Shown here piece after piece: positions 1 to 64,000 of a stretch of 64,000 bases of DNA; positions within the stretch are counted from its first letter, which is position 1, and each line of letters begins with the position of its first letter. Origin of the DNA: Chryseobacterium aquaeductus (GTDB taxonomy: Bacteria; Bacteroidota; Bacteroidia; Flavobacteriales; Weeksellaceae); assembly GCF_905175375.1 (NCBI RefSeq), contig NZ_CAJIMS010000001.1:620001-684000 (forward strand), read 5' to 3'. The position numbers and the translations under genes were made by a program. Under the pieces are notes generated by a model that was not told where the DNA came from, searched no databases, and worked only from the letters and a program-made list of their open reading frames with translations.

Positions 1-1
1 A

Positions 2-925
2 AATACTTTTAAGAATATACAAAAAAATAAAGTCCCGTCTAAAGTACTAAGTGAAGATAACAAAGCCTCTTCTATTTTAAGAGATAACTTCAACCAGGAT
101 TTCGTAAATGTCTTTTGTGACGACGAACAGATGGTGGAAGAAATGAAAAATTATCTGGAAGTCATAGCACCTGAACGCAAAAACATCGTACAGTATTATG
201 ATTCTCACATTCCTCTCCTCGAATATTATAACGTTGAAAAACAGCTTAAACAAAGCTTTGGAAAACACGTAAATATTCCAAGTTCAAAAGGTGCTTATCT
301 TGTTATAGAACATACAGAAGCCCTGCACGTAATTGACGTCAACTCCGGAAACAACATTAAATCCGGAAACATTGCTACGAAAGAACACGGTCTAAGCGTG
401 AACAAAATGGCAGCCACAGAAATAGCAAGACAGTTACGTCTGCGTGATATGGGAGGTATTATCGTAATCGATTTTATCGACATGGTAAACCCAGATCACA
501 GAAGAGATTTGTTTGAACATCTGAAAACAGAAATGAGCCGCGACAAAGCGCGACACAAAATTTTGCCTCCAAGTAAGTTTGGACTGATACAAATTACCAG
601 ACAGAGAAATCGTCCGGAAAAACAAATCGACATTAAAGAAGAAAACCCCAACAAAGACGGAGAAATCGTAGCTCCGATCGTCATTGTTGAGAAAATGGAA
701 GACACCATAAGAACCATTATGCAGAAAGGTGATAAAGGAAAACTTTATCTGCATGTACATCCTTTCGTAGAAGCATTCCTTACAAAAGGATTCAAGAGCA
801 TACGGGTAAAATGGTATCTGAAGTACAAAAAATGGGTTACCATTATCCCAAGGGATTCTTTCAAGTATTTAGAATACAAAATCTACAATTCGAAAAAAGA
901 AGAATTAAGCGGATATTCTAACTAA
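2..925 (+). CDS. rng: Ribonuclease E/G family protein, C-terminal part (5' end outside window)
   Basis: Frame 2 is open from the first base, so the window starts inside the gene; 307 codons are visible. The catalytic DNase I-like core of RNase E/G is recognisable: VIDVNSGN and GGIIVIDFIDM carry the two magnesium-binding aspartates known in the family. The enzyme cleaves single-stranded RNA in 5' rRNA maturation and mRNA turnover in the cytoplasm. After the core, the place where proteobacterial enzymes have a CPxC zinc-link reads EENPNKDGEIVAPIVI with no cysteines, so zinc-mediated dimerisation of the E. coli type is not expected. The protein ends soon after, without the long scaffold tail of E. 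coli RNase E, hence RNase G rather than E. A strong terminator follows. Identity is sure; the exact symbol is by family. Confidence 0.9.
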   Translation, partial: NTFKNIQKNKVPSKVLSEDNKASSILRDNFNQDFVNVFCDDEQMVEEMKNYLEVIAPERKNIVQYYDSHIPLLEYYNVEKQLKQSFGKHVNIPSSKGAYLVIEHTEALHVIDVNSGNNIKSGNIATKEHGLSVNKMAATEIARQLRLRDMGGIIVIDFIDMVNPDHRRDLFEHLKTEMSRDKARHKILPPSKFGLIQITRQRNRPEKQIDIKEENPNKDGEIVAPIVIVEKMEDTIRTIMQKGDKGKLYLHVHPFVEAFLTKGFKSIRVKWYLKYKKWVTIIPRDSFKYLEYKIYNSKKEELSGYSN

Positions 926-932
926 AAATCAT

Positions 933-965
933 AAAAAACCTCTAGATTTTCTGGAGGTTTTTTGT
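933..965 (+). terminator. Rho-independent terminator after rng
   Basis: AAAACCTC, an AT-rich loop, then GAGGTTTTTTG forms a hairpin followed by a T run, 8 nt after the stop codon of the RNase gene. Confidence 0.85.
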
Positions 966-1312
966 TTGACGCTTAACCCATTTAATCAGCAAGTTGATTC
1001 TCCATTTTCATTTGTAATAAAAAATATTTAAAGAGATATATTGTACTTAAAATAAATAAATCCCTACCTGTATTTTCGACAAGCTATTTTTATGTTTTTT
1101 CGACATTCTCAAAGTCCCATCAATAAAGCGTTTCGATATTTTTGAAAACCAGATAAAAAACCATATAAATCACAAAAAAAAGACATATTAGTTACAGATT
1201 ATGAAAAAGACAATATAAGAGGGATTAAATTACAAAATTCAGTAAAAATTTATGTTTATACACGTAAATGATACGTTTATTTCGTATATTTATTTACTGA
1301 AAACTAAGGCCG
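966..1312. other. Intergenic region upstream of the LuxR regulator
   Basis: About 350 bp without a credible gene and very AT-rich. It holds two copies of TTTTCGACA at 1073-1081 and 1097-1105 (24 bp apart, same face of the helix) and, close to the start codon, the dyad elements listed separately at 1252-1287. No clear TAnnTTTG element with the right spacing was found, so the transcription start of the regulator is unresolved. Confidence 0.5.
1252..1287. promoter_or_regulatory. Candidate operator pair in the LuxR regulator promoter
   Basis: Contains TGTTTATAC (1253-1261), an exact 9-mer also present in the curli operon promoter at 6616-6624, and the interrupted palindrome ATACG-TTTATTT-CGTAT (1271-1287). 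Both lie 26-60 bp before the start codon. Similarity to the motifs before the curlin gene and the csg operon suggests autoregulation by the LuxR protein; this is inference from sequence only. Confidence 0.4.
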
Positions 1313-1960
1313 ATGAAACCTAATTTAACTATTTTTGATGAACCTCTCTTATATACGGAAGGTTTGTCTAAACTGCTTTTGCAGAACAAAATTTTTAGTT
1401 CCATAGAAATTTTTAATACTACCGAACGATTATATAATCACATTGCAGAAAATCCCCCCAAATTTCTAATGATCAGCTCAAACATTTTGATGTTGAGTGA
1501 ACTTTACAATTGTATTGATACTATAGCTTCTCAAAACAAAAATATCAAAATAATGGTCATTGGTAATTCGCATGATGTGATCGTTATCCGAAAACTTTTT
1601 AATAAAGGTATTAAAAGCTATCTTGATAAAAACAGTTGCTATGATGAGTTCATCAAATCTGTGAATGCTCTAAGTTCCGATGAAATATACATCTGTGAGT
1701 ATGCTAAGGAAATGATGATCAATTTCATCAGCAGCGAACAAGAAAAACACACCCCAAACATCAAAGAACCACTTACAAGACGCGAGTTGGAAATTCTAAA
1801 ACTCATTTGTGATGGCCACAGCAGTAAAGATATTAGTGGACAGCTCTTTATCAGCATCAACACCGTCGAAACTCATCGCAAAAGAATTCTCATGAAGCTG
1901 AATGTGAAGAATTCTGTAGGTGTTGTGAAGTATGCGATGGAAAACAACATCATTAATTAA
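1313..1960 (+). CDS. Orphan LuxR/NarL-type regulator with degenerate receiver (CsgD analogue)
   Basis: 215 residues: an N-terminal REC-like domain (about 1-125) and a LuxR HTH (about 150-210; LTRRELEILKLI ... INTVETHRKRILMKL). The receiver keeps one acidic residue of the acidic pocket (FDE, 8-10) and the switch lysine in YLDKNS, but the phosphoacceptor aspartate is replaced: the strand FLMISSN has Ser55 where Asp is expected. Activity is therefore unlikely to depend on ordinary phosphorylation. E. coli CsgD, the curli master regulator, also has a LuxR HTH behind an atypical receiver. No histidine kinase is adjacent, and the next genes are a complete curli locus on the opposite strand, ending 75 bp away. 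I infer that this protein controls curli. It may not be an orthologue of CsgD; degenerate receivers have arisen repeatedly. Confidence 0.8.
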   Translation: MKPNLTIFDEPLLYTEGLSKLLLQNKIFSSIEIFNTTERLYNHIAENPPKFLMISSNILMLSELYNCIDTIASQNKNIKIMVIGNSHDVIVIRKLFNKGIKSYLDKNSCYDEFIKSVNALSSDEIYICEYAKEMMINFISSEQEKHTPNIKEPLTRRELEILKLICDGHSSKDISGQLFISINTVETHRKRILMKLNVKNSVGVVKYAMENNIIN

Positions 1961-1971
1961 AAAAAGTTATA

Positions 1972-2020
1972 AACCAAAAAAATCAAAATCCGAAAAAGGT
2001 TTTGATTTTTTTTGGTTATT
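1972..2020. terminator. Bidirectional terminator between regulator and curli operon
   Basis: AACCAAAAAAATCAAAATCC and AGGTTTTGATTTTTTTTGGTT form a stem of about 20 bp around a short loop, with A and T runs on both sides. It separates two convergent genes and can serve both strands. Confidence 0.8.
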
Positions 2021-2035
2021 TTTTTCAAAAAAAGT

Positions 2036-3541
2036 CTATTCGTAGTCAGGCATTTCTGCGTTGTTGAACAATACAGCACGATTCAGATCAATCATCAGAT
2101 TATTTAAATCTACCACCACCACATTTCTCTGCGAAATATTGTCATTTGAAGTATTCATAAAAATTATCTGAGAATTGTTGGGTGAAAACCTTGGGTCAAG
2201 ATCATTAGTGCCGACAGGTTTGTCACTTTCTAATGTCATATCATAGGATGTATTGTTCACCAGATTATAAATAAAAATATGCGAATCTAGTTGTCTGTAA
2301 TTAGAATCCTGATACCCAGAGACATCATGTGTGTATAGCAATTTTTGTCCGTCAATAGAAAAATTAAGTCCACCTGTGGCTCCAGTTGGAGCAGCAAAAA
2401 CATTCTGAATCACATTGCCCAGCATATCGATAATGAATATTTTGGTATTATAACCACTGAAATTATTAGTCTTAACGGCTATTTTACTATTATCGTAACT
2501 CCAGTCTACTTCCGAAATGAGGCTTCCGTCTGCAGTTGTGTAAAGGAGTTGTTGCCCGGTTCCATCTTTATTAATTTTGTACAGTTTATCAAAATTTGAA
2601 TAAATAAGTGCGCTTCCACTTGTATTCCAGGAAAAATCTAATTCATCATGATTAAATCCTGCTACGGGAATCTGAGTCACTTTAAGAAGATTGGTACCAT
2701 CCGGATTTACTGTAAAAATGTGGCTTCCGCCTGCATCTGTTCTCAAAAAAGCAATCAATCCTGCGTTATTATTCTTTCTGGGTCTCCAGCTGTTGCTTGA
2801 CGAATTGGTCAATTGAAAGTTGTTTCCCAACTCGTCACTTGACATAATGACAAAATTTCCGTTTTGCTTGCGAGTATAATGATAACGATTTGCAGGAGTT
2901 GTAATAGTGGTAAATTTAAATACCGGACTCAGAACATCAGGATGAATATCGTCTGAAACTGCAACCTGCCAGAAATAACTTACCCCAAACTGCAAATTGG
3001 TGAGGGTATAGTTTTTTACCTTCAGATCATTGATCTGAATGACATCTGTATTGATGTTATTCTTTACGGTAAGTTTATAGGTGAGGCTGTCTGTAGTATC
3101 AGGATCGGTAGCATTCCAACTAAGCATTACAGAAAGTGGTTGATTTGTTGCATTATCAATCGGGCTCAGTAATTGTGGAGCACTGGGCGGAGAGTTGAGA
3201 GATTCATCATCATCCATCTCAAAAACAAGAGTGATTACTTGATTATCATTCTGAATATTTACGGCCTGAAAATTGGCAACATAACCCGTCAGTTCAGCTT
3301 TTACAGAATAATTGCCTGCGGGAATATCTTTTATTTCAAACATTCCGTCTTTATCGCTAAAAACCGTCTGTGTACTGGGTGTTGTAAATATCTTGGCATT
3401 GGCAATGGGTTCGTTGGTTCCTTTTTTGACAACTCTACCTTTTAATACACCTTTTTGCGCCAATTCTACTAAATCTTCGCTACACGATGCCAAAGAGAAC
3501 AGCAAAACCAATATTGAGAATATTTTGATATATGTTTTCAT
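2036..3541 (-). CDS. Curli-operon lipoprotein: CarboxypepD_reg-like, FnIII-like and WD40-like propeller domains
   Basis: 501 residues with a lipoprotein signal peptide (SLASC, Cys20). Then a carboxypeptidase-regulatory-like beta sandwich (about 30-110; LKGRVVKKGTNEPIANAKIF), a fibronectin type III-like domain (about 118-212; FWQVAVSDD) and a C-terminal beta-propeller of TolB/PD40 type (about 215-495) with repeats such as NPDGTNLLKVTQ and NKDGTGQQLLY. It starts 11 bp after the csgG stop and is the last gene of the curli operon. The composition suggests a surface- or periplasm-facing lipoprotein that binds another protein or a glycan, perhaps anchoring the fibre to the envelope. No E. coli curli protein looks like this, so the role is inferred from position alone. 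Confidence 0.75.
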   Translation of the reverse strand: MKTYIKIFSILVLLFSLASCSEDLVELAQKGVLKGRVVKKGTNEPIANAKIFTTPSTQTVFSDKDGMFEIKDIPAGNYSVKAELTGYVANFQAVNIQNDNQVITLVFEMDDDESLNSPPSAPQLLSPIDNATNQPLSVMLSWNATDPDTTDSLTYKLTVKNNINTDVIQINDLKVKNYTLTNLQFGVSYFWQVAVSDDIHPDVLSPVFKFTTITTPANRYHYTRKQNGNFVIMSSDELGNNFQLTNSSSNSWRPRKNNNAGLIAFLRTDAGGSHIFTVNPDGTNLLKVTQIPVAGFNHDELDFSWNTSGSALIYSNFDKLYKINKDGTGQQLLYTTADGSLISEVDWSYDNSKIAVKTNNFSGYNTKIFIIDMLGNVIQNVFAAPTGATGGLNFSIDGQKLLYTHDVSGYQDSNYRQLDSHIFIYNLVNNTSYDMTLESDKPVGTNDLDPRFSPNNSQIIFMNTSNDNISQRNVVVVDLNNLMIDLNRAVLFNNAEMPDYE

Positions 3542-3552
3542 AGCTTACGTTT

Positions 3553-4917
3553 TTACTTTTTTCCGATATAAAAATTGATTCCTAAGGCAAATCTCAATGC
3601 CTGATCTTTTCTTTTACCATTTACAAAATCTTCCCAATCATCAGTAAATCCCATATCATACTGCGAGGAAAGACGTAAACCAAGATTTTTTTGAACCAAA
3701 TACTCTAATCCACCTCCAAACTGACCTTTATATCTGGCTTTATCCGTAGAAAAGACAGTTCCTAAACCAGCATATATATAAGGTGAAAGTTTAAATTGAG
3801 GAATAATTAAATATTCAAGATTGACTTCTGTAGAAACAAATGTGCGTGAGAGGATTTTTTCGTTTTCTATGGAGAATACATTTGCATTTGCTTCAAGATT
3901 AAAATTATCTGCAAGAAAATATTTTATGCCCAACTTTCCACCAACCGTTGTTTTGGGGTTTACGTAATCTACTCTTCCTTTGTTGGCTTCAATTTGAGCA
4001 AAAACAGAAATATTCTGTCTGTTGTTGGTGGGATATTTATTTCCGACAAGACGGTTGTTGCTTATTTCCTGCTCGGCATTGTATTCGTCTACCAATTTTT
4101 GGTATTTTGATGGTGTATCAATAGCTTTTCCCCAAATCTTATCTCTAATACCTTCTACGATTAAGGATTTCACTGCTTTCTCAATAGCATCTGTAACTGC
4201 CATCTGAATTGGCTCGTTTTGAGTTACCCCGACCTCACCTTCCAATAATCTTTCTGTATCTACATATTTGAAGAAACTTCCGTTGATACTTGTAGAAAGA
4301 ATAGTTTTAGAAACATATACGGTTTTCAGAATTTCACCATTTAATGTAGAAACCGCTCTTAAATAAATGGTAATTCTATCTTGTCTGTACTGTGTAGAGG
4401 CACCAATACCGAAGTATCTGGCTCCGATACCACCAGTCATAATATTACTATCGTAAGAGATCACACCGCCCTCCAGAAGAGTTCCGGCATACAATAACGG
4501 TGGTAATGCAGGACTGCTTTTATCTACATCTTTAAGGTATTCCTGACGGGTTGATCTTATGATTTGTCTTTCGTTGAGGAGATTGGCAATATTTTCTCTT
4601 TCAATAGGTGTAAACCATCTGCTGTCTTCCAATGCTTTAATAAGGATGGTTGTAGTGCCCTGCGGAACAGCTGTACTCCAGTTATTTCCGTTTTCTGAAG
4701 GTTTATACTGACCAGTCTGATCTCTGAACTTATAGACACCAATGACAATTTTTTCTTTCGGGAGCGGAAGGTTTCTCAGCTCTGTGGTATAAGGAGTAAT
4801 CTCACCTATCATAGACTTCTCTTTCTCGGCAGGAAGACCAAGAATAGATGTACAACTTTGCAGCAAAAATACAAGCGCACTGGCAACTACGATCCTGAAT
4901 TTCGTATAGATTCTCAT
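3553..4917 (-). CDS. csgG: CsgG, curli secretion channel, with extra C-terminal barrel-like domain
   Basis: 454 residues, against about 277 in E. coli. Lipoprotein signal peptide (LLQSC), then a clear CsgG domain (about 35-275): VIGVYKFRDQTGQYKP, SRWFTPIERENIANLLNER, ARYFGIGASTQYRQDRITIYLRAVS. CsgG forms the nonameric outer-membrane pore that exports curlins. After residue about 295 there is an additional 160-residue region of alternating hydrophobic strands ending in FALGINFYIGKK, with an aromatic near the end as in outer-membrane barrel proteins (GGKLGIKYFLADNFNLEANA, LSPYIYAGLGTVFS). That tail is absent from the proteobacterial protein and looks like an 8-stranded OmpA/OprD-like barrel. 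Operon position: 29 bp after csgF and 11 bp before the lipoprotein gene. Confidence 0.93.
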   Translation of the reverse strand: MRIYTKFRIVVASALVFLLQSCTSILGLPAEKEKSMIGEITPYTTELRNLPLPKEKIVIGVYKFRDQTGQYKPSENGNNWSTAVPQGTTTILIKALEDSRWFTPIERENIANLLNERQIIRSTRQEYLKDVDKSSPALPPLLYAGTLLEGGVISYDSNIMTGGIGARYFGIGASTQYRQDRITIYLRAVSTLNGEILKTVYVSKTILSTSINGSFFKYVDTERLLEGEVGVTQNEPIQMAVTDAIEKAVKSLIVEGIRDKIWGKAIDTPSKYQKLVDEYNAEQEISNNRLVGNKYPTNNRQNISVFAQIEANKGRVDYVNPKTTVGGKLGIKYFLADNFNLEANANVFSIENEKILSRTFVSTEVNLEYLIIPQFKLSPYIYAGLGTVFSTDKARYKGQFGGGLEYLVQKNLGLRLSSQYDMGFTDDWEDFVNGKRKDQALRFALGINFYIGKK

Positions 4918-4946
4918 GGTAAGTCTTTAGTTTTAGTTTCTATTCA

Positions 4947-5354
4947 TTATTTCGGAATCACGATCTCAGATTGCTCACCTGTAACGGTATCCAAAATACT
5001 AATCATCATACCCTGACCTGTATTGGTGATTTGAAGATAAAGTGAGCCAAACATATAATTACCTGCCTGCACACCACCTGTCCCAAACTGATCTTGGAAT
5101 AATTTTCTTGATAATTCGCTTAAAATCTGCCGGTTTAAACTATCTGTAAAATTGCTTAATGAGCCTGAATTACCGGTAGCACCCGTAGTCACTTTATCAT
5201 CAAACTGGTTTTGGGCACTTGCCGAACTTAATAACCACTGATAATTGAATGTATCTCCGCCAAAGGCAGGATTTATGGGTTTATAAACGAGCTGTTGAGA
5301 TTTTGCCAGGAAAATTCCTGAAAAAAAAATCAACGTTATAAAAAAAGTTTTCAT
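4947..5354 (-). CDS. csgF: CsgF, curli assembly factor
   Basis: 135 residues counted from MKTFFITLIFF. A longer frame extends to 5405, but that would place the signal peptide internally and overlap csgE; the chosen start leaves 10 bp after the csgE stop. Signal peptide ends at AKSQQ. The mature N-terminus QLVYKPINPAFGGDTFNY, then WLLSSASAQNQ, matches the conserved CsgF head, in which NPxFGG inserts into the CsgG pore. In E. coli CsgF caps the channel and couples secretion to nucleation on the surface. Family-typical length. Confidence 0.92.
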   Translation of the reverse strand: MKTFFITLIFFSGIFLAKSQQLVYKPINPAFGGDTFNYQWLLSSASAQNQFDDKVTTGATGNSGSLSNFTDSLNRQILSELSRKLFQDQFGTGGVQAGNYMFGSLYLQITNTGQGMMISILDTVTGEQSEIVIPK

Positions 5355-5364
5355 GGTTTTAGTT

Positions 5365-6096
5365 TTAGTAGATGAATTCGTTTTTAATGAGATTCTTTCG
5401 GGCATTAAAATCTTTGATGTACCGCAAGGTGTATTCTAGCTGCTCTTTAAGATAATCTTCACTGGGATTGGTCATAAAACTATATACCAGTTTGTCATCA
5501 ATCTGTATATTGATTTGTCCGCTGGTACCTCTGGCAGGCAACTCGGTAATGGTAATTGCAGAATTGCTTTTGTCCGGAATTTGGCTGTATTGTATATAAA
5601 ACAAATCATAAAAATCTTTCCCTACTTTACTTTTTGTTTCATCAATAGTGAGCCCGCTGAGTTCGAAAGCTTCTTCTTTTTCGACTACACTCACCTTTTT
5701 ATTAAAAAAATCCTGATTTATTTCTAAACTGTCTTTAGCTATAAGTTTTTGTGTCTGCTCGTCACGTATATACAAGAATGCTTTCAAAGCGTCTCGCTTA
5801 TCCAGATTCACACTCATCTCAGACAAAGCTTTGCTCTCATTGGGATTGATAGAGAATTTCCCGCTCTGTTTATTATTAGAAAGATTTCCGCTGGCTCCTT
5901 TTTTTATTGAAATTAAAAGATAATTGAGCTCCTGATATGTTGAAGAATTGTTGGTGACTAATGCTTTAATTTTCAATTGTTTTTCGACAAAATTTTTCTC
6001 AATTTTTGCAATAATCTTTCTGTCATCCTGCCCATAAATGTTTATCGACAGGAAAACAAAAAGAAATGTATAAAATATGAGAATGAAATTTTTCAT
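5365..6096 (-). CDS. csgE: CsgE with an extra N-terminal CsgH/CsgC-like domain
   Basis: 243 residues against about 129 in E. coli. Signal peptide ends at NIYGQ. The C-terminal half (about 140-243) is CsgE: LSGLTIDETKSKVGKDFYDL, TITELPARGTSGQINIQID, then a helical tail FMTNPSEDYLKEQLEY. CsgE plugs the periplasmic mouth of CsgG and selects substrates. The N-terminal half (about 25-135) is a predicted beta sandwich (KLKIKALVTNN pattern, SGKFSINPNESKALSEM, VNLDKRDALKAFLYI) that resembles CsgH/CsgC, periplasmic proteins that stop premature amyloid formation; I recognise this only by pattern. If correct, gatekeeper and chaperone are one polypeptide here, and indeed no separate csgC/csgH gene is present. 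Ten bp follow the upstream gene. Confidence 0.85.
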   Translation of the reverse strand: MKNFILIFYTFLFVFLSINIYGQDDRKIIAKIEKNFVEKQLKIKALVTNNSSTYQELNYLLISIKKGASGNLSNNKQSGKFSINPNESKALSEMSVNLDKRDALKAFLYIRDEQTQKLIAKDSLEINQDFFNKKVSVVEKEEAFELSGLTIDETKSKVGKDFYDLFYIQYSQIPDKSNSAITITELPARGTSGQINIQIDDKLVYSFMTNPSEDYLKEQLEYTLRYIKDFNARKNLIKNEFIY

Positions 6097-6106
6097 GGTT
6101 TAAAGA

Positions 6107-6520
6107 TTAATAATTCCTCATAAAGATGGTCATATTCTCACCTTTTACATTGAGATGCAATCCTTCAGATATGCTGTTGCTTCCGGTAATATCTACCCAA
6201 TTATTGTTTCCCTCTGTAGTGATTGCAGTTTTAGATTCTTTTGACGTAAAAGCATTATTGTAATAAATACTGTTTTGATCACCAAATTGCTGCACTACAA
6301 TATTGGTTCTTGTATTGATTTGCAGATCTGCGCTGTTTTGATCGCCCAACTGTATAACCTGTGTTGAGGAAGATGAAGAAATGGGCTGCTCCAGATTTTG
6401 CAATGTAATAACATCGATAGCTGTCTGACTGTTGATACGATTCCAGTCTATCTGTTGCGAGTTTGCCAACATCGTTGAGAGAAACGCAAGGGTAATAAAT
6501 ATTTTCTCAAAGATTTTCAT
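6107..6520 (-). CDS. Minor curlin-like secreted protein (possible CsgB/nucleator role)
   Basis: 137 residues from MKIFEKIFITL; an upstream in-frame ATG at 6586 would bury the signal peptide. Signal peptide ends at LANSQQ. The mature part carries a few degenerate curlin-type units: VIQLGDQNSADLQI, VVQQFGDQNSIYY, TEGNNNWVDITGSNS, with the Q-x-G-x-x-N spacing of CsgA/CsgB. First gene of the csg operon, with its own promoter. Its size is close to E. coli CsgB (151 residues), and it sits where a nucleating minor subunit would be expected, but the repeats are too degenerate to assign csgB firmly. Confidence 0.7.
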   Translation of the reverse strand: MKIFEKIFITLAFLSTMLANSQQIDWNRINSQTAIDVITLQNLEQPISSSSSTQVIQLGDQNSADLQINTRTNIVVQQFGDQNSIYYNNAFTSKESKTAITTEGNNNWVDITGSNSISEGLHLNVKGENMTIFMRNY

Positions 6521-6532
6521 TTTTATTTTTTT

Positions 6533-6563
6533 TAAAGGTACTTGAATACAGTGCTTTACAAAA
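6533..6563 (-). promoter_or_regulatory. Promoter of the csg operon
   Basis: On the minus strand TTTTG (6559-6563), 18 bp, then TACCTTTA (6533-6540), one mismatch from TAnnTTTG. It lies 12 bp before the start codon of the first gene, so the 5' leader would be short. Confidence 0.55.
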
Positions 6564-6590
6564 CACGTTAAACAGTGACACATCAAAAAT

Positions 6591-6626
6591 CACGGTTTAC
6601 CATTACATCCTACCGTGTTTATACGG
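6591..6626. promoter_or_regulatory. Candidate curli operator upstream of the csg operon
   Basis: CACGGT (6591-6596) and ACCGTG (6612-6617) form a perfect inverted repeat with a 15-bp spacer. The second arm is also part of the dyad CCGTGTTTATACGG (6613-6626). The 18-bp block CTACCGTGTTTATACGGA recurs with 16 matches on the other strand before the curlin gene. Placed 50-95 bp upstream of the proposed -7 element, as expected for an activator site. Confidence 0.45.
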
Positions 6627-6640
6627 AGATTGTTTTAGCC

Positions 6641-6667
6641 AAAAAAGGAGAAACCGAAGTCTCTCCT
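6641..6667 (-). terminator. Terminator with UUCG tetraloop in the curli intergenic region
   Basis: On the minus strand AGGAGAGAC-TTCG-GTTTCTCCT followed by TTTTTT: a 9-bp stem (one G-T pair) with a UUCG loop. It lies between the curlin terminator and the csg promoter, so it would end a transcript that belongs to neither gene, or act as an attenuator/second terminator. Confidence 0.8.
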
Positions 6668-6715
6668 AATCTATAATTTAAATATGATGAAATTTTCTAA
6701 CGTGCTAAAGTATCC
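6641..6715 (-). ncRNA. Candidate small RNA between curlin and csg operon
   Basis: The UUCG-loop terminator at 6641-6667 is preceded on the minus strand by TACTTTAG, a near match to TAnnTTTG, with a TTG 21 bp upstream of it. This would give an RNA of about 60 nt. No open frame fits. It could instead be a second terminator for read-through from the curlin gene. Speculative. Confidence 0.25.
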
Positions 6716-6817
6716 AAATACGATTTACAATTACAAGTATTACTATCCGAGAGATAATTTTTTTAATAATTGTTTTGCTGTGTAAACAAAATTATCATTA
6801 GAAAAATCCTGCTTTGA

Positions 6818-6856
6818 AAAAAATGTATAGGAAATTTGACCTTCCTATACATTTTA
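6818..6856 (-). terminator. Terminator of the curlin gene
   Basis: AAATGTATAGGAA (from about 6820) and TTCCTATACATTT pair around an 8-nt loop; on the minus strand the hairpin ends in a T run. It starts 24 bp after the curlin stop codon and makes curlin monocistronic. Confidence 0.85.
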
Positions 6857-6879
6857 TTTGGAAGAAACTCTGTTTAAGG

Positions 6880-8394
6880 TTATTGGTTTACTACAATTGT
6901 ATTTCCATTACCTGTTTGGTTAGACATGTGATAGTTTCCGCTAGACATTTGGTTTACAGTAACTGCATTGGTATTACCATTTTGAGTCACAAATGATTCG
7001 TTGCTATTAGCATTTACTAATGCAGAACCCTGAGTGATGGTAGCTGTGTTACTGTTACCCATTTGGTAGCTTTCAGAAACATTATCATTTCCGTATTGAT
7101 TAGAAGCTAAAACATTACTGTTACCACCAGATTGCTCTCCGATAGAACTGTTGTTGTCACCATCCTGTAACATTGTAATTACATTTCTGGTTCCCATGCT
7201 GCTTGCAGTTCCGCTTTGATCTGCACTTGTATAGTTGTCATTTCCGATTTGGTCTATTTCAGCTCTGTTCCAGTTGTCACTTTGCATTACTAAGGCATCA
7301 TTGTCGTTACCATTTTGGTTAGCATCTAGTGAATTGTTATTTCCTGTTTGAGTACCTTCAGCGTTGTTTCTTAAACCTGTCTGAAATTGTCCGCCTTCAT
7401 TGCTGTTTCCTACTTGGTCTAAAGAAGCATCATTGTTGCTACCGCTTTGAGTTTGCATTGCACCGTTGAAAGTACCTCCAGATTGATTAGCAGATGCATC
7501 GTTTCCATTTCCGGTTTGAGATTGAGAGATCCAAGAAGAACCACCAGATTGTGTAGCAGAAGCGCTGTTGAAATTACCGTTTTGGTTTTGAGTCGCAGTA
7601 TGATCATTTCCAGCTTGAGTTACCGAAGCGTCATTCAAATTTCCGTCCTGGTTTTGAGTTGATGTTTGACGAACTCCTGTTTGTGCCACAGATGCATCGT
7701 TGAAATTGCCATCTTGATCTTGTGTTGCATCATGTCTTTCTCCCGTTTGAGTGGAAGTAGCATTGTTTAAGTTTCCGTCTTGTATTTGATCTAAGTCATT
7801 TAAAAATCCTACCTGAGAAGCAGTAGCATCATTTAAATTACCGTCTTGTATCTGATTAATATCGTTAGCTGTGCTGAAGACACCGCTTGGACGTGTAAAA
7901 CCTGTCTGACTTTGTGAAGCTGTAGCTGTATTTGCAATACCATCTTGATTTTGAACGATATTTGATCTCACATCGCCTCCACCTTGAGTAGCTGTAGCTT
8001 CGTTGAACCATCCATCCTGTTCTTGTCTGATTTTAGACCCAAAACTGAACTGTTGAGTCGCAGCAGCGTCATTGCTAAGACCATCCTGAATCTGAACAAC
8101 TTCTACTCCACCTGCAGAAAAACCTTGTCCCTGACTTATTGTAGCATCATTAAGACTACCCGTTTGTGTTGTAGCTGCCTTATTACGAGCACTGTTACTT
8201 CTTTGATAAACGTTTACATCATTTCCGTTTCCTGTTTGGGTAGTAACGTTTTCGTTACCGAAAGTTTGTAAACTTAGTTGTGTAACTGTAGCAGAGTTAT
8301 TATTTCCACCCTGTGTTACTGTATTGTCGCTGTTTTGTGCAAAAGCGAATCCTGCTGATAAAACAACAAATGCACCGGTTACTAATTTTTTCAT
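6880..8394 (-). CDS. Curlin repeat protein, probable major amyloid subunit
   Basis: 504 residues with signal peptide MKKLVTGAFVVLSAGFAFA. The mature protein is an almost uninterrupted run of about 20 curlin units of roughly 22 residues following Q-x-G-x-x-N-x-A-x-x-x-Q, for example IQDGNLNDATASQ, NQDGNFNDAS-type and SQTGNGNDASANQ. E. coli CsgA has five such units in 151 residues, so this subunit is more than three times longer. The most regular repeats are in the middle (about residues 180-310), where the DNA repeats too; the ends are more diverged. Exported through CsgG and polymerised on the cell surface as a biofilm matrix fibre. Transcribed alone from a good promoter, upstream of the csg operon on the same strand. 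Acidic gatekeeper-like residues (D in QDG) are frequent. Confidence 0.92.
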   Translation of the reverse strand: MKKLVTGAFVVLSAGFAFAQNSDNTVTQGGNNNSATVTQLSLQTFGNENVTTQTGNGNDVNVYQRSNSARNKAATTQTGSLNDATISQGQGFSAGGVEVVQIQDGLSNDAAATQQFSFGSKIRQEQDGWFNEATATQGGGDVRSNIVQNQDGIANTATASQSQTGFTRPSGVFSTANDINQIQDGNLNDATASQVGFLNDLDQIQDGNLNNATSTQTGERHDATQDQDGNFNDASVAQTGVRQTSTQNQDGNLNDASVTQAGNDHTATQNQNGNFNSASATQSGGSSWISQSQTGNGNDASANQSGGTFNGAMQTQSGSNNDASLDQVGNSNEGGQFQTGLRNNAEGTQTGNNNSLDANQNGNDNDALVMQSDNWNRAEIDQIGNDNYTSADQSGTASSMGTRNVITMLQDGDNNSSIGEQSGGNSNVLASNQYGNDNVSESYQMGNSNTATITQGSALVNANSNESFVTQNGNTNAVTVNQMSSGNYHMSNQTGNGNTIVVNQ

Positions 8395-8421
8395 GGTATA
8401 AAATTTTATTGGTTAGTGATA

Positions 8422-8450
8422 CAAATGTAGAACTATCCCAAACCTCAAAA
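8422..8450 (-). promoter_or_regulatory. Promoter of the curlin gene
   Basis: Minus strand TTTTG (8446-8450), 16 bp, TACATTTG (8422-8429), a full match to TAnnTTTG, 27 bp upstream of the start codon. Confidence 0.65.
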
Positions 8451-8487
8451 ACCACCATAAAAGGGTAAATTTACAATATCATTAGAT

Positions 8488-8565
8488 ACGGTTTATATTG
8501 TCACCGTTTTCAGTTTTCCACAATCATCAGTAATAGGTACTTTGGCTGTACGTATAAATACGGTA
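8488..8565. promoter_or_regulatory. Candidate curli operators upstream of the curlin gene
   Basis: Two elements: inverted repeat ACGGT (8488-8492) / ACCGT (8503-8507), and TACGTATAAATACGGTA (8549-8565), whose complement TACCGTATTTATACGTA matches the csg operon element TACCGTGTTTATACGGA at 15 of 17 positions. They lie about 60 and 130 bp upstream of the curlin -7 box and also face the divergent NUDIX gene. Confidence 0.45.
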
Positions 8566-8631
8566 GAATATTTGGCTGAAAAATATGGTTAATTAACATC
8601 TATTTCTATTCCATTTTATAAGATATATTAG

Positions 8632-8639
8632 TAAATTTG
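8632..8639 (+). promoter_or_regulatory. -7 element abutting the NUDIX start codon
   Basis: TAAATTTG followed by 4 nt and ATG. Transcription would start at or next to the start codon, giving a leaderless mRNA. Confidence 0.55.
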
Positions 8640-8643
8640 AGAT

Positions 8644-9273
8644 ATGGAAAGTTTTGGAAAAGATCTGCTGCAAAAAATAAGAAAAGCCCAACTCGGTGGC
8701 GCCAATGCTCATGGAGTTTTCTCTCCGCCATACCGTGCAATTTTCAGTCACGATCAGATTATTGAAAAAAATCCGAAATTTGCAGCTGTAAATATTGTTT
8801 TGTATTTACGAGATAACGACTGGTATTTTCCGCTTATTCAGCGTACAGAAAATGAGAGAGACAGGCACAGCGGACAAATATCTTTACCAGGAGGCAAACG
8901 TGAAGAACTTGATCAGGACTTTGCAGAAACAGCTGTACGTGAGACTTCAGAAGAAATTGGTTTGGAAAAATATTATGTAAGAATTATTCGGGAGATGTCT
9001 CCGATTTATATTCCACCAAGCAACTTTTATGTTTATCCATACATCTCTTATTCCAAAAGAAATCCTGAATTTATTTTGCAAGAAAGTGAAGCCGTGGAAA
9101 TCATAGAATTTCCTATCACTTCCTTTCTTAATCTTCCGGATTCGCCTGAAATCATGGCATTACCGGGAGCCGGTGGTACGGAGGTACCGGTGATCAATTT
9201 CAACGGATATATCATCTGGGGTGCAACCGCAATGATACTCAGCGAATTCAGCCAGTTGATTAAAAAAATGTAA
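8644..9273 (+). CDS. NUDIX hydrolase, CoA pyrophosphatase-like
   Basis: 209 residues. The NUDIX box GGKREELDQDFAETAVRETS followed by EEIG is intact, preceded by RTENERDRHSGQISLP, the extension that marks the CoA diphosphatase (NudL/UPF0035) group. Predicted to cleave CoA into phosphopantetheine and 3',5'-ADP with Mg2+ or Mn2+. First gene of a likely operon with the acyltransferase, a lipoprotein and Mpl; a further TAACTTTG overlaps its stop codon and can start the next gene separately. Substrate is inferred from the family motif. Confidence 0.85.
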   Translation: MESFGKDLLQKIRKAQLGGANAHGVFSPPYRAIFSHDQIIEKNPKFAAVNIVLYLRDNDWYFPLIQRTENERDRHSGQISLPGGKREELDQDFAETAVRETSEEIGLEKYYVRIIREMSPIYIPPSNFYVYPYISYSKRNPEFILQESEAVEIIEFPITSFLNLPDSPEIMALPGAGGTEVPVINFNGYIIWGATAMILSEFSQLIKKM

Positions 9274-9278
9274 CTTTG
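9271..9278 (+). promoter_or_regulatory. Internal -7 element before the acyltransferase gene
   Basis: TAACTTTG starts with the stop codon of the NUDIX gene and ends 23 bp before the acyltransferase start. Confidence 0.4.
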
Positions 9279-9301
9279 CAGATATTATGTTTAATTGAAA
9301 A

Positions 9302-10102
9302 ATGGCGAAGAAAAACATATTTACCGATTCGTTCGGCACACCCTATTTTCTGAAAAGATTTATCATTTTTATTCTGGGAATTGTTTCTTACAGAAGATTT
9401 AATGGTTTTAATAAACTGAAAATTACCGGAACAGAAAATTTGGTAGATTTACCAGATTCTAATGTTCTTTTTGTATCCAATCATCAGACTTATTTTGCTG
9501 ATGTAGCAGCCATGTATCATGCATTTTGCGCAGTAAATAATGGATATTTAAATACAATAAAAAACCCGATTTATCTCCTGAATCCGAGAGTCGATTTTTA
9601 CTACGTTGCTGCAGAAGAAACCATGAATAAAGGTATTTTGCCAAAAATTTTTAAAATCGCAGGAGCCGTTACCGTAAAAAGAACATGGAGAGCAGAAGGA
9701 AAAAACGTCAACAGAATGGTAGATTTGGGTGAGATTGACAACATCATGAAAGCCTTAGATAACGGCTGGGTTGCCACTTTTCCGCAAGGAACTACAGCTG
9801 CTTTTGCGCAAGGAAGAAAAGGTACTGCAAAACTGATCAAAAACCAACGCCCGATTGTGATTCCTATAAAAATAAACGGTTTCAGAAGAGCGTTTGATAA
9901 AAAAGGACTTCGTGTAAAAGTAACAGGTGTGAAGCCTACCATGGAATTTAAAAAGCCTCTGGATATTGATTATGACAAAGAAAATGCACAGCAAATTCTT
10001 CACAAAATCATGATTGCCATTGAGCAAACTGAAGATTTTAATTTACTCCACACCTATGATGAGGAATTAAAATCGAAAAAATCTGAACAACCCAACCCAT
10101 AA
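9302..10102 (+). CDS. 1-acyl-sn-glycerol-3-phosphate acyltransferase family (PlsC-like)
   Basis: 266 residues. PlsC domain with the acceptor motif SNHQTYFADV, where five rather than the usual four residues separate the catalytic His and Asp, and FPQGTTAAF where most PlsC proteins have FPEGTR. The enzyme class transfers an acyl group to lysophosphatidic acid in membrane lipid synthesis at the inner membrane; an N-terminal hydrophobic stretch (FLKRFIIFILGIV) fits membrane association. The variant motifs leave the acceptor uncertain; it could acylate another lipid, such as an aminolipid. Located 28 bp after the NUDIX gene. Confidence 0.8.
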   Translation: MAKKNIFTDSFGTPYFLKRFIIFILGIVSYRRFNGFNKLKITGTENLVDLPDSNVLFVSNHQTYFADVAAMYHAFCAVNNGYLNTIKNPIYLLNPRVDFYYVAAEETMNKGILPKIFKIAGAVTVKRTWRAEGKNVNRMVDLGEIDNIMKALDNGWVATFPQGTTAAFAQGRKGTAKLIKNQRPIVIPIKINGFRRAFDKKGLRVKVTGVKPTMEFKKPLDIDYDKENAQQILHKIMIAIEQTEDFNLLHTYDEELKSKKSEQPNP

Positions 10103-10114
10103 TTTACAATCATT

Positions 10115-10555
10115 ATGAAAAATTTAATAGCAATATTATTTGCCATTATGATTACCGTTTCTTGCAACAGCCAGAAAATATACTCAAATTTTGACATCAG
10201 CTACTCGAAAAGCGGTGGCTATGCCCCGATCTATGAAAATCTTCTGATCAAGGGAAATGATGCACATTATTCCTTCGATGGTCAGGGAAAGAAAACCAAA
10301 ACAAATTTCAAACTTACTGGCGAAGATATTCAGAATCTAAATCATATCCTAAGTCAGAATAAATTCAGACATATTGCTGAAGATCACAAGAAAATATATG
10401 ACCGCGTTTCGGTTTCCATCAATGTAAAAAGCGGTGAGAACAGCGCAAATAAAACCGATGCAGGGATGATTTTGCCCCAATATCAAAAAAATTGGGATCA
10501 GATTGTAAATGCTTTTCAGGAAATTATCAGTAAAAACGTAAAAAACACTCAATAA
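10115..10555 (+). CDS. Small lipoprotein of unknown function
   Basis: 146 residues with a lipobox (MITVSC, Cys17). The remainder is a mixed alpha/beta sequence (IYSNFDISYSKSGGYAPIYE ...) without a motif I can assign. It begins 12 bp after the acyltransferase and ends 2 bp before the mpl start, so it belongs to that transcription unit. Confidence 0.75.
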   Translation: MKNLIAILFAIMITVSCNSQKIYSNFDISYSKSGGYAPIYENLLIKGNDAHYSFDGQGKKTKTNFKLTGEDIQNLNHILSQNKFRHIAEDHKKIYDRVSVSINVKSGENSANKTDAGMILPQYQKNWDQIVNAFQEIISKNVKNTQ

Positions 10556-10557
10556 AT

Positions 10558-11895
10558 TTGAAAACCCATTTTATTGCCATCGGCGGTAGCGCAATGCACA
10601 ATCTTGCTATTGCGTTAAAAGATAAAGGATATGAAGTTTCCGGCTCAGATGATGCCATTTTTGAACCTTCAAAATCGAGACTTGAGAAAAAAGAAATTCT
10701 CCCTCAGGAATTGGGATGGTTTCCGGAAAAAATCACTTCAGACATAGATGCCATAATTCTAGGAATGCACGCCCATGAGGACAATCCTGAGTTGGCAAAA
10801 GCAAAAGAATTAGGTTTAAAAATATACTCTTACCCGGAATTTTTATACGAACAGGCAAAGAATAAAACCAGAGTTGTCATCGCTGGATCTCATGGTAAAA
10901 CGACCATTACTTCGATGATTCTTCATGTGCTGAATTTTCATCAGAAAGATGTAGACTACATGGTGGGCGCTCAGTTGGAAGGTTTCGACTGTATGGTGAA
11001 ACTGACTGAAGATAATGATTTCATGGTTTTAGAAGGTGACGAATATCTGTCTTCTCCTATCGATTTGCGTTCAAAATTTTTATTGTATCAGCCAAATATC
11101 GCTTTAATGAGCGGTATTGCGTGGGATCACATCAATGTTTTTAAAACTTTTGACGACTATATCGAACAGTTCAGAAAGTTTGTAGCAAGCATCACGCCCG
11201 GCGGAATATTGGTATATAACGAAGAAGATGCTGAAGTAGTAAAAGTGGTAGAAAATGCCGAAAACTACTTCAGAAAAATCCCTTATAAAACTCCGGAATA
11301 TGAGCTCAGTAACGGAAAAGTTTATTTAAAAACCGAAATGGGTGATATTCCGCTTTCTGTTTTTGGGTCTCATAACCTTTTGAATCTTGAAGGGGCAAGA
11401 AATATCTGTCATCATTTGGGTATTATGGATGAAGATTTCTATGATGCCATCATGAGTTTTAAAGGTGCTTCAAAACGTCTTGAGAAAATTGAAAGAGAAG
11501 ATAACGGTACTTTATATAAAGATTTCGCACACGCTCCAAGCAAAGTGAAAGCGGCGGTAAAAGCATTTTGCGAACAATTTAAAAATGAAAAAAAGTATGG
11601 TTTTCTTGAGTTACACACCTACTCTAGTTTGAATCCTGTATTTCTTGAGCAATACGATCATGCAATGGATGGCTTGGATGAAGCTATTGTTTTCTATTCT
11701 GAAGACGCTTTAAAAATCAAAAGAATGGAGCCTATTTCGCCTGATTTAATTAAAGAAAAATTCAAAAACGAAAACCTGAAAGTCTTTACCAGTGCACAAG
11801 AACTTCATGCTTATTGGGATTTATTAGATAAAACCAAAGGCTCGTACATGATGATGAGTTCAGGAAATTTTGGAGGTTTAGACTTAATGAAGTAA
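10558..11895 (+). CDS. mpl: UDP-N-acetylmuramate:L-Ala-gamma-D-Glu-meso-DAP ligase (Mpl)
   Basis: 445 residues of the Mur ligase family. The start is a TTG at 10558; family members begin exactly at this residue (HFIAIGGSAMHNLAIALKDKG), so no upstream ATG is needed. The nucleotide loop GSHGKTTITSMI is the Mur ATP-binding site and SGIAWDHINVF the central motif. Mpl reattaches recycled murein tripeptide to UDP-MurNAc in the cytoplasm. It is the last gene of its operon and is followed by a terminator. Confidence 0.92.
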   Translation: MKTHFIAIGGSAMHNLAIALKDKGYEVSGSDDAIFEPSKSRLEKKEILPQELGWFPEKITSDIDAIILGMHAHEDNPELAKAKELGLKIYSYPEFLYEQAKNKTRVVIAGSHGKTTITSMILHVLNFHQKDVDYMVGAQLEGFDCMVKLTEDNDFMVLEGDEYLSSPIDLRSKFLLYQPNIALMSGIAWDHINVFKTFDDYIEQFRKFVASITPGGILVYNEEDAEVVKVVENAENYFRKIPYKTPEYELSNGKVYLKTEMGDIPLSVFGSHNLLNLEGARNICHHLGIMDEDFYDAIMSFKGASKRLEKIEREDNGTLYKDFAHAPSKVKAAVKAFCEQFKNEKKYGFLELHTYSSLNPVFLEQYDHAMDGLDEAIVFYSEDALKIKRMEPISPDLIKEKFKNENLKVFTSAQELHAYWDLLDKTKGSYMMMSSGNFGGLDLMK

Positions 11896-11920
11896 ATCTC
11901 CAAAAAAATAGATAAAATAA

Positions 11921-11957
11921 AAAATCCGTCCCAATTTTTTTTGAGGCGGATTTTCTT
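11921..11957 (+). terminator. Terminator after mpl
   Basis: AAAATCCGTCC and GGCGGATTTT pair, followed by CTTTTG. About 25 bp after the stop codon. Confidence 0.7.
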
Positions 11958-12009
11958 TTGTATTTAAAAACTAATATCAGAATATTACTGAACTTTTCAC
12001 TATATTGTA

Positions 12010-13317
12010 TTAATTTCCAATAACAATCCAGCTAGTACCATCGCTTTGTATCTGAAACCTTTGGTTAGGATTGATTGTAGTAATTGTTTGATTGGAAACA
12101 TCATCATAAACGCCACCACCACCACTCACTGTAATATTTTTAGCGACGATACCATTACTGCCTATTAATATGTAAATTCTACCCAGACAAGTATTGGCAT
12201 TAGGAAGATTAATCGTTGAAATATCATTAAAAACCCTTATAGTATAATGGTTTTCATTTACATTGAATATGCCTGTATTGGTTCCGGTAGTCACATAACT
12301 TGTAGCCACAGAACCATTAATCTGGATTTGGGAATTAGGATTAGAAGTTCCTACACCTATTCTCCCTGATCCTGTGATTGAAACATCTTTGGTGGTTGTT
12401 CCGTTTCCTTTGTACAGAAAAGCAAATCTGTTAGAAGCTGTTCCTAAATCTGTCTGATAAAATCCGTAGTAATTTGTAACTCCGCCTAATGATGAATGAA
12501 TCCCAGAATAGAAACCATAGTAATTAGAGATCGTACCATTGACCTGTCCGGTAAAATCATTACTGAAACCGTAAAGATCTGTTGTATTGGAGCCAGCCCT
12601 AAAATCATAAGTGTTCTGAAATCCATAAAAAGTATTTATATCAGTACCCTCTCCTCTGTATTCGTTCAAAACCCCTACAACATTTGGGTAATTACTCGTG
12701 TTTATATTCCACAGACGGTTTCTTTGGGCTCTGAAAGTTCCTGTGATTGTAGAACCACTTCTCAGATACATTAGGTTCTCAATTCCGAAAACATTTGCTG
12801 CCTGGCTACCCGATTGCAAATCTGTAGCGGAATTTAAGTTGGTAATCGAACTGGTATATACAGAAGAGGGATTGATGGATGAAAGTAAATTCGTTAAATT
12901 GCTGGAATCATCTAATCCTACTCGTAACCTATTCACATTATTCGTTCTTATCCATACGGGTTGGTTGTCTGTTGTCCCTAGAAAATTAGAAGCAGCATCT
13001 GTTCCCGAATTTCCTAATGTATTCCAATTATTAGATAGCGATTCCCATTTTGCTCCCGACCAATAGTAATACCCTTTTCTTAAATTGGTATTTACCGTAG
13101 TATTATAAATAAGTAAACTCTCTACATTTCCGTTAGCTATGGCAGTATTATCCGTGAGACTTTGCAATGGTACTCTTGTAATGAGCAAACCTTTATTTGT
13201 TGAAGATAGCTCTAAAATAGATGATGGATCTGGCGCTGTAGTTCCTATCCCCACCTGAGCAAAATAGTAATTTGAAAATAATAGTGAAAAGAAACTAACT
13301 AAAGATTTTTTTTTCAT
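12010..13317 (-). CDS. Secreted surface protein with tail-fibre-like beta repeats
   Basis: 435 residues. Signal peptide MKKKSLVSFFSLLFSNYYFA, then the flavobacterial exported-protein opening QVGIGTTAPDPSSILEL and NKGLLITRVPL. The middle (about 190-310) has repeated YGFxN/YYGFYxG strands (TFYGFQNTYDFRAGSN, DLYGFSNDFTG, NYYGFYSGI, NYYGFYQTD), and a second IGVGTSNPNSQIQI segment lies near residue 320. Such proteins resemble phage tail-fibre shafts but are chromosomal in this phylum and presumed adhesins or surface-layer components. No T9SS C-terminal sorting domain is evident. It stands alone. Confidence 0.75.
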   Translation of the reverse strand: MKKKSLVSFFSLLFSNYYFAQVGIGTTAPDPSSILELSSTNKGLLITRVPLQSLTDNTAIANGNVESLLIYNTTVNTNLRKGYYYWSGAKWESLSNNWNTLGNSGTDAASNFLGTTDNQPVWIRTNNVNRLRVGLDDSSNLTNLLSSINPSSVYTSSITNLNSATDLQSGSQAANVFGIENLMYLRSGSTITGTFRAQRNRLWNINTSNYPNVVGVLNEYRGEGTDINTFYGFQNTYDFRAGSNTTDLYGFSNDFTGQVNGTISNYYGFYSGIHSSLGGVTNYYGFYQTDLGTASNRFAFLYKGNGTTTKDVSITGSGRIGVGTSNPNSQIQINGSVATSYVTTGTNTGIFNVNENHYTIRVFNDISTINLPNANTCLGRIYILIGSNGIVAKNITVSGGGGVYDDVSNQTITTINPNQRFQIQSDGTSWIVIGN

Positions 13318-13465
13318 TTGTTAAATTTTTGATTTAATGTTGTGTTAAATTTTTCTAATTAAATATACCACACTTCAAATATAAAAAATACATTTATCTT
13401 ACAAAAATAAAGCTGTACTCATAAAGAATATTATTTTTATATTTTAATTTAAAACATTTATGGTA

Positions 13466-14338
13466 TTAAATATCTGCCACAGAATTCAGCATTTTCTTTT
13501 CCCAAGCAGGATCTTTCGGATCGAAAAACAACCTTTTACCTATATTCAGAGAACGAACAATATTCATTTCATCTTCTGAAAGTTTGAAGTCAAAAACATT
13601 GAAATTTTCTTCAATTCTGGATGGCGTTACTGATTTTGGAATCACACAAAAACCTTCCTGCAGATGCCATCTCAAAATAACCTGAGCAACGGTTTTACTG
13701 TATTTTTCAGAGATATTTTTCAATTCAGAGTTATTTAGCAGCTCTTCATTTCCATTTCCAAGCGGACTCCAAGGCTGGGTGACAATATTGTTTTCTCTAT
13801 TGTAAACCTGCAATTCATTTTGCTGGAAAATTGGGTGCAATTCTATTTGATTCACCACAGGAATAATTTCAGAGTGAGCCTTTAATTCTTCCAGTTTTTC
13901 AACGGTGAAATTACAAACACCAATTGCTTTTATTTTTCCTTCGCTGTATAGCTCTTCCATTGCTTTCCACGCACCTAAAAAATCTCCGAAAGGCCAGTGA
14001 ATAAGATACATATCCAAATAATCGAGCTGAAGTCGATCTAAAGTTCTTTGAAATCCGCTTTTTGCTTTTTCATAGCTGAAATCCTGAACCCAGAGTTTTG
14101 AAGTGATAAATAAATTTTCTCTGATTACACCACAGTTTTTGATGGCATTTCCAACTCCTATTTCATTTTGATAAATGGAAGCTGTGTCGATCATTCTATA
14201 ACCAGTTTCAATTGCTTTGATGACAGTGTTTTCACAGACTTTTTGGTCGTCGATCTGCCAAACACCGAAGCCGAGAGCAGGAATATCAATGCCGTTGTTA
14301 AATGTAATTACGGGCTGTCCTTTATATTTTTTTTGCAT
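13466..14338 (-). CDS. Aldo/keto reductase
   Basis: 290 residues counted from MQKKYKGQ; the frame extends 11 codons upstream, but those are not family-like. Complete AKR signatures: GYRMIDTASIYQNE carries the Asp and catalytic Tyr, FITSKLW the Lys, YLIHWPFGD the His, and IPKSVTPSRIEEN the NADPH-binding C-terminal motif. Belongs to the 2,5-diketo-gluconate reductase-like AKR5 group and reduces aldehydes or ketones with NADPH in the cytoplasm. It precedes the LysR gene on the complementary strand and may share its transcript. Confidence 0.9.
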   Translation of the reverse strand: MQKKYKGQPVITFNNGIDIPALGFGVWQIDDQKVCENTVIKAIETGYRMIDTASIYQNEIGVGNAIKNCGVIRENLFITSKLWVQDFSYEKAKSGFQRTLDRLQLDYLDMYLIHWPFGDFLGAWKAMEELYSEGKIKAIGVCNFTVEKLEELKAHSEIIPVVNQIELHPIFQQNELQVYNRENNIVTQPWSPLGNGNEELLNNSELKNISEKYSKTVAQVILRWHLQEGFCVIPKSVTPSRIEENFNVFDFKLSEDEMNIVRSLNIGKRLFFDPKDPAWEKKMLNSVADI

Positions 14339-14503
14339 ATTTTGATTATTTATTTTAATTATAACTAACAAATTTCGGATAAAATTTTGAAATATTTATA
14401 TATCAATTTTATTCCTCACTTAAACTACCATTGATTTTACTTAGCAAAAATCACATCTAAAAAAATGGTAGCATCTCCAATACTAATTTCTAATCTCTAA
14501 CTT

Positions 14504-15406
14504 CTAGTTTCTGCTCATCATTGTTCTGAACAAACTTTTAATATGTTCGATTTCAGATTGATACATCGTATTTTTTCTGCATCCGAAATACAAAGTGTTT
14601 TCTAATTTCTTTTCGCCTTCCCAAATTAATTGTACATCGCCATTTTCAATTTCGTTTTTACATAGAAAATCAGGAACTACCGCCAAGCCTTTTCCACCTT
14701 TCAGACAACGGATGATCGAATTGAGATTGGGAACAATATAATTGGGTCTGAATTTCGGTTTATGCCCAAAATTCAACATCCAAAACTGAAAAAGATGCTC
14801 CATGTCTCCTGTTGTTCCGTACCATTTTTCCTTGGTTAACCAATCTTCAAGCTGTTGTAAATTTTTGGTTTTTAAAACTTCACTAAAACTTTCTGGATCG
14901 ATATCTTTACCTCCTACCAAAACGATTTGTTCGGAAGAAAAAGCTTCGTGCAAAATATTGGGCGAAGTTCCCTTTTTTGGAGTGATAATCAAATCTAAAA
15001 TTCCTTTATCCAACTGATCCAACATCTCAGGATATTGCCCAAAACCGATAATCAAATTAAAATCTAAAGAAGAAACATACTGTTCCAAAGTGGTCTGAAA
15101 AGTTTCGAAACACATTCCTATACTGATCGTAGGAGTAGTTTTTTCGGTAGATTTCTGAAAGTTTTTTTCCACCTCTTCCAGTTTTGTCAGATGCTCAGAG
15201 ACTGCATTGTATAATACTTTTGCTCTTTCGGTCGGAATCATTTTCCTACCGGTTCTGTCAAACAATTTGTAACCCACATAAGCTTCCAAAGAACCTAAAT
15301 GCAAACTTACTCCGGGTTGCGAAATAAAAAGAGATTCTGCCGCTCCCGTTAATGTTCCGGTTTTATAAATCGCTTTGAAAGTTCTGTACCATTCTAAATT
15401 TACCAT
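14504..15406 (-). CDS. LysR-family transcriptional regulator
   Basis: 300 residues, usual for LysR. N-terminal winged HTH (about 3-60; FKAIYKTGTLTGAAESLFIS, QPGVSLHLGSLE) and a substrate-binding domain (about 90-295). Divergent from the quinone reductase gene with 234 bp between them, the classical arrangement of a LysR regulator and its target. A perfect inverted repeat lies in the gap. Ligand unknown; a quinone or redox signal is plausible from the context. Confidence 0.9.
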   Translation of the reverse strand: MVNLEWYRTFKAIYKTGTLTGAAESLFISQPGVSLHLGSLEAYVGYKLFDRTGRKMIPTERAKVLYNAVSEHLTKLEEVEKNFQKSTEKTTPTISIGMCFETFQTTLEQYVSSLDFNLIIGFGQYPEMLDQLDKGILDLIITPKKGTSPNILHEAFSSEQIVLVGGKDIDPESFSEVLKTKNLQQLEDWLTKEKWYGTTGDMEHLFQFWMLNFGHKPKFRPNYIVPNLNSIIRCLKGGKGLAVVPDFLCKNEIENGDVQLIWEGEKKLENTLYFGCRKNTMYQSEIEHIKSLFRTMMSRN

Positions 15407-15502
15407 GATAATAATGTGAGTTGAGAATTAGCTTCGCTGTGAATAGTCAATTTTAGATTAATAATGTTTGATGGAGAGAATGTAATTGTCAATTTCTTCT
15501 GA

Positions 15503-15510
15503 CAAATTTA
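15503..15510 (-). promoter_or_regulatory. -7 element of the LysR gene
   Basis: CAAATTTA on the plus strand, TAAATTTG on the minus strand, 96 bp upstream of the LysR start codon. Confidence 0.4.
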
Positions 15511-15542
15511 GTGGTAAGTTTTTAAATATTGGCAAATCCACT

Positions 15543-15569
15543 ATCATAATTATAATAGTTAATTATGAT
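15543..15569. promoter_or_regulatory. Inverted repeat in the LysR-mdaB divergent promoter (candidate LysR site)
   Basis: ATCATAATTA (15543-15552) and TAATTATGAT (15560-15569), perfect 10-bp arms with a 7-bp spacer. It contains T-N11-A and lies 33 bp upstream of the mdaB -7 element, the usual place for LysR activation. Confidence 0.6.
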
Positions 15570-15601
15570 TCATATTATTTCTATTATACAAATCTCCATC
15601 A

Positions 15602-15609
15602 TAACTTTG
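15602..15609 (+). promoter_or_regulatory. -7 element of the quinone reductase gene
   Basis: TAACTTTG, 31 bp upstream of the start codon. No clear TTG at the -33 position, which fits dependence on an activator. Confidence 0.5.
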
Positions 15610-15640
15610 CATCATAAAATTTAAAAAAAATAATAAAACA

Positions 15641-16258
15641 ATGAAAAAAGTATTGATAATCAATGGCGGACAAAACTTCGGACATTCCGGAGGGAAATAT
15701 AATCAGACCATTGCAAAAAACACTTTGGAGGTTTTAAATGAATTTGAAAATGTAGAAATAAAAATCTCAAATATCAATGAAGGTTATGATAAAAATGAGG
15801 AAGTTCAGAAGTTCGTTTGGGCAGATTTTATCATTTATCACACACCAATTTGGTGGTTTCAGTTGCCGAACGGTTTCAAAAAATATATTGACGAAGTTTT
15901 CACGGCAGGTCATGCAAAAGGAATTTATATGAGCGACGGCAGAACTTCAGACAATCCACAGATCAATTACGGAACTGGTGGAATGCTTGGCGGAAGAAAA
16001 TATATGGTCACCACAAGTTGGAATGCACCCGAAACCGCTTTCACACTTCCCGGAGAATTTTTTAACGAAACAAACGTGGACAACGGACCTTTGTTTGGTT
16101 TTCACAGAATGAATGCATTTGTTTCGCTTGAAAAGATGGAGAGTTTCCATTTTCATGATGTGGAAAAAAACGCCAATATAGAACGTGATATGAAAACTTA
16201 CAGAGATCATTTAAAAAGTGTTTTTTCCAAAGAATTAAAACTACAATTTGCATCATGA
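15641..16258 (+). CDS. mdaB: NAD(P)H-dependent quinone oxidoreductase, MdaB family
   Basis: 205 residues of flavodoxin-like fold. NGGQNFGHSGGKYNQTI is the FMN/FAD phosphate loop, YHTPIWWFQLPNGFKKYIDE the typical MdaB segment, and SWNAPETAF a conserved active-site loop. MdaB reduces quinones by two electrons with NADPH and so avoids semiquinone radicals. The stop codon overlaps the ATG of a short ygiN-like remnant (ATGA), matching the mdaB-ygiN order of E. coli. Under a divergent LysR gene. Confidence 0.88.
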   Translation: MKKVLIINGGQNFGHSGGKYNQTIAKNTLEVLNEFENVEIKISNINEGYDKNEEVQKFVWADFIIYHTPIWWFQLPNGFKKYIDEVFTAGHAKGIYMSDGRTSDNPQINYGTGGMLGGRKYMVTTSWNAPETAFTLPGEFFNETNVDNGPLFGFHRMNAFVSLEKMESFHFHDVEKNANIERDMKTYRDHLKSVFSKELKLQFAS

Positions 16259-16329
16259 AAATTTATCTTACCGCAATTATAAAAGCAAAAGAAGAGCACA
16301 GATCGGAAGTTTATCTAAATTTGCCTTAA
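16255..16329 (+). pseudogene. Remnant of a YgiN-like quinol monooxygenase (ABM domain), 24 codons
   Basis: Begins with ATGA overlap on the mdaB stop and reads MKIYLTAIIKAKEEHRSEVY before stopping after LNLP. This matches the first strand and helix of antibiotic-biosynthesis-monooxygenase (ABM) proteins, which are normally about 95-100 residues. The remaining three quarters of the domain are not found in any frame downstream; DUF1304 starts 75 bp later. In E. coli, YgiN follows MdaB and takes part in the same quinone redox cycle. I infer a 3' deletion. The fragment is too short to fold. Confidence 0.6.
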
Positions 16330-16403
16330 AAGTTTCTATTGTAAAATTTAGTGATCAAACTTGATTTTATTTTTTTAGTTTTACACTTACAAAAACAAAA
16401 ATA

Positions 16404-16769
16404 ATGGAAATCGTAGCCAAAACTCTCATCGCCATTGTTGCTCTCGAACATTTATATATTCTTTGGATGGAAATGTTTGCTTGGGAAACCAAAGGAAAAA
16501 AAGTTTTCAAAACAGCTTTGCCGCCGGAAATGTTTAAACCCACAAAAGGTTTAGCCGCCAATCAGGGATTGTACAACGGTTTCTTGGCTGCAGGATTGAT
16601 CTGGACTTTCTTCATTGAGGACGAAAAATGGCAGACCAATATTGCTTTATTTTTCCTGAGTTGTATAACCATTGCCGGAATTTATGGTGCCGTTTCTGCC
16701 ACGAAAAAAATATTTTTTGTTCAGGCCTTGCCAGCGATTTTAGGGATTGTTGCAGTTCTTTTAAAATAA
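16404..16769 (+). CDS. DUF1304 family membrane protein
   Basis: 121 residues with four hydrophobic segments (about 4-22, 51-70, 77-95, 101-119). The N-terminal AIVALEHLYILWMEMFAWET and GLAANQGLYNGFLAAGL are the DUF1304 signatures. An integral inner-membrane protein of unknown function, often near redox or stress genes. It follows the ygiN remnant by 74 bp. Confidence 0.85.
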   Translation: MEIVAKTLIAIVALEHLYILWMEMFAWETKGKKVFKTALPPEMFKPTKGLAANQGLYNGFLAAGLIWTFFIEDEKWQTNIALFFLSCITIAGIYGAVSATKKIFFVQALPAILGIVAVLLK

Positions 16770-16824
16770 TAATTTTTCTTTTTTAGTCGAACTTTATGAA
16801 TATTTCTTTAACTATAAAACAAAA

Positions 16825-17286
16825 CTACAAAACGGAAATTTCTCGTAACTTCTCCTTCATTTTTTCAGGCTTAAATTCTCCCTCGTGATAATAAGTCAAT
16901 TTTTGATTTTTGTCTAAAATAATCCACAACGGATAAACAGGTTGTTTTTTATTTTTAGACAAAGCCAAAGCCAGCTCATGAATTCCTGAGTTTCCATTTG
17001 GTAAATAATTAAATTCTGTCCCTTGAAAAGTGATTTTTTCTTTTGTTTTTTCAGCCTCGAAATTGATGAAGTGAAAATTTTCGTTGATCATTTTGAGCAA
17101 TTCTTTATTTTTATTTAATTTGTAAGACTCGATTTTACAAACGGAACACCATTCGGTATACAGATGAATGATAACCGGCTTTCTATCTTCTTCTTTCAGA
17201 CTTTCAAGTTCAGAAAAAGTGCCGGAATTTATTTGCGAAAAACAAAATCCGTGGACTAAAAATACCAATACTAAAAGAAATTTCAT
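16825..17286 (-). CDS. Secreted thioredoxin-like protein
   Basis: 153 residues with a signal peptide (LVLVFLVHGFCFSQ). Thioredoxin fold with active site EWCSVCK (CxxC) near residue 48 and the cis-Pro strand VYPLWIILDKN. Predicted periplasmic disulfide reductase or oxidase. It follows a TonB-dependent receptor on the same strand by about 110 bp; that receptor carries a CSVC pair in its plug, so the two may be functionally linked (inference). Confidence 0.85.
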   Translation of the reverse strand: MKFLLVLVFLVHGFCFSQINSGTFSELESLKEEDRKPVIIHLYTEWCSVCKIESYKLNKNKELLKMINENFHFINFEAEKTKEKITFQGTEFNYLPNGNSGIHELALALSKNKKQPVYPLWIILDKNQKLTYYHEGEFKPEKMKEKLREISVL

Positions 17287-17398
17287 ACAATTTGATATTT
17301 AAAATGAAACCATTAAGTTTTATAAGTTGATGAGATTTTTTAAGGAAATATCTGAAAATTAAATACTTAAATATCTTCATGTTTAAAAAAATTTTAAT

Positions 17399-19462
17399 TT
17401 ACTTTAAATTATACTTCACACCCAAAAAACCCCTGATGGTCTGCATTGGCGCATAACCATAAGTGGTATCAAAAGTATAATGATTGGGATTATTGATCGG
17501 ATCATCTACATTTTTATCAAACGGATCAAACGGTCTCATCAAAGGATCATCGGGTGTGAAATTGAAGAGATTTTTAATGCCGCAATACACTTCAAAACCA
17601 GATTTAAAAGCCTTTGAAACCTGAATATTTGCCAAAGAATACAACGGCGAATATTCGGGTCTGTAATCATTGGGTAAAACCGGAAGACGCATCGGCCCGT
17701 AAAACTGTCCGGTAAAATCTATGGTCAAAGCATTCTGAAATTTATACGTTAAAGCATACGTTCCGCTCCATTTCGGAGCATGAAGTTGCTGCACTTTCTC
17801 GTTTTCGCCATCAAATTTCTGATAAACATCCAGATAAGTGATTCCTAAATTTAAGCTTAAAGGAAACCCGAAAGTATAATCCAGATTCATTGATAAACCT
17901 CTCGAAACGCCATAACCCTTGAGATTATCATAAATAATTTTATCCGGTTCAGAATCAAAATCGCCGACAATTTTGTTGCTGAAATAGGTATAAAACGCAG
18001 ACGCATCAAGATTGATAATCCTTTCATTGATCGGGATTTTCCAAATATAATTAAAATTTCCATTTACAGATCGTTCCGGCTCAAGATTAGATTTTATCAA
18101 AACCTCCCGAGATCCCGTCAATGCTGCATGATCTTCTGTAAATAAATTGACCACCCTGAAACCTGTTCCGAAATTGAATCTGAGCGTATGATAAGGATTT
18201 GGCGAAAATTTCCATGCAAAACGCGGTGAATGTACAGAATGATGGATTTTGTCATAATCAAATCTGTACCCTAGAAGCAAAGTATTTTTATCATTAATCT
18301 CCAACTGATCCTGAATAAAAGCTCCGAAAATTGGCGATTTCATCGGCTTGTTGAGTACTCCATCGGACGATAGAGTTCCCGGTGTGTTATCATCATAAAA
18401 TGTTTTTTTAAATGTGACACCGGTTATCAAATCATGATTTCCTAACTTTTTATCCCAATATGTTTGTGCAAAAGCGACCTTCTGAGTTGCCAAGAAAGGA
18501 TTGGTTCCGTAAAAAGAATTCTGATCATGAAAATTATAAGAAAACTGAGAAATAATCTGCTCCTTCATCGGCCATTGGTACACTCCAAAAGCTTCTACTC
18601 TGTTGGTATAAATGCTTTCTCCGTAGATTTCATTGCTCCCACGATAAGATTTATTCCACTGCATTTCTCCACCGAAACGGTCTTCATACAAGTACCGCAA
18701 AGCAAAACTTCCAAGACGGTTTTCTCTTCGCTGGAAATTCCATTTATTGAATACCGAAATTCTGTTTTGAAGAGCCGCATCTGTGAAATTGTCTTTATTG
18801 TGATCTATTTTTTCATTAAAATTAAAATAATTCATACTTAAAATGGACGCTATCTTTTTTCCAAAATTGAATTTTGTGGAAATGTCGAGATTGGCCTCGC
18901 TCCAAGTTGTTGTCATCAGATCAACGCTCAATCGAGGCGCAGTTAAGGCATTTTTAGTAATAATATTAATCACTCCTCCCATTGCTTCAGAGCCATAAAG
19001 AGATGATGCAGGACCTTTTACGACTTCAATTCTGTCTATCAAACTATTAGGAATTCCACTAAGACCATAAACTGTTGAGAGCGAACTTACAATTGGCATT
19101 CCGTCAATTAAAATCATAGTGTAAGGACCTTCCAAACCATTGATGTGAATATCTCCGGTATTGCAAACCGAACAATTCAGTTGAGGCTTCACTCCGTTTA
19201 CCATCGCAATCGCTTCAAAAATATTGGGAGTAGGATTTTTCTGAAAAAACTTCTGACTATAAATTTCAACTGCAACAGGACTTTTTGATCTGCTCATGGG
19301 TTTGATCGTTCCTGTGATCACGACATCGTCTATCAGTTTTGTTTTTTCTTCTTTCTGATTAATTTTTACAGAATCTTTTTTATCTCCAACATTCAGGCTA
19401 TCTGTTTCCTGAGAAAAACAAAATGATGATAAAAAAATGAAAAACAGGAGTATTCGCATCAT
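17399..19462 (-). CDS. TonB-dependent outer-membrane receptor
   Basis: About 687 residues from MMRILLFFIFL; the frame runs 10 codons further upstream, but those lie before the signal peptide. The plug domain (about 45-170) holds GDIHINGLEGPYTMILIDGM, RIEVVKGPASSLYGSEAMGG and VINIIT; the rest is a 22-strand barrel with a C-terminal aromatic-rich strand ending VKYNLK. The plug has a Cys pair (LNCSVCNTG) unusual for ligand-gated porins. It imports a ligand, perhaps a metal chelate or heme; no substrate-binding lipoprotein is adjacent. Promoter TAGTTTTG on the minus strand at 19481-19488. Confidence 0.9.
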   Translation of the reverse strand: MMRILLFFIFLSSFCFSQETDSLNVGDKKDSVKINQKEEKTKLIDDVVITGTIKPMSRSKSPVAVEIYSQKFFQKNPTPNIFEAIAMVNGVKPQLNCSVCNTGDIHINGLEGPYTMILIDGMPIVSSLSTVYGLSGIPNSLIDRIEVVKGPASSLYGSEAMGGVINIITKNALTAPRLSVDLMTTTWSEANLDISTKFNFGKKIASILSMNYFNFNEKIDHNKDNFTDAALQNRISVFNKWNFQRRENRLGSFALRYLYEDRFGGEMQWNKSYRGSNEIYGESIYTNRVEAFGVYQWPMKEQIISQFSYNFHDQNSFYGTNPFLATQKVAFAQTYWDKKLGNHDLITGVTFKKTFYDDNTPGTLSSDGVLNKPMKSPIFGAFIQDQLEINDKNTLLLGYRFDYDKIHHSVHSPRFAWKFSPNPYHTLRFNFGTGFRVVNLFTEDHAALTGSREVLIKSNLEPERSVNGNFNYIWKIPINERIINLDASAFYTYFSNKIVGDFDSEPDKIIYDNLKGYGVSRGLSMNLDYTFGFPLSLNLGITYLDVYQKFDGENEKVQQLHAPKWSGTYALTYKFQNALTIDFTGQFYGPMRLPVLPNDYRPEYSPLYSLANIQVSKAFKSGFEVYCGIKNLFNFTPDDPLMRPFDPFDKNVDDPINNPNHYTFDTTYGYAPMQTIRGFLGVKYNLK

Positions 19463-19480
19463 GAAATAAAATTTGTTAGA

Positions 19481-19488
19481 CAAAACTA
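19481..19488 (-). promoter_or_regulatory. -7 element of the TonB receptor gene
   Basis: CAAAACTA on plus, TAGTTTTG on minus, 18 bp before the first start codon. Confidence 0.45.
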
Positions 19489-19554
19489 ACAATTATTTTT
19501 GAATATAAAAACTTTAAGATAAAAAGTGATTGAAAAAGATTCGTCAAAAATTGT

Positions 19555-19562
19555 TAAATTTG
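19555..19562 (+). promoter_or_regulatory. -7 element of hmgA
   Basis: TAAATTTG with a TTG 22 bp upstream, 21 bp before the start codon. Confidence 0.5.
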
Positions 19563-19583
19563 AGAATCCACATATAAAGTAAA

Positions 19584-20771
19584 ATGAGATATAATCAATC
19601 GGGGAATATTCCCCAGAAAAGACATACGGTTTTTAAATCTCCGGAAGATCAATTTTATTATGAGCAGCTTTTCGGAACCGAAGGTTTTCATGGTATTTCT
19701 TCGCTACTCTATCATACGCATCGCCCGACACAGATCAGATCGATAGGAAACGTAAAGGATGTAACACCAAAAATTGCTGTCGACAAAAATGTGACGCCGA
19801 GAATGTTTAAAGGGATGAATGTAACTCCTGAAGAAGACTTTTTGGATAGCCGCAAGTTTCTTTTGGTGAATAACGACCTCAAAATGGGATTGGCAAAGCC
19901 GAAAAAATCGATGGATTACTTCTACAAAAATGCAGAATGTGACGAGCTTTTGTTCATTCATGAAGGTGTAGGAATTCTAAAAACTTTTGTTGGCAACCTT
20001 GAATTTTCTGTCGGCGATTATTTAATTATTCCAAGAGGAACAATTTATCAAGTCGAATTACAATCTGAAAACACTGTGTTTTTCGTACTGGAAAGCCATT
20101 CACCGATTTATACTCCGAAGCGTTACAGAAATGAGTTTGGGCAACTTTTGGAGCATTCTCCGTTTTGTGAAAGAGATATCATCGCACCTACTTTTGTGGA
20201 TCCTAAAGACGAAAAAGGAGATTTTTTAATTAAAGTTAAAAAGGAAAATCAGATCACAGATTTCATCTATGCAACTCATCCTTTTGATGTAGTGGGTTGG
20301 GACGGATATTTTTATCCTTACAAATTTAATATTAAAAACTTTGAACCCATAACAGGAAGAATTCACCAGCCGCCCCCAGTTCACCAGAACTTTGAGGCAA
20401 ACAATTTTGTTGTCTGCTCGTTCTGTGCAAGAATGTACGATTATCATCCGCAGGCAATTCCGGCACCTTATAATCACTCAAATATCGATTCTGATGAAGT
20501 TCTATTTTACACGGAAGGAGATTTTATGAGCCGAAATCATATCGATCTGATGGATTTTACTCTTCATCCTGGCGGAATCGTTCACGGACCTCATCCCGGA
20601 GCAATGGAACGAAGTATTGGAAAAAAATTCACTGAAGAATATGCGGTAATGGTTGATCCTTTTAAACCTTTGAAAATAACCGAAGAAGCAATGAAAGTGG
20701 AAGATCCGTCTTACAAAACTTCATGGTTGGAAAGTGAAGATCATAGTTTGGAAGATCGTTCGCAAGAATAA
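19584..20771 (+). CDS. hmgA: Homogentisate 1,2-dioxygenase
   Basis: 395 residues, shorter than the 438-445 of the human and Pseudomonas enzymes but with the conserved cupin core: IHQPPPVHQNFEANNFVVCS near residue 265 and TLHPGGIVHGPHPGAMERS near 330, with the catalytic and iron-ligand histidines. Opens the aromatic ring of homogentisate to maleylacetoacetate with O2. First gene of the tyrosine degradation region, followed by its own terminator, so it is not obligatorily co-transcribed with hppD and fahA. Confidence 0.93.
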   Translation: MRYNQSGNIPQKRHTVFKSPEDQFYYEQLFGTEGFHGISSLLYHTHRPTQIRSIGNVKDVTPKIAVDKNVTPRMFKGMNVTPEEDFLDSRKFLLVNNDLKMGLAKPKKSMDYFYKNAECDELLFIHEGVGILKTFVGNLEFSVGDYLIIPRGTIYQVELQSENTVFFVLESHSPIYTPKRYRNEFGQLLEHSPFCERDIIAPTFVDPKDEKGDFLIKVKKENQITDFIYATHPFDVVGWDGYFYPYKFNIKNFEPITGRIHQPPPVHQNFEANNFVVCSFCARMYDYHPQAIPAPYNHSNIDSDEVLFYTEGDFMSRNHIDLMDFTLHPGGIVHGPHPGAMERSIGKKFTEEYAVMVDPFKPLKITEEAMKVEDPSYKTSWLESEDHSLEDRSQE

Positions 20772-20806
20772 GATTTTCATTCTTATCATTACCTGTATAA
20801 AATTTA

Positions 20807-20844
20807 AACAGACTGAATACGAGATGTATTCAGTCTGTTATTTT
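20807..20844 (+). terminator. Terminator after hmgA
   Basis: AACAGACTGAATAC-GAGAT-GTATTCAGTCTGTT, a perfect 14-bp stem, followed by ATTTTT. Confidence 0.92.
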
Positions 20845-20957
20845 TAATACATTTGATTAAAACATGACAAATGTTTCTTGATATTTAAACTATTGAAACG
20901 CTATAAAGACTATCTTTAAGTATACAAAATCGTAAAATTTAATTATAAATTCATCAT

Positions 20958-22232
20958 ATGTACAATTATATCAGTGCAGAGGAAGCAGTATACACCGTAA
21001 AAAGCGGAAACCGTGTTTTTTTTCATGGAAGTGCGTGTACACCAAATCATTTAATCGACGAACTGGCAAAGCAATCTCATCGATTAAAAAATGTAGAAAT
21101 GGTTTCCATCACGCAACAAGGAAATGTAGAAATTGCAAAACCGGAATATAAAAAAAGTTTTTTTGTAAATTCTTTATTCGTTTCTACTCCTGTGAGAAAT
21201 GCCGTCAACTCAGACAATGGTGATTATGTTCCCATTTTTTTAAGTGAAATTCCTATTTTATTCAGAAAAAACATTCTTCCTTTAGATGTTGCTTTAATTA
21301 CTGTTTCACCGCCAGACAAACATGGTTTCTGTACATTAGGAACTTCTGTGGATGTTGCAAGAGCAGCTGTAGATACCGCAAAGCTGGTAGTTGCGATCGT
21401 AAATCCCCTAATGCCGAGAACTCATGGAGACGGAATGATTCATGTGAGTAAAATTCATAAAATGGTTTGGCATGAAGAAGAACTTCTGACCGTAGATTAC
21501 GGTTCAAAAGTAGAAGATGAAGAAATGCTGGTGGGAAAAAATGTTGCAGAACTCATCGAGGACAGATCTACTTTACAAATGGGAATAGGAACAATTCCGG
21601 ATGCTGTTTTAAAATGTCTGGGAAGCCACAAAGATTTAGGAGTACATACCGAAATGCTGAGTGATGGGGTGATAGATTTGATTCAAAATGATGTCATTAA
21701 TAACAAATACAAAGGCTACAATGACAACAAAACGATTACCAGTTTTTGTTTCGGAACCAGAAAATTATACGACTACGTTGATGATAATACGGTTTTTGCC
21801 TTCAAAGATGTGAGCGATGTGAATTTCCCGATCAATATCATGCGAAATAAAAAAATGGTTGCTATAAATTCTGCCATTGAAATAGATTTAACAGGACAAG
21901 TTTGTGCAGATTCTATCGGAACCATGCAGTATAGCGGAATTGGCGGACAGATGGATTTCATGAGAGGTGCAGCATTGAGCGAAGACGGAAAACCTATCAT
22001 CGCAATAACATCCCGAACAAAAAAAGGAGTTTCCAGAATTGTTCCTTTCCTTAAACAAGGTGCAGGTGTCGTAACGACCAGAGGACATATACATTGGGTT
22101 GTTACCGAATATGGAACAGCATATCTGTACGGGAAAAATCTTCGCCAAAGGGCTCAGGAATTAATAAGCATTGCGCATCCTGAGGACAGAGAGATGCTTC
22201 AAAGGGCGGCTTATGAAAGATTTAAACATTAA
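20958..22232 (+). CDS. Acetyl-CoA hydrolase/transferase family CoA transferase (Cat1/AbfT-like)
   Basis: 424 residues. Signatures: LQMGIGTIPDAVLKCLG, HTEMLSDGVIDLIQ, IDLTGQVCADSIGTMQYSGI with GGQMDFMRGA, and VVTEYGTAYLYGK. The pattern is closest to 4-hydroxybutyrate or butyryl-CoA:acetate CoA-transferases. It moves CoA between acyl-CoA and a free acid. Lying between hmgA and hppD, it might activate acetoacetate or recover acetate from tyrosine breakdown; the substrate is not determinable from sequence. Near-consensus promoter TTG-N17-TATCTTTA upstream. Confidence 0.85.
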   Translation: MYNYISAEEAVYTVKSGNRVFFHGSACTPNHLIDELAKQSHRLKNVEMVSITQQGNVEIAKPEYKKSFFVNSLFVSTPVRNAVNSDNGDYVPIFLSEIPILFRKNILPLDVALITVSPPDKHGFCTLGTSVDVARAAVDTAKLVVAIVNPLMPRTHGDGMIHVSKIHKMVWHEEELLTVDYGSKVEDEEMLVGKNVAELIEDRSTLQMGIGTIPDAVLKCLGSHKDLGVHTEMLSDGVIDLIQNDVINNKYKGYNDNKTITSFCFGTRKLYDYVDDNTVFAFKDVSDVNFPINIMRNKKMVAINSAIEIDLTGQVCADSIGTMQYSGIGGQMDFMRGAALSEDGKPIIAITSRTKKGVSRIVPFLKQGAGVVTTRGHIHWVVTEYGTAYLYGKNLRQRAQELISIAHPEDREMLQRAAYERFKH

Positions 22233-22346
22233 AAAAAACTAAAGTCAATATTCTTCTCAAAAAATACGTACATTTAATTTAAAATAGACAAATTTATTTT
22301 TTGCCAATTTAGTAAGGAAAGCCTATTTATTAAAAAAATTACACAT

Positions 22347-23129
22347 TTGAAGACGATTTATAATTCTATAAAAGATGAAATTTTAAAACATCCTAAAATT
22401 CAGGATTCAGTTTTGGGAAAGGTTGATCAATGGAAAAGAAGCCATTACATCATTCTTTCAGAAATAATCAAAGATCAACTGGCTTTAGCAGAAGAACTTA
22501 AAAATGATAAAAAATTTGAATTAGGAAACACCATTTCGCACATTACCCTGCAACGTTTTTTTGAAAGTGACTATCAAGATAAAACCCATAATGATCTTCG
22601 ATTTTTGAAAACCCTTGATAAGATCTGTATATTCTTGGGTTATAAAGATTTAAACTCATACATTTATCATATAAAGGAAAATGAAGTGAACGATAATGAA
22701 GTGAATGATGAAGTTTTCTCAACAGATATCATTTACAGATATTGTGCTACGGTTTTCGATTTGTACAAAAGTTTCCCTGTTTTAAAATTGGATTCATTTA
22801 AAGATCTCGTTTTTAAAAACTCTCCTTTTCTGGAAAGAGCCTCAGAATTCAGCCGAGAACTTTGCGAAAGAAAGTTTGAGCTTGTGACAAAAAATAATCG
22901 ATCAAACTATGAGGTATTTGATATCAACATGGTGACAGACGAACCGGATAAAAAAATCCTTGAAACACAGGAATTTTGGAATCTTCTTTTTAAAGTAGGA
23001 GAGACCGGCAAAGAACATTTTGTAAATCAGCTCAATACACAAATTTACTTTATTCGTAAAATTGATAACGTATGGAGAATTTGGGATAATTATAATCCTG
23101 ACGCAGGAAGATTGAATAATAAAAAGTAA
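22347..23129 (+). CDS. Uncharacterised protein with N-terminal HTH-like region
   Basis: 260 residues from a TTG start; no ATG fits the N-terminal homology-like region. The first 105 residues read like the DNA-binding-like domain common in Bacteroidetes (ELGNTISHITLQRFF ... FLKTLDKICIFLGYKDLNSY). A short repeated linker NEVNDNEVND follows (about 112-121), then a 140-residue alpha/beta domain (FWNLLFKVGETGKEHF, VWRIWDNYNP) of unknown function. Possibly a local regulator of the tyrosine genes, but nothing beyond position supports that. Confidence 0.7.
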   Translation: MKTIYNSIKDEILKHPKIQDSVLGKVDQWKRSHYIILSEIIKDQLALAEELKNDKKFELGNTISHITLQRFFESDYQDKTHNDLRFLKTLDKICIFLGYKDLNSYIYHIKENEVNDNEVNDEVFSTDIIYRYCATVFDLYKSFPVLKLDSFKDLVFKNSPFLERASEFSRELCERKFELVTKNNRSNYEVFDINMVTDEPDKKILETQEFWNLLFKVGETGKEHFVNQLNTQIYFIRKIDNVWRIWDNYNPDAGRLNNKK

Positions 23130-23156
23130 AAGCCGTAATTGATTACGGCTTTCTTT
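23128..23156 (+). terminator. Terminator
   Basis: AAAGCCGTAA-TTGA-TTACGGCTTT overlapping the stop codon, followed by CTTTGTTT. Confidence 0.9.
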
Positions 23157-23359
23157 GTTTGAAATAATTTTTTTTTCAACATCTAGTTTCTAATACAAAT
23201 ATACAATTAATAACAAAACAAACACAAACTTAAATATACTTAAATGAACATTAGTTAACATTAAATAATACACAATCGATTCCACAACAATATTGTCTTT
23301 AATTATTTACAGGAATTTTGTAATTTGCAAACTCATAATAAAAGTAAAAAACAGAAAAT

Positions 23360-24490
23360 ATGTCAACACTTACATTTGCCGAAAAAATTGCTCAGGCCGA
23401 GAATTTTTTGCCCATAAATGGTACAGATTACATTGAGTTTTATGTAGGAAATGCTAAACAAGCAGCTCACTATTATAAAACTGCATTTGGTTTTCAGTCT
23501 GTAGCGTATGCAGGTCCTGAAACAGGAGTAAGAGACCGTGCATCTTATGTTCTTCAACAAGGGAAAATAAGATTAATCTTAACCACGGGTCTTAAATCTG
23601 ACTCGCCGGTAAGCGAACACGTAAAAAAACACGGCGATGGAGTGAAAATTTTGGCACTTTGGGTAGATGATGCATATTCGGCATTTGAAGAAACTACAAA
23701 AAGAGGTGGCAAACCTTACTTGGAGCCGGTAACTTTAAATGATGAACATGGCGAAGTAAAAATGTCCGGAATCTATACATACGGAGAAACCGTGCACATG
23801 TTTATTGAAAGAAAAAACTATACAGGACCTTTCATGCCCGGTTATCAAAAGTGGGAAAGCGACTACAAACCAGAAGAAGCTGGTCTTTTATATGTTGACC
23901 ACTGTGTAGGAAATGTAGGTTGGGACAGAATGATCCCAACTGTAGAATGGTACGAGAAGGTAATGGGATTTGTAAATATTCTTTCATTTGATGACAAACA
24001 GATCAATACAGAATATTCTGCTTTGATGTCTAAAGTAATGTCAAACGGGAACGGTTTTGCAAAATTCCCGATCAACGAACCTGCCGAAGGAAAGAAAAAA
24101 TCTCAGGTAGAAGAATATCTTGATTTCTACGAAGGTGAAGGCGTACAGCACATTGCAGTTGCTACAAAAGACATCATTCATACAGTAACCGAACTTAAAA
24201 AACGTGGTGTAGAATTCCTTTCTGCTCCACCTGAAGCATATTACAATATGGTTCCTGAGAGAGTAGGTCATATTGATGAAGATCTTAAAAAACTTCAGGA
24301 TTTAGGAATTCTGATTGATCATGATGAGGAAGGTTATTTATTACAAATCTTCACAAAACCAGTAGAAGACCGCCCTACTCTTTTCTTTGAAATTATTGAA
24401 AGGCATGGCGCACAAAGCTTTGGTGCAGGTAATTTCAAAGCGCTTTTTGAAGCGTTGGAAAGAGAGCAGGAAAAAAGAGGAAATCTATAA
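23360..24490 (+). CDS. hppD: 4-hydroxyphenylpyruvate dioxygenase
   Basis: 376 residues, two glyoxalase-fold halves. The iron ligands are visible: His in VDHCVGNVG (about 179), His in VQHIAVATKDI (about 260) and Glu in FFEIIERHGAQSFGAGNFKA (about 340), where the FGxGNFKxL motif closes the active site. Converts 4-hydroxyphenylpyruvate and O2 to homogentisate, the substrate of HmgA. Has its own terminator. Confidence 0.96.
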   Translation: MSTLTFAEKIAQAENFLPINGTDYIEFYVGNAKQAAHYYKTAFGFQSVAYAGPETGVRDRASYVLQQGKIRLILTTGLKSDSPVSEHVKKHGDGVKILALWVDDAYSAFEETTKRGGKPYLEPVTLNDEHGEVKMSGIYTYGETVHMFIERKNYTGPFMPGYQKWESDYKPEEAGLLYVDHCVGNVGWDRMIPTVEWYEKVMGFVNILSFDDKQINTEYSALMSKVMSNGNGFAKFPINEPAEGKKKSQVEEYLDFYEGEGVQHIAVATKDIIHTVTELKKRGVEFLSAPPEAYYNMVPERVGHIDEDLKKLQDLGILIDHDEEGYLLQIFTKPVEDRPTLFFEIIERHGAQSFGAGNFKALFEALEREQEKRGNL

Positions 24491-24509
24491 TTTTAAACAA
24501 AAAATAAAG

Positions 24510-24550
24510 AGTTTTGTCAGGACACATATCTTGGCAAAACTTTTTTTTAT
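24510..24550 (+). terminator. Terminator after hppD
   Basis: AGTTTTGTCAGGA and TCTTGGCAAAACT pair (two G-T pairs), followed by eight T. Confidence 0.85.
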
Positions 24551-24562
24551 AAACACAAGCTC

Positions 24563-25027
24563 ATGAGAAAATTATTCATCTGTTCGTTATTATTTATCGG
24601 TCTTTTATCTAAAGCACAAAACTATGGTACTCTGAACGAGATACTTAATCGTTTGGAAGAAAGAAAAGGCATTAACCAAAATCTTGAAAACGTAAGTGTA
24701 GACAATAAAAAATTTGTGCTCATCAAAGATTTTGAAGATCATACAGAGCGGAGTTTTATAGTAGTAAAAGGGAAAAATGCGACTTACATCGAAATGTTTG
24801 ACGACAAAAAAACCGGAGAAAGCACATCTAATGTATTTTCGGGAGATATTATCAGAAAAAAGAATATCATTTCTTTAAGAGCTGATAAACTCGAAAATAA
24901 AAAAATTCCAATTCCTGTTTCAAAAACACTTCTTCTGACCAAGCAAAAAGATTTCATCTACCTTATAGACATCAATTCCCGAGACCGATGGATTGATGAA
25001 GAATCTTACACCAAAAAATCAAAATAA
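24563..25027 (+). CDS. Secreted protein of unknown function
   Basis: 154 residues with a signal peptide (FICSLLFIGLLSKAQ). Beta-rich mature part with NVSVDNKKFVLIKDFEDHT and a lysine-rich C-terminus. No family recognised. It sits 73 bp after hppD and 50 bp before fahA; its presence inside the cluster is not explained by the catabolic route. Confidence 0.7.
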   Translation: MRKLFICSLLFIGLLSKAQNYGTLNEILNRLEERKGINQNLENVSVDNKKFVLIKDFEDHTERSFIVVKGKNATYIEMFDDKKTGESTSNVFSGDIIRKKNIISLRADKLENKKIPIPVSKTLLLTKQKDFIYLIDINSRDRWIDEESYTKKSK

Positions 25028-25076
25028 TTACATTTAAAAAACATACTTTTAAATCTAAACATCAAACTATTTTATT

Positions 25077-26324
25077 ATGAAATCATTTGTAGAATATAAT
25101 TCAAATTCAGACTTCTCAATACACAATATTCCTTTTGGAGTTGCGGTATTTAACAAAGAATTTATCGCCTGTTGTACAAGAATTGGTGATCAGGTTGTTG
25201 ATCTTGCGCTTTTGTATGATCTGTCTTATTTTGACGATATAGCAGGTCTTGACGAAAACGTTTTCGAAGCATATACTTTAAATGAATTCATCGAACTAGG
25301 AAAACCGGTAACCAATGCCGTCCGTCTAAAAATTCAGGAATTATTACTGGATGGCTCTATCTTGTCTAAAGACGAGAAAACGATCGAAGATGCATTTTAC
25401 GATTTAGATCAGGTAAAAATGATCATGCCTGTTCATATTCCAAACTACACAGATTTTTACAGCAGCATCGAGCACGCAACCAACGTTGGAAAAATGTTCA
25501 GAGATCCTGCAAATGCTTTGCTTCCAAACTGGAAACATTTGCCGGTCGGGTATCACGGGAGAGCTTCATCAATTGTAGTTTCCGGAACAGATATCAACCG
25601 ACCAAAAGGACAAATGAAACCCGCCGATGCAGATAAACCTGTTTTCGGACCTTGCAAACAATTGGATTTTGAATTAGAAATGGCTTTCATTATCAATCAA
25701 AATACAGAAATGGGCGAAAATGTATCAACAAAAGATGCTGAAAATGCAATCTTTGGAATGGTGGTTTTCAACGACTGGTCTGCAAGAGATATTCAGTCTT
25801 GGGAATACGTTCCGCTTGGACCGTTTTTGGCTAAAAATTTCGGTTCTTCAGTTTCTCCATGGGTGGTAACTCTTGAAGCTTTGGAGCCTTTCAGAACTGC
25901 TTCTCCAACTCAAGATCCTGAAGTTTTGGATTATTTAAAATTTGAAGGAGATAAAAATTACGACATTAATCTTGAAGTTTACATCCAGCCTGAAAATGGT
26001 GAAGAAAATTTAATTTCTGAAAGCAATTACAAATATATGTACTGGAACATGACGCAACAATTGGCTCATCACACGGTAAATGGTTGTAACCTTGAAGTTG
26101 GCGATCTGTATGCTAGCGGAACAATCTCAGGAAATGATCCAAAATCTTATGGTTCTATGCTTGAATTAACCTGGAGAGGTCAAAACCCAATCATTTTAAG
26201 CAACGGACAAGAAAGAAAATTCATTGAAGATAATGATACTGTTACTATGAAAGCTTGGGCTGAAAAAGATGGTGTGAGAGTAGGTTTTGGTGAGGTTTCC
26301 GGTAAAATTATTCCGACTAAATAA
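25077..26324 (+). CDS. fahA: Fumarylacetoacetase
   Basis: 415 residues, typical length. SH3-like N-terminus (about 15-110) and the hydrolase core: DFYSSIEHATNVGKMFRD with the catalytic His, LLPNWKHLPVGYHGRASSIV, FELEMAFIINQN with the metal-binding Glu, and FNDWSARDIQSWEYVPLGPF. Cleaves fumarylacetoacetate to fumarate and acetoacetate, the last step of tyrosine degradation. The maleylacetoacetate isomerase needed before this step is not seen in the window. Confidence 0.96.
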   Translation: MKSFVEYNSNSDFSIHNIPFGVAVFNKEFIACCTRIGDQVVDLALLYDLSYFDDIAGLDENVFEAYTLNEFIELGKPVTNAVRLKIQELLLDGSILSKDEKTIEDAFYDLDQVKMIMPVHIPNYTDFYSSIEHATNVGKMFRDPANALLPNWKHLPVGYHGRASSIVVSGTDINRPKGQMKPADADKPVFGPCKQLDFELEMAFIINQNTEMGENVSTKDAENAIFGMVVFNDWSARDIQSWEYVPLGPFLAKNFGSSVSPWVVTLEALEPFRTASPTQDPEVLDYLKFEGDKNYDINLEVYIQPENGEENLISESNYKYMYWNMTQQLAHHTVNGCNLEVGDLYASGTISGNDPKSYGSMLELTWRGQNPIILSNGQERKFIEDNDTVTMKAWAEKDGVRVGFGEVSGKIIPTK

Positions 26325-26427
26325 ATTTTTAGCCACAAAAGTTTTTTTTCTAATTCTTGAAGTTTAAAGATTTTCGCAATTAAAGTTCAAAAAAGCAGTA
26401 TGCGAAATTGTAATAATAAAAAACTAA

Positions 26428-26835
26428 ATGATCACTCAATCATATTTAACAGATTTAACCTATAAAATTAATGGTGTATGTATTGAAGTCCATAAAATTA
26501 TGGGTGCAGGTTTGCTGGAAAGTGTTTATCATAAGTGTATCGAAGAAGAATTCAAGCTTAGAAATATTAATTATAAATCTGAACTACGGATACCTGTATT
26601 TTATAAAGAAAAGGAAATCAATTGCGCATTTTTTTGTGATTTTTTGATTGAAGACCAAATTGTACTTGAAATAAAATCCGTCTCTTCATTTAATGAAATT
26701 CACAGAGCTCAAGTTTTAAATTATATTAATTTATTGCGCAAACCTAAAGGTATCTTAGTCAATTTTAATGTAAAAAATCTCTATCATCAAGGTCAGGAAA
26801 CATTTGTCAACAAATACTATGAAATGCTGTTATGA
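26428..26835 (+). CDS. GxxExxY family protein
   Basis: 135 residues. Carries the name-giving motif in GAGLLESVYHKCIEEEF and a PD-(D/E)xK-like core (FCDFLIEDQIVLEIKSV), so a nuclease-like fold is likely. The family is frequent in Bacteroidetes and environmental genomes, usually as single genes; function unknown. Its presence between fahA and the flavin reductase looks like an insertion. Codon use is as AT-rich as or richer than its neighbours. Confidence 0.85.
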   Translation: MITQSYLTDLTYKINGVCIEVHKIMGAGLLESVYHKCIEEEFKLRNINYKSELRIPVFYKEKEINCAFFCDFLIEDQIVLEIKSVSSFNEIHRAQVLNYINLLRKPKGILVNFNVKNLYHQGQETFVNKYYEMLL

Positions 26836-26964
26836 TTTATGAAGTAAAAGAAATCAGCTTTAAATTTGTATAGTATAAAATAAAGTTTAAACCTTGTTTG
26901 AGCTTTAAAAATTATTAATCACAACTCTCAAAGCTTTTGTGACTTTTGTGGTAAAATTAAAATT

Positions 26965-27786
26965 ATGAAAACATTAATCCCATCAGAAATAACTTCTGTC
27001 CAACTACAAACCATCATGCAAACAGCCGTTTCACCACGACCGATTGCATTAGCTTCTACTATTGACAAGGACGGGAATAGTAATTTATCGCCGTTTAGTT
27101 TTTTTAATATGTTCAGCACGGTTCCTCCGATTTTGATTTTTTCACCATCGAGAAGAGTTCGTGATAATACCACAAAACATACTTTAGAAAATGTTCTTGA
27201 AGTTCCCGAAGTTGTTATTGGAACCGTAAATTTTCCGATTGTACAGCAGATTTCTTTAGCCTCTACAGAATATGGAGATGGCGTCAATGAATTTATCAAA
27301 TCTGGTTTGACCATGAAAGATGCTGATTTGGTGAAACCTAAATTGATTGAAGAATGTCCGGTAAATTTTGAATGTAAAGTTTTAGAAGTAAAGTCTTTAG
27401 GAGATCAGGGTGGAGCAGGAAATTTGGTGATTTGTGAAGTGAAAAAAATTCACATCAGAGAAGAATATCTGAACGATGAAGGAAATTTAGATCAGGCAAA
27501 ATTAGACATGGTTGCGAGGCTTGGCGGAAACTGGTATTCAAGAAACAACGCAAATAATCTTTTCGAAGTTCCCAAACCTTTGGTAACCAAAGGAATTGGC
27601 TTCGATTTGCTTCCTGATGCAATAAAATACAGCAAAGTCTTTACAGGAAATGATCTGGGAATGTTGGCAAATGTTGAAGTATTACCTTCAGAAAATTGTC
27701 ATGACGATGAAAATATCCATCTGGAAGCTCAGAAATTATTATTGAAAAGTAAAATTGAAGAGGCTTGGAAAATTTTAGTAAAATAA
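26965..27786 (+). CDS. Flavin reductase family protein (FMN-binding split barrel)
   Basis: 273 residues. AVSPRPIALASTIDKDGNSN with LSPFSFFNMFS is the FMN-binding split-barrel signature of the flavin reductase-like family, and VIGTVNFPIVQQ follows. The C-terminal extension (about 190-273) is longer than in simple flavin reductases. The family often neighbours fahA in this phylum, so it probably supports the aromatic route, possibly as a flavin-dependent decarboxylase or reductase. Exact reaction unknown. Confidence 0.8.
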   Translation: MKTLIPSEITSVQLQTIMQTAVSPRPIALASTIDKDGNSNLSPFSFFNMFSTVPPILIFSPSRRVRDNTTKHTLENVLEVPEVVIGTVNFPIVQQISLASTEYGDGVNEFIKSGLTMKDADLVKPKLIEECPVNFECKVLEVKSLGDQGGAGNLVICEVKKIHIREEYLNDEGNLDQAKLDMVARLGGNWYSRNNANNLFEVPKPLVTKGIGFDLLPDAIKYSKVFTGNDLGMLANVEVLPSENCHDDENIHLEAQKLLLKSKIEEAWKILVK

Positions 27787-27892
27787 TATCTTTGAATTGC
27801 AGGATTCTTTTTTACAACAATTAAACATCCGTCTAAATTTTATTTAAAAATTTATCCACCCCTCCAAAAGAGGGGAATTTTTCGATGTCTTT

Positions 27893-28741
27893 CTATTCAT
27901 TCACTATTTTATTGTTGATAAATTCAACACATTTTTTTACTACCAAACTCAAATCTTCGGGCAAATTATCTTCTTCCCAAGGCTCTTTTGATCCAAAAGT
28001 ATGATTTGCATTTTCAATTAAAAATATTTCACTATTAGGATTCAAGATGTGAAGATGTTCAGCATTTTTTACATTTACACCATCATCTTTAGTTCCATGC
28101 ACAATCAAGACGTGGGCTTTTGCCATTTCCATAGAACGTTCTACATCAAAACGATGCGGGTTATTAGCAAAGTCTTCGTAGAATTGATAATAGTGAGGCA
28201 TTTCCTGTTTTGTTCGCGCATTTTCAACATAATAAACGCCTTTATTTTTCCATTCTTCTAAACCTTCACCCTTCGGGAAACGCTCTAACGTATCTACACT
28301 CGCCAAGGTAATCAATCCATTGATTCTTATATCTTCACAGGTTTTTATAATCGAAACTCCACCACCTCTGCTGTGACCCATCAAAATAATTTTTTGTTCA
28401 TCTACTTTAGGATCTTTGATGAAATGATCAATAACAAATCCCAAATCCGAAAGTTCTTTTGAATAATTATTATTACCAAATGCTTCCAAATCATCAAATT
28501 CTGTAGAGGTTACGAGCGTTGTTCCGTTGTGGGAAAAATTAAATTTTACAAAGAAAAATCCTGCCTCTGCAAATTTTTCTGCCATCAAATTCCATGCTCC
28601 CCAATCTTTGTAACCTTTGTAACCGTGAACAAAAATTACTAAAGGCAATTTGCTTTCAGTTTCAGGATAAAATGCATCAGCTAGAAAATCTTTAGTTTTG
28701 GGATTTGAAAGTCTGATATTTTTATTTTTGATGATGCTCAT
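27893..28741 (-). CDS. Alpha/beta hydrolase (dienelactone hydrolase-like)
   Basis: 282 residues from MSIIKNK; the open frame continues 32 codons upstream but with an unlikely sequence. Oxyanion motif IFVHGYKGYKDWGAW, nucleophile elbow GHSRGGG (Ser about 127), acid in VHGTKDDGVN, and His in ENANHTFGS. No signal peptide, so cytoplasmic. Substrate unknown. Convergent with the flavin reductase gene and divergent from the HipA_2 gene. Confidence 0.82.
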   Translation of the reverse strand: MSIIKNKNIRLSNPKTKDFLADAFYPETESKLPLVIFVHGYKGYKDWGAWNLMAEKFAEAGFFFVKFNFSHNGTTLVTSTEFDDLEAFGNNNYSKELSDLGFVIDHFIKDPKVDEQKIILMGHSRGGGVSIIKTCEDIRINGLITLASVDTLERFPKGEGLEEWKNKGVYYVENARTKQEMPHYYQFYEDFANNPHRFDVERSMEMAKAHVLIVHGTKDDGVNVKNAEHLHILNPNSEIFLIENANHTFGSKEPWEEDNLPEDLSLVVKKCVEFINNKIVNE

Positions 28742-28849
28742 ATTTTTATTTTTGAATATTTTCTCAAAGATTTTTTGTTCATATAAGTTATATAAACAAT
28801 TTTTCATCCTAAAAATAATACAAATAGAATTAAACACAAAGGAAAACCT

Positions 28850-28857
28850 TATTTTTG
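28850..28857 (+). promoter_or_regulatory. -7 element abutting the HipA_2 start codon
   Basis: TATTTTTG, then CGTT, then ATG: predicted leaderless transcript. Confidence 0.55.
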
Positions 28858-28861
28858 CGTT

Positions 28862-29635
28862 ATGTTGAATTTGAGAACGGTTACCGTAATGCGTTACATT
28901 CTTCCGCTTCGGGAAGGTGGTTCACTGCCCGCGTTGGCAGAAGCTGATGACGATTTTAAATATGTTTTAAAATTTCGTGGTGCGGGTCATGGTGTGAAAA
29001 TGTTGATTTCTGAACTTTTAGGTGGTAAAATCACTGAAGCTTTGGGATTACCTATTCCTGAGCTGGTTTTCGCCAATCTTGATGTAGATTTTGGAAGAAC
29101 AGAAGCTGATGAAGAAATTCAGGATTTGCTCAAATTTTCTGAAGGACTCAATTTAGGTTTACATTACCTGTCAGAATCCATCGCTTTTGATTCAAGTATT
29201 AAAGTTGATCCGTTTTTGGCTTCAAAAATTGTTTGGCTCGATGCATTTATTACCAACATCGACCGTACGTTCAAAAACACCAATCTTTTGATGTGGCACA
29301 AAGAACTCTGGGTGATTGATAATGGTGCTTCTTTTTACTTCCATCATTCTTGGCAAAATTTTGATACGGCAGCCAAGACTCCATTTAAATATGTAAAAGA
29401 TCACGTTTTGCTTCCACAGGCAACAATGCTGGATGAAGCTGAAAAATTTGCTCATGAGGTTTTAAATGATCAGGTTTTTAGAGAAATAGTAGATTTGATT
29501 CCTCAAGATTGGCTGCACTGGGACGATGCAGAAGAAAGTCCGTACGAAATTCGTGAAGTATATTTTAATTTCATGAAAACTCGATTAGAAAATTCACAAA
29601 TCTTTGTAAACGAAGCAAAAAATGCCAGAGGATAA
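28862..29635 (+). CDS. HipA_2 family kinase-like protein
   Basis: 257 residues, a minimal HipA-type kinase fold without the N-terminal subdomain of HipA. YVLKFRGAGHGVKMLISEL is the ATP-binding region; DAFITNIDRTFKNTNLLMW corresponds to the catalytic D...N loop and WVIDNGASFYF to the DFG-like metal site. Substrate unknown. It overlaps the DUF3037 gene by 14 bp; the two are constant partners in many Bacteroidetes and Actinobacteria and probably form one functional unit. No HipB-type repressor is present, so it is not a standard toxin-antitoxin system. Confidence 0.85.
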   Translation: MLNLRTVTVMRYILPLREGGSLPALAEADDDFKYVLKFRGAGHGVKMLISELLGGKITEALGLPIPELVFANLDVDFGRTEADEEIQDLLKFSEGLNLGLHYLSESIAFDSSIKVDPFLASKIVWLDAFITNIDRTFKNTNLLMWHKELWVIDNGASFYFHHSWQNFDTAAKTPFKYVKDHVLLPQATMLDEAEKFAHEVLNDQVFREIVDLIPQDWLHWDDAEESPYEIREVYFNFMKTRLENSQIFVNEAKNARG

Positions 29636-30005
29636 AATATACGAATACGCCGTCATACGCTTGGTACCAAAGGTTGAGAGAGAAGAATTTTTCAACATTG
29701 GGCTGATTATGTTTTCGAAAAGAGAAAAATTTATCAAGGTAGAATTTTATTTGTGTCCGGATAAATTTAAATTAATCAAAAGCAAATTGGATTATGCTGA
29801 CATTATTCAAAATCTTGAGAGTTTCCAAAAAATTGCTGACGGATCAAAAGACAGCGGGCCGGTCGCTGAAATGGAGATTCCTGAACGTTTCCGATGGCTT
29901 ACCGCAGTAAGAAGTGCTGTTGTACAGACCTCAAGACCTCATCCTGGAAAATCTAAAGATTTGGAAAAAACTTTTGGTAAACTTTTTGAGGAGTTAGTAA
30001 AATAA
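29622..30005 (+). CDS. DUF3037 family protein, partner of HipA_2
   Basis: 127 residues. YEYAVIRLVPKVEREEFFNI is the DUF3037 opening, followed by SSRPHPGKS-like TSRPHPGKSKDLEKTFGKLF. No catalytic motif is visible. Start overlaps the end of the HipA_2 gene, indicating translational coupling. May act as regulator, substrate or cofactor of the kinase-like partner; none of this has been shown to my knowledge. Confidence 0.85.
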   Translation: MPEDKIYEYAVIRLVPKVEREEFFNIGLIMFSKREKFIKVEFYLCPDKFKLIKSKLDYADIIQNLESFQKIADGSKDSGPVAEMEIPERFRWLTAVRSAVVQTSRPHPGKSKDLEKTFGKLFEELVK

Positions 30006-30026
30006 TACATTTCACAAAATTTACTT

Positions 30027-31061
30027 ATGAATTCATCGACAAACAATACAATGATCGGCAGGTTTATTTTAAACCTGTTTTTTATTTTCTTTTTTGCAGT
30101 ATCAGCATTTGCACAAACAGCAAAAAGCATTCTTCTACAGGAAAGAACTGAAGTTTCTGAAAACATTACTTACAAGAAAGATGCTCTGGGAAAAGATTTG
30201 CAGCTGGACATTTACCGACCAAAAAAATCAACCAGTGAAAAATTACCAGTCGTTGTATTTTTGCATGGTGGTGCCTGGATTCTTGGAGATAAAATAATTC
30301 CGCCGGATAATTATGTTGAGCAGACCATTTTAAAATTAATCGAAAAAAACTACATTGTTTTGAGTGTAAATTATCGTTTGGTTACCGATAATATTCATTT
30401 TCCAGGACCTGTTGAAGATTCTAAAGATGCCGTAAGATGGGTCAGAAAAAACTCAGAGAAATATGGTTTTGATACAGAAAATATTGGTTTTTGGGGTGTT
30501 TCGGCAGGAGCGCATCTTTCGCTTCTGAGTGCTTATACTCAAGATAATGAATTTGTAGGAGATCCTGATCTTTCGAAATATTCCGCTAAAGTAAATTATG
30601 TAGTTGATAATTTCGGACCTACGGACATCAATAGACTTTTGCATACGAGAGCTCCTCAACCATTGCTTTTTATTGTAGGCTCAATTTCAAAAAAAATTAT
30701 TGACATCAGAACCAATTTAGCAAAAGGTATGACAGGATATGACATCAAAACCGAAAGAAAAAAAGTAGTAGAAGTTAGTAGAACCATTTCTCCCATTAAT
30801 TACACACAAAATACCGTGCCCACACTTATTCTGCATGGTAACAAAGATAAAATAGCACCCATAAGACATTCTAAGAGACTAAGAAAAATGCTAAAGAGAG
30901 CAGGGACACAACACTCATTTATTATTGTAAAAAAAGGAAATCATGGTTTTAAAGATACAGATAAAGCTTATCAGGACGAGCTGAATGAGGCTATGGTTAA
31001 TTTTATTCTTGATCAGGAAAAAGTAAATACAGTTAACCTCTACCATTATAAACGTAACTGA
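30027..31061 (+). CDS. Secreted alpha/beta hydrolase (BD-FAE/HSL-type esterase)
   Basis: 344 residues with a signal peptide (FFAVSAFAQ); an alternative ATG lies at residue 9. Oxyanion HGGAW, nucleophile GVSAGAHLS (Ser about 156), Asp in HGNKDKIAP and His in KKGNHGF. Similar to bacterial carboxylesterases acting on short acyl esters. It starts 21 bp after DUF3037 and ends 13 bp from a convergent esterase gene of the same superfamily. Confidence 0.82.
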   Translation: MNSSTNNTMIGRFILNLFFIFFFAVSAFAQTAKSILLQERTEVSENITYKKDALGKDLQLDIYRPKKSTSEKLPVVVFLHGGAWILGDKIIPPDNYVEQTILKLIEKNYIVLSVNYRLVTDNIHFPGPVEDSKDAVRWVRKNSEKYGFDTENIGFWGVSAGAHLSLLSAYTQDNEFVGDPDLSKYSAKVNYVVDNFGPTDINRLLHTRAPQPLLFIVGSISKKIIDIRTNLAKGMTGYDIKTERKKVVEVSRTISPINYTQNTVPTLILHGNKDKIAPIRHSKRLRKMLKRAGTQHSFIIVKKGNHGFKDTDKAYQDELNEAMVNFILDQEKVNTVNLYHYKRN

Positions 31062-31074
31062 TTTTTTTAAGTTC

Positions 31075-31893
31075 TCAATTTTTAAGTTTCTCAATCCTTT
31101 TAATCTCATTCAAAAGCAACGGAAAAGCAGGATGAGCCATTCCACCGTGATCAAAACCATCTAATTCGTATAAAACTGTTTCTTTATGACCTTTCAGCTT
31201 CATCATTCTCCACATGTAAGCGTTTTCTTCATATCTGCCAAGAAGTTCTTTTTCTCTGTCACCAGTTATCAAAAGCAAAGGCGGTGCATCTGCTCGAATA
31301 AAGTGAAGTGGTGCCATCTCGTCAATTCTGGCATCCAGTTCTTCGATTCCTTTTTCTTTTCTTGTGGTAAAATGACTGATCATTTGTCCGCTAAAGGGAA
31401 TAATTCCGGCAAGTTGGTTTGCATCAATTTTATATTTAACCAAATAAGATTTATCTAAACCAACCATCGAAGCGAGATAGCCACCAGCCGAATGTCCACT
31501 AATGAAAATTAGATTTTCACTTCCACCATATTTTTTGATATTGTTAAAAACCCAAGATGTTGCAGCAGCGGCATCTTCAATATATTTTGGAGCTTTTACT
31601 TTGGGCGACAATCTATAATTTACGGCAATAACAGCAACTCCTTTATTTTTCAGTTCTTCTGGAATATGTTTTTCGCCACCCGTTATTCCTCCGCCATGAA
31701 ACCAAATTACTGTTGGAAAATTCTTTACATTTTTTGGAACATAAATATCTAAAACACATCTTTCATTGATATAAACATCAGACTTACTTGTCTGTTTGTC
31801 ATAATATTGAACATTGGAAATGGTTTGATATTCCTGAGAAAAAAACAGATTTGAAATAATTGTTATGAAGAGAAAGATGAGAATTTTTTTCAT
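31075..31893 (-). CDS. Secreted alpha/beta hydrolase (esterase/lipase)
   Basis: 272 residues. Signal peptide ends at NLFFSQ. Oxyanion HGGGITGGEK, nucleophile SGHSAGGYLA, Asp in ITGDREKE, His in DGFDHGGM. The HSL/BD-FAE subgroup, like its convergent neighbour but clearly different in sequence, so not a recent duplication. Substrate unknown. Confidence 0.82.
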   Translation of the reverse strand: MKKILIFLFITIISNLFFSQEYQTISNVQYYDKQTSKSDVYINERCVLDIYVPKNVKNFPTVIWFHGGGITGGEKHIPEELKNKGVAVIAVNYRLSPKVKAPKYIEDAAAATSWVFNNIKKYGGSENLIFISGHSAGGYLASMVGLDKSYLVKYKIDANQLAGIIPFSGQMISHFTTRKEKGIEELDARIDEMAPLHFIRADAPPLLLITGDREKELLGRYEENAYMWRMMKLKGHKETVLYELDGFDHGGMAHPAFPLLLNEIKRIEKLKN

Positions 31894-31927
31894 TTTATTT
31901 TTTTTGGAATTTAAAGATATGAAATTT

Positions 31928-31958
31928 AAAAAAACAGACCTTCTTTGAACGTCTGTTG
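31928..31958 (-). terminator. Terminator of the UvrD-type helicase gene
   Basis: Minus strand ACAGAC, 11-nt loop, GTCTGTTTTTTT, 25 bp after the helicase stop. Confidence 0.75.
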
Positions 31959-31982
31959 ATAATTTATGATGAAACTTTAAGC

Positions 31983-34313
31983 CTAAATCTTCGTCAATTT
32001 AGCATATTTCAAAATCAAATTTTTCTCACCTTCATGAAGGAAAATCACTTTCGCTTTTATATTCTGCGGATCTGTACCATCTAAAAATGCTACTTCACCA
32101 ATTCCGAAACGGTCGTGTCTTACCTTGTCTCCAACTTCAATATCTTGCGAAGAAGCTCCACTTGGATTAATGATTTTTGCTGTGGCTACAGGTTTTAATT
32201 TTCGCGGTTCGGCAATAGGTTTATCGTTTTCAGTTTTTGTGATGGTTTTCTTTTCTATTTTTCTGAAACTTTTCATTTCAGAAGGATGTTCGTCAAAAAT
32301 ATTAGAAGTGATGCCTGCGTTATTGATGAATCTCTTCTCAATTGCAGGATTTAAAAACTCAATATATTCTTCATCAACTTCGCTCAAAAACCTTGACGGT
32401 TCGGCATCGGTAATTTTCCCCCACTGAAAACGGGAGACAGCATAGGAAAAAAATGCCTGCTTTTCAGCTCTTGTTAAAGCAACATAGAACAAACGTCTCT
32501 CTTCTTCCAAATCTTCTCGGGTTGCCGAACTCATAAAACTTGGGAACAGATTTTCCTCTAATCCGACCAAGTGAACAACCGGAAATTCAAGACCTTTTGA
32601 AAGGTGAATCGTCATCAGAGAAACCATATCTTCCCCGTCATCTTTTCTTTGCGTATCAGCAGAAAGTGCAATATTTTCGAGGAAATTGGGCAAACTCGGA
32701 TCTCCGTCTTCCAGCTGCATTTGTTCTTCGATGAAACCCTGCATCGAGTTCATCAATTCCTGAACGTTTTCTACTCGCGAAATCCCTTCAGGTGTTTGGT
32801 CATCTTTTAAAAATTTAATCAAACCGCTTCTCTTTGCCACTTCCATTGCAACGCTGTAGGCTGTTTCTGTTTTAAGCAAAACCTGAAACGCTTTGATCAT
32901 TGACCAAAAATCGCTTAGTTTGGTTAAAACTCCATTATTGAATTTCAATTGTGGCGCATACATTCCAAAGTTGTCTAAAACTTTTGATACAGGAATATTT
33001 TGAGCATCAGCAAAAACGATCAGTTTATTTTGAGTGGTTTCACCAATTCCTCTTGTTGGATAATTGATGATTCTCATTAAAGCTTCAGAATCGTTTTCAT
33101 TCACCAAAAGACGAAGATAACCGATGAGATCTTTCACTTCTTTCCTTTGGTAGAAAGACAATCCACCGTAAACTTTATAAGGAATATTTTTTCGTCTCAA
33201 AGAATCTTCAAAAGCTCTAGTCTGAGAGTTGGTACGATATAAAATCGCAAAGTCACTGAATTTTTTCTGATCTCTGTTTCTCAATTCCCAAATATTTCCG
33301 GCTACGAAATTGGCTTCATCAGCATCGGAAAGTGATCGGTACACTTTGATTTTATCTCCTTCTTCGTTCTCGCTAAAAACGTTTTTCTTAAACTGCTGCA
33401 GGTTTTTGGAGATCACCACATTTGCAGCATTTACGATATTTTGTGTAGAACGGTAATTTTGTTCCAAAGAAACCGTCATTGCATCAGGATAATCTTTTTT
33501 GAAATTTAAAATATTATAAATATTCGCACCTCGGAAAGAATAAATAGATTGTGCATCATCTCCAACCACACAAATATTTTCAAATTTTGAAGCTAAAGCT
33601 TTTACAATTAAATATTGAGAATGATTGGTATCCTGGTACTCATCTACCAAAATATATCTGAATCTATCTTGGTATTTTGCTAAAACTTCCGGAAATCTTG
33701 TTAACAATTCATTGGTTTTCAGCAGTAAATCATCAAAATCCATCGAGCCGTTTTTGTAACACGCTTCTACATATTTTTCGTAAATCTTTCCAATGAATTT
33801 CATGTTTGCCTTCTCGTCAGCTTCCATTAATTCGGGATTATTGTAATATGCTTTTACGGTAATCAGATTATTCTTGTAATTGGAAATTCTTGACTGAACT
33901 TTTTTTGGTTTATATAAATCTGCATCAATATTCATGTCTTTCAGAACTTTTCTGATAACATTGAGAGCATCTTGCTGATCATAGATCGTAAAGTTTGACG
34001 GGTAACCCAGATAATGCGCTTCACTTCTCAGAATTCTTGCAAAAACAGAGTGAAAAGTTCCCATCCAAAGACTTCTTGCATTGCTTTGTCCTACAACTTT
34101 TGCAATACGTTCTTTCATTTCCTTCGCAGCTTTATTGGTAAAAGTAAGCGCCAAAATATTGAAAGGATCTACACCATTGGTAATCAAATGCGCAATACGC
34201 ATTGTGAGTACACGCGTTTTTCCGGAACCCGCACCAGCAAGTACCATTAGAGGTCCTTGTAATGTGGTAACGGCTTCGTATTGTGCTTCATTGAGTCCTT
34301 TCAGATAATCCAT
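31983..34313 (-). CDS. ATP-dependent DNA helicase UvrD/PcrA
   Basis: 776 residues from MDYLKGLNEAQYEAV, the usual start in this phylum; eight extra upstream codons are possible but not conserved-looking. Walker A LAGAGSGKTRVL, Walker B LVDEYQDTN, motif III VGDDAQSIYSFRGA, motif IV YRSTQNIVNAAN, motif V TIHLSKGLEFPVV and motif VI RRLFYVALTRA. The C-terminus (VGDKVRHDRFGIGEV ...) is the Tudor-like RNA polymerase-interacting domain of PcrA/UvrD. A superfamily 1A 3'-5' helicase in repair and replication. Confidence 0.95.
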   Translation of the reverse strand: MDYLKGLNEAQYEAVTTLQGPLMVLAGAGSGKTRVLTMRIAHLITNGVDPFNILALTFTNKAAKEMKERIAKVVGQSNARSLWMGTFHSVFARILRSEAHYLGYPSNFTIYDQQDALNVIRKVLKDMNIDADLYKPKKVQSRISNYKNNLITVKAYYNNPELMEADEKANMKFIGKIYEKYVEACYKNGSMDFDDLLLKTNELLTRFPEVLAKYQDRFRYILVDEYQDTNHSQYLIVKALASKFENICVVGDDAQSIYSFRGANIYNILNFKKDYPDAMTVSLEQNYRSTQNIVNAANVVISKNLQQFKKNVFSENEEGDKIKVYRSLSDADEANFVAGNIWELRNRDQKKFSDFAILYRTNSQTRAFEDSLRRKNIPYKVYGGLSFYQRKEVKDLIGYLRLLVNENDSEALMRIINYPTRGIGETTQNKLIVFADAQNIPVSKVLDNFGMYAPQLKFNNGVLTKLSDFWSMIKAFQVLLKTETAYSVAMEVAKRSGLIKFLKDDQTPEGISRVENVQELMNSMQGFIEEQMQLEDGDPSLPNFLENIALSADTQRKDDGEDMVSLMTIHLSKGLEFPVVHLVGLEENLFPSFMSSATREDLEEERRLFYVALTRAEKQAFFSYAVSRFQWGKITDAEPSRFLSEVDEEYIEFLNPAIEKRFINNAGITSNIFDEHPSEMKSFRKIEKKTITKTENDKPIAEPRKLKPVATAKIINPSGASSQDIEVGDKVRHDRFGIGEVAFLDGTDPQNIKAKVIFLHEGEKNLILKYAKLTKI

Positions 34314-34336
34314 ACTGCAAAAAAAATTTGGGAACA

Positions 34337-34344
34337 CAAAACTA
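34337..34344 (-). promoter_or_regulatory. -7 element of the helicase gene
   Basis: CAAAACTA on plus, TAGTTTTG on minus, 23 bp before the start codon. Confidence 0.45.
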
Positions 34345-34470
34345 ATGTATTATAAGGAGAATTCAAATTTTTAGCTTTTTTAAAAGACCATATAAAAAAA
34401 ATTATATTTTTGTCTTTCGTATGAATTACAATCTTAAAAGCATCCATTGAAAAATAGATAGATTTGAATA

Positions 34471-34839
34471 TTATTTTGAGTAAAGTTTGATTTTATCTAC
34501 CATATCATCAAGATCGAATGGTTTCGCAATAAAAGCATCTGCTCCTGCGTCTAATGCAGATTGCTCTAATCCTCTGCTCGCAGACATAATTAAAACCGGT
34601 ATATCTTTCAGACTATCATTGGCTTTTATTTCACGACAAATATCTCTTCCATCTTCGCCGGACAGCCACATATCCATCAAAATAAGATTTGGTTTAGATT
34701 CTGCATCTAAAGTCTTGAGCATATCTGAACCTTTATAAAATTTTTCAATCTCAAATCCTTCAAAATCGAGCATCATTTCTATAGAATCAACGATCGCAGG
34801 ACTGTCATCTACCACTAAAACTTTATTTACTCTAGGCAT
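34471..34839 (-). CDS. Single-domain response regulator (CheY-like)
   Basis: 122 residues, one receiver domain only. VVDDSP acidic pocket, phosphoacceptor Asp in LILMDMWLSGEDG, Ser in LIMSASRG, Lys in FIAKPFDLDD. It overlaps the preceding kinase gene by 8 bp, so it is the cognate partner and acts through protein interaction, not DNA binding. Confidence 0.92.
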   Translation of the reverse strand: MPRVNKVLVVDDSPAIVDSIEMMLDFEGFEIEKFYKGSDMLKTLDAESKPNLILMDMWLSGEDGRDICREIKANDSLKDIPVLIMSASRGLEQSALDAGADAFIAKPFDLDDMVDKIKLYSK

Positions 34840-36700
34840 TTTTGATATACGTTTTTACTTTCGGGACTTGAAAGCAAAAATTAGACCCTTTTCCTTCTTC
34901 AGACAATACAAAAATACGACCACCAGACCTTTTGATAATTTCGGATGAAATGTACAGACCCAGCCCTAATCCCGGAAAAGTATGCTCTTTTGAGCCGCTC
35001 ACTCTGTAATATTGCTCAAAAACCTTTTTCTGTTTGTCTGCAGGAATTCCGATCCCAAAATCTTTCACACTGAACTCGACAGTGTTGTCCTTCAATTCTG
35101 TAGACACAACTACTTCGTCTGCATCGGGAGAATATTTTATGGCGTTGCTGATCAGATTACTCATTACCTGGTAAATACGGTGACGATCTGCATATATTTT
35201 ACCAATATGCGATGTGTTGAGTGTGATTTTGTGTCTTGAGTTCATTTGTTGCTCTGCCACGGTCTCTTCTGCAAGTTTATCAAAATCAAATTCAGATTCA
35301 TTCAACTGAATTTTACCATTCTGAATTTTGGTAACATCTAAAAGATCGCTTATCAAAACCGTTAACAAATCAATCTGATCATCCATCTTTTTGGCAACTT
35401 TTGCATTTTTGAGATCGTTTTGCTTGATGAGATTTTTTTCGATAAATTGGGTATAAATTTTTAAACTCGTCAAAGGAGTTTTTAATTCATGGCTGGCAAT
35501 TCCGAGAAAATTATCTTTTTGGGTCTGCAATTGTTTAAAATCATCAATATCTGTGAAAGTACCAATCCACTGAGAAACCTCACCATTATCATCAAAAGTA
35601 GGAACTGCTCTTCCCAAAAACCAACGGTAAACATCAGGATTATTAGGATCTTTAAATTGATATTCCATCTCAAAAGGCTTTCCTGTCTTCACACTCTCAG
35701 CCCAAACGTCCTCAACTTTTGCATGAACTTCCGGGTTGATGACTCTTTTAAAACCTTCCGAAGGTTTTTCATTTTTATCAAAACCTGTAAATCTGTACCA
35801 ATTATCGTTCATATAGTTCATTTCACCATATTGATCACATGTCCAGACAAACTGCGGCATAGAATCTGCCAAATCTCTGAATTTTTCTTCTCTTTTCTGA
35901 ATTTCTTTTCTTGCAATAACAAGATCTGTAACGTCTACTGCCATATTATGGATGGCATACACCTCACCGTTGGCATTTTTTAAAGGTTTATAGGAAAAAT
36001 TAAAATAATAAGTCTGAAGTTTTCCGTCAACCACTAAATTCACTCTGTCTTCAGTTGCTGTATAAGGTTTTCCTGTTTTAAAAATATCCTTTAAAATCCC
36101 GATAAATGGCTGACCTTCGAGCTCAGGTAAGGCATCTTCGAGTTTAAGCCCGATGACAGATGAATCTTTTCCCCAGGTTTTAAGCATTAAATCATTGGCA
36201 AGCTCTACATACAATTCATCAGTGCGATAAATGGCAGTTGAATAATCTGAATTTCTTATTAAATCTTCAAATCTGTATTCACTTTCCTTTAATTTTCTTT
36301 CAGAAATTACCTGATCAGTCACCTCGGTTGCTACTACACTTACCCCTATAATTTTTTTTTCGTCATTATAGACCGGTGAATAAATAAAATCAAAAAAATG
36401 CTCTTCAAGATTTCCGAATTTCTCTAAAAAAATGGAAAGTTTGCTCCCGTTAAATATTTCACCCTTTTTGTAAACATTATCAAAAATCTCTACGAAGCCC
36501 TGAGATTTTACTTCAGGCAAAGCTTCAAACAGCGGTTTGCCCAGTACAGAAGAATCTCTTCCCCACAATTCTAAAATCTGAGGATTTGCATTTTGTATAA
36601 TAAAGTCTTTACCAATCAACAAACACATTGCTACAGGAGCTTGGCTAAATAGCGTAATCAATGATTCCGGGGAAACATTCTGTTTTAAAAAACTTTTCAT
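34832..36700 (-). CDS. Multi-PAS sensor histidine kinase
   Basis: 622 residues, no signal peptide or membrane segment, so cytoplasmic. Three PAS domains (about 10-130, 140-265, 270-390); the first two are similar to each other (ANPQILELWGRDSSVLGKPL and ANDLMLKTWGKDSSVIGLKL), which indicates an internal duplication, and the third has the PAC segment QWIGTFTDIDDF. HisKA with IASHELKTPLTSLKIY (His about 406), then HATPase_c with NLISNAIKYSPDA, FSVKDFGIGIP and GLGLGLYIS. Signal unknown; PAS may bind a small ligand. Followed by its response regulator. Confidence 0.93.
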   Translation of the reverse strand: MKSFLKQNVSPESLITLFSQAPVAMCLLIGKDFIIQNANPQILELWGRDSSVLGKPLFEALPEVKSQGFVEIFDNVYKKGEIFNGSKLSIFLEKFGNLEEHFFDFIYSPVYNDEKKIIGVSVVATEVTDQVISERKLKESEYRFEDLIRNSDYSTAIYRTDELYVELANDLMLKTWGKDSSVIGLKLEDALPELEGQPFIGILKDIFKTGKPYTATEDRVNLVVDGKLQTYYFNFSYKPLKNANGEVYAIHNMAVDVTDLVIARKEIQKREEKFRDLADSMPQFVWTCDQYGEMNYMNDNWYRFTGFDKNEKPSEGFKRVINPEVHAKVEDVWAESVKTGKPFEMEYQFKDPNNPDVYRWFLGRAVPTFDDNGEVSQWIGTFTDIDDFKQLQTQKDNFLGIASHELKTPLTSLKIYTQFIEKNLIKQNDLKNAKVAKKMDDQIDLLTVLISDLLDVTKIQNGKIQLNESEFDFDKLAEETVAEQQMNSRHKITLNTSHIGKIYADRHRIYQVMSNLISNAIKYSPDADEVVVSTELKDNTVEFSVKDFGIGIPADKQKKVFEQYYRVSGSKEHTFPGLGLGLYISSEIIKRSGGRIFVLSEEGKGSNFCFQVPKVKTYIKNA

Positions 36701-36823
36701 ACAGCAAGAGCTTTATAAGCTTCAAATTTAATTTTTATTTCACTCAATTTTTATGATTTGAGTAAAATCTCTATTCCAAGTTTAAAACTACAAAATTTTC
36801 TTAAAAAATTGTAACATTTAATG

Positions 36824-36831
36824 TATTTTTG
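36824..36831 (+). promoter_or_regulatory. -7 element of the M16 peptidase operon
   Basis: TATTTTTG, 28 bp before the ATG at 36860. Confidence 0.5.
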
Positions 36832-36859
36832 GCACTAATTGACAAAACAATTTCTATTT

Positions 36860-38173
36860 ATGAAAAAACGACTTCTTAGTGCCGCAGCTGCTGCTTTTTT
36901 TGGAGTATTGCTGAATGCACAACAAATCAAATTCGAAGAGTATGATTTACCAAACGGTTTACACGTAATTCTTCATCAGGATAATTCTGCACCGGTAGTA
37001 ACTACAGGCGTAATGTATCATGTAGGAGCTAAAGACGAAGTAAAAGGCAGAACTGGTTTTGCACACTTTTTTGAACACCTTTTGTTTGAAGGAACTCCAA
37101 ACATTAAAAGAGGAGAATGGTTTAAAATCGTATCGTCAAATGGAGGGCAAAACAACGCCAACACAAGTATGGACAGAACATACTATTACGAAACTTTCCC
37201 TTCAAACAACGAACAGCTAGGTCTTTGGATGGAAGCTGAAAGACTACGTCATGCTGAGATCAACCAGATTGGTGTAGACACGCAGAGAGAAGTGGTAAAA
37301 GAAGAAAAAAGATTGAGAATGGATAATCAGCCTTATGGTAATCTGATGAATGCTATTCAGCAAAATCTTTTCACAAATCACCCTTATAGCGGATCTGTCA
37401 TCGGGTCTATTGATGATCTGAACTCTGCAAAATTGCAAGAATTTAGAGATTTTTACAAAAAATATTACGTTCCAAATAATGCTACTTTAGTGGTTGCAGG
37501 AGACATCAAGCCTGAGCAAACTAAAAAATGGATTCAGGAATATTACGGCGGATTAACAAAAGGAACTGTAGCTCCTAAAAACTTCCCGAAAGAAAGTCCT
37601 ATCACGAAAGAAACAGAAAAAACGGTAACTGACCCTAACATCCAGCTTCCTGCTTACATTTTCGCATACAGAAGCCCTTCAAACAAAGACAAAGATGCAT
37701 ATATCTTGAATATGCTTTCCTCTTACCTGAGCAGCGGAAAATCTTCTGTACTTTACAAAAAATTGGTAGATCAGGAGAAAAAAGCATTAGAAGTGCAGGC
37801 ATTCAACCTTGGAATGGAAGATTACGGTGTTTTTGGTTTCTTTGCAATGCCAATGGGAGAAACAACGAGACAGACTTTGCAGGCAGATATTGATGTTGAA
37901 ATCAAGAAACTTCAGTCTACATTGATTTCTCAGGATGATTATCAAAAACTTCAAAACAAATTTGAAAATCAGTTTGTAAATGCTAACTCAAGTATTCAGG
38001 GTATTGCTGCTTCATTGGCAACAAACCACGTTTTGATGGGAGATACCAATTTGATCAATAAAGAAATAGAAATCTACAGATCAATCACAAAGCAAGATTT
38101 GCAAAATGCTGCTAAAAAGTATCTTAATTCTAACCAAAGAGTAATCATTAATTACGTACCTGAAAAAAAGTAA
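36860..38173 (+). CDS. M16 family zinc peptidase, catalytic subunit
   Basis: 437 residues from MKKRLLSAAAAAFFGVLLNA (signal peptide); an upstream TTG in frame at 36839 would hide it. Zinc motif HFFEH near residue 70 (FAHFFEHLLFEG) and downstream EEKRLR with the third ligand. This is the inverted HxxEH of pitrilysin/processing peptidases. Predicted periplasmic oligopeptidase working with the downstream inactive M16 protein, as in other two-subunit M16 pairs. Confidence 0.92.
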   Translation: MKKRLLSAAAAAFFGVLLNAQQIKFEEYDLPNGLHVILHQDNSAPVVTTGVMYHVGAKDEVKGRTGFAHFFEHLLFEGTPNIKRGEWFKIVSSNGGQNNANTSMDRTYYYETFPSNNEQLGLWMEAERLRHAEINQIGVDTQREVVKEEKRLRMDNQPYGNLMNAIQQNLFTNHPYSGSVIGSIDDLNSAKLQEFRDFYKKYYVPNNATLVVAGDIKPEQTKKWIQEYYGGLTKGTVAPKNFPKESPITKETEKTVTDPNIQLPAYIFAYRSPSNKDKDAYILNMLSSYLSSGKSSVLYKKLVDQEKKALEVQAFNLGMEDYGVFGFFAMPMGETTRQTLQADIDVEIKKLQSTLISQDDYQKLQNKFENQFVNANSSIQGIAASLATNHVLMGDTNLINKEIEIYRSITKQDLQNAAKKYLNSNQRVIINYVPEKK

Positions 38174-38287
38174 TTCTTAAGATAGATTCATGATATTAGA
38201 TTCGAGATCAAAGACTAAAATTAGTTTAAATGTCTTTAATGTAATGATCAATTTAAATAAAGAATTATTAAAATTAAATTTTTACAA

Positions 38288-40333
38288 ATGAAAAAACAAT
38301 TCACTTATATAGCGGCAGCATTTTTATTTTCAGGAATGCTTTCTGCACAAAAAATTGACCTTAATGCAATGCCAAAGGCAGGACCAACGCCTACTATCAA
38401 CATTGCACAGCCAAAAACTTTTCAGTTAAAAAATGGTTTAACTGTAATGGTGGTTGAAAACAACAAATTGCCAAGAGTAAACATGAGCCTTTCTATGGAC
38501 AGACAGCCATATTACGAAGGTGATGTTGTAGGTGTAAGCCAAATCATGGCAGATCAGTTGGGTAACGGAACAACGACTTTAAGTAAAGACGAATTCAACA
38601 AAAAAGTAGATTTCCTGGGTGCTAACATCGGTTTCAATTCAGGAGGAGCATCTTCTAATTCACTTTCAAAATATTTTCCGGAAGTTTTAGTTTTAATGTC
38701 TGATGCGATCATCAATCCTAAATTTTCTGCTGACGAGATTCAAAAATCAAAAGACAGAGCTATTGAAGGAATCAAGAGTGAAGAAAAAAATGCTTCATCA
38801 ATTGCTTCAAGAGTTTCTAACGCTTTGATCTACGGTAAAAATACTGCAAGAGGAGAATTTGAAACGATAGAGTCTGTAAACAAAATACAATTAGCTGACG
38901 TTCAAAACATTTACAAAAAATATTACGCTCCGGATAATGCCTATTTGGTAATTGTAGGTGACGTGAAGTTTGATAAGGTAAAACCAATGGTGGAAAAGGC
39001 ATTTGCCAACTGGAAAAAAGCCAATACTACTTTTGCACCTCTAGAGCCAGCTTCTAATGTTGCTAAAACAGAGATCAATGTGGTAGATGTTCCTTCTGCA
39101 GTGCAATCTGTAGTTTCTGTAGGAAACATCAACAATTTGAAAATGAAAGATGCTAATTATTTCCCGGCAACGATCGCAAACTACATTCTTGGTGGTGGCG
39201 GTGAAGCGAGACTTTTCATGAATCTTCGTGAAAAAAACGGATTTACTTATGGAGCTTACTCAAGCATGAATGCAAGCAAATATTCTCCTGATTTCTCGGC
39301 TGAAGCAAGCGTAAGAAATGAAGTTACTGATAAAGCGGTAAAAGAATTTATGAACGAAATCAACGGTATTTCTACCGTGAAAGCTGACGAATTGGCGAAT
39401 GCAAAAGCTAAACTGAAAGGAAGTTTCATCATGTCACTAGAACAGCCTGCTACGATCGCAAGATTTGCTGTAAGCCAAAAAGTGAATGATCTTCCTGCTG
39501 ATTTCTATACCAATTACCTAAAATCTATTGATAAAGTAACTACTGCAGACGTTTCTAATGCAGTAAAATCTACTGTAATGCCAAACCAAAGCAGAATTTT
39601 CATCGCTGGTAAAGCGTCTGAAATTTCTGAAGGATTAGAAAAATTGGGTTACCCTGTAAAATATTACGATGCAAACGCAAATCCTGTAGGGAAACCAATC
39701 GCAATGAAAGCTGATGCAAGCGTAACCGTAGCTTCTGTTGTAGATAAATATATTACTGCAATTGGTGGTAAAGCTGCTCTTGATAAAGTTTCTTCTTATA
39801 CGATGACAGCTGCAATGTCTGTACAAGGGCAAAACATTGATTTTAAGACAATCAAAGCGCAAGGTGGTAAAGAACTTACTATGGTAACAATGGGAGGAAT
39901 GACCCTTCAAAAGCAAGTTTTTGACGGTAAAACAGGATTTTCAGAACAGCAAGGGCAGAAAGTTGCCATGACTAAAGAAGAAATCGCTGACAACTTGAAA
40001 AACACTGAACTTTTCGAAGAGTTAGGTTTTGCTAAATCTGCAGATTATAAATTGGCAGGAATCGAGAAAATTGGCGGAGAAGATTCTTACGCAATCAAAA
40101 CAGCTGATAAATCATATTACTATAGCGTAAAAACTGGTCTTAAAACCGGAGAAACTGAAACTGTAAAAGCTCAGGGACAAACAATGACCATTCCTACGAC
40201 TTTCTCTAATTACAAGGATGTTGCAGGTGTGAAAATGCCTTACACCATCAATGTAAACCAAATGGGAATGGATATGACGATGAATGTAAAATCTTATGAA
40301 GTAAATCAGGCAAAAGAAACTGATTTCAAATAA
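38288..40333 (+). CDS. M16 family protein, inactive partner, with C-terminal LolA-like domain
   Basis: 681 residues with signal peptide (FLFSGMLSAQ). Two M16 domains (about 40-460): the HxxEH is lost (SQIMADQLGNG stands in its place), but the RY-type substrate loop ARLFMNLREKNGFTYGAYSS is kept. This is the usual sign of the non-catalytic subunit of a heterodimeric M16 enzyme. The last 200 residues (about 475-681; VVDKYITAIGGKAALDKVSS ... GLKTGETETVKAQGQ) look like the LolA-like lipoprotein-carrier fold found in many secreted Bacteroidetes proteins. It is 114 bp after the active subunit gene and ends with a terminator. Confidence 0.88.
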   Translation: MKKQFTYIAAAFLFSGMLSAQKIDLNAMPKAGPTPTINIAQPKTFQLKNGLTVMVVENNKLPRVNMSLSMDRQPYYEGDVVGVSQIMADQLGNGTTTLSKDEFNKKVDFLGANIGFNSGGASSNSLSKYFPEVLVLMSDAIINPKFSADEIQKSKDRAIEGIKSEEKNASSIASRVSNALIYGKNTARGEFETIESVNKIQLADVQNIYKKYYAPDNAYLVIVGDVKFDKVKPMVEKAFANWKKANTTFAPLEPASNVAKTEINVVDVPSAVQSVVSVGNINNLKMKDANYFPATIANYILGGGGEARLFMNLREKNGFTYGAYSSMNASKYSPDFSAEASVRNEVTDKAVKEFMNEINGISTVKADELANAKAKLKGSFIMSLEQPATIARFAVSQKVNDLPADFYTNYLKSIDKVTTADVSNAVKSTVMPNQSRIFIAGKASEISEGLEKLGYPVKYYDANANPVGKPIAMKADASVTVASVVDKYITAIGGKAALDKVSSYTMTAAMSVQGQNIDFKTIKAQGGKELTMVTMGGMTLQKQVFDGKTGFSEQQGQKVAMTKEEIADNLKNTELFEELGFAKSADYKLAGIEKIGGEDSYAIKTADKSYYYSVKTGLKTGETETVKAQGQTMTIPTTFSNYKDVAGVKMPYTINVNQMGMDMTMNVKSYEVNQAKETDFK

Positions 40334-40352
40334 GAAAAAGAATAGTTTAGAT

Positions 40353-40383
40353 AAAAGCGGTGACAATTGTTACCGCTTTTTGT
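40353..40383 (+). terminator. Terminator after the M16 pair
   Basis: AAAGCGGT, ACAATTGT-rich loop, ACCGCTTTTTG; near-perfect palindrome. Confidence 0.88.
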
Positions 40384-40400
40384 TTTTAGTGAAAGCTTTA

Positions 40401-40432
40401 TTTTGCGGTTGTGTAAAAAAACATTAAATTTG
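40401..40432 (+). promoter_or_regulatory. Consensus promoter of secG
   Basis: TTTTG (40401-40405), 19 bp, TAAATTTG (40425-40432): a perfect match to the Bacteroidetes TTTG-N19-TAnnTTTG promoter. Confidence 0.8.
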
Positions 40433-40457
40433 CCCATTCAAAAAGATATTAAAATTA

Positions 40458-40805
40458 ATGGATACTATATTTACACTATTGATGGTTCTTATTATGATTG
40501 CCAGCATTTTATTGGTTATCGTTGTTATGGCTCAAAACCCTAAAGGTGGCGGTCTTTCAAGTACATTCGGAGGTGCATCTTCCACACAGTTTGGTGTACA
40601 GAGAACCAATGACTTTATGGAAAAGTCAACTTGGACATTAGGAGCGGTAATTATCGTTCTTATCTTAATCAGCGTTGTTGTAACTGGGAAACCAAAACAG
40701 TCTGCGCCGATTCCACAAGCGCCCGGCAAAACAGAAGCACCAGCTAATCAAACAGCACCGGCTTCTAAAACTACAGCTCCGGTAACTGTTCCGGCAACGA
40801 AATAA
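40458..40805 (+). CDS. secG: Preprotein translocase subunit SecG
   Basis: 115 residues. Two membrane helices (about 3-22 and 55-74) flank the conserved loop MAQNPKGGGLSSTFGGASST, characteristic of SecG. The C-terminal tail is a low-complexity Ala/Pro/Thr stretch (PGKTEAPANQTAPASK) longer than in E. coli. SecG assists SecYE and SecA in protein export. Confidence 0.95.
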   Translation: MDTIFTLLMVLIMIASILLVIVVMAQNPKGGGLSSTFGGASSTQFGVQRTNDFMEKSTWTLGAVIIVLILISVVVTGKPKQSAPIPQAPGKTEAPANQTAPASKTTAPVTVPATK

Positions 40806-40828
40806 GAAATTTTTTCTAAGATAAAATA

Positions 40829-40858
40829 AAAGCAACTCAATTTTGAGTTGTTTTTTAT
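40829..40858. terminator. Terminator shared by secG and the convergent glycosyltransferase
   Basis: AAAGCAACTCAA-TT-TTGAGTTGTTTTTT; the stem overlaps the stop codon region of the convergent gene. Confidence 0.8.
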
Positions 40859-41694
40859 TTTAGTTTAATGAGCTCTATTTTGTGTCTTAATCTTAAACCT
40901 GCTTTCAGAAATGAATATTGCATCGGTTTCTTTTCTTTGTAATATTTATCTATGAAAATCTGCATTGCTCCGTAAAATCTTTCGAGATAAACCTCATTCT
41001 TTATCGTACTTTCGCCTTTGTGATGAAGGATTGAAGCTTTTCCGTAATAGTAATTTTTATACCCATTTTTTAATAAAGTGTAGCACAAATCAATATCTTC
41101 ACCATACATAAAATATCTTTCATCAAGACCTCCAGCTTTTTGATAAACCTCTTTTTTAACCAACAAAAAGGCGCCGGTAATCACTTCAATTTCTGCAATT
41201 TCATATTCCCCAACATCATTTCTGTAATATGATTTAGAATTTCTCTTTTTAAAGCTGGTAAACAGTTTTTCGAAAGCATTGAACATATCGGGAACCGAAC
41301 GTTTACTTTCGGGAAGAAAATTTCCGTTAGCATCATGCATTCTTACACCTAAACATCCAAAATTGCTCTTAGAATCAGCGAAATCTAAAATTTCATTCAG
41401 ATAAAAACCTTCCAATTCTGTATCAGGATTTAAAATCAAGAGATATTCTCCTGAAGCAGTTCCTATCGCTTTATTGTTGGCTTTAGCAAAACCTTCATTT
41501 TTTTCTGAAGCAATAAAATGTACTTTTGGAAATTCGGGAATAAGATCACCCCACGAGCTGTCGGTAGATTTGTTATCAATGACAATGACTTCGTAGTCGA
41601 CATCTTTTGCATATTTTTCAACAGAGAGAAGACAGTTTCTCAGAAGTTGAGTCACATTATAATTAACGATAATGATTGAAAGTTTTTGAGTCAT
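40855..41694 (-). CDS. Family 2 glycosyltransferase (rhamnosyltransferase-like)
   Basis: 279 residues from MTQKLSIIIVNYN; an upstream frame of 27 codons overlaps recR and is unlikely. GT-A fold: IVNYNVTQLLRNCL, NEGFAKANNKAIG, LILNPDTELEG (metal-binding DxD-like) and GLDERYFMYGEDIDLCY, the WbbL-type acceptor region. Adds a sugar to a cell-surface glycan at the cytoplasmic face. It begins 1 bp after the recR stop, so co-transcribed with it though unrelated in function. Confidence 0.88.
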   Translation of the reverse strand: MTQKLSIIIVNYNVTQLLRNCLLSVEKYAKDVDYEVIVIDNKSTDSSWGDLIPEFPKVHFIASEKNEGFAKANNKAIGTASGEYLLILNPDTELEGFYLNEILDFADSKSNFGCLGVRMHDANGNFLPESKRSVPDMFNAFEKLFTSFKKRNSKSYYRNDVGEYEIAEIEVITGAFLLVKKEVYQKAGGLDERYFMYGEDIDLCYTLLKNGYKNYYYGKASILHHKGESTIKNEVYLERFYGAMQIFIDKYYKEKKPMQYSFLKAGLRLRHKIELIKLK

Positions 41695-41695
41695 T

Positions 41696-42307
41696 TTAAT
41701 CTTTTTCGTTATATGGAAGTCGATTGATGATTGATCTTCCCAGAGAAATTTCGTCAGCATATTCCAACTCATCACCTACAGAAATTCCTCTTGCTATACT
41801 TGAAAACTGAATCCCTGAATTTTTGAATTTTTTATAAATATAATAAGCTGTCGTATCGCCTTCCATCGTAGCACTTAAAGCAAAAATAAATTCTTTTGCA
41901 TTACCTTGTTGCAACTTCTTTTCAATACTCGGAATGTTCAATTGATGAGGTCCCACGCCTTCCATCGGGGAAATTTTTCCACCTAAAATAAGGTATTTCC
42001 CTCTATATTTTCCGGTATTTTCGATGGCGATCACATCACGTACATCTTCAACAATGCAAATCAGCTCATCACTACGTTTTTCGTTGCTGCAGATTTCGCA
42101 AATATCAAAATCTGAAAAGTTGTGACATTCTTTACAATATTTAATTTCATTTACCAGATTGATGATTGAAGTTCCCAAACTTGTCGCTCTGGAATTGGGC
42201 TGTTTAAGTAAATGAAGTGCAAGGCGTAAGGCAGTTTTCTTACCAATACCGGGAAGTCCGGAGATTTCTTCTACTGCTTTTGCCAATACTTTACTTGGAT
42301 AATCCAT
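41696..42307 (-). CDS. recR: Recombination protein RecR
   Basis: 203 residues from MDYPSKVLAKAVEEIS; a 31-codon upstream extension is not family-like. HhH motif ISGLPGIGKKTALRLALHLL, C4 zinc finger CKECHNFSDFDICEICSN, and Toprim domain IVEDVRDVIAIENTG, with a VGPHQLNIPSIEK motif. Acts with RecO to load RecA at gaps. The -7 element lies 4 nt before the ATG. Confidence 0.95.
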   Translation of the reverse strand: MDYPSKVLAKAVEEISGLPGIGKKTALRLALHLLKQPNSRATSLGTSIINLVNEIKYCKECHNFSDFDICEICSNEKRSDELICIVEDVRDVIAIENTGKYRGKYLILGGKISPMEGVGPHQLNIPSIEKKLQQGNAKEFIFALSATMEGDTTAYYIYKKFKNSGIQFSSIARGISVGDELEYADEISLGRSIINRLPYNEKD

Positions 42308-42311
42308 AAGA

Positions 42312-42319
42312 CAAAAATA
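42312..42319 (-). promoter_or_regulatory. -7 element abutting the recR start codon
   Basis: Minus strand TATTTTTG, TCTT, ATG: predicted leaderless transcript. Confidence 0.55.
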
Positions 42320-42443
42320 AGAATTATAGTTGTAAAATTTGAATACTAAACAGTCAATTAATATGATTTTTCGTGAATTAAAATTCAATTTTTCATCCAA
42401 GTCATAATTGTCAACTAATCATTTAAAAATCTGAAAAAACCAT

Positions 42444-42451
42444 TATCTTTG
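42444..42451 (+). promoter_or_regulatory. -7 element of the LURP-one gene
   Basis: TATCTTTG, 35 bp before the start codon. Confidence 0.45.
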
Positions 42452-42486
42452 ATCATCAAATTCTAAACACAAAAAATAAACTAAAA

Positions 42487-43088
42487 ATGATTCTTAACAA
42501 CCTCAACTATCCGCTGGATTTTAAATTTAAAATCACCACACTAGCCAGCGATTTCAATATTTCCGACAAAAATGGAAAACCTGTGGCGTACGTTCGTCAG
42601 AAAATGTTTAAACTGAAAGAAGACGTTATCGTTTTTAATGATGAAACAAAAGCTAAAGAACTTTTTAGAATACAGGCAAATCAATGGATTGATTTTAATG
42701 CGTCTTATTCTATCAAAGATACGATCGGGAAAATTTCGGTCGATTGGCCAGAAAAGGAATGCGTTCTATTTGGAAGTCCTCGTACAATGTATTAGATGAA
42801 GCCGATCAACAAAAATTTACCATTACAGAAGACAACGCTTGGGTCAAATTTTTTGACGGAATGGTTGGCGAAATTCCGATTATCGGAATGTTTACAGGAT
42901 ATTTCCTAAATCCTACTTACACCGTAAAAGGCATTGACGGAAAAGAATATTTTAAGCTAAAAAAAATGCCGTCGATGTTCGGAAGAAGATTTCAACTTGA
43001 TAGAATGGTAGATATTGACGACGAAGACGAAAGTTTGGTGGTTTTGTCTTTACTAATGATGGTTTTACTTGAAAGAGCGAGAGGATAA
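42487..43088 (+). pseudogene. LURP-one/tubby-like domain protein, frameshifted
   Basis: Two overlapping frames join into one protein: frame 1 (42487-42795) gives SDKNGKPVAYVRQKMFKLKE through DTIGKISVDW, and the third frame continues ARKGMRSIWKSSYNVLDEAD through the end at 43088. Adding one G in GATTGGCCAGAAAA (42741-42754; GATTGG-GCC) restores a continuous frame of about 200 codons. The complete sequence looks like the LURP-one (tubby C-terminal-like) beta barrel family. Codon bias continues normally on both sides, so the event is recent, or a one-base sequence error. Function of bacterial LURP-one proteins is unknown. Confidence 0.7.
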
Positions 43089-43177
43089 TTGTGCTTTTAG
43101 CAACTGACTTTTGGCTGCTGGCTTACATTTTGAAGTCATGATTATTCAAAAATATTATAATTAAATTATCTCAACAG

Positions 43178-43669
43178 ATGAAATATCTAATCATTTTCTT
43201 TTCAGCAGTCGTATTAGTTGCCTGTAAAAAGGAAAAAGAAATCGTTTCAAATCCCACAAAAAAAGATTCTGTAAATATTTTTCAGAATTCTGCGAAAACA
43301 GATTCTCAGCCTGCCAACATTTTGGTTGATGTATTCCCTTTCCCGAAAGAAATCAAAGAATGCTCTTGTTATTTTGCGAGAAACAAAGCAGATTTTGAAA
43401 ACGAAAAATATATCTACGCAGATGATGCAGGAAAAACTGCTTACATGAAACTCGAAGGAAAAAGAATCGCTATGAATTTGATTTCCTCAAGCGATATGGA
43501 AGTTGATGAAGAACTGACCAAAGAAATTGAAAATGAGAACTACAAAATCTCAGTGAAAGGTAAAAAAATAAAAAACGAAGAAGTTTTACTGTTTGAAGGG
43601 ACTTTAACCATTGAAAAACCGGACGGAAGCATCACAAGAATGCCAATCTACGGTGAATGCGGATGTTAA
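43178..43669 (+). CDS. Lipoprotein of unknown function
   Basis: 163 residues with lipobox VLVAC (Cys16) and a charged linker rich in K, S and N. The globular part starts about residue 50 (VFPFPKEIKECSCYFARNK) and ends in IYGECGC; four cysteines (CSC and CGC) are at its two ends and probably form disulfides or a metal site. No family recognised. Followed by a terminator. Confidence 0.75.
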   Translation: MKYLIIFFSAVVLVACKKEKEIVSNPTKKDSVNIFQNSAKTDSQPANILVDVFPFPKEIKECSCYFARNKADFENEKYIYADDAGKTAYMKLEGKRIAMNLISSSDMEVDEELTKEIENENYKISVKGKKIKNEEVLLFEGTLTIEKPDGSITRMPIYGECGC

Positions 43670-43689
43670 GAAGCTATAAGCAAAAATAC

Positions 43690-43716
43690 TGCTCCTGAAT
43701 TTCGGGAGCATTTTTA
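43690..43716 (+). terminator. Terminator
   Basis: TGCTCCTGAA-TTTCGGGAGCA followed by five T. Confidence 0.85.
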
Positions 43717-43805
43717 ATTTCATATGTATTTTTTATTTTTTTATTTGCCATATGCAATCGCCGAGTTTTAGTTGGTATTTTCGTTTATAAATCATAGCGA
43801 TTTCG

Positions 43806-43813
43806 TAATTTTG
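43806..43813 (+). promoter_or_regulatory. -7 element of pepD
   Basis: TAATTTTG, 15 bp before the pepD start at 43829; this supports the short start over an upstream one at 43772. Confidence 0.5.
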
Positions 43814-43828
43814 ATCAAAATAAATTTT

Positions 43829-45274
43829 ATGGAACTATCAAACATAGAACCGCAGATTATCTGGAAGAATTTTTCCAAGTTAAATGCTGTTCCGAGACCG
43901 TCAAAAAAAGAGGAAAAAGTAATCGCTTTCATTAAAGAATTCGGTGAAAATTTAGGTTTAGAAACCACGGTCGATGAAGTAGGAAATGTAATTATTAAAA
44001 AACCTGCCACTGCAGGAATGGAAAACCGTAAATCAATTGTGATGCAGTCGCATCTGGATATGGTTTGCCAAAAAAACAACGATGTGAATTTCGATTTTGA
44101 AACTCAGGGAATTCAGATGGAAGTTGACGGAGACTGGGTAAAAGCAAAAGGAACAACTTTAGGTGCAGATAACGGACTTGGTGTGGCAACCATCATGTCG
44201 ATTCTTGAAAGTTCAGACATACCGCATCCTGATTTGGAAGCTCTTTTTACCATCGATGAAGAAACAGGTATGACTGGAGCCTTGGGTCTAAAACCGGGAC
44301 AATTGACCGGACAAATCCTTTTAAATCTAGACACAGAAGAAGATGACGAAATCGACATCGGATGCGCAGGCGGAATTGATGTAACGGTAAGCCAAAACTA
44401 TCCTACTGAAGCATCAAACGGACAAATTGTAAGAATTGAAGTAAAAGGTTTGCAAGGTGGTCATTCTGGAATGGATATTCACAAAGGTTTCGGAAATGCC
44501 AACATCATTTTAGGCAGAATTCTTTATAAAGCTTTAGCTAAAGAAAATGTTCAGTTGATTTCTATTGATGGAGGAAGTTTGAGAAATGCTATTCCAAGAG
44601 AGGCTGTAGCATTGATTTCTGTAAGGAATGCTGGAGAATTTATTGAAAATGTAACTAACGGAATCAAAAAAGAGATTTTAGAAGAATTTGCTTCCATAGA
44701 AACCGGACTTCAAATCAATATTGAAAATTCTACAAGCTCTGACAAGGCGCTTTCTGAGGAAGATTCGAAAAAAATTATTTTGGTTTTAAAATCTCTTCAC
44801 AATGGCGTTTACAGAATGAGTCCTGATGTGCATGATCTGGTGGAATCATCAAATAATGTAGCAAGAGTTGAATTAAAAGAAGGAGGATTGAAAATTTTAA
44901 ACCTTTCAAGATCATCAGTTGATTCGTCTAAAGATTCTGTTGCTGAGCAATTAAAATCAATTTCAGAATTGGCTGGAATGAATGTAGAATTTAGCGGATC
45001 TTATCCTGGCTGGAAACCAAAACCTGGTTCTGAAATTGTTCAGATGATGGAGAAAATCTACACAGAAAAATTTGCAGAAAAACCACACGTTGTCGCTTGT
45101 CACGCAGGTTTAGAATGCGGAATCATCGGTGCCAATTATCCTGAAATGGAAATGGTAAGTTACGGACCAACCATCAGAGGAGCTCACTCGCCGGATGAAA
45201 GAGCTAATATATCTTCAACACAGAAGTTCTGGAGTTTTACGAAGGATATTTTAGCGAATATTCCTTTTAAATAA
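43829..45274 (+). CDS. pepD: Cytosolic dipeptidase PepD (aminoacyl-histidine dipeptidase, M20)
   Basis: 481 residues from MELSNIEPQIIWKNF; the frame is open 19 codons upstream, but the promoter lies inside that part. M20 metal ligands: MQSHLDMVCQKN (His, Asp), LGADNGLGVA (bridging Asp), FTIDEETGMTGALG (Glu, Glu), with GAHSPDERANISST carrying the last His. Family hydrolyses dipeptides including carnosine with two zinc ions. No signal peptide, so cytoplasmic. Confidence 0.94.
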   Translation: MELSNIEPQIIWKNFSKLNAVPRPSKKEEKVIAFIKEFGENLGLETTVDEVGNVIIKKPATAGMENRKSIVMQSHLDMVCQKNNDVNFDFETQGIQMEVDGDWVKAKGTTLGADNGLGVATIMSILESSDIPHPDLEALFTIDEETGMTGALGLKPGQLTGQILLNLDTEEDDEIDIGCAGGIDVTVSQNYPTEASNGQIVRIEVKGLQGGHSGMDIHKGFGNANIILGRILYKALAKENVQLISIDGGSLRNAIPREAVALISVRNAGEFIENVTNGIKKEILEEFASIETGLQINIENSTSSDKALSEEDSKKIILVLKSLHNGVYRMSPDVHDLVESSNNVARVELKEGGLKILNLSRSSVDSSKDSVAEQLKSISELAGMNVEFSGSYPGWKPKPGSEIVQMMEKIYTEKFAEKPHVVACHAGLECGIIGANYPEMEMVSYGPTIRGAHSPDERANISSTQKFWSFTKDILANIPFK

Positions 45275-45293
45275 AATTTAAAAATATCATTCT

Positions 45294-45328
45294 AAATATC
45301 CAAAGTCTTTTGATTTTGGATATTTTTT
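45294..45328 (+). terminator. Terminator after pepD
   Basis: AAATATCCAAA, 9-nt loop, TTTGGATATTTTTT. Confidence 0.85.
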
Positions 45329-45460
45329 ATATAAACCATTAAGGAGATTTAAGAAGTTAAGAAATATTAAGTTTGCTTCGCTTTAGATTGAAAAACTAAA
45401 AATTAAAATGATTATTCTTATCTTCAATTTAAATTCTTTAAAATTCACTAGAAAAAAAAT

Positions 45461-46042
45461 ATGAAAAGTATTACCGTATTTTGCGGATCGAGTTTCGGTT
45501 CGGATGAAAAATATAAAGAGCAGGCAACTTTGCTCGGACAGACTTTAACACAACAAAACATTCAACTGATTTATGGTGGTGCCAATGTAGGATTGATGGG
45601 TGCAGTCGCTGACGGTGTTTTATCTAAAGGCGGAAAAGTCATTGGTGTTCTTCCCCACTTTTTGCAGTCAAAAGAAATTGCACATAAAAATCTAACCGAA
45701 TTGATTTTGGTTGAAAGTATGCACGAAAGAAAAACCAAAATGAATGATCTTTGTGACGGCGTCATTGCACTTCCGGGAGGTTTTGGAACTCTGGAAGAAT
45801 TATTTGAAATGATCACCTGGGCACAACTCGGGCTTCACAAAAAACCAATTGCAATTTTGAATATTGACGGATTTTATGATAATTTGATTAAGCTGGTTCA
45901 AACTATGGTTGATAAAGGATTTTTGAAACAGATCAATCAGGAAATGCTTTTGGTAAGCGACAATATTGAAGAGCTTCTGGAAAAGATGAAAAATTATCAG
46001 GCTCCGATGGTTGGAAAATGGATCTCGAAGGAAAGAACTTAA
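45461..46042 (+). CDS. LOG family protein (nucleoside 5'-monophosphate phosphoribohydrolase)
   Basis: 193 residues, Rossmann-like fold. VFCGSSFGSD nucleotide loop, YGGANVGLMGAVADGVLSKG, and the LOG signature LPGGFGTLEELFEMITWAQL with the catalytic Glu. Releases the base from cytokinin-type or ordinary nucleoside monophosphates. Small gene 46061-46363 follows by 18 bp. Confidence 0.93.
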   Translation: MKSITVFCGSSFGSDEKYKEQATLLGQTLTQQNIQLIYGGANVGLMGAVADGVLSKGGKVIGVLPHFLQSKEIAHKNLTELILVESMHERKTKMNDLCDGVIALPGGFGTLEELFEMITWAQLGLHKKPIAILNIDGFYDNLIKLVQTMVDKGFLKQINQEMLLVSDNIEELLEKMKNYQAPMVGKWISKERT

Positions 46043-46060
46043 TCATAACTTTATCTAAAA

Positions 46061-46363
46061 ATGGAAAAACCATCTATGCTTCCTGAACCGTGGTACTTTA
46101 CCGATCAGGATTTATCTCAACAATTACAAATTGAATTGCATAATGATCATATTTTAAAAGGAGAAAACACAATAACTGTTGCTTGTAGGCAAGATAACGA
46201 TGATGTATTATTTGAAATGGATAATGGAAAGTATTCAGTTGTTCATCTTACTTGGCAAAATCACCCACATAAGAACACAGCATTTCCAATAACAAAAATA
46301 TATTCAGATTGGCAAAGCGTTATTGAAAATAGGATCTTACCTGATGCTAAAGAATTTTATTAA
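46061..46363 (+). CDS. Small protein of unknown function
   Basis: 100 residues, no signal peptide. One compact alpha/beta unit with VACRQDNDDVLFEMDNGKYS and VVHLTWQNHPHKNTAFPITK, then SDWQSVIENRI. The pattern resembles small immunity- or SUKH-adjacent proteins of Bacteroidetes, but no family can be named with confidence. It probably shares the LOG transcript and ends before a bidirectional terminator. Confidence 0.6.
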   Translation: MEKPSMLPEPWYFTDQDLSQQLQIELHNDHILKGENTITVACRQDNDDVLFEMDNGKYSVVHLTWQNHPHKNTAFPITKIYSDWQSVIENRILPDAKEFY

Positions 46364-46380
46364 TATCGACTTGAAAAAAT

Positions 46381-46411
46381 AAAAAACTCCCGAGAAAATT
46401 TTCGGGAGTTT
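46381..46411. terminator. Bidirectional terminator
   Basis: AAAAAACTCCCGA, GAAAATT loop, TTCGGGAGTTT between two convergent genes. Confidence 0.9.
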
Positions 46412-46433
46412 ATACTTTCTTATTAAGGATTTT

Positions 46434-46763
46434 CTAAGGATAAGGAGCAATTTCCACTTCAAGACCTTCCATCGCATCAGCAATATGAAGCTGGCAACCC
46501 AATCTGCTGTTTGGCTGTACATGATAAGCTTCGCCAAGCATGGCATCCTCTTCGTCGCCCATCGGCTCAAGTCCCGGATCTTTAACAACATAAACCTGAC
46601 ATGAGGCACACATTGCCATTCCTCCGCAAACGCCGATAGTTCCTTCTTCTGCCAATTCATAAGAACGGATGATCTCCATCAAATTCATCGACATATCGGT
46701 AGGAGCTACGATATCGTGGGTCAATCCTTCCCTGTCAGTGATTCTTATATTTATATCATTCAT
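46434..46763 (-). CDS. 2Fe-2S ferredoxin (adrenodoxin-like)
   Basis: 109 residues. Cluster ligands in GVCGGMAMCASCQVYV (C-x5-C-x2-C) and RLGCQLH, the vertebrate-type/ISC ferredoxin spacing. Negatively charged surface (EPMGDEEDAMLGEAYHV) as in adrenodoxin. Carries single electrons in the cytoplasm. It lies 75 bp after a flavin oxidoreductase on the same strand, the likely reductase. Confidence 0.9.
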   Translation of the reverse strand: MNDINIRITDREGLTHDIVAPTDMSMNLMEIIRSYELAEEGTIGVCGGMAMCASCQVYVVKDPGLEPMGDEEDAMLGEAYHVQPNSRLGCQLHIADAMEGLEVEIAPYP

Positions 46764-46838
46764 TTTGTTGATGGTTGATGGTTAATGGTTTTCAGAAAGC
46801 TGTTAATTAAAAACTGACAACTGAAACCTAAAACCTAA

Positions 46839-47894
46839 TTAATCTATTTTCTTTACAACTGCTTTTTCAGCTTCTTTGCGGCTTCCGTCGAAACCGTCTA
46901 CTCCACTTACTGTTGTATATTTTAAGACGTATTTTTTACCCGGATTTAATCTGTTGTAAACACTCTGACACATCAAAGTCGCCTCATGGAAACCACAAAG
47001 AATCAACTTTAGTTTTCCCGGATAGGTATTGATGTCGCCAATTGCGTAAATTCCTTCAATGTTGGTTTGGTAATCCAAAGCGTTGTTGACTACGATTGCA
47101 TTCTTCTCGATATTTAATCCCCATTGAGAAATTTCTCCCAACTTTGGAGTCAATCCGAAAAGCGGAATAAAATAATCGGTTTCGATGTCAAAAGCTTCTT
47201 CACCGTCTCTTACAACAGTAATTGCTTCCACCTTTCCGTCACCTTTGATGGCAGTAACTTCCGCTGGAGTTATTAATTTAATTTTACCTTGATTTTTTAA
47301 ATCCTGCACTTTTTCTACAGAATCTAACGCTCCGCGGAATTCGTTTCTTCTGTGAATCAACGTCACTTCACTCGCAACATTTGACAAGAAAACGCTCCAG
47401 TCTAATGCAGAATCTCCGCCTCCGGCGATAACCACTTTTTTATTTCTGAAATGTTCCGGTTCTTTTACGAAATATTCAAGACCTTTTTCTTCATAGTCTG
47501 CAATATTATCCATTGTAGGTTTTCTCGGCTCAAAAGTTCCCAATCCTCCTGCAATTGCAATTGCTTTACATCTGTGAACAGTTCCTTTATTAGTGACTAC
47601 TTCGAACCATTCTTCATCTATTTTTTTGTAGGAAACAGCGGTCTCTCCTAATGTAAAACCAGGTTGAAACTGCTTGATTTGTTCCATTAAATTATCTACC
47701 AATTCACCTGCATTCACAGAAGGATAACCAGGAATATCGAAAATTGGCTTTTTGGGATACAACTCTGCCAACTGCCCTCCAGGTTGAGGAAGTGCATCAA
47801 TAATATGGCATTTCATTTTTAGCAAACCTGCTTCAAATACAGCAAAAAGCCCAGTTGGTCCAGCTCCAATAATCAATATGTCTGTCGTTATCAT
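46839..47894 (-). CDS. Ferredoxin--NADP(+) reductase, type 2 (thioredoxin reductase-like fold)
   Basis: 351 residues. FAD loop IIGAGPTGLFAVFEAG, NADPH loop IAGGGDSALDWSVFLSN and FAD motif GIYAIGDINTYPGKLKLI. The CxxC of thioredoxin reductase is absent between the two NADPH-domain halves, and length fits the YumC/FNR2 group. Reduces a ferredoxin or flavodoxin with NADPH; the adjacent 2Fe-2S ferredoxin gene supports this. Promoter TAAATTTG on minus at 47924-47931, 29 bp before the start. Confidence 0.88.
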   Translation of the reverse strand: MITTDILIIGAGPTGLFAVFEAGLLKMKCHIIDALPQPGGQLAELYPKKPIFDIPGYPSVNAGELVDNLMEQIKQFQPGFTLGETAVSYKKIDEEWFEVVTNKGTVHRCKAIAIAGGLGTFEPRKPTMDNIADYEEKGLEYFVKEPEHFRNKKVVIAGGGDSALDWSVFLSNVASEVTLIHRRNEFRGALDSVEKVQDLKNQGKIKLITPAEVTAIKGDGKVEAITVVRDGEEAFDIETDYFIPLFGLTPKLGEISQWGLNIEKNAIVVNNALDYQTNIEGIYAIGDINTYPGKLKLILCGFHEATLMCQSVYNRLNPGKKYVLKYTTVSGVDGFDGSRKEAEKAVVKKID

Positions 47895-47923
47895 AAGAAA
47901 GATAATTTAATAAATATGTAACG

Positions 47924-47931
47924 CAAATTTA
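47924..47931 (-). promoter_or_regulatory. -7 element of the reductase-ferredoxin unit
   Basis: CAAATTTA on plus, TAAATTTG on minus. Confidence 0.45.
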
Positions 47932-48046
47932 CTAATTTTAATGCGAAGCATATTTAATTGAACTTAAATAAAAAGCTGAGATTTATCAAAATTCAGACAA
48001 TAATTGTAAATTGCTATCTTGGCAATGTTTTTGTAAAATAATACTC

Positions 48047-48817
48047 ATGAAAAAGATACTTTTTATACTTACTATATTAACATTTTCAGTCAGCTACAGT
48101 CAAATTAATAATATTGCAAGTGGCGAATCTATTACTTTACGTATCCACTATGGTATTCTGAATGCCGGAACTGCCAATTTATCTGCGCGTACCGCCAATT
48201 TCCAAGGTGCGCAGCATCTCTACGTAAAAGGTACCGGACAAACTACGGGTGCAGTAAAGGCGTTTTTTAAAGTGGAAGATGTGTATGAAAGCTACATCAA
48301 TATGGCCACAGAACTGCCTACTTTTTATGTAAGAAATGTAAAAGAGGGAAGCTACTCTCAGCATCTACAAACGATTTTTAATCACGATAATCAAACTTTA
48401 ATTCTTACAGATAAAAAAAATCCTTCCAACGGATCAAAAACTATAAAATCTGTGAAGGGCGTGCAGGATATGCTGTCGTGCTTTTATTTTTTGAGAAGTA
48501 AATCTCCCAATGAATTAAAAACAGGCACTATAATCAATATGAATGTCTGGATTGATGATGAGATGTTTCCCTTTCAGCTGAAAGTAATAGGTACGGAAAA
48601 TTTAAAAACAAAATTCGGAACTATCAATGCGCTGAAAATAATTCCTTCTGTGAAAAGCGGAAGAGTTTTTAAAGAAAAAGAAGGCGTTACGATGTGGGTT
48701 TCTAATGACGCCAATCATATTCCGTTACTTTTGAAAGCAGAGTTAGCTGTAGGATCTCTGAAGGCAAGTATTGATGATTTTAAGAATGTAAAATATCCTT
48801 TAAAGTTTGTAAAATAG
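48047..48817 (+). CDS. DUF3108 family secreted protein
   Basis: 256 residues from MKKILFILTILTFSVSYSQ (signal peptide); 12 upstream codons without a signal-like sequence are excluded. DUF3108 features: ESITLRIHYGILNAGTANLS, the VKGTGQTTG turn, a central VKGVQDMLSCFYFLR, and the C-terminal GVTMWVSNDANHIPLLLKAE. A periplasmic or outer-membrane beta protein of unknown role. Confidence 0.88.
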   Translation: MKKILFILTILTFSVSYSQINNIASGESITLRIHYGILNAGTANLSARTANFQGAQHLYVKGTGQTTGAVKAFFKVEDVYESYINMATELPTFYVRNVKEGSYSQHLQTIFNHDNQTLILTDKKNPSNGSKTIKSVKGVQDMLSCFYFLRSKSPNELKTGTIINMNVWIDDEMFPFQLKVIGTENLKTKFGTINALKIIPSVKSGRVFKEKEGVTMWVSNDANHIPLLLKAELAVGSLKASIDDFKNVKYPLKFVK

Positions 48818-49277
48818 TCATCTTCCAAAAAAAAAATAAGCCAAAGTAGAAATTTCTTCTTTGGCTCTGTCCTGTATCCGTAACGAGAGCTGTTGAGCTC
48901 CGGAACTATACTAAGGATTTTCATCACTTGTTTTTCTAGAATCTATAGATTTGTGTTTTTGTCATATTTTATACAAAGCCTTATAGGCTCTGTAATAAAA
49001 TATAATTTTTCTTCATCATTTGTGTTATAAATTGATTTATGAATTTTCGTCATTTGTGTTTTTAGAATCAAAAATCAGTTTATTTTTCAGATATGATTTA
49101 ATAATCTATTTTCTTGGTACAAAAATACCAACATATTGATATATAATTACCAAAAAACGCTTAGATATATGTCGTAAAGACTGTAGATATTTATCTACAA
49201 AAATAAAATCTCCCAAACAAACAGTAAATGCTCGTTATAAAGAATTCGAAGACGGATATAGTTGGGCGAAGAATTTT
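48818..49277. other. 460-bp intergenic region with hairpin and imperfect repeats
   Basis: No gene recognised on either strand. A hairpin AGCCAAAG / CTTTGGCT at 48839-48866 is followed on the minus strand by a T run, so it can terminate minus-strand transcripts coming from the histidine kinase operon 410 bp away. TTTTCATCACTTG...AGAATC (about 48918-48943), CTTCATCATTTGTGTT (about 49011-49026) and TTTTCGTCATTTG...AGAATC (about 49045-49070) are imperfect direct repeats of unknown role. Confidence 0.5.
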
Positions 49278-49916
49278 TTACTGTTTAAACAACTCTATAA
49301 GTTCTACAATATTTTCAATCTCCAATTTATGAAATAGTCTCTTTTTTATTGTACTTACCGTATTTTGCTTAATATTCAATTTATTAGCAATTTCTAAATT
49401 ACCAAAACCTTCAGCATACATTTTAGCGATCTGCATTTCTCTTCCCGTCAGTAGCGAGAGAGCATGTAAAGGCTTGCCATTCTTTAGTGAATTGAGAAGT
49501 AATCCTTGAGTAACAGACGAAATATACTCACCTTCTTTTATCATCTGAAGGATCGCATTTTTTATTTCTTCCTCTTCACTCATTTTACTTAGAAAGCCAT
49601 CGGCACCTGCATTGATGTATTTCAGAGCATTTGCACCTTCATCAATTCCGGTAAAGATCAGAATTTTTGTTTCAGGATTTATTTCGTTTAATTCCGGTAA
49701 AAATGTAATGCTGTTGCCATCCGGGAAATGAGCATCTATAATAGCAACATCGATGGAGTTTGTTTTTACAGCTTCTATCGTCTGTTGCAGATTTGCCGCC
49801 TGAAGAATCTTTACATTAATTTCTAAATCTTCCAGAAGAAAAATAATTCCTTGCCTGATTAAGCTATGATCGTCTGCGAGTAAAAACGTTAAAGATTTCT
49901 GATCCGAAAGATTCAT
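49278..49916 (-). CDS. NarL/FixJ-type response regulator
   Basis: 212 residues. Intact receiver: ADDHS acidic pocket, phosphoacceptor Asp in VAIIDAHFPDG, Thr in ILIFTGID, Lys in GFLSKMSEE. C-terminal LuxR HTH LTGREMQIAKMYAEGFGNLE, NTVSTIKKRLFHKL. Overlaps the kinase gene by 4 bp (ATGA type), so a translationally coupled two-component pair. It differs from the curli regulator, whose receiver has lost the Asp. Confidence 0.94.
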   Translation of the reverse strand: MNLSDQKSLTFLLADDHSLIRQGIIFLLEDLEINVKILQAANLQQTIEAVKTNSIDVAIIDAHFPDGNSITFLPELNEINPETKILIFTGIDEGANALKYINAGADGFLSKMSEEEEIKNAILQMIKEGEYISSVTQGLLLNSLKNGKPLHALSLLTGREMQIAKMYAEGFGNLEIANKLNIKQNTVSTIKKRLFHKLEIENIVELIELFKQ

Positions 49917-51643
49917 TTATTGATATTTAAATTAATAGAAAAAGAAACCGTTGTTCCCTTTTGCGACTCACTTTCTACGGTAATGCTTCCACCATACAAT
50001 TCTACAATCTCTTTACACAAACTCAAACCTAAACCTGCACCCAGATTTTCAACTTCATTTGATAATACCCCTTGATAATACGGTTCAAATATTTTTTCTA
50101 AATCAGATTTAGAAATTCCGGCACCTGTGTCAGAGATTTTTGTATTTAAAACCACTGTGCTTTCATCCAGATTTTGCGCAAAGGTTATTACGCTGATTTC
50201 CCCATTTTCGGTAAATTTATTTGCATTTCCCAAAATATTCATAAATATTTGATTGATTTTTGTGTTGTCTGAGAAAACAACCAAATCAGGATTTATTTTT
50301 TTGTTGATAACAAATTTATTGTTTCTTGTCTGAATATACGGCTCAATAGAAGATAATATAGATTCTATTTCCTGATTAAGATTAAAAACCACCGGAATCA
50401 GCTTATTCTCCACATGCTGATTTTTTGTATATTCTAAAATTTGATTTGCCTGCATCAGCAAGGTATTATTGGTGAAACTTATCGATTTCAAATATTCTTT
50501 AATGCTTTCGTCGGTCGTTTTTTTATTTATTCTGTTGACAAAAATTCCTATAATTTTCAGTGGTGATCTCAACTCGTGACTTAGCATTCCCAAAATCCTG
50601 TTTTTAAAATTAAGATTTTCATTGATCTGCTTGTTGGCAGAATTTAGCCTGCGCTCATAAATAAAGGCAATCCTTGTAAAATACATGATCAATATAGATA
50701 TGAAAAACATCAAAATCATTAATCCGATCATCAGATCTTTTCTTATTTTATTGCTTTTGGAATTTTGCAAAGCATATTCTTTCTCCAATTCAGACTCAGA
50801 ATCTCTTATCGCAAACTCATAAATATTCATCAATTCGTTGCTATAGATCAACAAAGAATTGAATGTGGAGTAAAATCTACTGCTTCTTGTTTTATATTCG
50901 TTTTTATTTTTGCCTACCTTTATCTGTATCCTCTGAACTTCTTTTGTGTAATGATTGTTGATAGAGTTTACAATACTGTCAAAATCTTGCTTCACGGTAG
51001 GAATATCCAAAATTTTTCCACCTTTCATGGTAACGACCACACTGTCTTTCCGCAAGTTTTCTTTCCCAGAAATCGCGTCACCCAAACGCCCGAAAAGACC
51101 TTTCTTTTTTATAGTATCCGAAAATTTTTTTGTCTGAATCTCAAACTGATCAAAGTTATACTGATAATTATATTTTTTTAGTTTTGGAAGCTCATCTCTC
51201 ATTTTAGAATTTGAGCTTGTAGAAAACTCATACATAGAGTCAACCAATAACTTCAGATTCTCAGTTCCTATATTTTCCTTTTTGTGTGATGCCAGAATGT
51301 TTTTTAATCTGGGATTCTGATATTTATAATGATTGATGCTGTCTAAATTTTTGCTGAGTTTTTTAACTGAATTGAAATACAAATTCAAATACTGATTATC
51401 TTCAGTGATCACATATCTCTGGAAATAATTTTGTGCAAGATCAAGTTCTTTTCGTGAGTCGTCCGTCAGATTCTCCAGCTGATGCACTTCCTTCAATTGT
51501 TTTTCAATGAAATTTAAATTTTTGTTATTGACAAACTCATTATAAAAAAAACCGCCAATAATGCATTGCAATAGAAGAATGCAAATAATAAGAGAATATT
51601 GTACAATTTTCCTCAATTTAAAACTCAGTGATTTTTTAGACAT
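49913..51643 (-). CDS. Membrane-bound sensor histidine kinase
   Basis: 576 residues. Helix 1 (about 14-33; SLIICILLLQCIIGGFFY), a long extracytoplasmic helical sensor of about 270 residues without recognisable domain, and helix 2 (about 305-325; MIGLMILMFFISILIMYF). Then HisKA with GMLSHELRSPLKIIGIF (His about 357) and HATPase_c with FMNILGNANKFTENG, ISDTGAGISKSDL and GAGLGLSLCKEI. The Lys/Asn-rich sensor, with a 4HB-MCP-like heptad pattern, suggests a four-helix bundle that senses an envelope or small-ligand signal. Partner is the overlapping LuxR response regulator. Confidence 0.93.
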   Translation of the reverse strand: MSKKSLSFKLRKIVQYSLIICILLLQCIIGGFFYNEFVNNKNLNFIEKQLKEVHQLENLTDDSRKELDLAQNYFQRYVITEDNQYLNLYFNSVKKLSKNLDSINHYKYQNPRLKNILASHKKENIGTENLKLLVDSMYEFSTSSNSKMRDELPKLKKYNYQYNFDQFEIQTKKFSDTIKKKGLFGRLGDAISGKENLRKDSVVVTMKGGKILDIPTVKQDFDSIVNSINNHYTKEVQRIQIKVGKNKNEYKTRSSRFYSTFNSLLIYSNELMNIYEFAIRDSESELEKEYALQNSKSNKIRKDLMIGLMILMFFISILIMYFTRIAFIYERRLNSANKQINENLNFKNRILGMLSHELRSPLKIIGIFVNRINKKTTDESIKEYLKSISFTNNTLLMQANQILEYTKNQHVENKLIPVVFNLNQEIESILSSIEPYIQTRNNKFVINKKINPDLVVFSDNTKINQIFMNILGNANKFTENGEISVITFAQNLDESTVVLNTKISDTGAGISKSDLEKIFEPYYQGVLSNEVENLGAGLGLSLCKEIVELYGGSITVESESQKGTTVSFSINLNINK

Positions 51644-51672
51644 AGTTTGTGAATTTATCGCATAAATTTAAT

Positions 51673-51706
51673 AAAAAATCCTGTTAAAAATTAATTTACA
51701 GGATTT
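51673..51706 (-). terminator. Terminator of pheS
   Basis: Minus strand AAATCCTGT, AT-rich loop, ACAGGATTTTTTATT. Confidence 0.85.
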
Positions 51707-51729
51707 GAATTTATTTAAATATAATTTGT

Positions 51730-52740
51730 TTATAATGTTTTGAATTGTTCCAGAGTCCGGATGTCGTTTTCAAAGAACATTCTGATGTCGCTCATTTGAT
51801 AAAGGAGCATTGTAATTCTTTCGATACCCATTCCAAATGCATAACCGGAGTATTTTTCAGAATCTATATTTACGTTTTTCAAAACGGCAGGATCTACCAT
51901 TCCGCAACCCATAATTTCTAGCCAGCCTGTTCCTTTTGTGATTCTGTAGTCAGTTTCTGAGTTCAGTCCCCAATACACATCAATCTCTGCACTAGGCTCA
52001 GTAAAGGGAAAATATGAAGGTCGCATTCTGATTTTTGACTTTCCGAAAAGTTCTGTTGTAAAAAACTGAATAGTCTGCTTTAAATCTGCAAAACTTACCT
52101 TCTCATCAATATACAAACCTTCAATCTGATGGAAAATACAATGCGAACGAGAAGAAACTGCTTCATTTCTAAAAACTCTTCCCGGAGACAAGATTCTGAT
52201 CGGCGGCTGATTTTCTTCCATATATCGGATCTGAACCGAAGAAGTGTGCGTTCTCAACAAAATATCAGGATTCTGCTCGATGAAAAAAGTATCCTGCATA
52301 TCTCTCGCAGGATGATATTCGGGTAAATTAAGTGCCGTGAAATTATGCCAGTCATCTTCAATTTCGGGACCGTCTGCAACTGCAAAACCTATCGATTTAA
52401 AAATATCGATAATTCTGTTCTTCACCAAATTTATAGGATGTCTTGAGCCTAATTCTAAAGGGAAAGCTGGTCTTGTAAGATCTTCTTTTTCAAGAATAAC
52501 AGAAGACTCGGAAGAAGTTTTAAAATCTTCTAATTTGGCAGCCACAGCTTGCTTCAAAGAATTTATTTTTTGTCCAAAATCTTTTTTCTGGTCGTTAGGA
52601 ATTGTTTTTAAAGATTCATAAAAATCATTTAAAACTCCCTTTTTACCATTATATTTGATTCTGAAGTTCTCAATCTCATCTTTGGATGTCGCACTGAAGC
52701 TGTTTACTTCGATCAGTAATTCTTCTATCTTTTCTGTCAT
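51730..52740 (-). CDS. pheS: Phenylalanine--tRNA ligase alpha subunit
   Basis: 336 residues, normal for PheS. N-terminal coiled coil (about 1-85), then the class II core: motif 1 [20 protein letters not shown], DFHNFTALNxP-like [20 protein letters not shown], motif 2 [10 protein letters not shown] and [10 protein letters not shown], motif 3 [17 protein letters not shown]. Forms an alpha2-beta2 enzyme with PheT, not found in this window. TATTTTTG promoter on the minus strand at 52769-52776. Confidence 0.97.
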
Positions 52741-52768
52741 TGTTTTTACCCTTTCAAAAATCTATCTG

Positions 52769-52776
52769 CAAAAATA
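52769..52776 (-). promoter_or_regulatory. -7 element of pheS
   Basis: CAAAAATA on plus, TATTTTTG on minus, 28 bp before the start codon. No T-box or attenuator leader fits between it and the gene. Confidence 0.5.
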
Positions 52777-52812
52777 AGGTTTTCCAATTAAAAATGTTTT
52801 GAATTGGTCATA

Positions 52813-52844
52813 AAAAAATCTGTCTTTTTTTGAAGACAGATTTT
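52813..52844 (-). terminator. Terminator of the small membrane protein gene
   Basis: AAAATCTGTCTT, 5-nt loop, AAGACAGATTTT; on the minus strand followed by T. Confidence 0.85.
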
Positions 52845-52866
52845 ACTCGTTATTTATCTCAGCTTA

Positions 52867-53133
52867 TTACTTATAATCGGCAATAGTTGCCAAAACCATT
52901 GCTAAGATTGTGATCGTATTCAAGCCTAAAATTAAATTATATTCAACTTTTTTTCTGAAAACATTTATCAAACTGAAGACGAACGCAAAAACAACATATA
53001 AAATTGCAGGAATTGTAAAAAGTTCTATTGCAAACTGAATCACACCATTAGAATATGACATGGAATATAATGCAATGGTGCCCACTAAAAATACAAAACA
53101 AGCAGCACTGATAATTAACATAGCTTTGCTCAT
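52867..53133 (-). CDS. Small three-helix membrane protein
   Basis: 88 residues with three hydrophobic helices (about 4-24, 33-56, 66-84). No charged or catalytic motif. It follows the YceI gene by 31 bp on the same strand and probably shares its transcript. YceI genes are often accompanied by cytochrome b561-like proteins, but this one lacks the histidines, so it is not a b561. Function unknown. Confidence 0.65.
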   Translation of the reverse strand: MSKAMLIISAACFVFLVGTIALYSMSYSNGVIQFAIELFTIPAILYVVFAFVFSLINVFRKKVEYNLILGLNTITILAMVLATIADYK

Positions 53134-53164
53134 GACTTTTGGTTTGAGTTAAATTTAGAAAAAA

Positions 53165-53824
53165 TTATTTCTTCTCTAATGCTTTTACATTGATCTGAAG
53201 ACTCACCTCATCCTTTATTACACCATTTTCAGCAGGACTTTGGAATTTCACCCCAAATTCTTCTCTCATAATATCTTTAGGCTCAGTGGCAATGCTCACT
53301 ACTCCATCGTTTACGGAAATATTTGCTTTAAACTGAACAGGTTTTGAAATACCTTTTATCGTTAAATTACCATCCAAATGGGTATTGTAATCGCCTTCCG
53401 CAGACGGAGTGACTTTTGTAATTTCGTAAGAAGCCGTTGGAAATCTTTCGGTTTCAAAGAAATCTCCACTTTTCAAATGACCGTTTAATTTGCTTAATTG
53501 TTCATTATCTTCTTTTAAATCAACAGACGTTAAAGAATTCATATCCGCTACAAATTTTCCACTTTCTAATTTTCCGTCTTTCACGGTAACGTCGCCACTT
53601 TCGAAAGTAATTGTTCCAAAATGACTGGTGTTTTCAGATTTAAAAACTTTGTAACCTTTCCATTCCACTCTACTGTTTAAGGTATCAAGCACATATCGAT
53701 TTCCGTCTTTTGTAGTCGTCACTTCGCTACTTTGGTTTGTTATCGGTTTTTCTTTTTGACATGATACAATGACAGCTGTTGCAAACAGTGCAGGAAGAGC
53801 GAGAGAGAATAATTTTCTTTGCAT
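53165..53824 (-). CDS. YceI family lipoprotein
   Basis: 219 residues; lipobox VIVSC (Cys22). YceI/lipocalin-like beta barrel: RVEWKGYKVFKSENTSHFGT, ITKVTPSAEGDYNTHLDGNL, TIKGISKPVQFKANI and MREEFGVKFQSP. The family binds isoprenoid lipids such as polyprenyl-pyrophosphate in the periplasm. Attached to the membrane by its lipid anchor here, whereas E. coli YceI is soluble. Divergent from the ABC ATPase gene. Confidence 0.9.
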   Translation of the reverse strand: MQRKLFSLALPALFATAVIVSCQKEKPITNQSSEVTTTKDGNRYVLDTLNSRVEWKGYKVFKSENTSHFGTITFESGDVTVKDGKLESGKFVADMNSLTSVDLKEDNEQLSKLNGHLKSGDFFETERFPTASYEITKVTPSAEGDYNTHLDGNLTIKGISKPVQFKANISVNDGVVSIATEPKDIMREEFGVKFQSPAENGVIKDEVSLQINVKALEKK

Positions 53825-53886
53825 TATAATAAATTTTTTAATCTTTGCTAAATTACTAAAAATATGCCAGTGTTTCTTAAAATACG

Positions 53887-53894
53887 TATTTTTG
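53887..53894 (+). promoter_or_regulatory. -7 element abutting the ABC ATPase start codon
   Basis: TATTTTTG, CCTT, ATG: predicted leaderless transcript. Confidence 0.55.
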
Positions 53895-53898
53895 CCTT

Positions 53899-54834
53899 AT
53901 GCTATTAGAGATAAACAATTTACATTTTTCACACACCAAAGAACTGCATTTGTTTCAAAACTTCAACCTCAAGGTTTCTGAAGGAAAAATAATTGCACTG
54001 GCAGGTGAAAGCGGTTGCGGAAAATCTACATTATTGAGCCTTATCTACGGACTTTTGAATTGGGAGCAGGGCGAAATTATTTTTGAAGGCAAAAAACTAA
54101 TGGGACCAAAAGGAAATCTCGTTCCCGGTGAAGCTGAAATGAAATTTGTAGCGCAGAATTTTGATCTGATGCCTTATGCAACGGTAGCTGATAATGTGGG
54201 AAAATTCCTTTCTAATATCAATTTGGCCAAGAAAAAAGAAACTGTGAACGAACTTTTGGAGGTTGTCGGTTTGGTAGATTTTGCCAATGTACTTCCCAAA
54301 AACTTGAGTGGCGGACAACAACAAAGAGTTGCCATCGCAAGATCACTTTCTGTTTTGCCAAAATTGCTTTTGCTGGATGAGCCTTTCAGTCATCTTGATT
54401 ATGCAAGAAAAATCGAACTCCGGGAAAAGCTTTTTAGATATGTAAAAGAAAAGAAAATTTCTCTAATTATTTCTACTCACGAGTTGCAGGACATTATTCC
54501 CTGGCTTGATCAGATTGTTATTCTTCAAAACGGAAGACTCATACAAAATGATAATCCTGAAGAAACCTATAAAAATCCTTACAACACTTACGTAGCCAAA
54601 CTTTTCGGAGAGGTCAATATTTTTACAGAATCTGAAATGAACGATTTTGGAATTTCAAAGTTCGCATATTATCCGCAGCAAATCCAAATTTCAGAAAATG
54701 GTTTTCAGGCGGAAGTTGTAGAAAGCCGATTTGCAGGAAATCATTATTGGAATAAAATCATCTCAAAAAATAAAGAGCTTATCATCCAGACCAACGAAAA
54801 GATCAATGGTTCTTTGAAAATTTCGTTCAAATAA
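53899..54834 (+). CDS. ABC transporter ATP-binding protein
   Basis: 311 residues. Walker A AGESGCGKSTLLS, Q-loop KFVAQNFDLMP, signature LSGGQQQRVAIA, Walker B LLLLDEPFSHLD and H-loop ISTHELQDI. Residues about 235-311 form a short extra domain (VESRFAGNHYWNKII) resembling the TOBE-type tail of sulfate, molybdate or polyamine importers. No permease or binding protein gene is adjacent, so the transport partner is encoded elsewhere or the ATPase has another role. Confidence 0.9.
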   Translation: MLLEINNLHFSHTKELHLFQNFNLKVSEGKIIALAGESGCGKSTLLSLIYGLLNWEQGEIIFEGKKLMGPKGNLVPGEAEMKFVAQNFDLMPYATVADNVGKFLSNINLAKKKETVNELLEVVGLVDFANVLPKNLSGGQQQRVAIARSLSVLPKLLLLDEPFSHLDYARKIELREKLFRYVKEKKISLIISTHELQDIIPWLDQIVILQNGRLIQNDNPEETYKNPYNTYVAKLFGEVNIFTESEMNDFGISKFAYYPQQIQISENGFQAEVVESRFAGNHYWNKIISKNKELIIQTNEKINGSLKISFK

Positions 54835-55045
54835 TTAACAATTTTTTAGCACCTTAATGTTAGTTAGTGGATAAATCAAACACATTTATCTATCTGATTG
54901 TTAATAATTTTACTAGATTTGAATCAGCAACAACATAAGGAAACTTTTGGTTCAATTCTCTTCCACCAAATAGACTGAAATTAGCTTTCTCCAGCAATGA
55001 AGTCTCGGAAGTTTACACTGTCCAATTTTTTCCTTTTTTTATTGA

Positions 55046-55096
55046 CATTTCGCATCTAGCTTTTAGCTAATTGCCAAAAGCTAAACGCCAGATGCA
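55046..55096. repeat. Imperfect inverted repeat 3' of the YjdM/PhnA-type gene
   Basis: GCATCT...AGATGC with an inner AGCTTTT/AAAAGCT pair. A structurally similar string of TTTAGC and CTTTTGGC words lies at 43094-43128. No T run, so a poor terminator; more likely dispersed intergenic repeat remnants. Confidence 0.35.
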
Positions 55097-55098
55097 GA

Positions 55099-55443
55099 TT
55101 ACGCTTTTTTCACAAACTCAGATTTCAAAGCCATAGAACCGAAACAATCAATTTTACAATCAATATTATGGTCACTTTCAGGTCTTAATCGAATATTTTT
55201 AACTTTAGTTCCTGCTTTTACAGGTTTCGGAGCACCTTTTACCGGCAAATCTTTCACCACTACCACAGAATCTCCGTCTTGCAACTCATTTCCGTTAGCA
55301 TCTAAAATTTTACCTGAATTGTCATTTTCGGCAGCAGTTTCTTTTGGATCCCATTCGTAAAAGCATTGCGAACAAACCATCATATCATCTTGCTCATAAG
55401 TAAATTCGGAACTACATTTCGGGCAAATAATTACATCACTCAT
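55099..55443 (-). CDS. yjdM: YjdM/PhnA-type zinc-ribbon protein
   Basis: 114 residues from [10 protein letters not shown]; 21 upstream in-frame codons are dropped because the zinc ribbon starts here. Zinc ribbon [21 protein letters not shown] (two CxxC), then a compact SH3-like domain ([40 protein letters not shown]). Known as the alkylphosphonate-utilisation protein PhnA/YjdM, but its role is unclear and it is not part of a C-P lyase operon here. Promoter TATCTTTG on the minus strand at 55459-55466. Confidence 0.88.
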
Positions 55444-55863
55444 ATTTTTATTTTTTTGCAAAGATAATTTTTTTGATTTAGAAGTTTCAAATTGAAACGT
55501 AGACAATATTAAAAATCCATTTATATACTGATGAAATTAATAGAATCTTGAAATTAACCTCAAAAATTTAAATACGACTTATACTTATACATCGTGCATT
55601 TTGAATTATTTTTTTTTCGAAAATAAGTGAAATCGAAGATTCGACGTAGTCAAAAGCCTTTGTTTAGCTTTACTTTGAGGCTCTTTTACAATTCCCTGTA
55701 TAACTTTGCGTTTTTTTATCGCCAGGAAAGACAAAAAACACAAAGGTTCTAATTGTCAGTCGCTTGATGATATCTGCAAAATGCACAACGAGTTCATAAC
55801 TGTAAACTTATAACTCTCAACTTAAATTCGTATTTTTGCAAGTTCAAACAGCTTACTGCAATT
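55444..55863. other. Intergenic region between divergent genes
   Basis: 420 bp without a credible gene. Minus-strand -7 element TATCTTTG at 55459-55466 serves the YjdM-type gene and plus-strand TATTTTTG at 55831-55838 serves the methyltransferase. The middle is AT-rich with no RNA-like structure that I can recognise. Confidence 0.5.
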
Positions 55864-57069
55864 ATGGAATTGATACACAGAAACTTGGCCATCGGAATTC
55901 ACGATGCTTTACAAGAAACTTTTTTTGAAAAAAATAAATACGCCGACAAAGTAATCGAAAGACTTTTGAAAGCTCACAGAAAGTGGGGAAGCCAGGACAG
56001 AGCAGTTGTTTCAGAGATTTTCTACAACATCATCCGTTGGAAAAGACGCCTTGAATATTATATGGGTGAAAGTGTAAAACCTGATAATGTTTATAAATTA
56101 ATTGTTGCCTACTGTCTTTACAGTAAAACCAACTACAAAAGATTTGAAGAATTTGAAGGCATCAAAATCGCCGACATCACGACCAAACTAAAAAAAGGTA
56201 CTGTTCCTACAAAATCTATTGAATACTCAATTCCTGAATGGCTGGCAGAAACTTTAGAAAAAGAACTAGGACCAATTTGGGAAAAAGAAATGAAGGCTTT
56301 GAATGAGCAGGCTCCAACTGTTTTGAGAGCCAATTCGTTGAAAACTTCAGCAAAAGAATTGATCTCAGATCTTGCCGTTGAAAATGTGGTGGCTTACACC
56401 GTGAAAAATTATCCTGATGCTGTACAATTAGAAGAAAAAAAGAACGTTTTTCTTACCACAGCTTTTAAAGACGGATTATTTGAAGTTCAGGATGCAACGT
56501 CTCAGAAAATCGGTTATTTTCTTGATGTAAAAGAAGGTCAGAGAGTGGTTGATGTTTGTGCAGGAGCAGGTGGGAAAACACTTCACCTTGCCGCTTTGAT
56601 GGGCAACAAGGGACAAATCATCGCTTTAGATATTTACGAATGGAAATTGGCTGAATTGAAACGTCGTGCCAAAAGAGCCGGAGCTCACAATATCGAAACC
56701 CGTATGATTTCTGACAACAAAGTAATCAAACGTCTTCACGAGACTGCCGACAGATTGTTGATTGATGCACCTTGTTCAGGTTTGGGAGTTTTAAAAAGAA
56801 ACCCCGACAGCAAATGGAAAATCGATCAGGCTTTTATCGACAGAATTAAAAAAGAACAGCAACAAATTATTCAGGATTATTCTAAAATCCTTAAAAAAGG
56901 CGGAAAAATGGTTTACGCAACGTGCTCTATTCTTCCATCTGAAAACAACGAGCAGGTTGCTGAATTTTTGAAAAACAATCCTGATTATAAATTAATCAAA
57001 GACGAAAAAATAATGCCAAGTCAAGGATACGACGGATTCTACATGGCTTTGATCGAAAGATTGGCTTAA
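55864..57069 (+). CDS. RsmB/NOP2-family RNA (cytosine-5-) methyltransferase
   Basis: 401 residues. N-terminal NusB-like helical domain (about 1-130; RNLAIGIHDALQETFF, KWGSQDRAVVSEIFYN) and a Rossmann methyltransferase: SAM site VVDVCAGAGGKTLHLAA, motif IV LLIDAPCSGLGVL and motif VI YATCSILPSEN with the two catalytic cysteines. Methylates a cytosine in rRNA, probably 16S C967 as in RsmB, or a related site. Followed by a terminator. Confidence 0.92.
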   Translation: MELIHRNLAIGIHDALQETFFEKNKYADKVIERLLKAHRKWGSQDRAVVSEIFYNIIRWKRRLEYYMGESVKPDNVYKLIVAYCLYSKTNYKRFEEFEGIKIADITTKLKKGTVPTKSIEYSIPEWLAETLEKELGPIWEKEMKALNEQAPTVLRANSLKTSAKELISDLAVENVVAYTVKNYPDAVQLEEKKNVFLTTAFKDGLFEVQDATSQKIGYFLDVKEGQRVVDVCAGAGGKTLHLAALMGNKGQIIALDIYEWKLAELKRRAKRAGAHNIETRMISDNKVIKRLHETADRLLIDAPCSGLGVLKRNPDSKWKIDQAFIDRIKKEQQQIIQDYSKILKKGGKMVYATCSILPSENNEQVAEFLKNNPDYKLIKDEKIMPSQGYDGFYMALIERLA

Positions 57070-57092
57070 AAATTATTTTAAATACAATGCAT

Positions 57093-57125
57093 GAACTACT
57101 CTATTTTTTGGAGTAGTTTTTTTAT
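57093..57125 (+). terminator. Terminator
   Basis: AACTACTC, TATTTTTT loop, GGAGTAGTTTTTTT. Confidence 0.88.
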
Positions 57126-57143
57126 TAAAATAAATCAAAGCTT

Positions 57144-57151
57144 TACCTTTG
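57144..57151 (+). promoter_or_regulatory. -7 element of the PNGase F-like gene
   Basis: TACCTTTG, 19 bp before the start codon. Confidence 0.5.
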
Positions 57152-57170
57152 CAAAAACCACCAAGACATC

Positions 57171-58835
57171 ATGATCAGATCATTACTAATCAGTTTTTTA
57201 ACATTTTTATCTATTTTAAATTTCGCACAGACTTACGAAATCCAATACGAAAGTTCTTACAACGGAAAAGTTCAGCCAAATCAAAATCCTACAATTGTTT
57301 GGGTCAACGAAAGTGAAAATTACATTCTGAATTCAAAAATAAAAGAACAGAAAAACGATTATCCTTTTGAAATCAGCAAGATCGAAAAACCTTCCAACAC
57401 GATTGTATCTTACGGATTTTTAAAGCCAGGAGAGATTATTTCAACCTCTGATACGAAATCAATCGCCAAACTAATTTTTGAATTTACAGATAAAACAAAG
57501 AAAATCTTAGGCTATCAATGTAAACATGCAGTCACCAAAATCAATTCAAACACTATTGAAGTCTGGTACACGAATGACTTGAAATTGAAAGGCGGACCAT
57601 CAAGCATCGGACAAAATTTAGGTTTAGTCTTAGAAATCGAACTAAACGGAAATTCAGCAACGACTGCAACTTCACTGAAAAAAATTAAAAAATCGGGAAT
57701 CGAAAATATTATTAATAAATCTATCAACACGACCGATCTTTTGACCTACAAAGATTTACTTTGGAAAAGCAGATATATTACGTTAAAGGTTTTTGAAAAT
57801 GAAATTATCAATTTTTCAGACCAGTCAAAATCTGATAATAACATCAAAAGATTTGCAAACGGAACGATTATTTTAAGGAAAATCAAGTTTCCTAAAATTA
57901 TTGAAAGTGAAAATGTTTTTGTGGAATTAAAACAACAATCGAATGGTGATGCTTATGACAGAACAGGAACTGTATTTTTCATTCCGGAAGATAAATCGCA
58001 ATCTTTTTTTGACGGGTTGGAAAAAGGAGTAAAAACACTTCCTATTTACGAAAATGGGAATAGTAAACAGTATTTTGGAGTTGTTGCTAATGAAAATTAC
58101 CAACCAGCGGTAGAAATGATGAGATTTTTCACGGCTTTCGGAATCAATAAGTTTAATAATTTAGAGCAGAAAGATAAAACCTGGCAAACAGTGAGTCCGT
58201 TTCGTCAGGATATTACCGAACTAAAACCTTCTCTTTCCGAAAAAGAACTTTGGGTAGGAGCTTTTATTGGAAACTATGATAAAGGTGGTCATAAAGTGAG
58301 TTTAGACATCACTATTCATAAAAGTGACCAGATTGTCAACAAAAACAACAAAGTCATTCCGCTCTTTAATACGACCAATATTATGGAAATGTCCGGACAG
58401 GATTACGCGACAATGTTTAATAATGACAAAGGTTTATTTGTGGAATTTAATCTGGAAAAAGATTTAAAAGATGCGCAATTAAGATACATCACAACAGGTC
58501 ACGGCGGCTGGGAAAACGGTGATGAATTTATTCCAAAAAACAATTCTATTTATTTGGATGGAAAAATGACTTTCTCATTTATACCTTGGAGAACAGATTG
58601 TGGATCTTATCGACTGTACAATCCTGCCTCAGGCAATTTTCCGGACGGACTTTCTTCTTCAGATCTAAGTAGATCCAATTGGTGCCCGGGAACGATTACC
58701 AACCCCAATTTTATTCAACTCGGTGATTTGAAAGCCGGAAAACATACTATCCAAGTAAAAATTCCTCAAGGAGAACCGGAAGAAACAAGCTTTAGCGCTT
58801 GGAATGTCTCCGGAGTTTTACTTGGAATAGAGTAA
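57171..58835 (+). CDS. Secreted peptide-N-glycosidase F-II-like enzyme with GLPGLI-like N-terminal domain
   Basis: 554 residues. Signal peptide ends at NFAQ. Residues about 20-170 read like the GLPGLI family (TKKILGYQCKHAVTKINSNT, EVWYTNDLKLKGGPSSI, LGLVLEIEL). The rest is a PNGase F double beta sandwich: GDAYDRTGTVFFIP with an Asp (about 263) where PNGase F has its catalytic Asp60, LRYITTGHGGWENGDEFIP and SRSNWCPGTITNPNFIQLGD, matching the WCPG segment. PNGase F removes N-glycans from glycoproteins between Asn and GlcNAc. Size and layout fit Elizabethkingia PNGase F-II, whose N-terminal bowl domain would be the part I read as GLPGLI. Three cysteines only, so fewer disulfides than PNGase F. 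Predicted secreted. Confidence 0.85.
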   Translation: MIRSLLISFLTFLSILNFAQTYEIQYESSYNGKVQPNQNPTIVWVNESENYILNSKIKEQKNDYPFEISKIEKPSNTIVSYGFLKPGEIISTSDTKSIAKLIFEFTDKTKKILGYQCKHAVTKINSNTIEVWYTNDLKLKGGPSSIGQNLGLVLEIELNGNSATTATSLKKIKKSGIENIINKSINTTDLLTYKDLLWKSRYITLKVFENEIINFSDQSKSDNNIKRFANGTIILRKIKFPKIIESENVFVELKQQSNGDAYDRTGTVFFIPEDKSQSFFDGLEKGVKTLPIYENGNSKQYFGVVANENYQPAVEMMRFFTAFGINKFNNLEQKDKTWQTVSPFRQDITELKPSLSEKELWVGAFIGNYDKGGHKVSLDITIHKSDQIVNKNNKVIPLFNTTNIMEMSGQDYATMFNNDKGLFVEFNLEKDLKDAQLRYITTGHGGWENGDEFIPKNNSIYLDGKMTFSFIPWRTDCGSYRLYNPASGNFPDGLSSSDLSRSNWCPGTITNPNFIQLGDLKAGKHTIQVKIPQGEPEETSFSAWNVSGVLLGIE

Positions 58836-58842
58836 AAACAAA

Positions 58843-58871
58843 ACCTCCTTGCAATATTATTACAAGGAGGT
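58843..58871 (+). other. Perfect hairpin with Shine-Dalgarno-like arm
   Basis: ACCTCCTTG, 11-nt loop, CAAGGAGGT. No T run on the plus strand; on the minus strand TTTTG follows. One arm, AAGGAGG, is a full Shine-Dalgarno sequence, rare in this phylum, and its partner arm would mask it. Confidence 0.6.
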
Positions 58872-59129
58872 AAAAACACAAATGATGAAAAAAAATTATT
58901 TCGAGCCACAAAGGAAGGAAAAATATTTGAATAATTAATTACCATACATCAAGATTTTTTAATTTTTTTCAATTATGGCACGATTATTCAAAAAAAATAT
59001 AACAGAAAAAAATTAATTAGAACAGGGTTAAAAAGTAACTTATGATTAATCTAATTAACAATTAAAACAAATTTTATTAAAAAAATAAACTTCAATCAAA
59101 TTTTTATTTTAAATTTTATAGTTTATTTG
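58872..59129. other. AT-rich intergenic region before asnB
   Basis: 258 bp, over 80 percent A+T by eye, with several runs of A and T. Apart from the small ORF at 58882 and the asnB promoter at its end I see nothing in it. Confidence 0.5.
58882..58938 (+). CDS. Possible 18-residue peptide (low confidence)
   Basis: MMKKNYFEPQRKEKYLNN, starting 11 nt after AAGGAGG inside the hairpin at 58843-58871. Basic and not conserved as far as I can tell. May be chance. Confidence 0.15.
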   Translation: MMKKNYFEPQRKEKYLNN

Positions 59130-59137
59130 TAGTTTTG
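59130..59137 (+). promoter_or_regulatory. -7 element of asnB
   Basis: TAGTTTTG, 19 bp before the start codon. Confidence 0.5.
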
Positions 59138-59156
59138 CTATCAAATATAAAACAAT

Positions 59157-60824
59157 ATGTGTGGAATTGTATGTTTGTTTGATGCCAAACAGTCAACTGA
59201 AATATTAAGACCTCAGGTCTTGGAAATGTCTAAAAAAATTCGTCACAGAGGTCCGGACTGGAGTGGTGTTTTCCAGAACGAAAATGTGCTGTTTTCTCAT
59301 GAGCGACTCGCTATTGTAGATCCCACTTCCGGAAAACAACCTTTATTTTCTAAAGACGGAAAAATAGTTTTGGCGGTAAATGGTGAAATCTATAATCATC
59401 GTGAACTAAAAAAAGAATTTCCTGATTACGAGTTTCAGACAAAATCTGATTGCGAAGTTATTTTGGCATTGTACGAAAAATATGGTAAAGATTTTATAGA
59501 AAAACTAAACGGAATTTTCGCCTTTGCTTTATATGACATAGAAAAAAACATTTATCTCATCGCACGCGATCACATGGGAATCTGCCCTTTGTACCAAGGC
59601 TGGGACAAAAACGGAAACTATTACATTGCGTCTGAGCTGAAAGCTTTGGAAGGTCTATGTAAAAAAATCGATACTTTTCTTCCCGGACATTATATTTATA
59701 GTTTGGAAAGCACTGAACTTCAGCAATGGTACAAAAGAGACTGGGAAGACTTTGATGTGGTGAAGGATAACGCCACCGACATTCAGACAATAAGAAAAGG
59801 ATTGGAAGATGCCGTTCACAGACAATTGATGAGTGATGTACCTTACGGCGTTTTGCTTTCGGGAGGTTTAGATTCATCGATAATTTCTGCCGTTACAGCA
59901 AAGTATGCTAGACAGAGAATTGAAAGTGGCGATACTCAGGAAGCTTGGTATCCACGACTACACAGTTTTGCAGTTGGTTTGGTAGGTTCACCTGATTTAG
60001 CTGCGGCGAAAAAAGCAGCAGAACATATCGGATCGGTTCACCATGAAGTAAATTTCACCGTTCAGGAAGGTTTAGACGCAATCCGTGATGTAATTTATCA
60101 TTTGGAAACCTATGACGTAACGACAATCAGAGCTTCCACGCCGATGTATCTTTTAGCAAGAGTGATCAAATCTATGGGAATCAAAATGGTGCTTTCCGGT
60201 GAAGGCGCAGACGAATTGTTTGGTGGTTATTTGTATTTCCACAAGGCTCCGAATGCTAAAGAATTTCATGATGAAACAGTAAGAAAGTTGGGGAAACTAC
60301 ACCTTTACGACTGTCTGAGAGCAAACAAAGCGCTGATGAGTTGGGGAATCGAAGGCAGAGTTCCTTTCCTGGATAAAGAATTTATGGATATTGCGATGAA
60401 CGTAAATCCGCAAGATAAAATGATTAAAAAAGAAGAAGGGAAGATCGAAAAATGGGTCTTAAGAAAAGCTTTTGAAGATCTTTTACCAGAATCTATTGCA
60501 TGGAGACAGAAAGAACAATTCTCGGATGGAGTCGGATATTCATGGATTGACACTTTGAAAGATGTTGCTGAAAAATATGTAACTGATGAGATGATGACGA
60601 ATGCAAAATTCAGATTTCCGCTGAATACGCCTCAAAATAAAGAAGAATACAGATACCGAACCATTTTCGAAGAGCATTTCCCGAGCGAAACTGCAGCAGC
60701 AACTGTGCCTTCTGTGCCTTCTGTAGCGTGTTCTACCCCAATTGCACTTGAGTGGGATGAGGCATTTAAAAAAATGAATGACCCAAGCGGAAGGGCAGTA
60801 AAAGTACACGAAACTTCGTACTAA
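59157..60824 (+). CDS. asnB: Asparagine synthase B (glutamine-hydrolysing)
   Basis: 555 residues, as E. coli AsnB (554). N-terminal class II glutaminase with catalytic Cys2 (MCGIVCLFD), RHRGPDWSG and NGEIYNH; synthetase domain with PP-loop VLLSGGLDSSIISA and SGEGADELFGGY. Makes asparagine from aspartate, ATP and glutamine. Near the C-terminus, a low-complexity TAAATVPSVPSVACST segment. Its own promoter and terminator. Confidence 0.97.
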   Translation: MCGIVCLFDAKQSTEILRPQVLEMSKKIRHRGPDWSGVFQNENVLFSHERLAIVDPTSGKQPLFSKDGKIVLAVNGEIYNHRELKKEFPDYEFQTKSDCEVILALYEKYGKDFIEKLNGIFAFALYDIEKNIYLIARDHMGICPLYQGWDKNGNYYIASELKALEGLCKKIDTFLPGHYIYSLESTELQQWYKRDWEDFDVVKDNATDIQTIRKGLEDAVHRQLMSDVPYGVLLSGGLDSSIISAVTAKYARQRIESGDTQEAWYPRLHSFAVGLVGSPDLAAAKKAAEHIGSVHHEVNFTVQEGLDAIRDVIYHLETYDVTTIRASTPMYLLARVIKSMGIKMVLSGEGADELFGGYLYFHKAPNAKEFHDETVRKLGKLHLYDCLRANKALMSWGIEGRVPFLDKEFMDIAMNVNPQDKMIKKEEGKIEKWVLRKAFEDLLPESIAWRQKEQFSDGVGYSWIDTLKDVAEKYVTDEMMTNAKFRFPLNTPQNKEEYRYRTIFEEHFPSETAAATVPSVPSVACSTPIALEWDEAFKKMNDPSGRAVKVHETSY

Positions 60825-60841
60825 AAGTGATGAAATTTATT

Positions 60842-60867
60842 AATCCTGTATTCGTACAGGATTTTTC
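60842..60867 (+). terminator. Terminator after asnB
   Basis: AATCCTGTA-TTCG-TACAGGATTTTT. Confidence 0.9.
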
Positions 60868-60968
60868 ATTAAATAAAACCAATAATATTTGGATAATTTA
60901 ACTAAGTATTAAAGTTATTATCTAATAAATAATTATATTTGAAAAATTAAAAAAATCTTTGCTGTAAA

Positions 60969-61781
60969 ATGAGAAGACACATTACTATTTTATTTGCTTT
61001 ACTATCTGTAAGTTTCGCTTTTGGACAAGGTAAATATGGAAAATATCTTAATTCTAAAAAGCTGGCTCTTACCTATAAAAGCGTAAAACCTGCCGAAAAA
61101 GACGATTATTATCAGCAATACTATTGGTTGGTAAAAGCTGAACAGCTGAAAACCTTCCCTCACCTTGCAGATATAAAACCTGCTGTTCTCTACAACTTTG
61201 TAAAAAAAGTGAATCCTCAAAATCCTACAAAAAAACTGGATGCCAGAGGAAAAGAATTGAGAAAAACTGCAGAATTATCTTTGGATCAATATTTTAAAAA
61301 CAAAAATTTCAAGGACAATAAGATATTGTTGTACAATCTGGAGACGTATGTAGATCCTTCCCAAGGTGAATATTTCACAAAGGTAGATGCAGAAAGAATC
61401 AAACAATTGGTACCAAAAGAATTTTTCGGTTTTGCTTCTTTAAACAAAAAGACAATGGAAGAAACCAACTATTATCTGTGGGTTGATAAGAAAAAAGACG
61501 AATTTAAAATTGTAGACATTATTCCAAGCGAGAAAGACAAGAAGTTTTACGCTTCTCTGAAACAGTATTTACCAAAATACAAATTCGAGAAAAAATATAT
61601 GCCGACCGTGAAAAAAGGAAGCAAAGCTGATAAAACAGACAAAGATTTCTTCTACATCATGCCGTTTGAGCAGAATTTAGACAATATTGAATACAAAACA
61701 GATGATTTTGAAACATTCACACTGAGCCAAGTTAAGAGAGAAGGTGAAGCGTGGATAGGAGTAGAAAAACCTAAAAAATAA
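60969..61781 (+). CDS. Secreted protein of unknown function
   Basis: 270 residues with a signal peptide (LFALLSVSFAFGQ). Very lysine- and tyrosine-rich mature part (YYQQYYWLVKAEQLKTFPHL, LNKKTMEETNYYLWVDKKKD) without a recognisable domain; alpha/beta content is mixed. Its own terminator follows directly. No neighbour link is clear. Confidence 0.7.
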   Translation: MRRHITILFALLSVSFAFGQGKYGKYLNSKKLALTYKSVKPAEKDDYYQQYYWLVKAEQLKTFPHLADIKPAVLYNFVKKVNPQNPTKKLDARGKELRKTAELSLDQYFKNKNFKDNKILLYNLETYVDPSQGEYFTKVDAERIKQLVPKEFFGFASLNKKTMEETNYYLWVDKKKDEFKIVDIIPSEKDKKFYASLKQYLPKYKFEKKYMPTVKKGSKADKTDKDFFYIMPFEQNLDNIEYKTDDFETFTLSQVKREGEAWIGVEKPKK

Positions 61782-61784
61782 ACT

Positions 61785-61818
61785 CAAAAAGTCCTGTGAT
61801 TTCTCACAGGACTTTTTT
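61785..61818 (+). terminator. Terminator
   Basis: AAAAAGTCCTGTGA, TTTC loop, TCACAGGACTTTTTT, perfect. Confidence 0.92.
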
Positions 61819-61864
61819 AATTACAAAATGGTTTTAAAATTGCTTTTAAAACCATTTCTTGCTT

Positions 61865-63268
61865 ATGCCCACAACCAGATCACCACGCCAAACCGTAAAA
61901 AAAGTTTTACCACTCATCTTAGCAACTGCCATTTTTATGCAGATGCTAGACTCTACGATTCTCAATACTTCTCTACCTTCAATAGCGAGAGATTTAAATG
62001 AATCTCCACTGAACATGCAAAACGCAATCATCAGTTATGTATTGACGTTGGCAGTTTTTATGCCTGCAAGCGGATTTTTGGCAGACCGTTTCGGAACAAG
62101 AAAAGTTTTCATTTTCGCTTTGGTACTTTTCAGTTTGGGTTCCATATTTTGTGCGCTTTCTCAAAATCTTACGCACTTGGTAATTTCACGAGTAATTCAG
62201 GGAGTTGGCGGAAGTTTGATGACGCCAGTAGGAAAATTAGCTTTAATCAAAACTTTTAACAGAAACGAACTACTGAAGGCAATGAACTTTGCGATAGTTC
62301 CTGCTTTGATCGGTCCGGTTCTCGGTCCTTTGGTTGGAGGTTACATGGTGGACTACCTTTCCTGGCACTGGATTTTCCTCATCAATATTCCTATTGGAGT
62401 TTTAGGAATTGTTTTAGGTTTAAAATATATGCCCAATTACAACTCACGGGAAACCGATTTTGACCTGAAAGGCTTCCTGATCTTTGCGGCAGCTTCTCTC
62501 CTACTTTCTATTTCTCTTGAATTATTTGGAGACATGCAGAATATCACACCGGTTTTACTGGTTTTTATTTTAGGATTTCTTTTCCTGTACTATTACTACC
62601 ATCACGCAAAAAGAGGCAACAATCCTATTTTTCCATTAAATTTATTTCAGGTTCGTACATTTCGTGTAGGAATTATCGGAAATCTTGCAACAAGGTTAGG
62701 AATCAGTTCCGTTCCATTGTTACTTCCTTTGATGATTCAGATTGCATACGGCGAATCGGCCGTCATTTCCGGTTGGGTCATTGCTCCGATGGCATTGACT
62801 GCAATGTTTGGAAAATCTTCGGTCATCAGAATTTTAAACAAATATGGTTATAAAAGAACCTTGATGGTCAATACTTTCATTATCGGTATTTTAATTTGTT
62901 GTCTTTCCATTCCGGATATTCACACTTCAATATTTTGGTTCGTTCCTGTGATTGCAATTTTAGGATTTTTCAACTCTATTCAATTTACTTCAATGAATAC
63001 CATTTCCATTGCAGATTTGCGAAATTTCCAAACCAGCAGCGGTAATTCTTTAATTTCGGTTAATCAGCAGTTAGCCATTGGTTTCGGGATTGCATTTGGT
63101 TTGATTGTTTTAAAGATTTACGAAAATAGCCCTGAACTGATTCAGCATGAAACTCACAATGCATTTCGTTATACATTTCTTACCGTAGGAATTTTAACGA
63201 TTCTATCAAGTTTAGTTTTCAGAAGACTTCATACGTTTGATGGCAGAAACATGAAATCCGCAGAATAA
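61865..63268 (+). CDS. MFS multidrug exporter, DHA2 (EmrB/QacA-like) group
   Basis: 467 residues from ATG at 61865 (a TTG two codons upstream is possible). About 13-14 membrane helices. MQMLDSTILNTSLPSIARDL is the DHA2 helix-1 motif with its acidic residue, GFLADRFGTRKVF motif A, and GPVLGPLVGGYMVDYLSWHW motif C of drug:H+ antiporters. No EmrA-type adaptor adjacent, so it is likely a stand-alone inner-membrane exporter. Family-level call; substrate unknown. Confidence 0.9.
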   Translation: MPTTRSPRQTVKKVLPLILATAIFMQMLDSTILNTSLPSIARDLNESPLNMQNAIISYVLTLAVFMPASGFLADRFGTRKVFIFALVLFSLGSIFCALSQNLTHLVISRVIQGVGGSLMTPVGKLALIKTFNRNELLKAMNFAIVPALIGPVLGPLVGGYMVDYLSWHWIFLINIPIGVLGIVLGLKYMPNYNSRETDFDLKGFLIFAAASLLLSISLELFGDMQNITPVLLVFILGFLFLYYYYHHAKRGNNPIFPLNLFQVRTFRVGIIGNLATRLGISSVPLLLPLMIQIAYGESAVISGWVIAPMALTAMFGKSSVIRILNKYGYKRTLMVNTFIIGILICCLSIPDIHTSIFWFVPVIAILGFFNSIQFTSMNTISIADLRNFQTSSGNSLISVNQQLAIGFGIAFGLIVLKIYENSPELIQHETHNAFRYTFLTVGILTILSSLVFRRLHTFDGRNMKSAE

Positions 63269-63290
63269 AAGTGTTAGTGTGTTAAAGTAC

Positions 63291-63338
63291 TAGAATACTA
63301 GAATACTAGAATACTAGAATACTAGAATACTAGAATAC
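63291..63338. repeat. Short tandem repeat, TAGAATAC x 6
   Basis: Six perfect head-to-tail copies of the 8-mer TAGAATAC, flanked by one degenerate copy on each side (TAAAGTAC at 63283-63290, AAAAATAC at 63339-63346). It lies 23 bp after the MFS stop and 104 bp before the pirin start. Not in a coding frame. Confidence 0.95.
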
Positions 63339-63442
63339 AAAAATACTCCAACCCTAAAAACTCTCATACCCAAACTTACCACACATCAATGTAATTCCAT
63401 TTTTCTTGTTCTAATTTTGTTTAAAATTAAAACAAACAGATT

Positions 63443-64000
63443 ATGGCAACTAAAAAAGTAGAAATCGTAATTCCTCCAAAGTCTGCACATTTCGTGGGAG
63501 ATGGTTTTAGGGTGCATAATTTTATTCCGAGCATACAAAAACTAGACATGAAAAGAATGGATCCTTTCATCATGTTGGATTATAATTCTAAATTTCATTT
63601 CAATCCTTCTGAGACTCCAAAAGGTGTTGGTGTACATCCGCACAGAGGTTTTGAAACCGTTACGATCGCTTATCAGGGAAAAGTAGAACATCATGACAGC
63701 GCAGGTGGCGGTGGAATTATTGGTGAAGGTGACGTACAGTGGATGACCGCAGCAAGCGGTATCCTTCACAAAGAATATCACGAAAAAGAATGGTCAAAAC
63801 AAGGCGGAATTTTCCAAATGGTTCAACTTTGGGTAAATCTTCCTGCAAAAGATAAAATGAGCAAACCAAAATATCAGGCGATTTCAAATTCAGAAATGAA
63901 AAAAGTTGATTTAGGTGAAAACGGAATCATTGAAATTATCGCCGGAGAATTTGAAGATCATAATGGATCTGCATTCACATTCACTCCCATCAATCTGATG
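63443..64000 (+). CDS. Pirin family protein (3' end outside window)
   Basis: 186 codons visible, no stop before the window ends. Cupin fold with the pirin metal ligands: GVGVHPHRGFETVTIAY gives the first two His, SGILHKEYHEK the third His and the Glu. Several bacterial pirins open the ring of quercetin or modulate redox enzymes; the specific role is unknown. The preceding tandem repeat could influence its expression. Start chosen at ATG 63443, the beginning of the pirin N-terminus (MATKKVEIVIPPKS). Confidence 0.9.
   Translation, partial: MATKKVEIVIPPKSAHFVGDGFRVHNFIPSIQKLDMKRMDPFIMLDYNSKFHFNPSETPKGVGVHPHRGFETVTIAYQGKVEHHDSAGGGGIIGEGDVQWMTAASGILHKEYHEKEWSKQGGIFQMVQLWVNLPAKDKMSKPKYQAISNSEMKKVDLGENGIIEIIAGEFEDHNGSAFTFTPINLM

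Follow-up and report, generated by a model that had tools for sequence, protein, structure and literature searches.

Regulators with a LuxR-type helix-turn-helix (HTH) bind tandem half-sites as multiple dimers, proteins of the VraR/LiaR/NarL/RcsB type sit as dimers on paired half-sites, and VpsT is a biofilm regulator. For curli, parts of PMC3535384 describe CsgD of Escherichia coli, a member of the FixJ/LuxR family, as the master regulator. Part of the text of a survey from 2012 (PMC3521004) reports csgD to be absent from all of the Bacteroidetes genera surveyed except Spirosoma, which raises the question of how curli are switched on there. To that question we bring a candidate regulator and an operator map at base level. 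No published description of a csg operator array or of this regulator was found among the literature matches listed, which stand mostly at the level of title and abstract and include PMC3521004, PMC3535384 and PMC4838910, each in part.

Results

The window, the whole 64-kb stretch of DNA analysed here, comes from a genome of 3.49 Mb (G000 C1:620001-684000) and contains a curli (type VIII secretion) locus in which CsgA-type repeats, CsgE, CsgF and CsgG all score above their Pfam cut-offs. The gene order is rng, luxR on the plus strand, the csg operon and the large curlin gene csgA on the minus strand, and a NUDIX gene; the four named relatives recovered through csgG were all Chryseobacterium. 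The minus-strand operon begins with a csgB-like gene (6107-6520), which has no match in Pfam or NCBIfam, is named by its position and shares a conserved N-terminus with its relatives; we moved its start downstream from a longer TTG frame. It is followed by csgE (5365-6096), in which domain searches detect an N-terminal CsgC/CsgH-like stretch, csgF (4947-5354; Pfam CsgF, 131 bits), csgG (3553-4917; Pfam CsgG, 223 bits) with a C-terminal barrel-like extension, and a last gene (2036-3541) that is syntenic in relatives and in which domain searches find a carboxypeptidase-regulatory-like domain and propeller-like repeats. The curlin CsgA (6880-8394, minus strand; 504 amino acids) matches Pfam Curlin_rpt at 97 bits, and no second match to the curlin-repeat model was found in the whole genome at E<=0.001. 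A terminator-like hairpin with a T-run, which aligns in relatives, lies between csgA and csgB (6641-6666, minus strand).

The first-pass annotation had proposed that one partly palindromic element recurs in the promoters of the csg operon, the curlin gene and the regulator. At the two curli promoters this is borne out. The csgB copy, CTACCGTGTTTATACGGA in plus-strand reading (6610-6627, minus strand), and the csgA copy, CTACCGTATTTATACGTA / TACCGTATTTATACGTA (8549-8566, minus strand), are identical at 16 of 18 positions, the coordinates given earlier (6609-6626 and 8549-8565) being one base off. The Bacteroidota -7 consensus is TAnnTTTG, and predicted boxes of this type lie at 6533-6540 for csgB (TACCTTTA) and at 8422-8429 for csgA (TACATTTG), both on the minus strand. 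The proposed distance of 50-130 bp between element and -7 box holds for csgB (gap 69 bp) and csgA (gap 119 bp) and fails at the regulator promoter. We scanned the genome with the 18-mer, as the annotation had suggested, and recovered both curli sites exactly and no third site with two or fewer mismatches in 3.49 Mb. Five further sites had three mismatches; these are noise, since a reversed control pattern yielded 11 genome matches compared with 7 for the 18-mer itself. One weak match beside the closest LuxR paralogue (C1:981668) sits between convergent genes, and we took it as chance. Within the window, the two curli sites were the only ones with up to three mismatches; 100 shuffles averaged 0.04 such sites and never yielded two. 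This figure is partly circular because the pattern was derived from those same curli sites. A palindrome matrix that avoids this circularity, built from 35 loci outside the spacing group of the window (see below), ranked csgA first and csgB fourth of 127,964 positions. A perfect palindrome, TACCGTA-N4-TACGGTA, was rejected as the operator consensus: it is exact in 1 of 47 loci and has a single mismatch in one other.

To define the extent of conservation, we compared the region upstream of csgA in the window and 46 relatives (47 loci; L055, whose contig carries no csgA, was left out). Conservation spans about 125-135 bp, from the palindrome to the -7 box, and does not extend further; among the 35 loci with the shorter spacing, column information is 0.08-0.19 bits upstream of -130 and 0.7-1.4 bits inside. 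The conserved stretch contains AACnGTAAACnGTGA-like direct repeats spaced by 22-24 bp, near -64, -86 and, more weakly, -110 from the -7 box. Autocorrelation at 22 bp was significant (z 5.06; 0 of 1000 column shuffles as high), and the best single repeat pair scored 12.6, above the maximum of 10.7 over 60 shuffles. The palindrome TACCGTATTTnTACGTA, allowing three mismatches, was found in 39 of 47 csgA loci and in 1 of 235 shuffled sequences. The distance between its best match and the -7 box is 125-127 bp in 34 of the 47 loci and 135-137 bp in 11, the match being elsewhere in two (L045 and L046); in L049, L050, L051, L053 and L054 the position fits and the match is weak (5-6 mismatches). The two spacing groups, defined by palindrome distance and not by a tree, with L046 assigned to the longer group by hand, differ by about 10 bp, close to one helical turn. 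The palindrome, which had been put forward as the operator, is a real element and at the same time just the distal end of a larger spaced array.

In the window itself, the only good unit match at csgA is AACTGAAAACGGTGA at -86 (8501-8515; one mismatch). The other two units have drifted: the one at -64 (8479-8493) carries four mismatches, and the weaker one at about -110 (8523-8540) has more than four and is placed by alignment only. There is also a conserved promoter-proximal block, ATTTACCCTTTTATGGTGGT (8451-8470); all of these features lie on the minus strand. The csgB promoter has a unit, AATGGTAAACCGTGA, with one mismatch at -64 (6590-6604, minus strand), in the register of the csgA -64 unit, and its palindrome, at -87, occupies the register of the csgA -86 unit. 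Conservation upstream of csg genes in relatives, for which the annotation had asked, is clear for csgA and partial for csgB: the csgB palindrome (two or fewer mismatches) is present in the window and in only 5 of 46 relatives, the csgB-promoter array is recognised by the array model in 22 of 46, and in several relatives no csgB promoter array is recognisable. The inverted pairs described earlier are present (CACGGT at 6591 with ACCGTG at 6612; ACGGT at 8488 with ACCGT at 8503), and we read them as half-sites within the larger array units. The exact half-site and strand sense of the units are uncertain.

We next scored the array as a whole. Among 127,762 positions on both window strands, a matrix from 35 loci, none of them from the spacing group of the window, gave the top score to csgA (z 9.2) and the next to csgB (z 4.9), each with its -7 box in exact register. 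We also trained a profile model of the array on 38 csgA promoters, including that of the window, for which E-values are rough. Applied to its own genome, where 150 of 5084 first-look candidates were scored, the model placed the csgB promoter second (14.8 bits, E 0.06) in an opposite-strand match, with the same-strand match about eighth (E 1.4); ten rows fell outside csgA and csgB, the best at 12.1 bits, and from a listing of their reading frames we claim none of these as a target. In the 49 loci taken from relatives, the model matched every one of the 46 csgA promoters. Its csgA matches, here and in the scan of 117 genomes below, are largely by construction, since 38 such promoters made up the training set; nine relatives outside that set still scored 77-108 bits. 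A further 28 rows did not come from scars of operon deletion (see below), and 25 of these fall in the gaps between csgA and csgB, with up to 75 bp of slack allowed at the csgB start; together these gaps account for about 9 of the 904 kb.

We then scanned 117 genomes with the model under stricter filters, at the cost of missing weak matches. It reached E<1e-10 in all 43 csgF-bearing genomes of the genus, in one scar (G004) and in none of the others. Beyond these and the G012 scar, 35 weak rows appeared at E<=0.02: eight are csgB promoters by position, one is the G008 scar and 26 are other sites. We examined 18 of the 26, 17 for the matched sequence and reading frames and one by its flanking genes; the remaining eight are outside the genus. 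Eight of those 17 fall within reading frames. One set of four rows represents a single gene in four species, and another set of four a single pair of genes with a hairpin; species without csgF are found in each set. We found no target outside the csg locus in the own genome or among the inspected weak rows, and a wider regulon was rejected. What stands of the curli regulon first envisaged is that the two curli promoters share an operator-like element, confined to csg as far as searched and conserved in the genus; the regulator promoter drops out.

The candidate binder is the LuxR/FixJ-type protein of 215 amino acids encoded beside the operon (1313-1960, plus strand). It has a C-terminal LuxR-type HTH (Pfam GerE, 70.4 bits; cut-off 23.5) and a degenerate, receiver-like N-terminal domain: the AF2 model (mean pLDDT 85, pTM 0.63) matches response-regulator folds, in full-length superpositions that are loose (rmsd mostly 5-15). 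No autoinducer-binding domain was found in Pfam searches (E<=0.001), unlike in quorum-sensing LuxR proteins. The protein does not pass the CsgD equivalog model NF007505 (50.6 bits over residues 68-211; cut-off 250) and scores higher, at 87.8 bits, with the MctR model. Among 21 aligned orthologues, of which the others are 56-88% identical overall to that of the window, 13 HTH residues, LFISINTVETHRK, are invariant. The phospho-accepting Asp expected where receiver strand 3 ends, a position assigned from the AF2 model, is missing: the strand formed by residues 51-55 ends in Ser, S55 and S56 are present in at least 90% of the 21 orthologues, and none has Asp. As Ser stands in place of Asp at the expected acceptor position of the model, control by phosphorylation appears unlikely.

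The regulator (E<=1e-30) was present in 45 of 117 genomes, comprising all 43 csgF-bearing genomes of the genus and 2 of the 73 genomes without csgF, counts that take no account of the phylogenetic independence of losses. It was absent from the 44th csgF genome (G096), which is 68% complete. The two carriers without csgF, G008 and G012, are operon-deletion scars with no csg gene from NUDIX to luxR, in which weak promoter fragments remain (14.8 and 32.8 bits, respectively). A third genome, G004, has a csgA array (65.6 bits) beside a C-terminal luxR remnant, and csg genes are absent from the 18 kb examined. Linked genes co-vary by descent and co-occurrence is therefore confounded, except in G053, in which the regulator is retained though it lies on another contig than the csg locus. 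Outside the genus, 12 of 12 genomes with csgF had no array (best E 0.0063, away from csgF) and no regulator match near orthologue level (best 127.5 bits, compared with 392.5).

This distribution bears on whether the array, as a real operator, is bound by some other factor, a NarL/LuxR-type paralogue or a global regulator, with the linked LuxR protein acting indirectly or elsewhere. The genome has six further LuxR-type matches at E<=1e-12, and the array is missing from the promoter of the regulator, as would suit such a factor. The gene nevertheless accompanies csgF in all 43 csgF-bearing genomes of the genus and is retained in G053, where it is unlinked, its 13 HTH residues are constant, and array and orthologue are missing together in all 12 genomes beyond the genus, so we consider another binder unlikely. 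On these sequence data, the adjacent regulator is probably the protein that binds the array.

Another possibility is that the two promoters are alike mainly through an ancient duplication and a shared core, in which case conservation would stem from the core promoter and from DNA bending, not from specific operators. The -7 box and leader of csgA are strongly conserved as well, and when the core promoter was excluded from the array matrix csgB fell outside the top six, showing that part of its match is owed to the region near the -7 box. Against this, csgA sequence is conserved out to 126-137 bp upstream, with spacing fixed in 45 of 47 loci, the 22-bp repeats are significant, and the csgB and csgA palindromes lie in different registers, which simple duplication does not give. 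We regard this explanation as improbable, and a specific operator array as the better reading.

The third copy proposed earlier, at the regulator promoter, is at chance level. We judge the sequence there, TGTTTATAC (1253-1261, plus strand), to be outside the element; its 8-mer GTTTATAC, looked for up to 110 bp from the regulator start, is common to only the window and L008, 2 of 45 loci with the window included. In the window TGTTTATAC occurs twice, once inside the csgB site, compared with about 0.9 expected from a second-order Markov model, under which the expectation (not a count) for a genome of that size is about 47. The copy is probably inside the core promoter, as it lies only 23 bp from TATATTTA (1285), and the array model gives 5.3 bits at this promoter, which is noise level. 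On present evidence, the promoter of the regulator is not a target. We accept chance likeness of AT-rich promoter DNA for this site, short motifs like the 9-mer being common, but at the two curli sites it is refuted by the shuffles, the genome scan, the spacing, the gaps in relatives and the non-circular matrix, and is hardly credible.

Discussion

The curli promoters of this locus carry a real operator array that is conserved in the genus and, as far as searched, specific to curli. The explanation we consider likely is that the shared array is bound by the adjacent regulator and that both curli promoters are activated together. At csgA, the array consists of 15-bp AACnGTAAACnGTGA-like half-site units, set about two helical turns from one another in direct repeat (-86 and -64, with a weaker one at about -110), and ends upstream in the palindrome TACCGTATTTnTACGTA; at csgB, it comprises the -64 unit, joined in the window and five relatives by the palindrome at -87. 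The regulator (1313-1960), lacking the usual phospho-acceptor, would bind as several adjacent dimers on the same face of the DNA. This binding would be cooperative, and the sites lie upstream of the core promoter, which points to activation and not repression. In this way the regulator would most likely switch on the csgA and csgB promoters jointly, and curlin would be produced simultaneously with its secretion machinery.

The csgA array also varies naturally in its spacing, by about one helical turn. We tentatively propose a broader model, of a Bacteroidota curli switch other than CsgD: a phosphorylation-independent LuxR-type protein might assemble cooperatively on arrays that are helically phased, at two promoters and no others, as a dedicated, single-locus 'regulon', with array length and phasing jointly setting the output of curlin and exporter.

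Like CsgD, the regulator combines a receiver-like domain with a LuxR-type HTH, its gene lies beside the curli genes, and it probably controls csg promoters. Unlike csgD, which is part of the csgDEFG operon beside csgBAC, the gene here stands alone, in convergent orientation with the csg operon. Vibrio cholerae VpsT (3kln/3klo), likewise a LuxR-type protein with a receiver-like domain, is matched by both sequence and fold, with 20-21% identity over the fold match. The response regulators VraR, LiaR, NarL and RcsB also rank with the best matches to solved structures, both in sequence and in fold; their receivers are phosphorylated, whereas the regulator described here has Ser at positions 55 and 56.

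Variable and additional parts of the csg locus

The curlin of the window (6880-8394) is 504 aa long, and its length differs among loci: it is 272 aa in most of loci L042-L051 and L059-L084 and reaches 598 aa in L011 and L053. A hairpin resembling a terminator lies in the csgA/csgB intergenic region (6641-6666), an observation that also concerns relatives L011 and L052-L054. Relatives that have no recognisable csgB promoter, such as L054 with a gap of 59 bp, might depend on read-through of such a hairpin to express csgB.

CsgE (5365-6096) carries a CsgC/CsgH-like stretch at its N terminus, which scored 35.1 bits with the CsgH model against a cut-off of 35; the Pfam CsgC model scored 23.4 on CsgE, under its cut-off of 25. 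The stretch is possibly a fused amyloid-inhibitor chaperone. CsgG (3553-4917) has about 190 additional amino acids at its C terminus that match outer-membrane-barrel-like sequences. The final gene of the operon (2036-3541) is conserved and encodes a carboxypeptidase-regulatory-like and propeller-like protein for which we know of no role in curli.

Array fragments in deletion scars and an array-like hairpin

A conserved hairpin, CCACTTTTATAGTGG, was observed between ribokinase-like and hydrolase-like genes in four loci (L140, L141, L142 and L144). It resembles part of the operator array, and three of the four species that have it are csgF-negative. Adjoining the NUDIX gene, three csg-operon deletion scars (L087, L088 and L133) retain fragments of the promoter array. 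The scars of genomes G008 and G012 still carry the LuxR-type regulator gene and that of G004 a remnant of it, and these three deletions would be useful natural controls.
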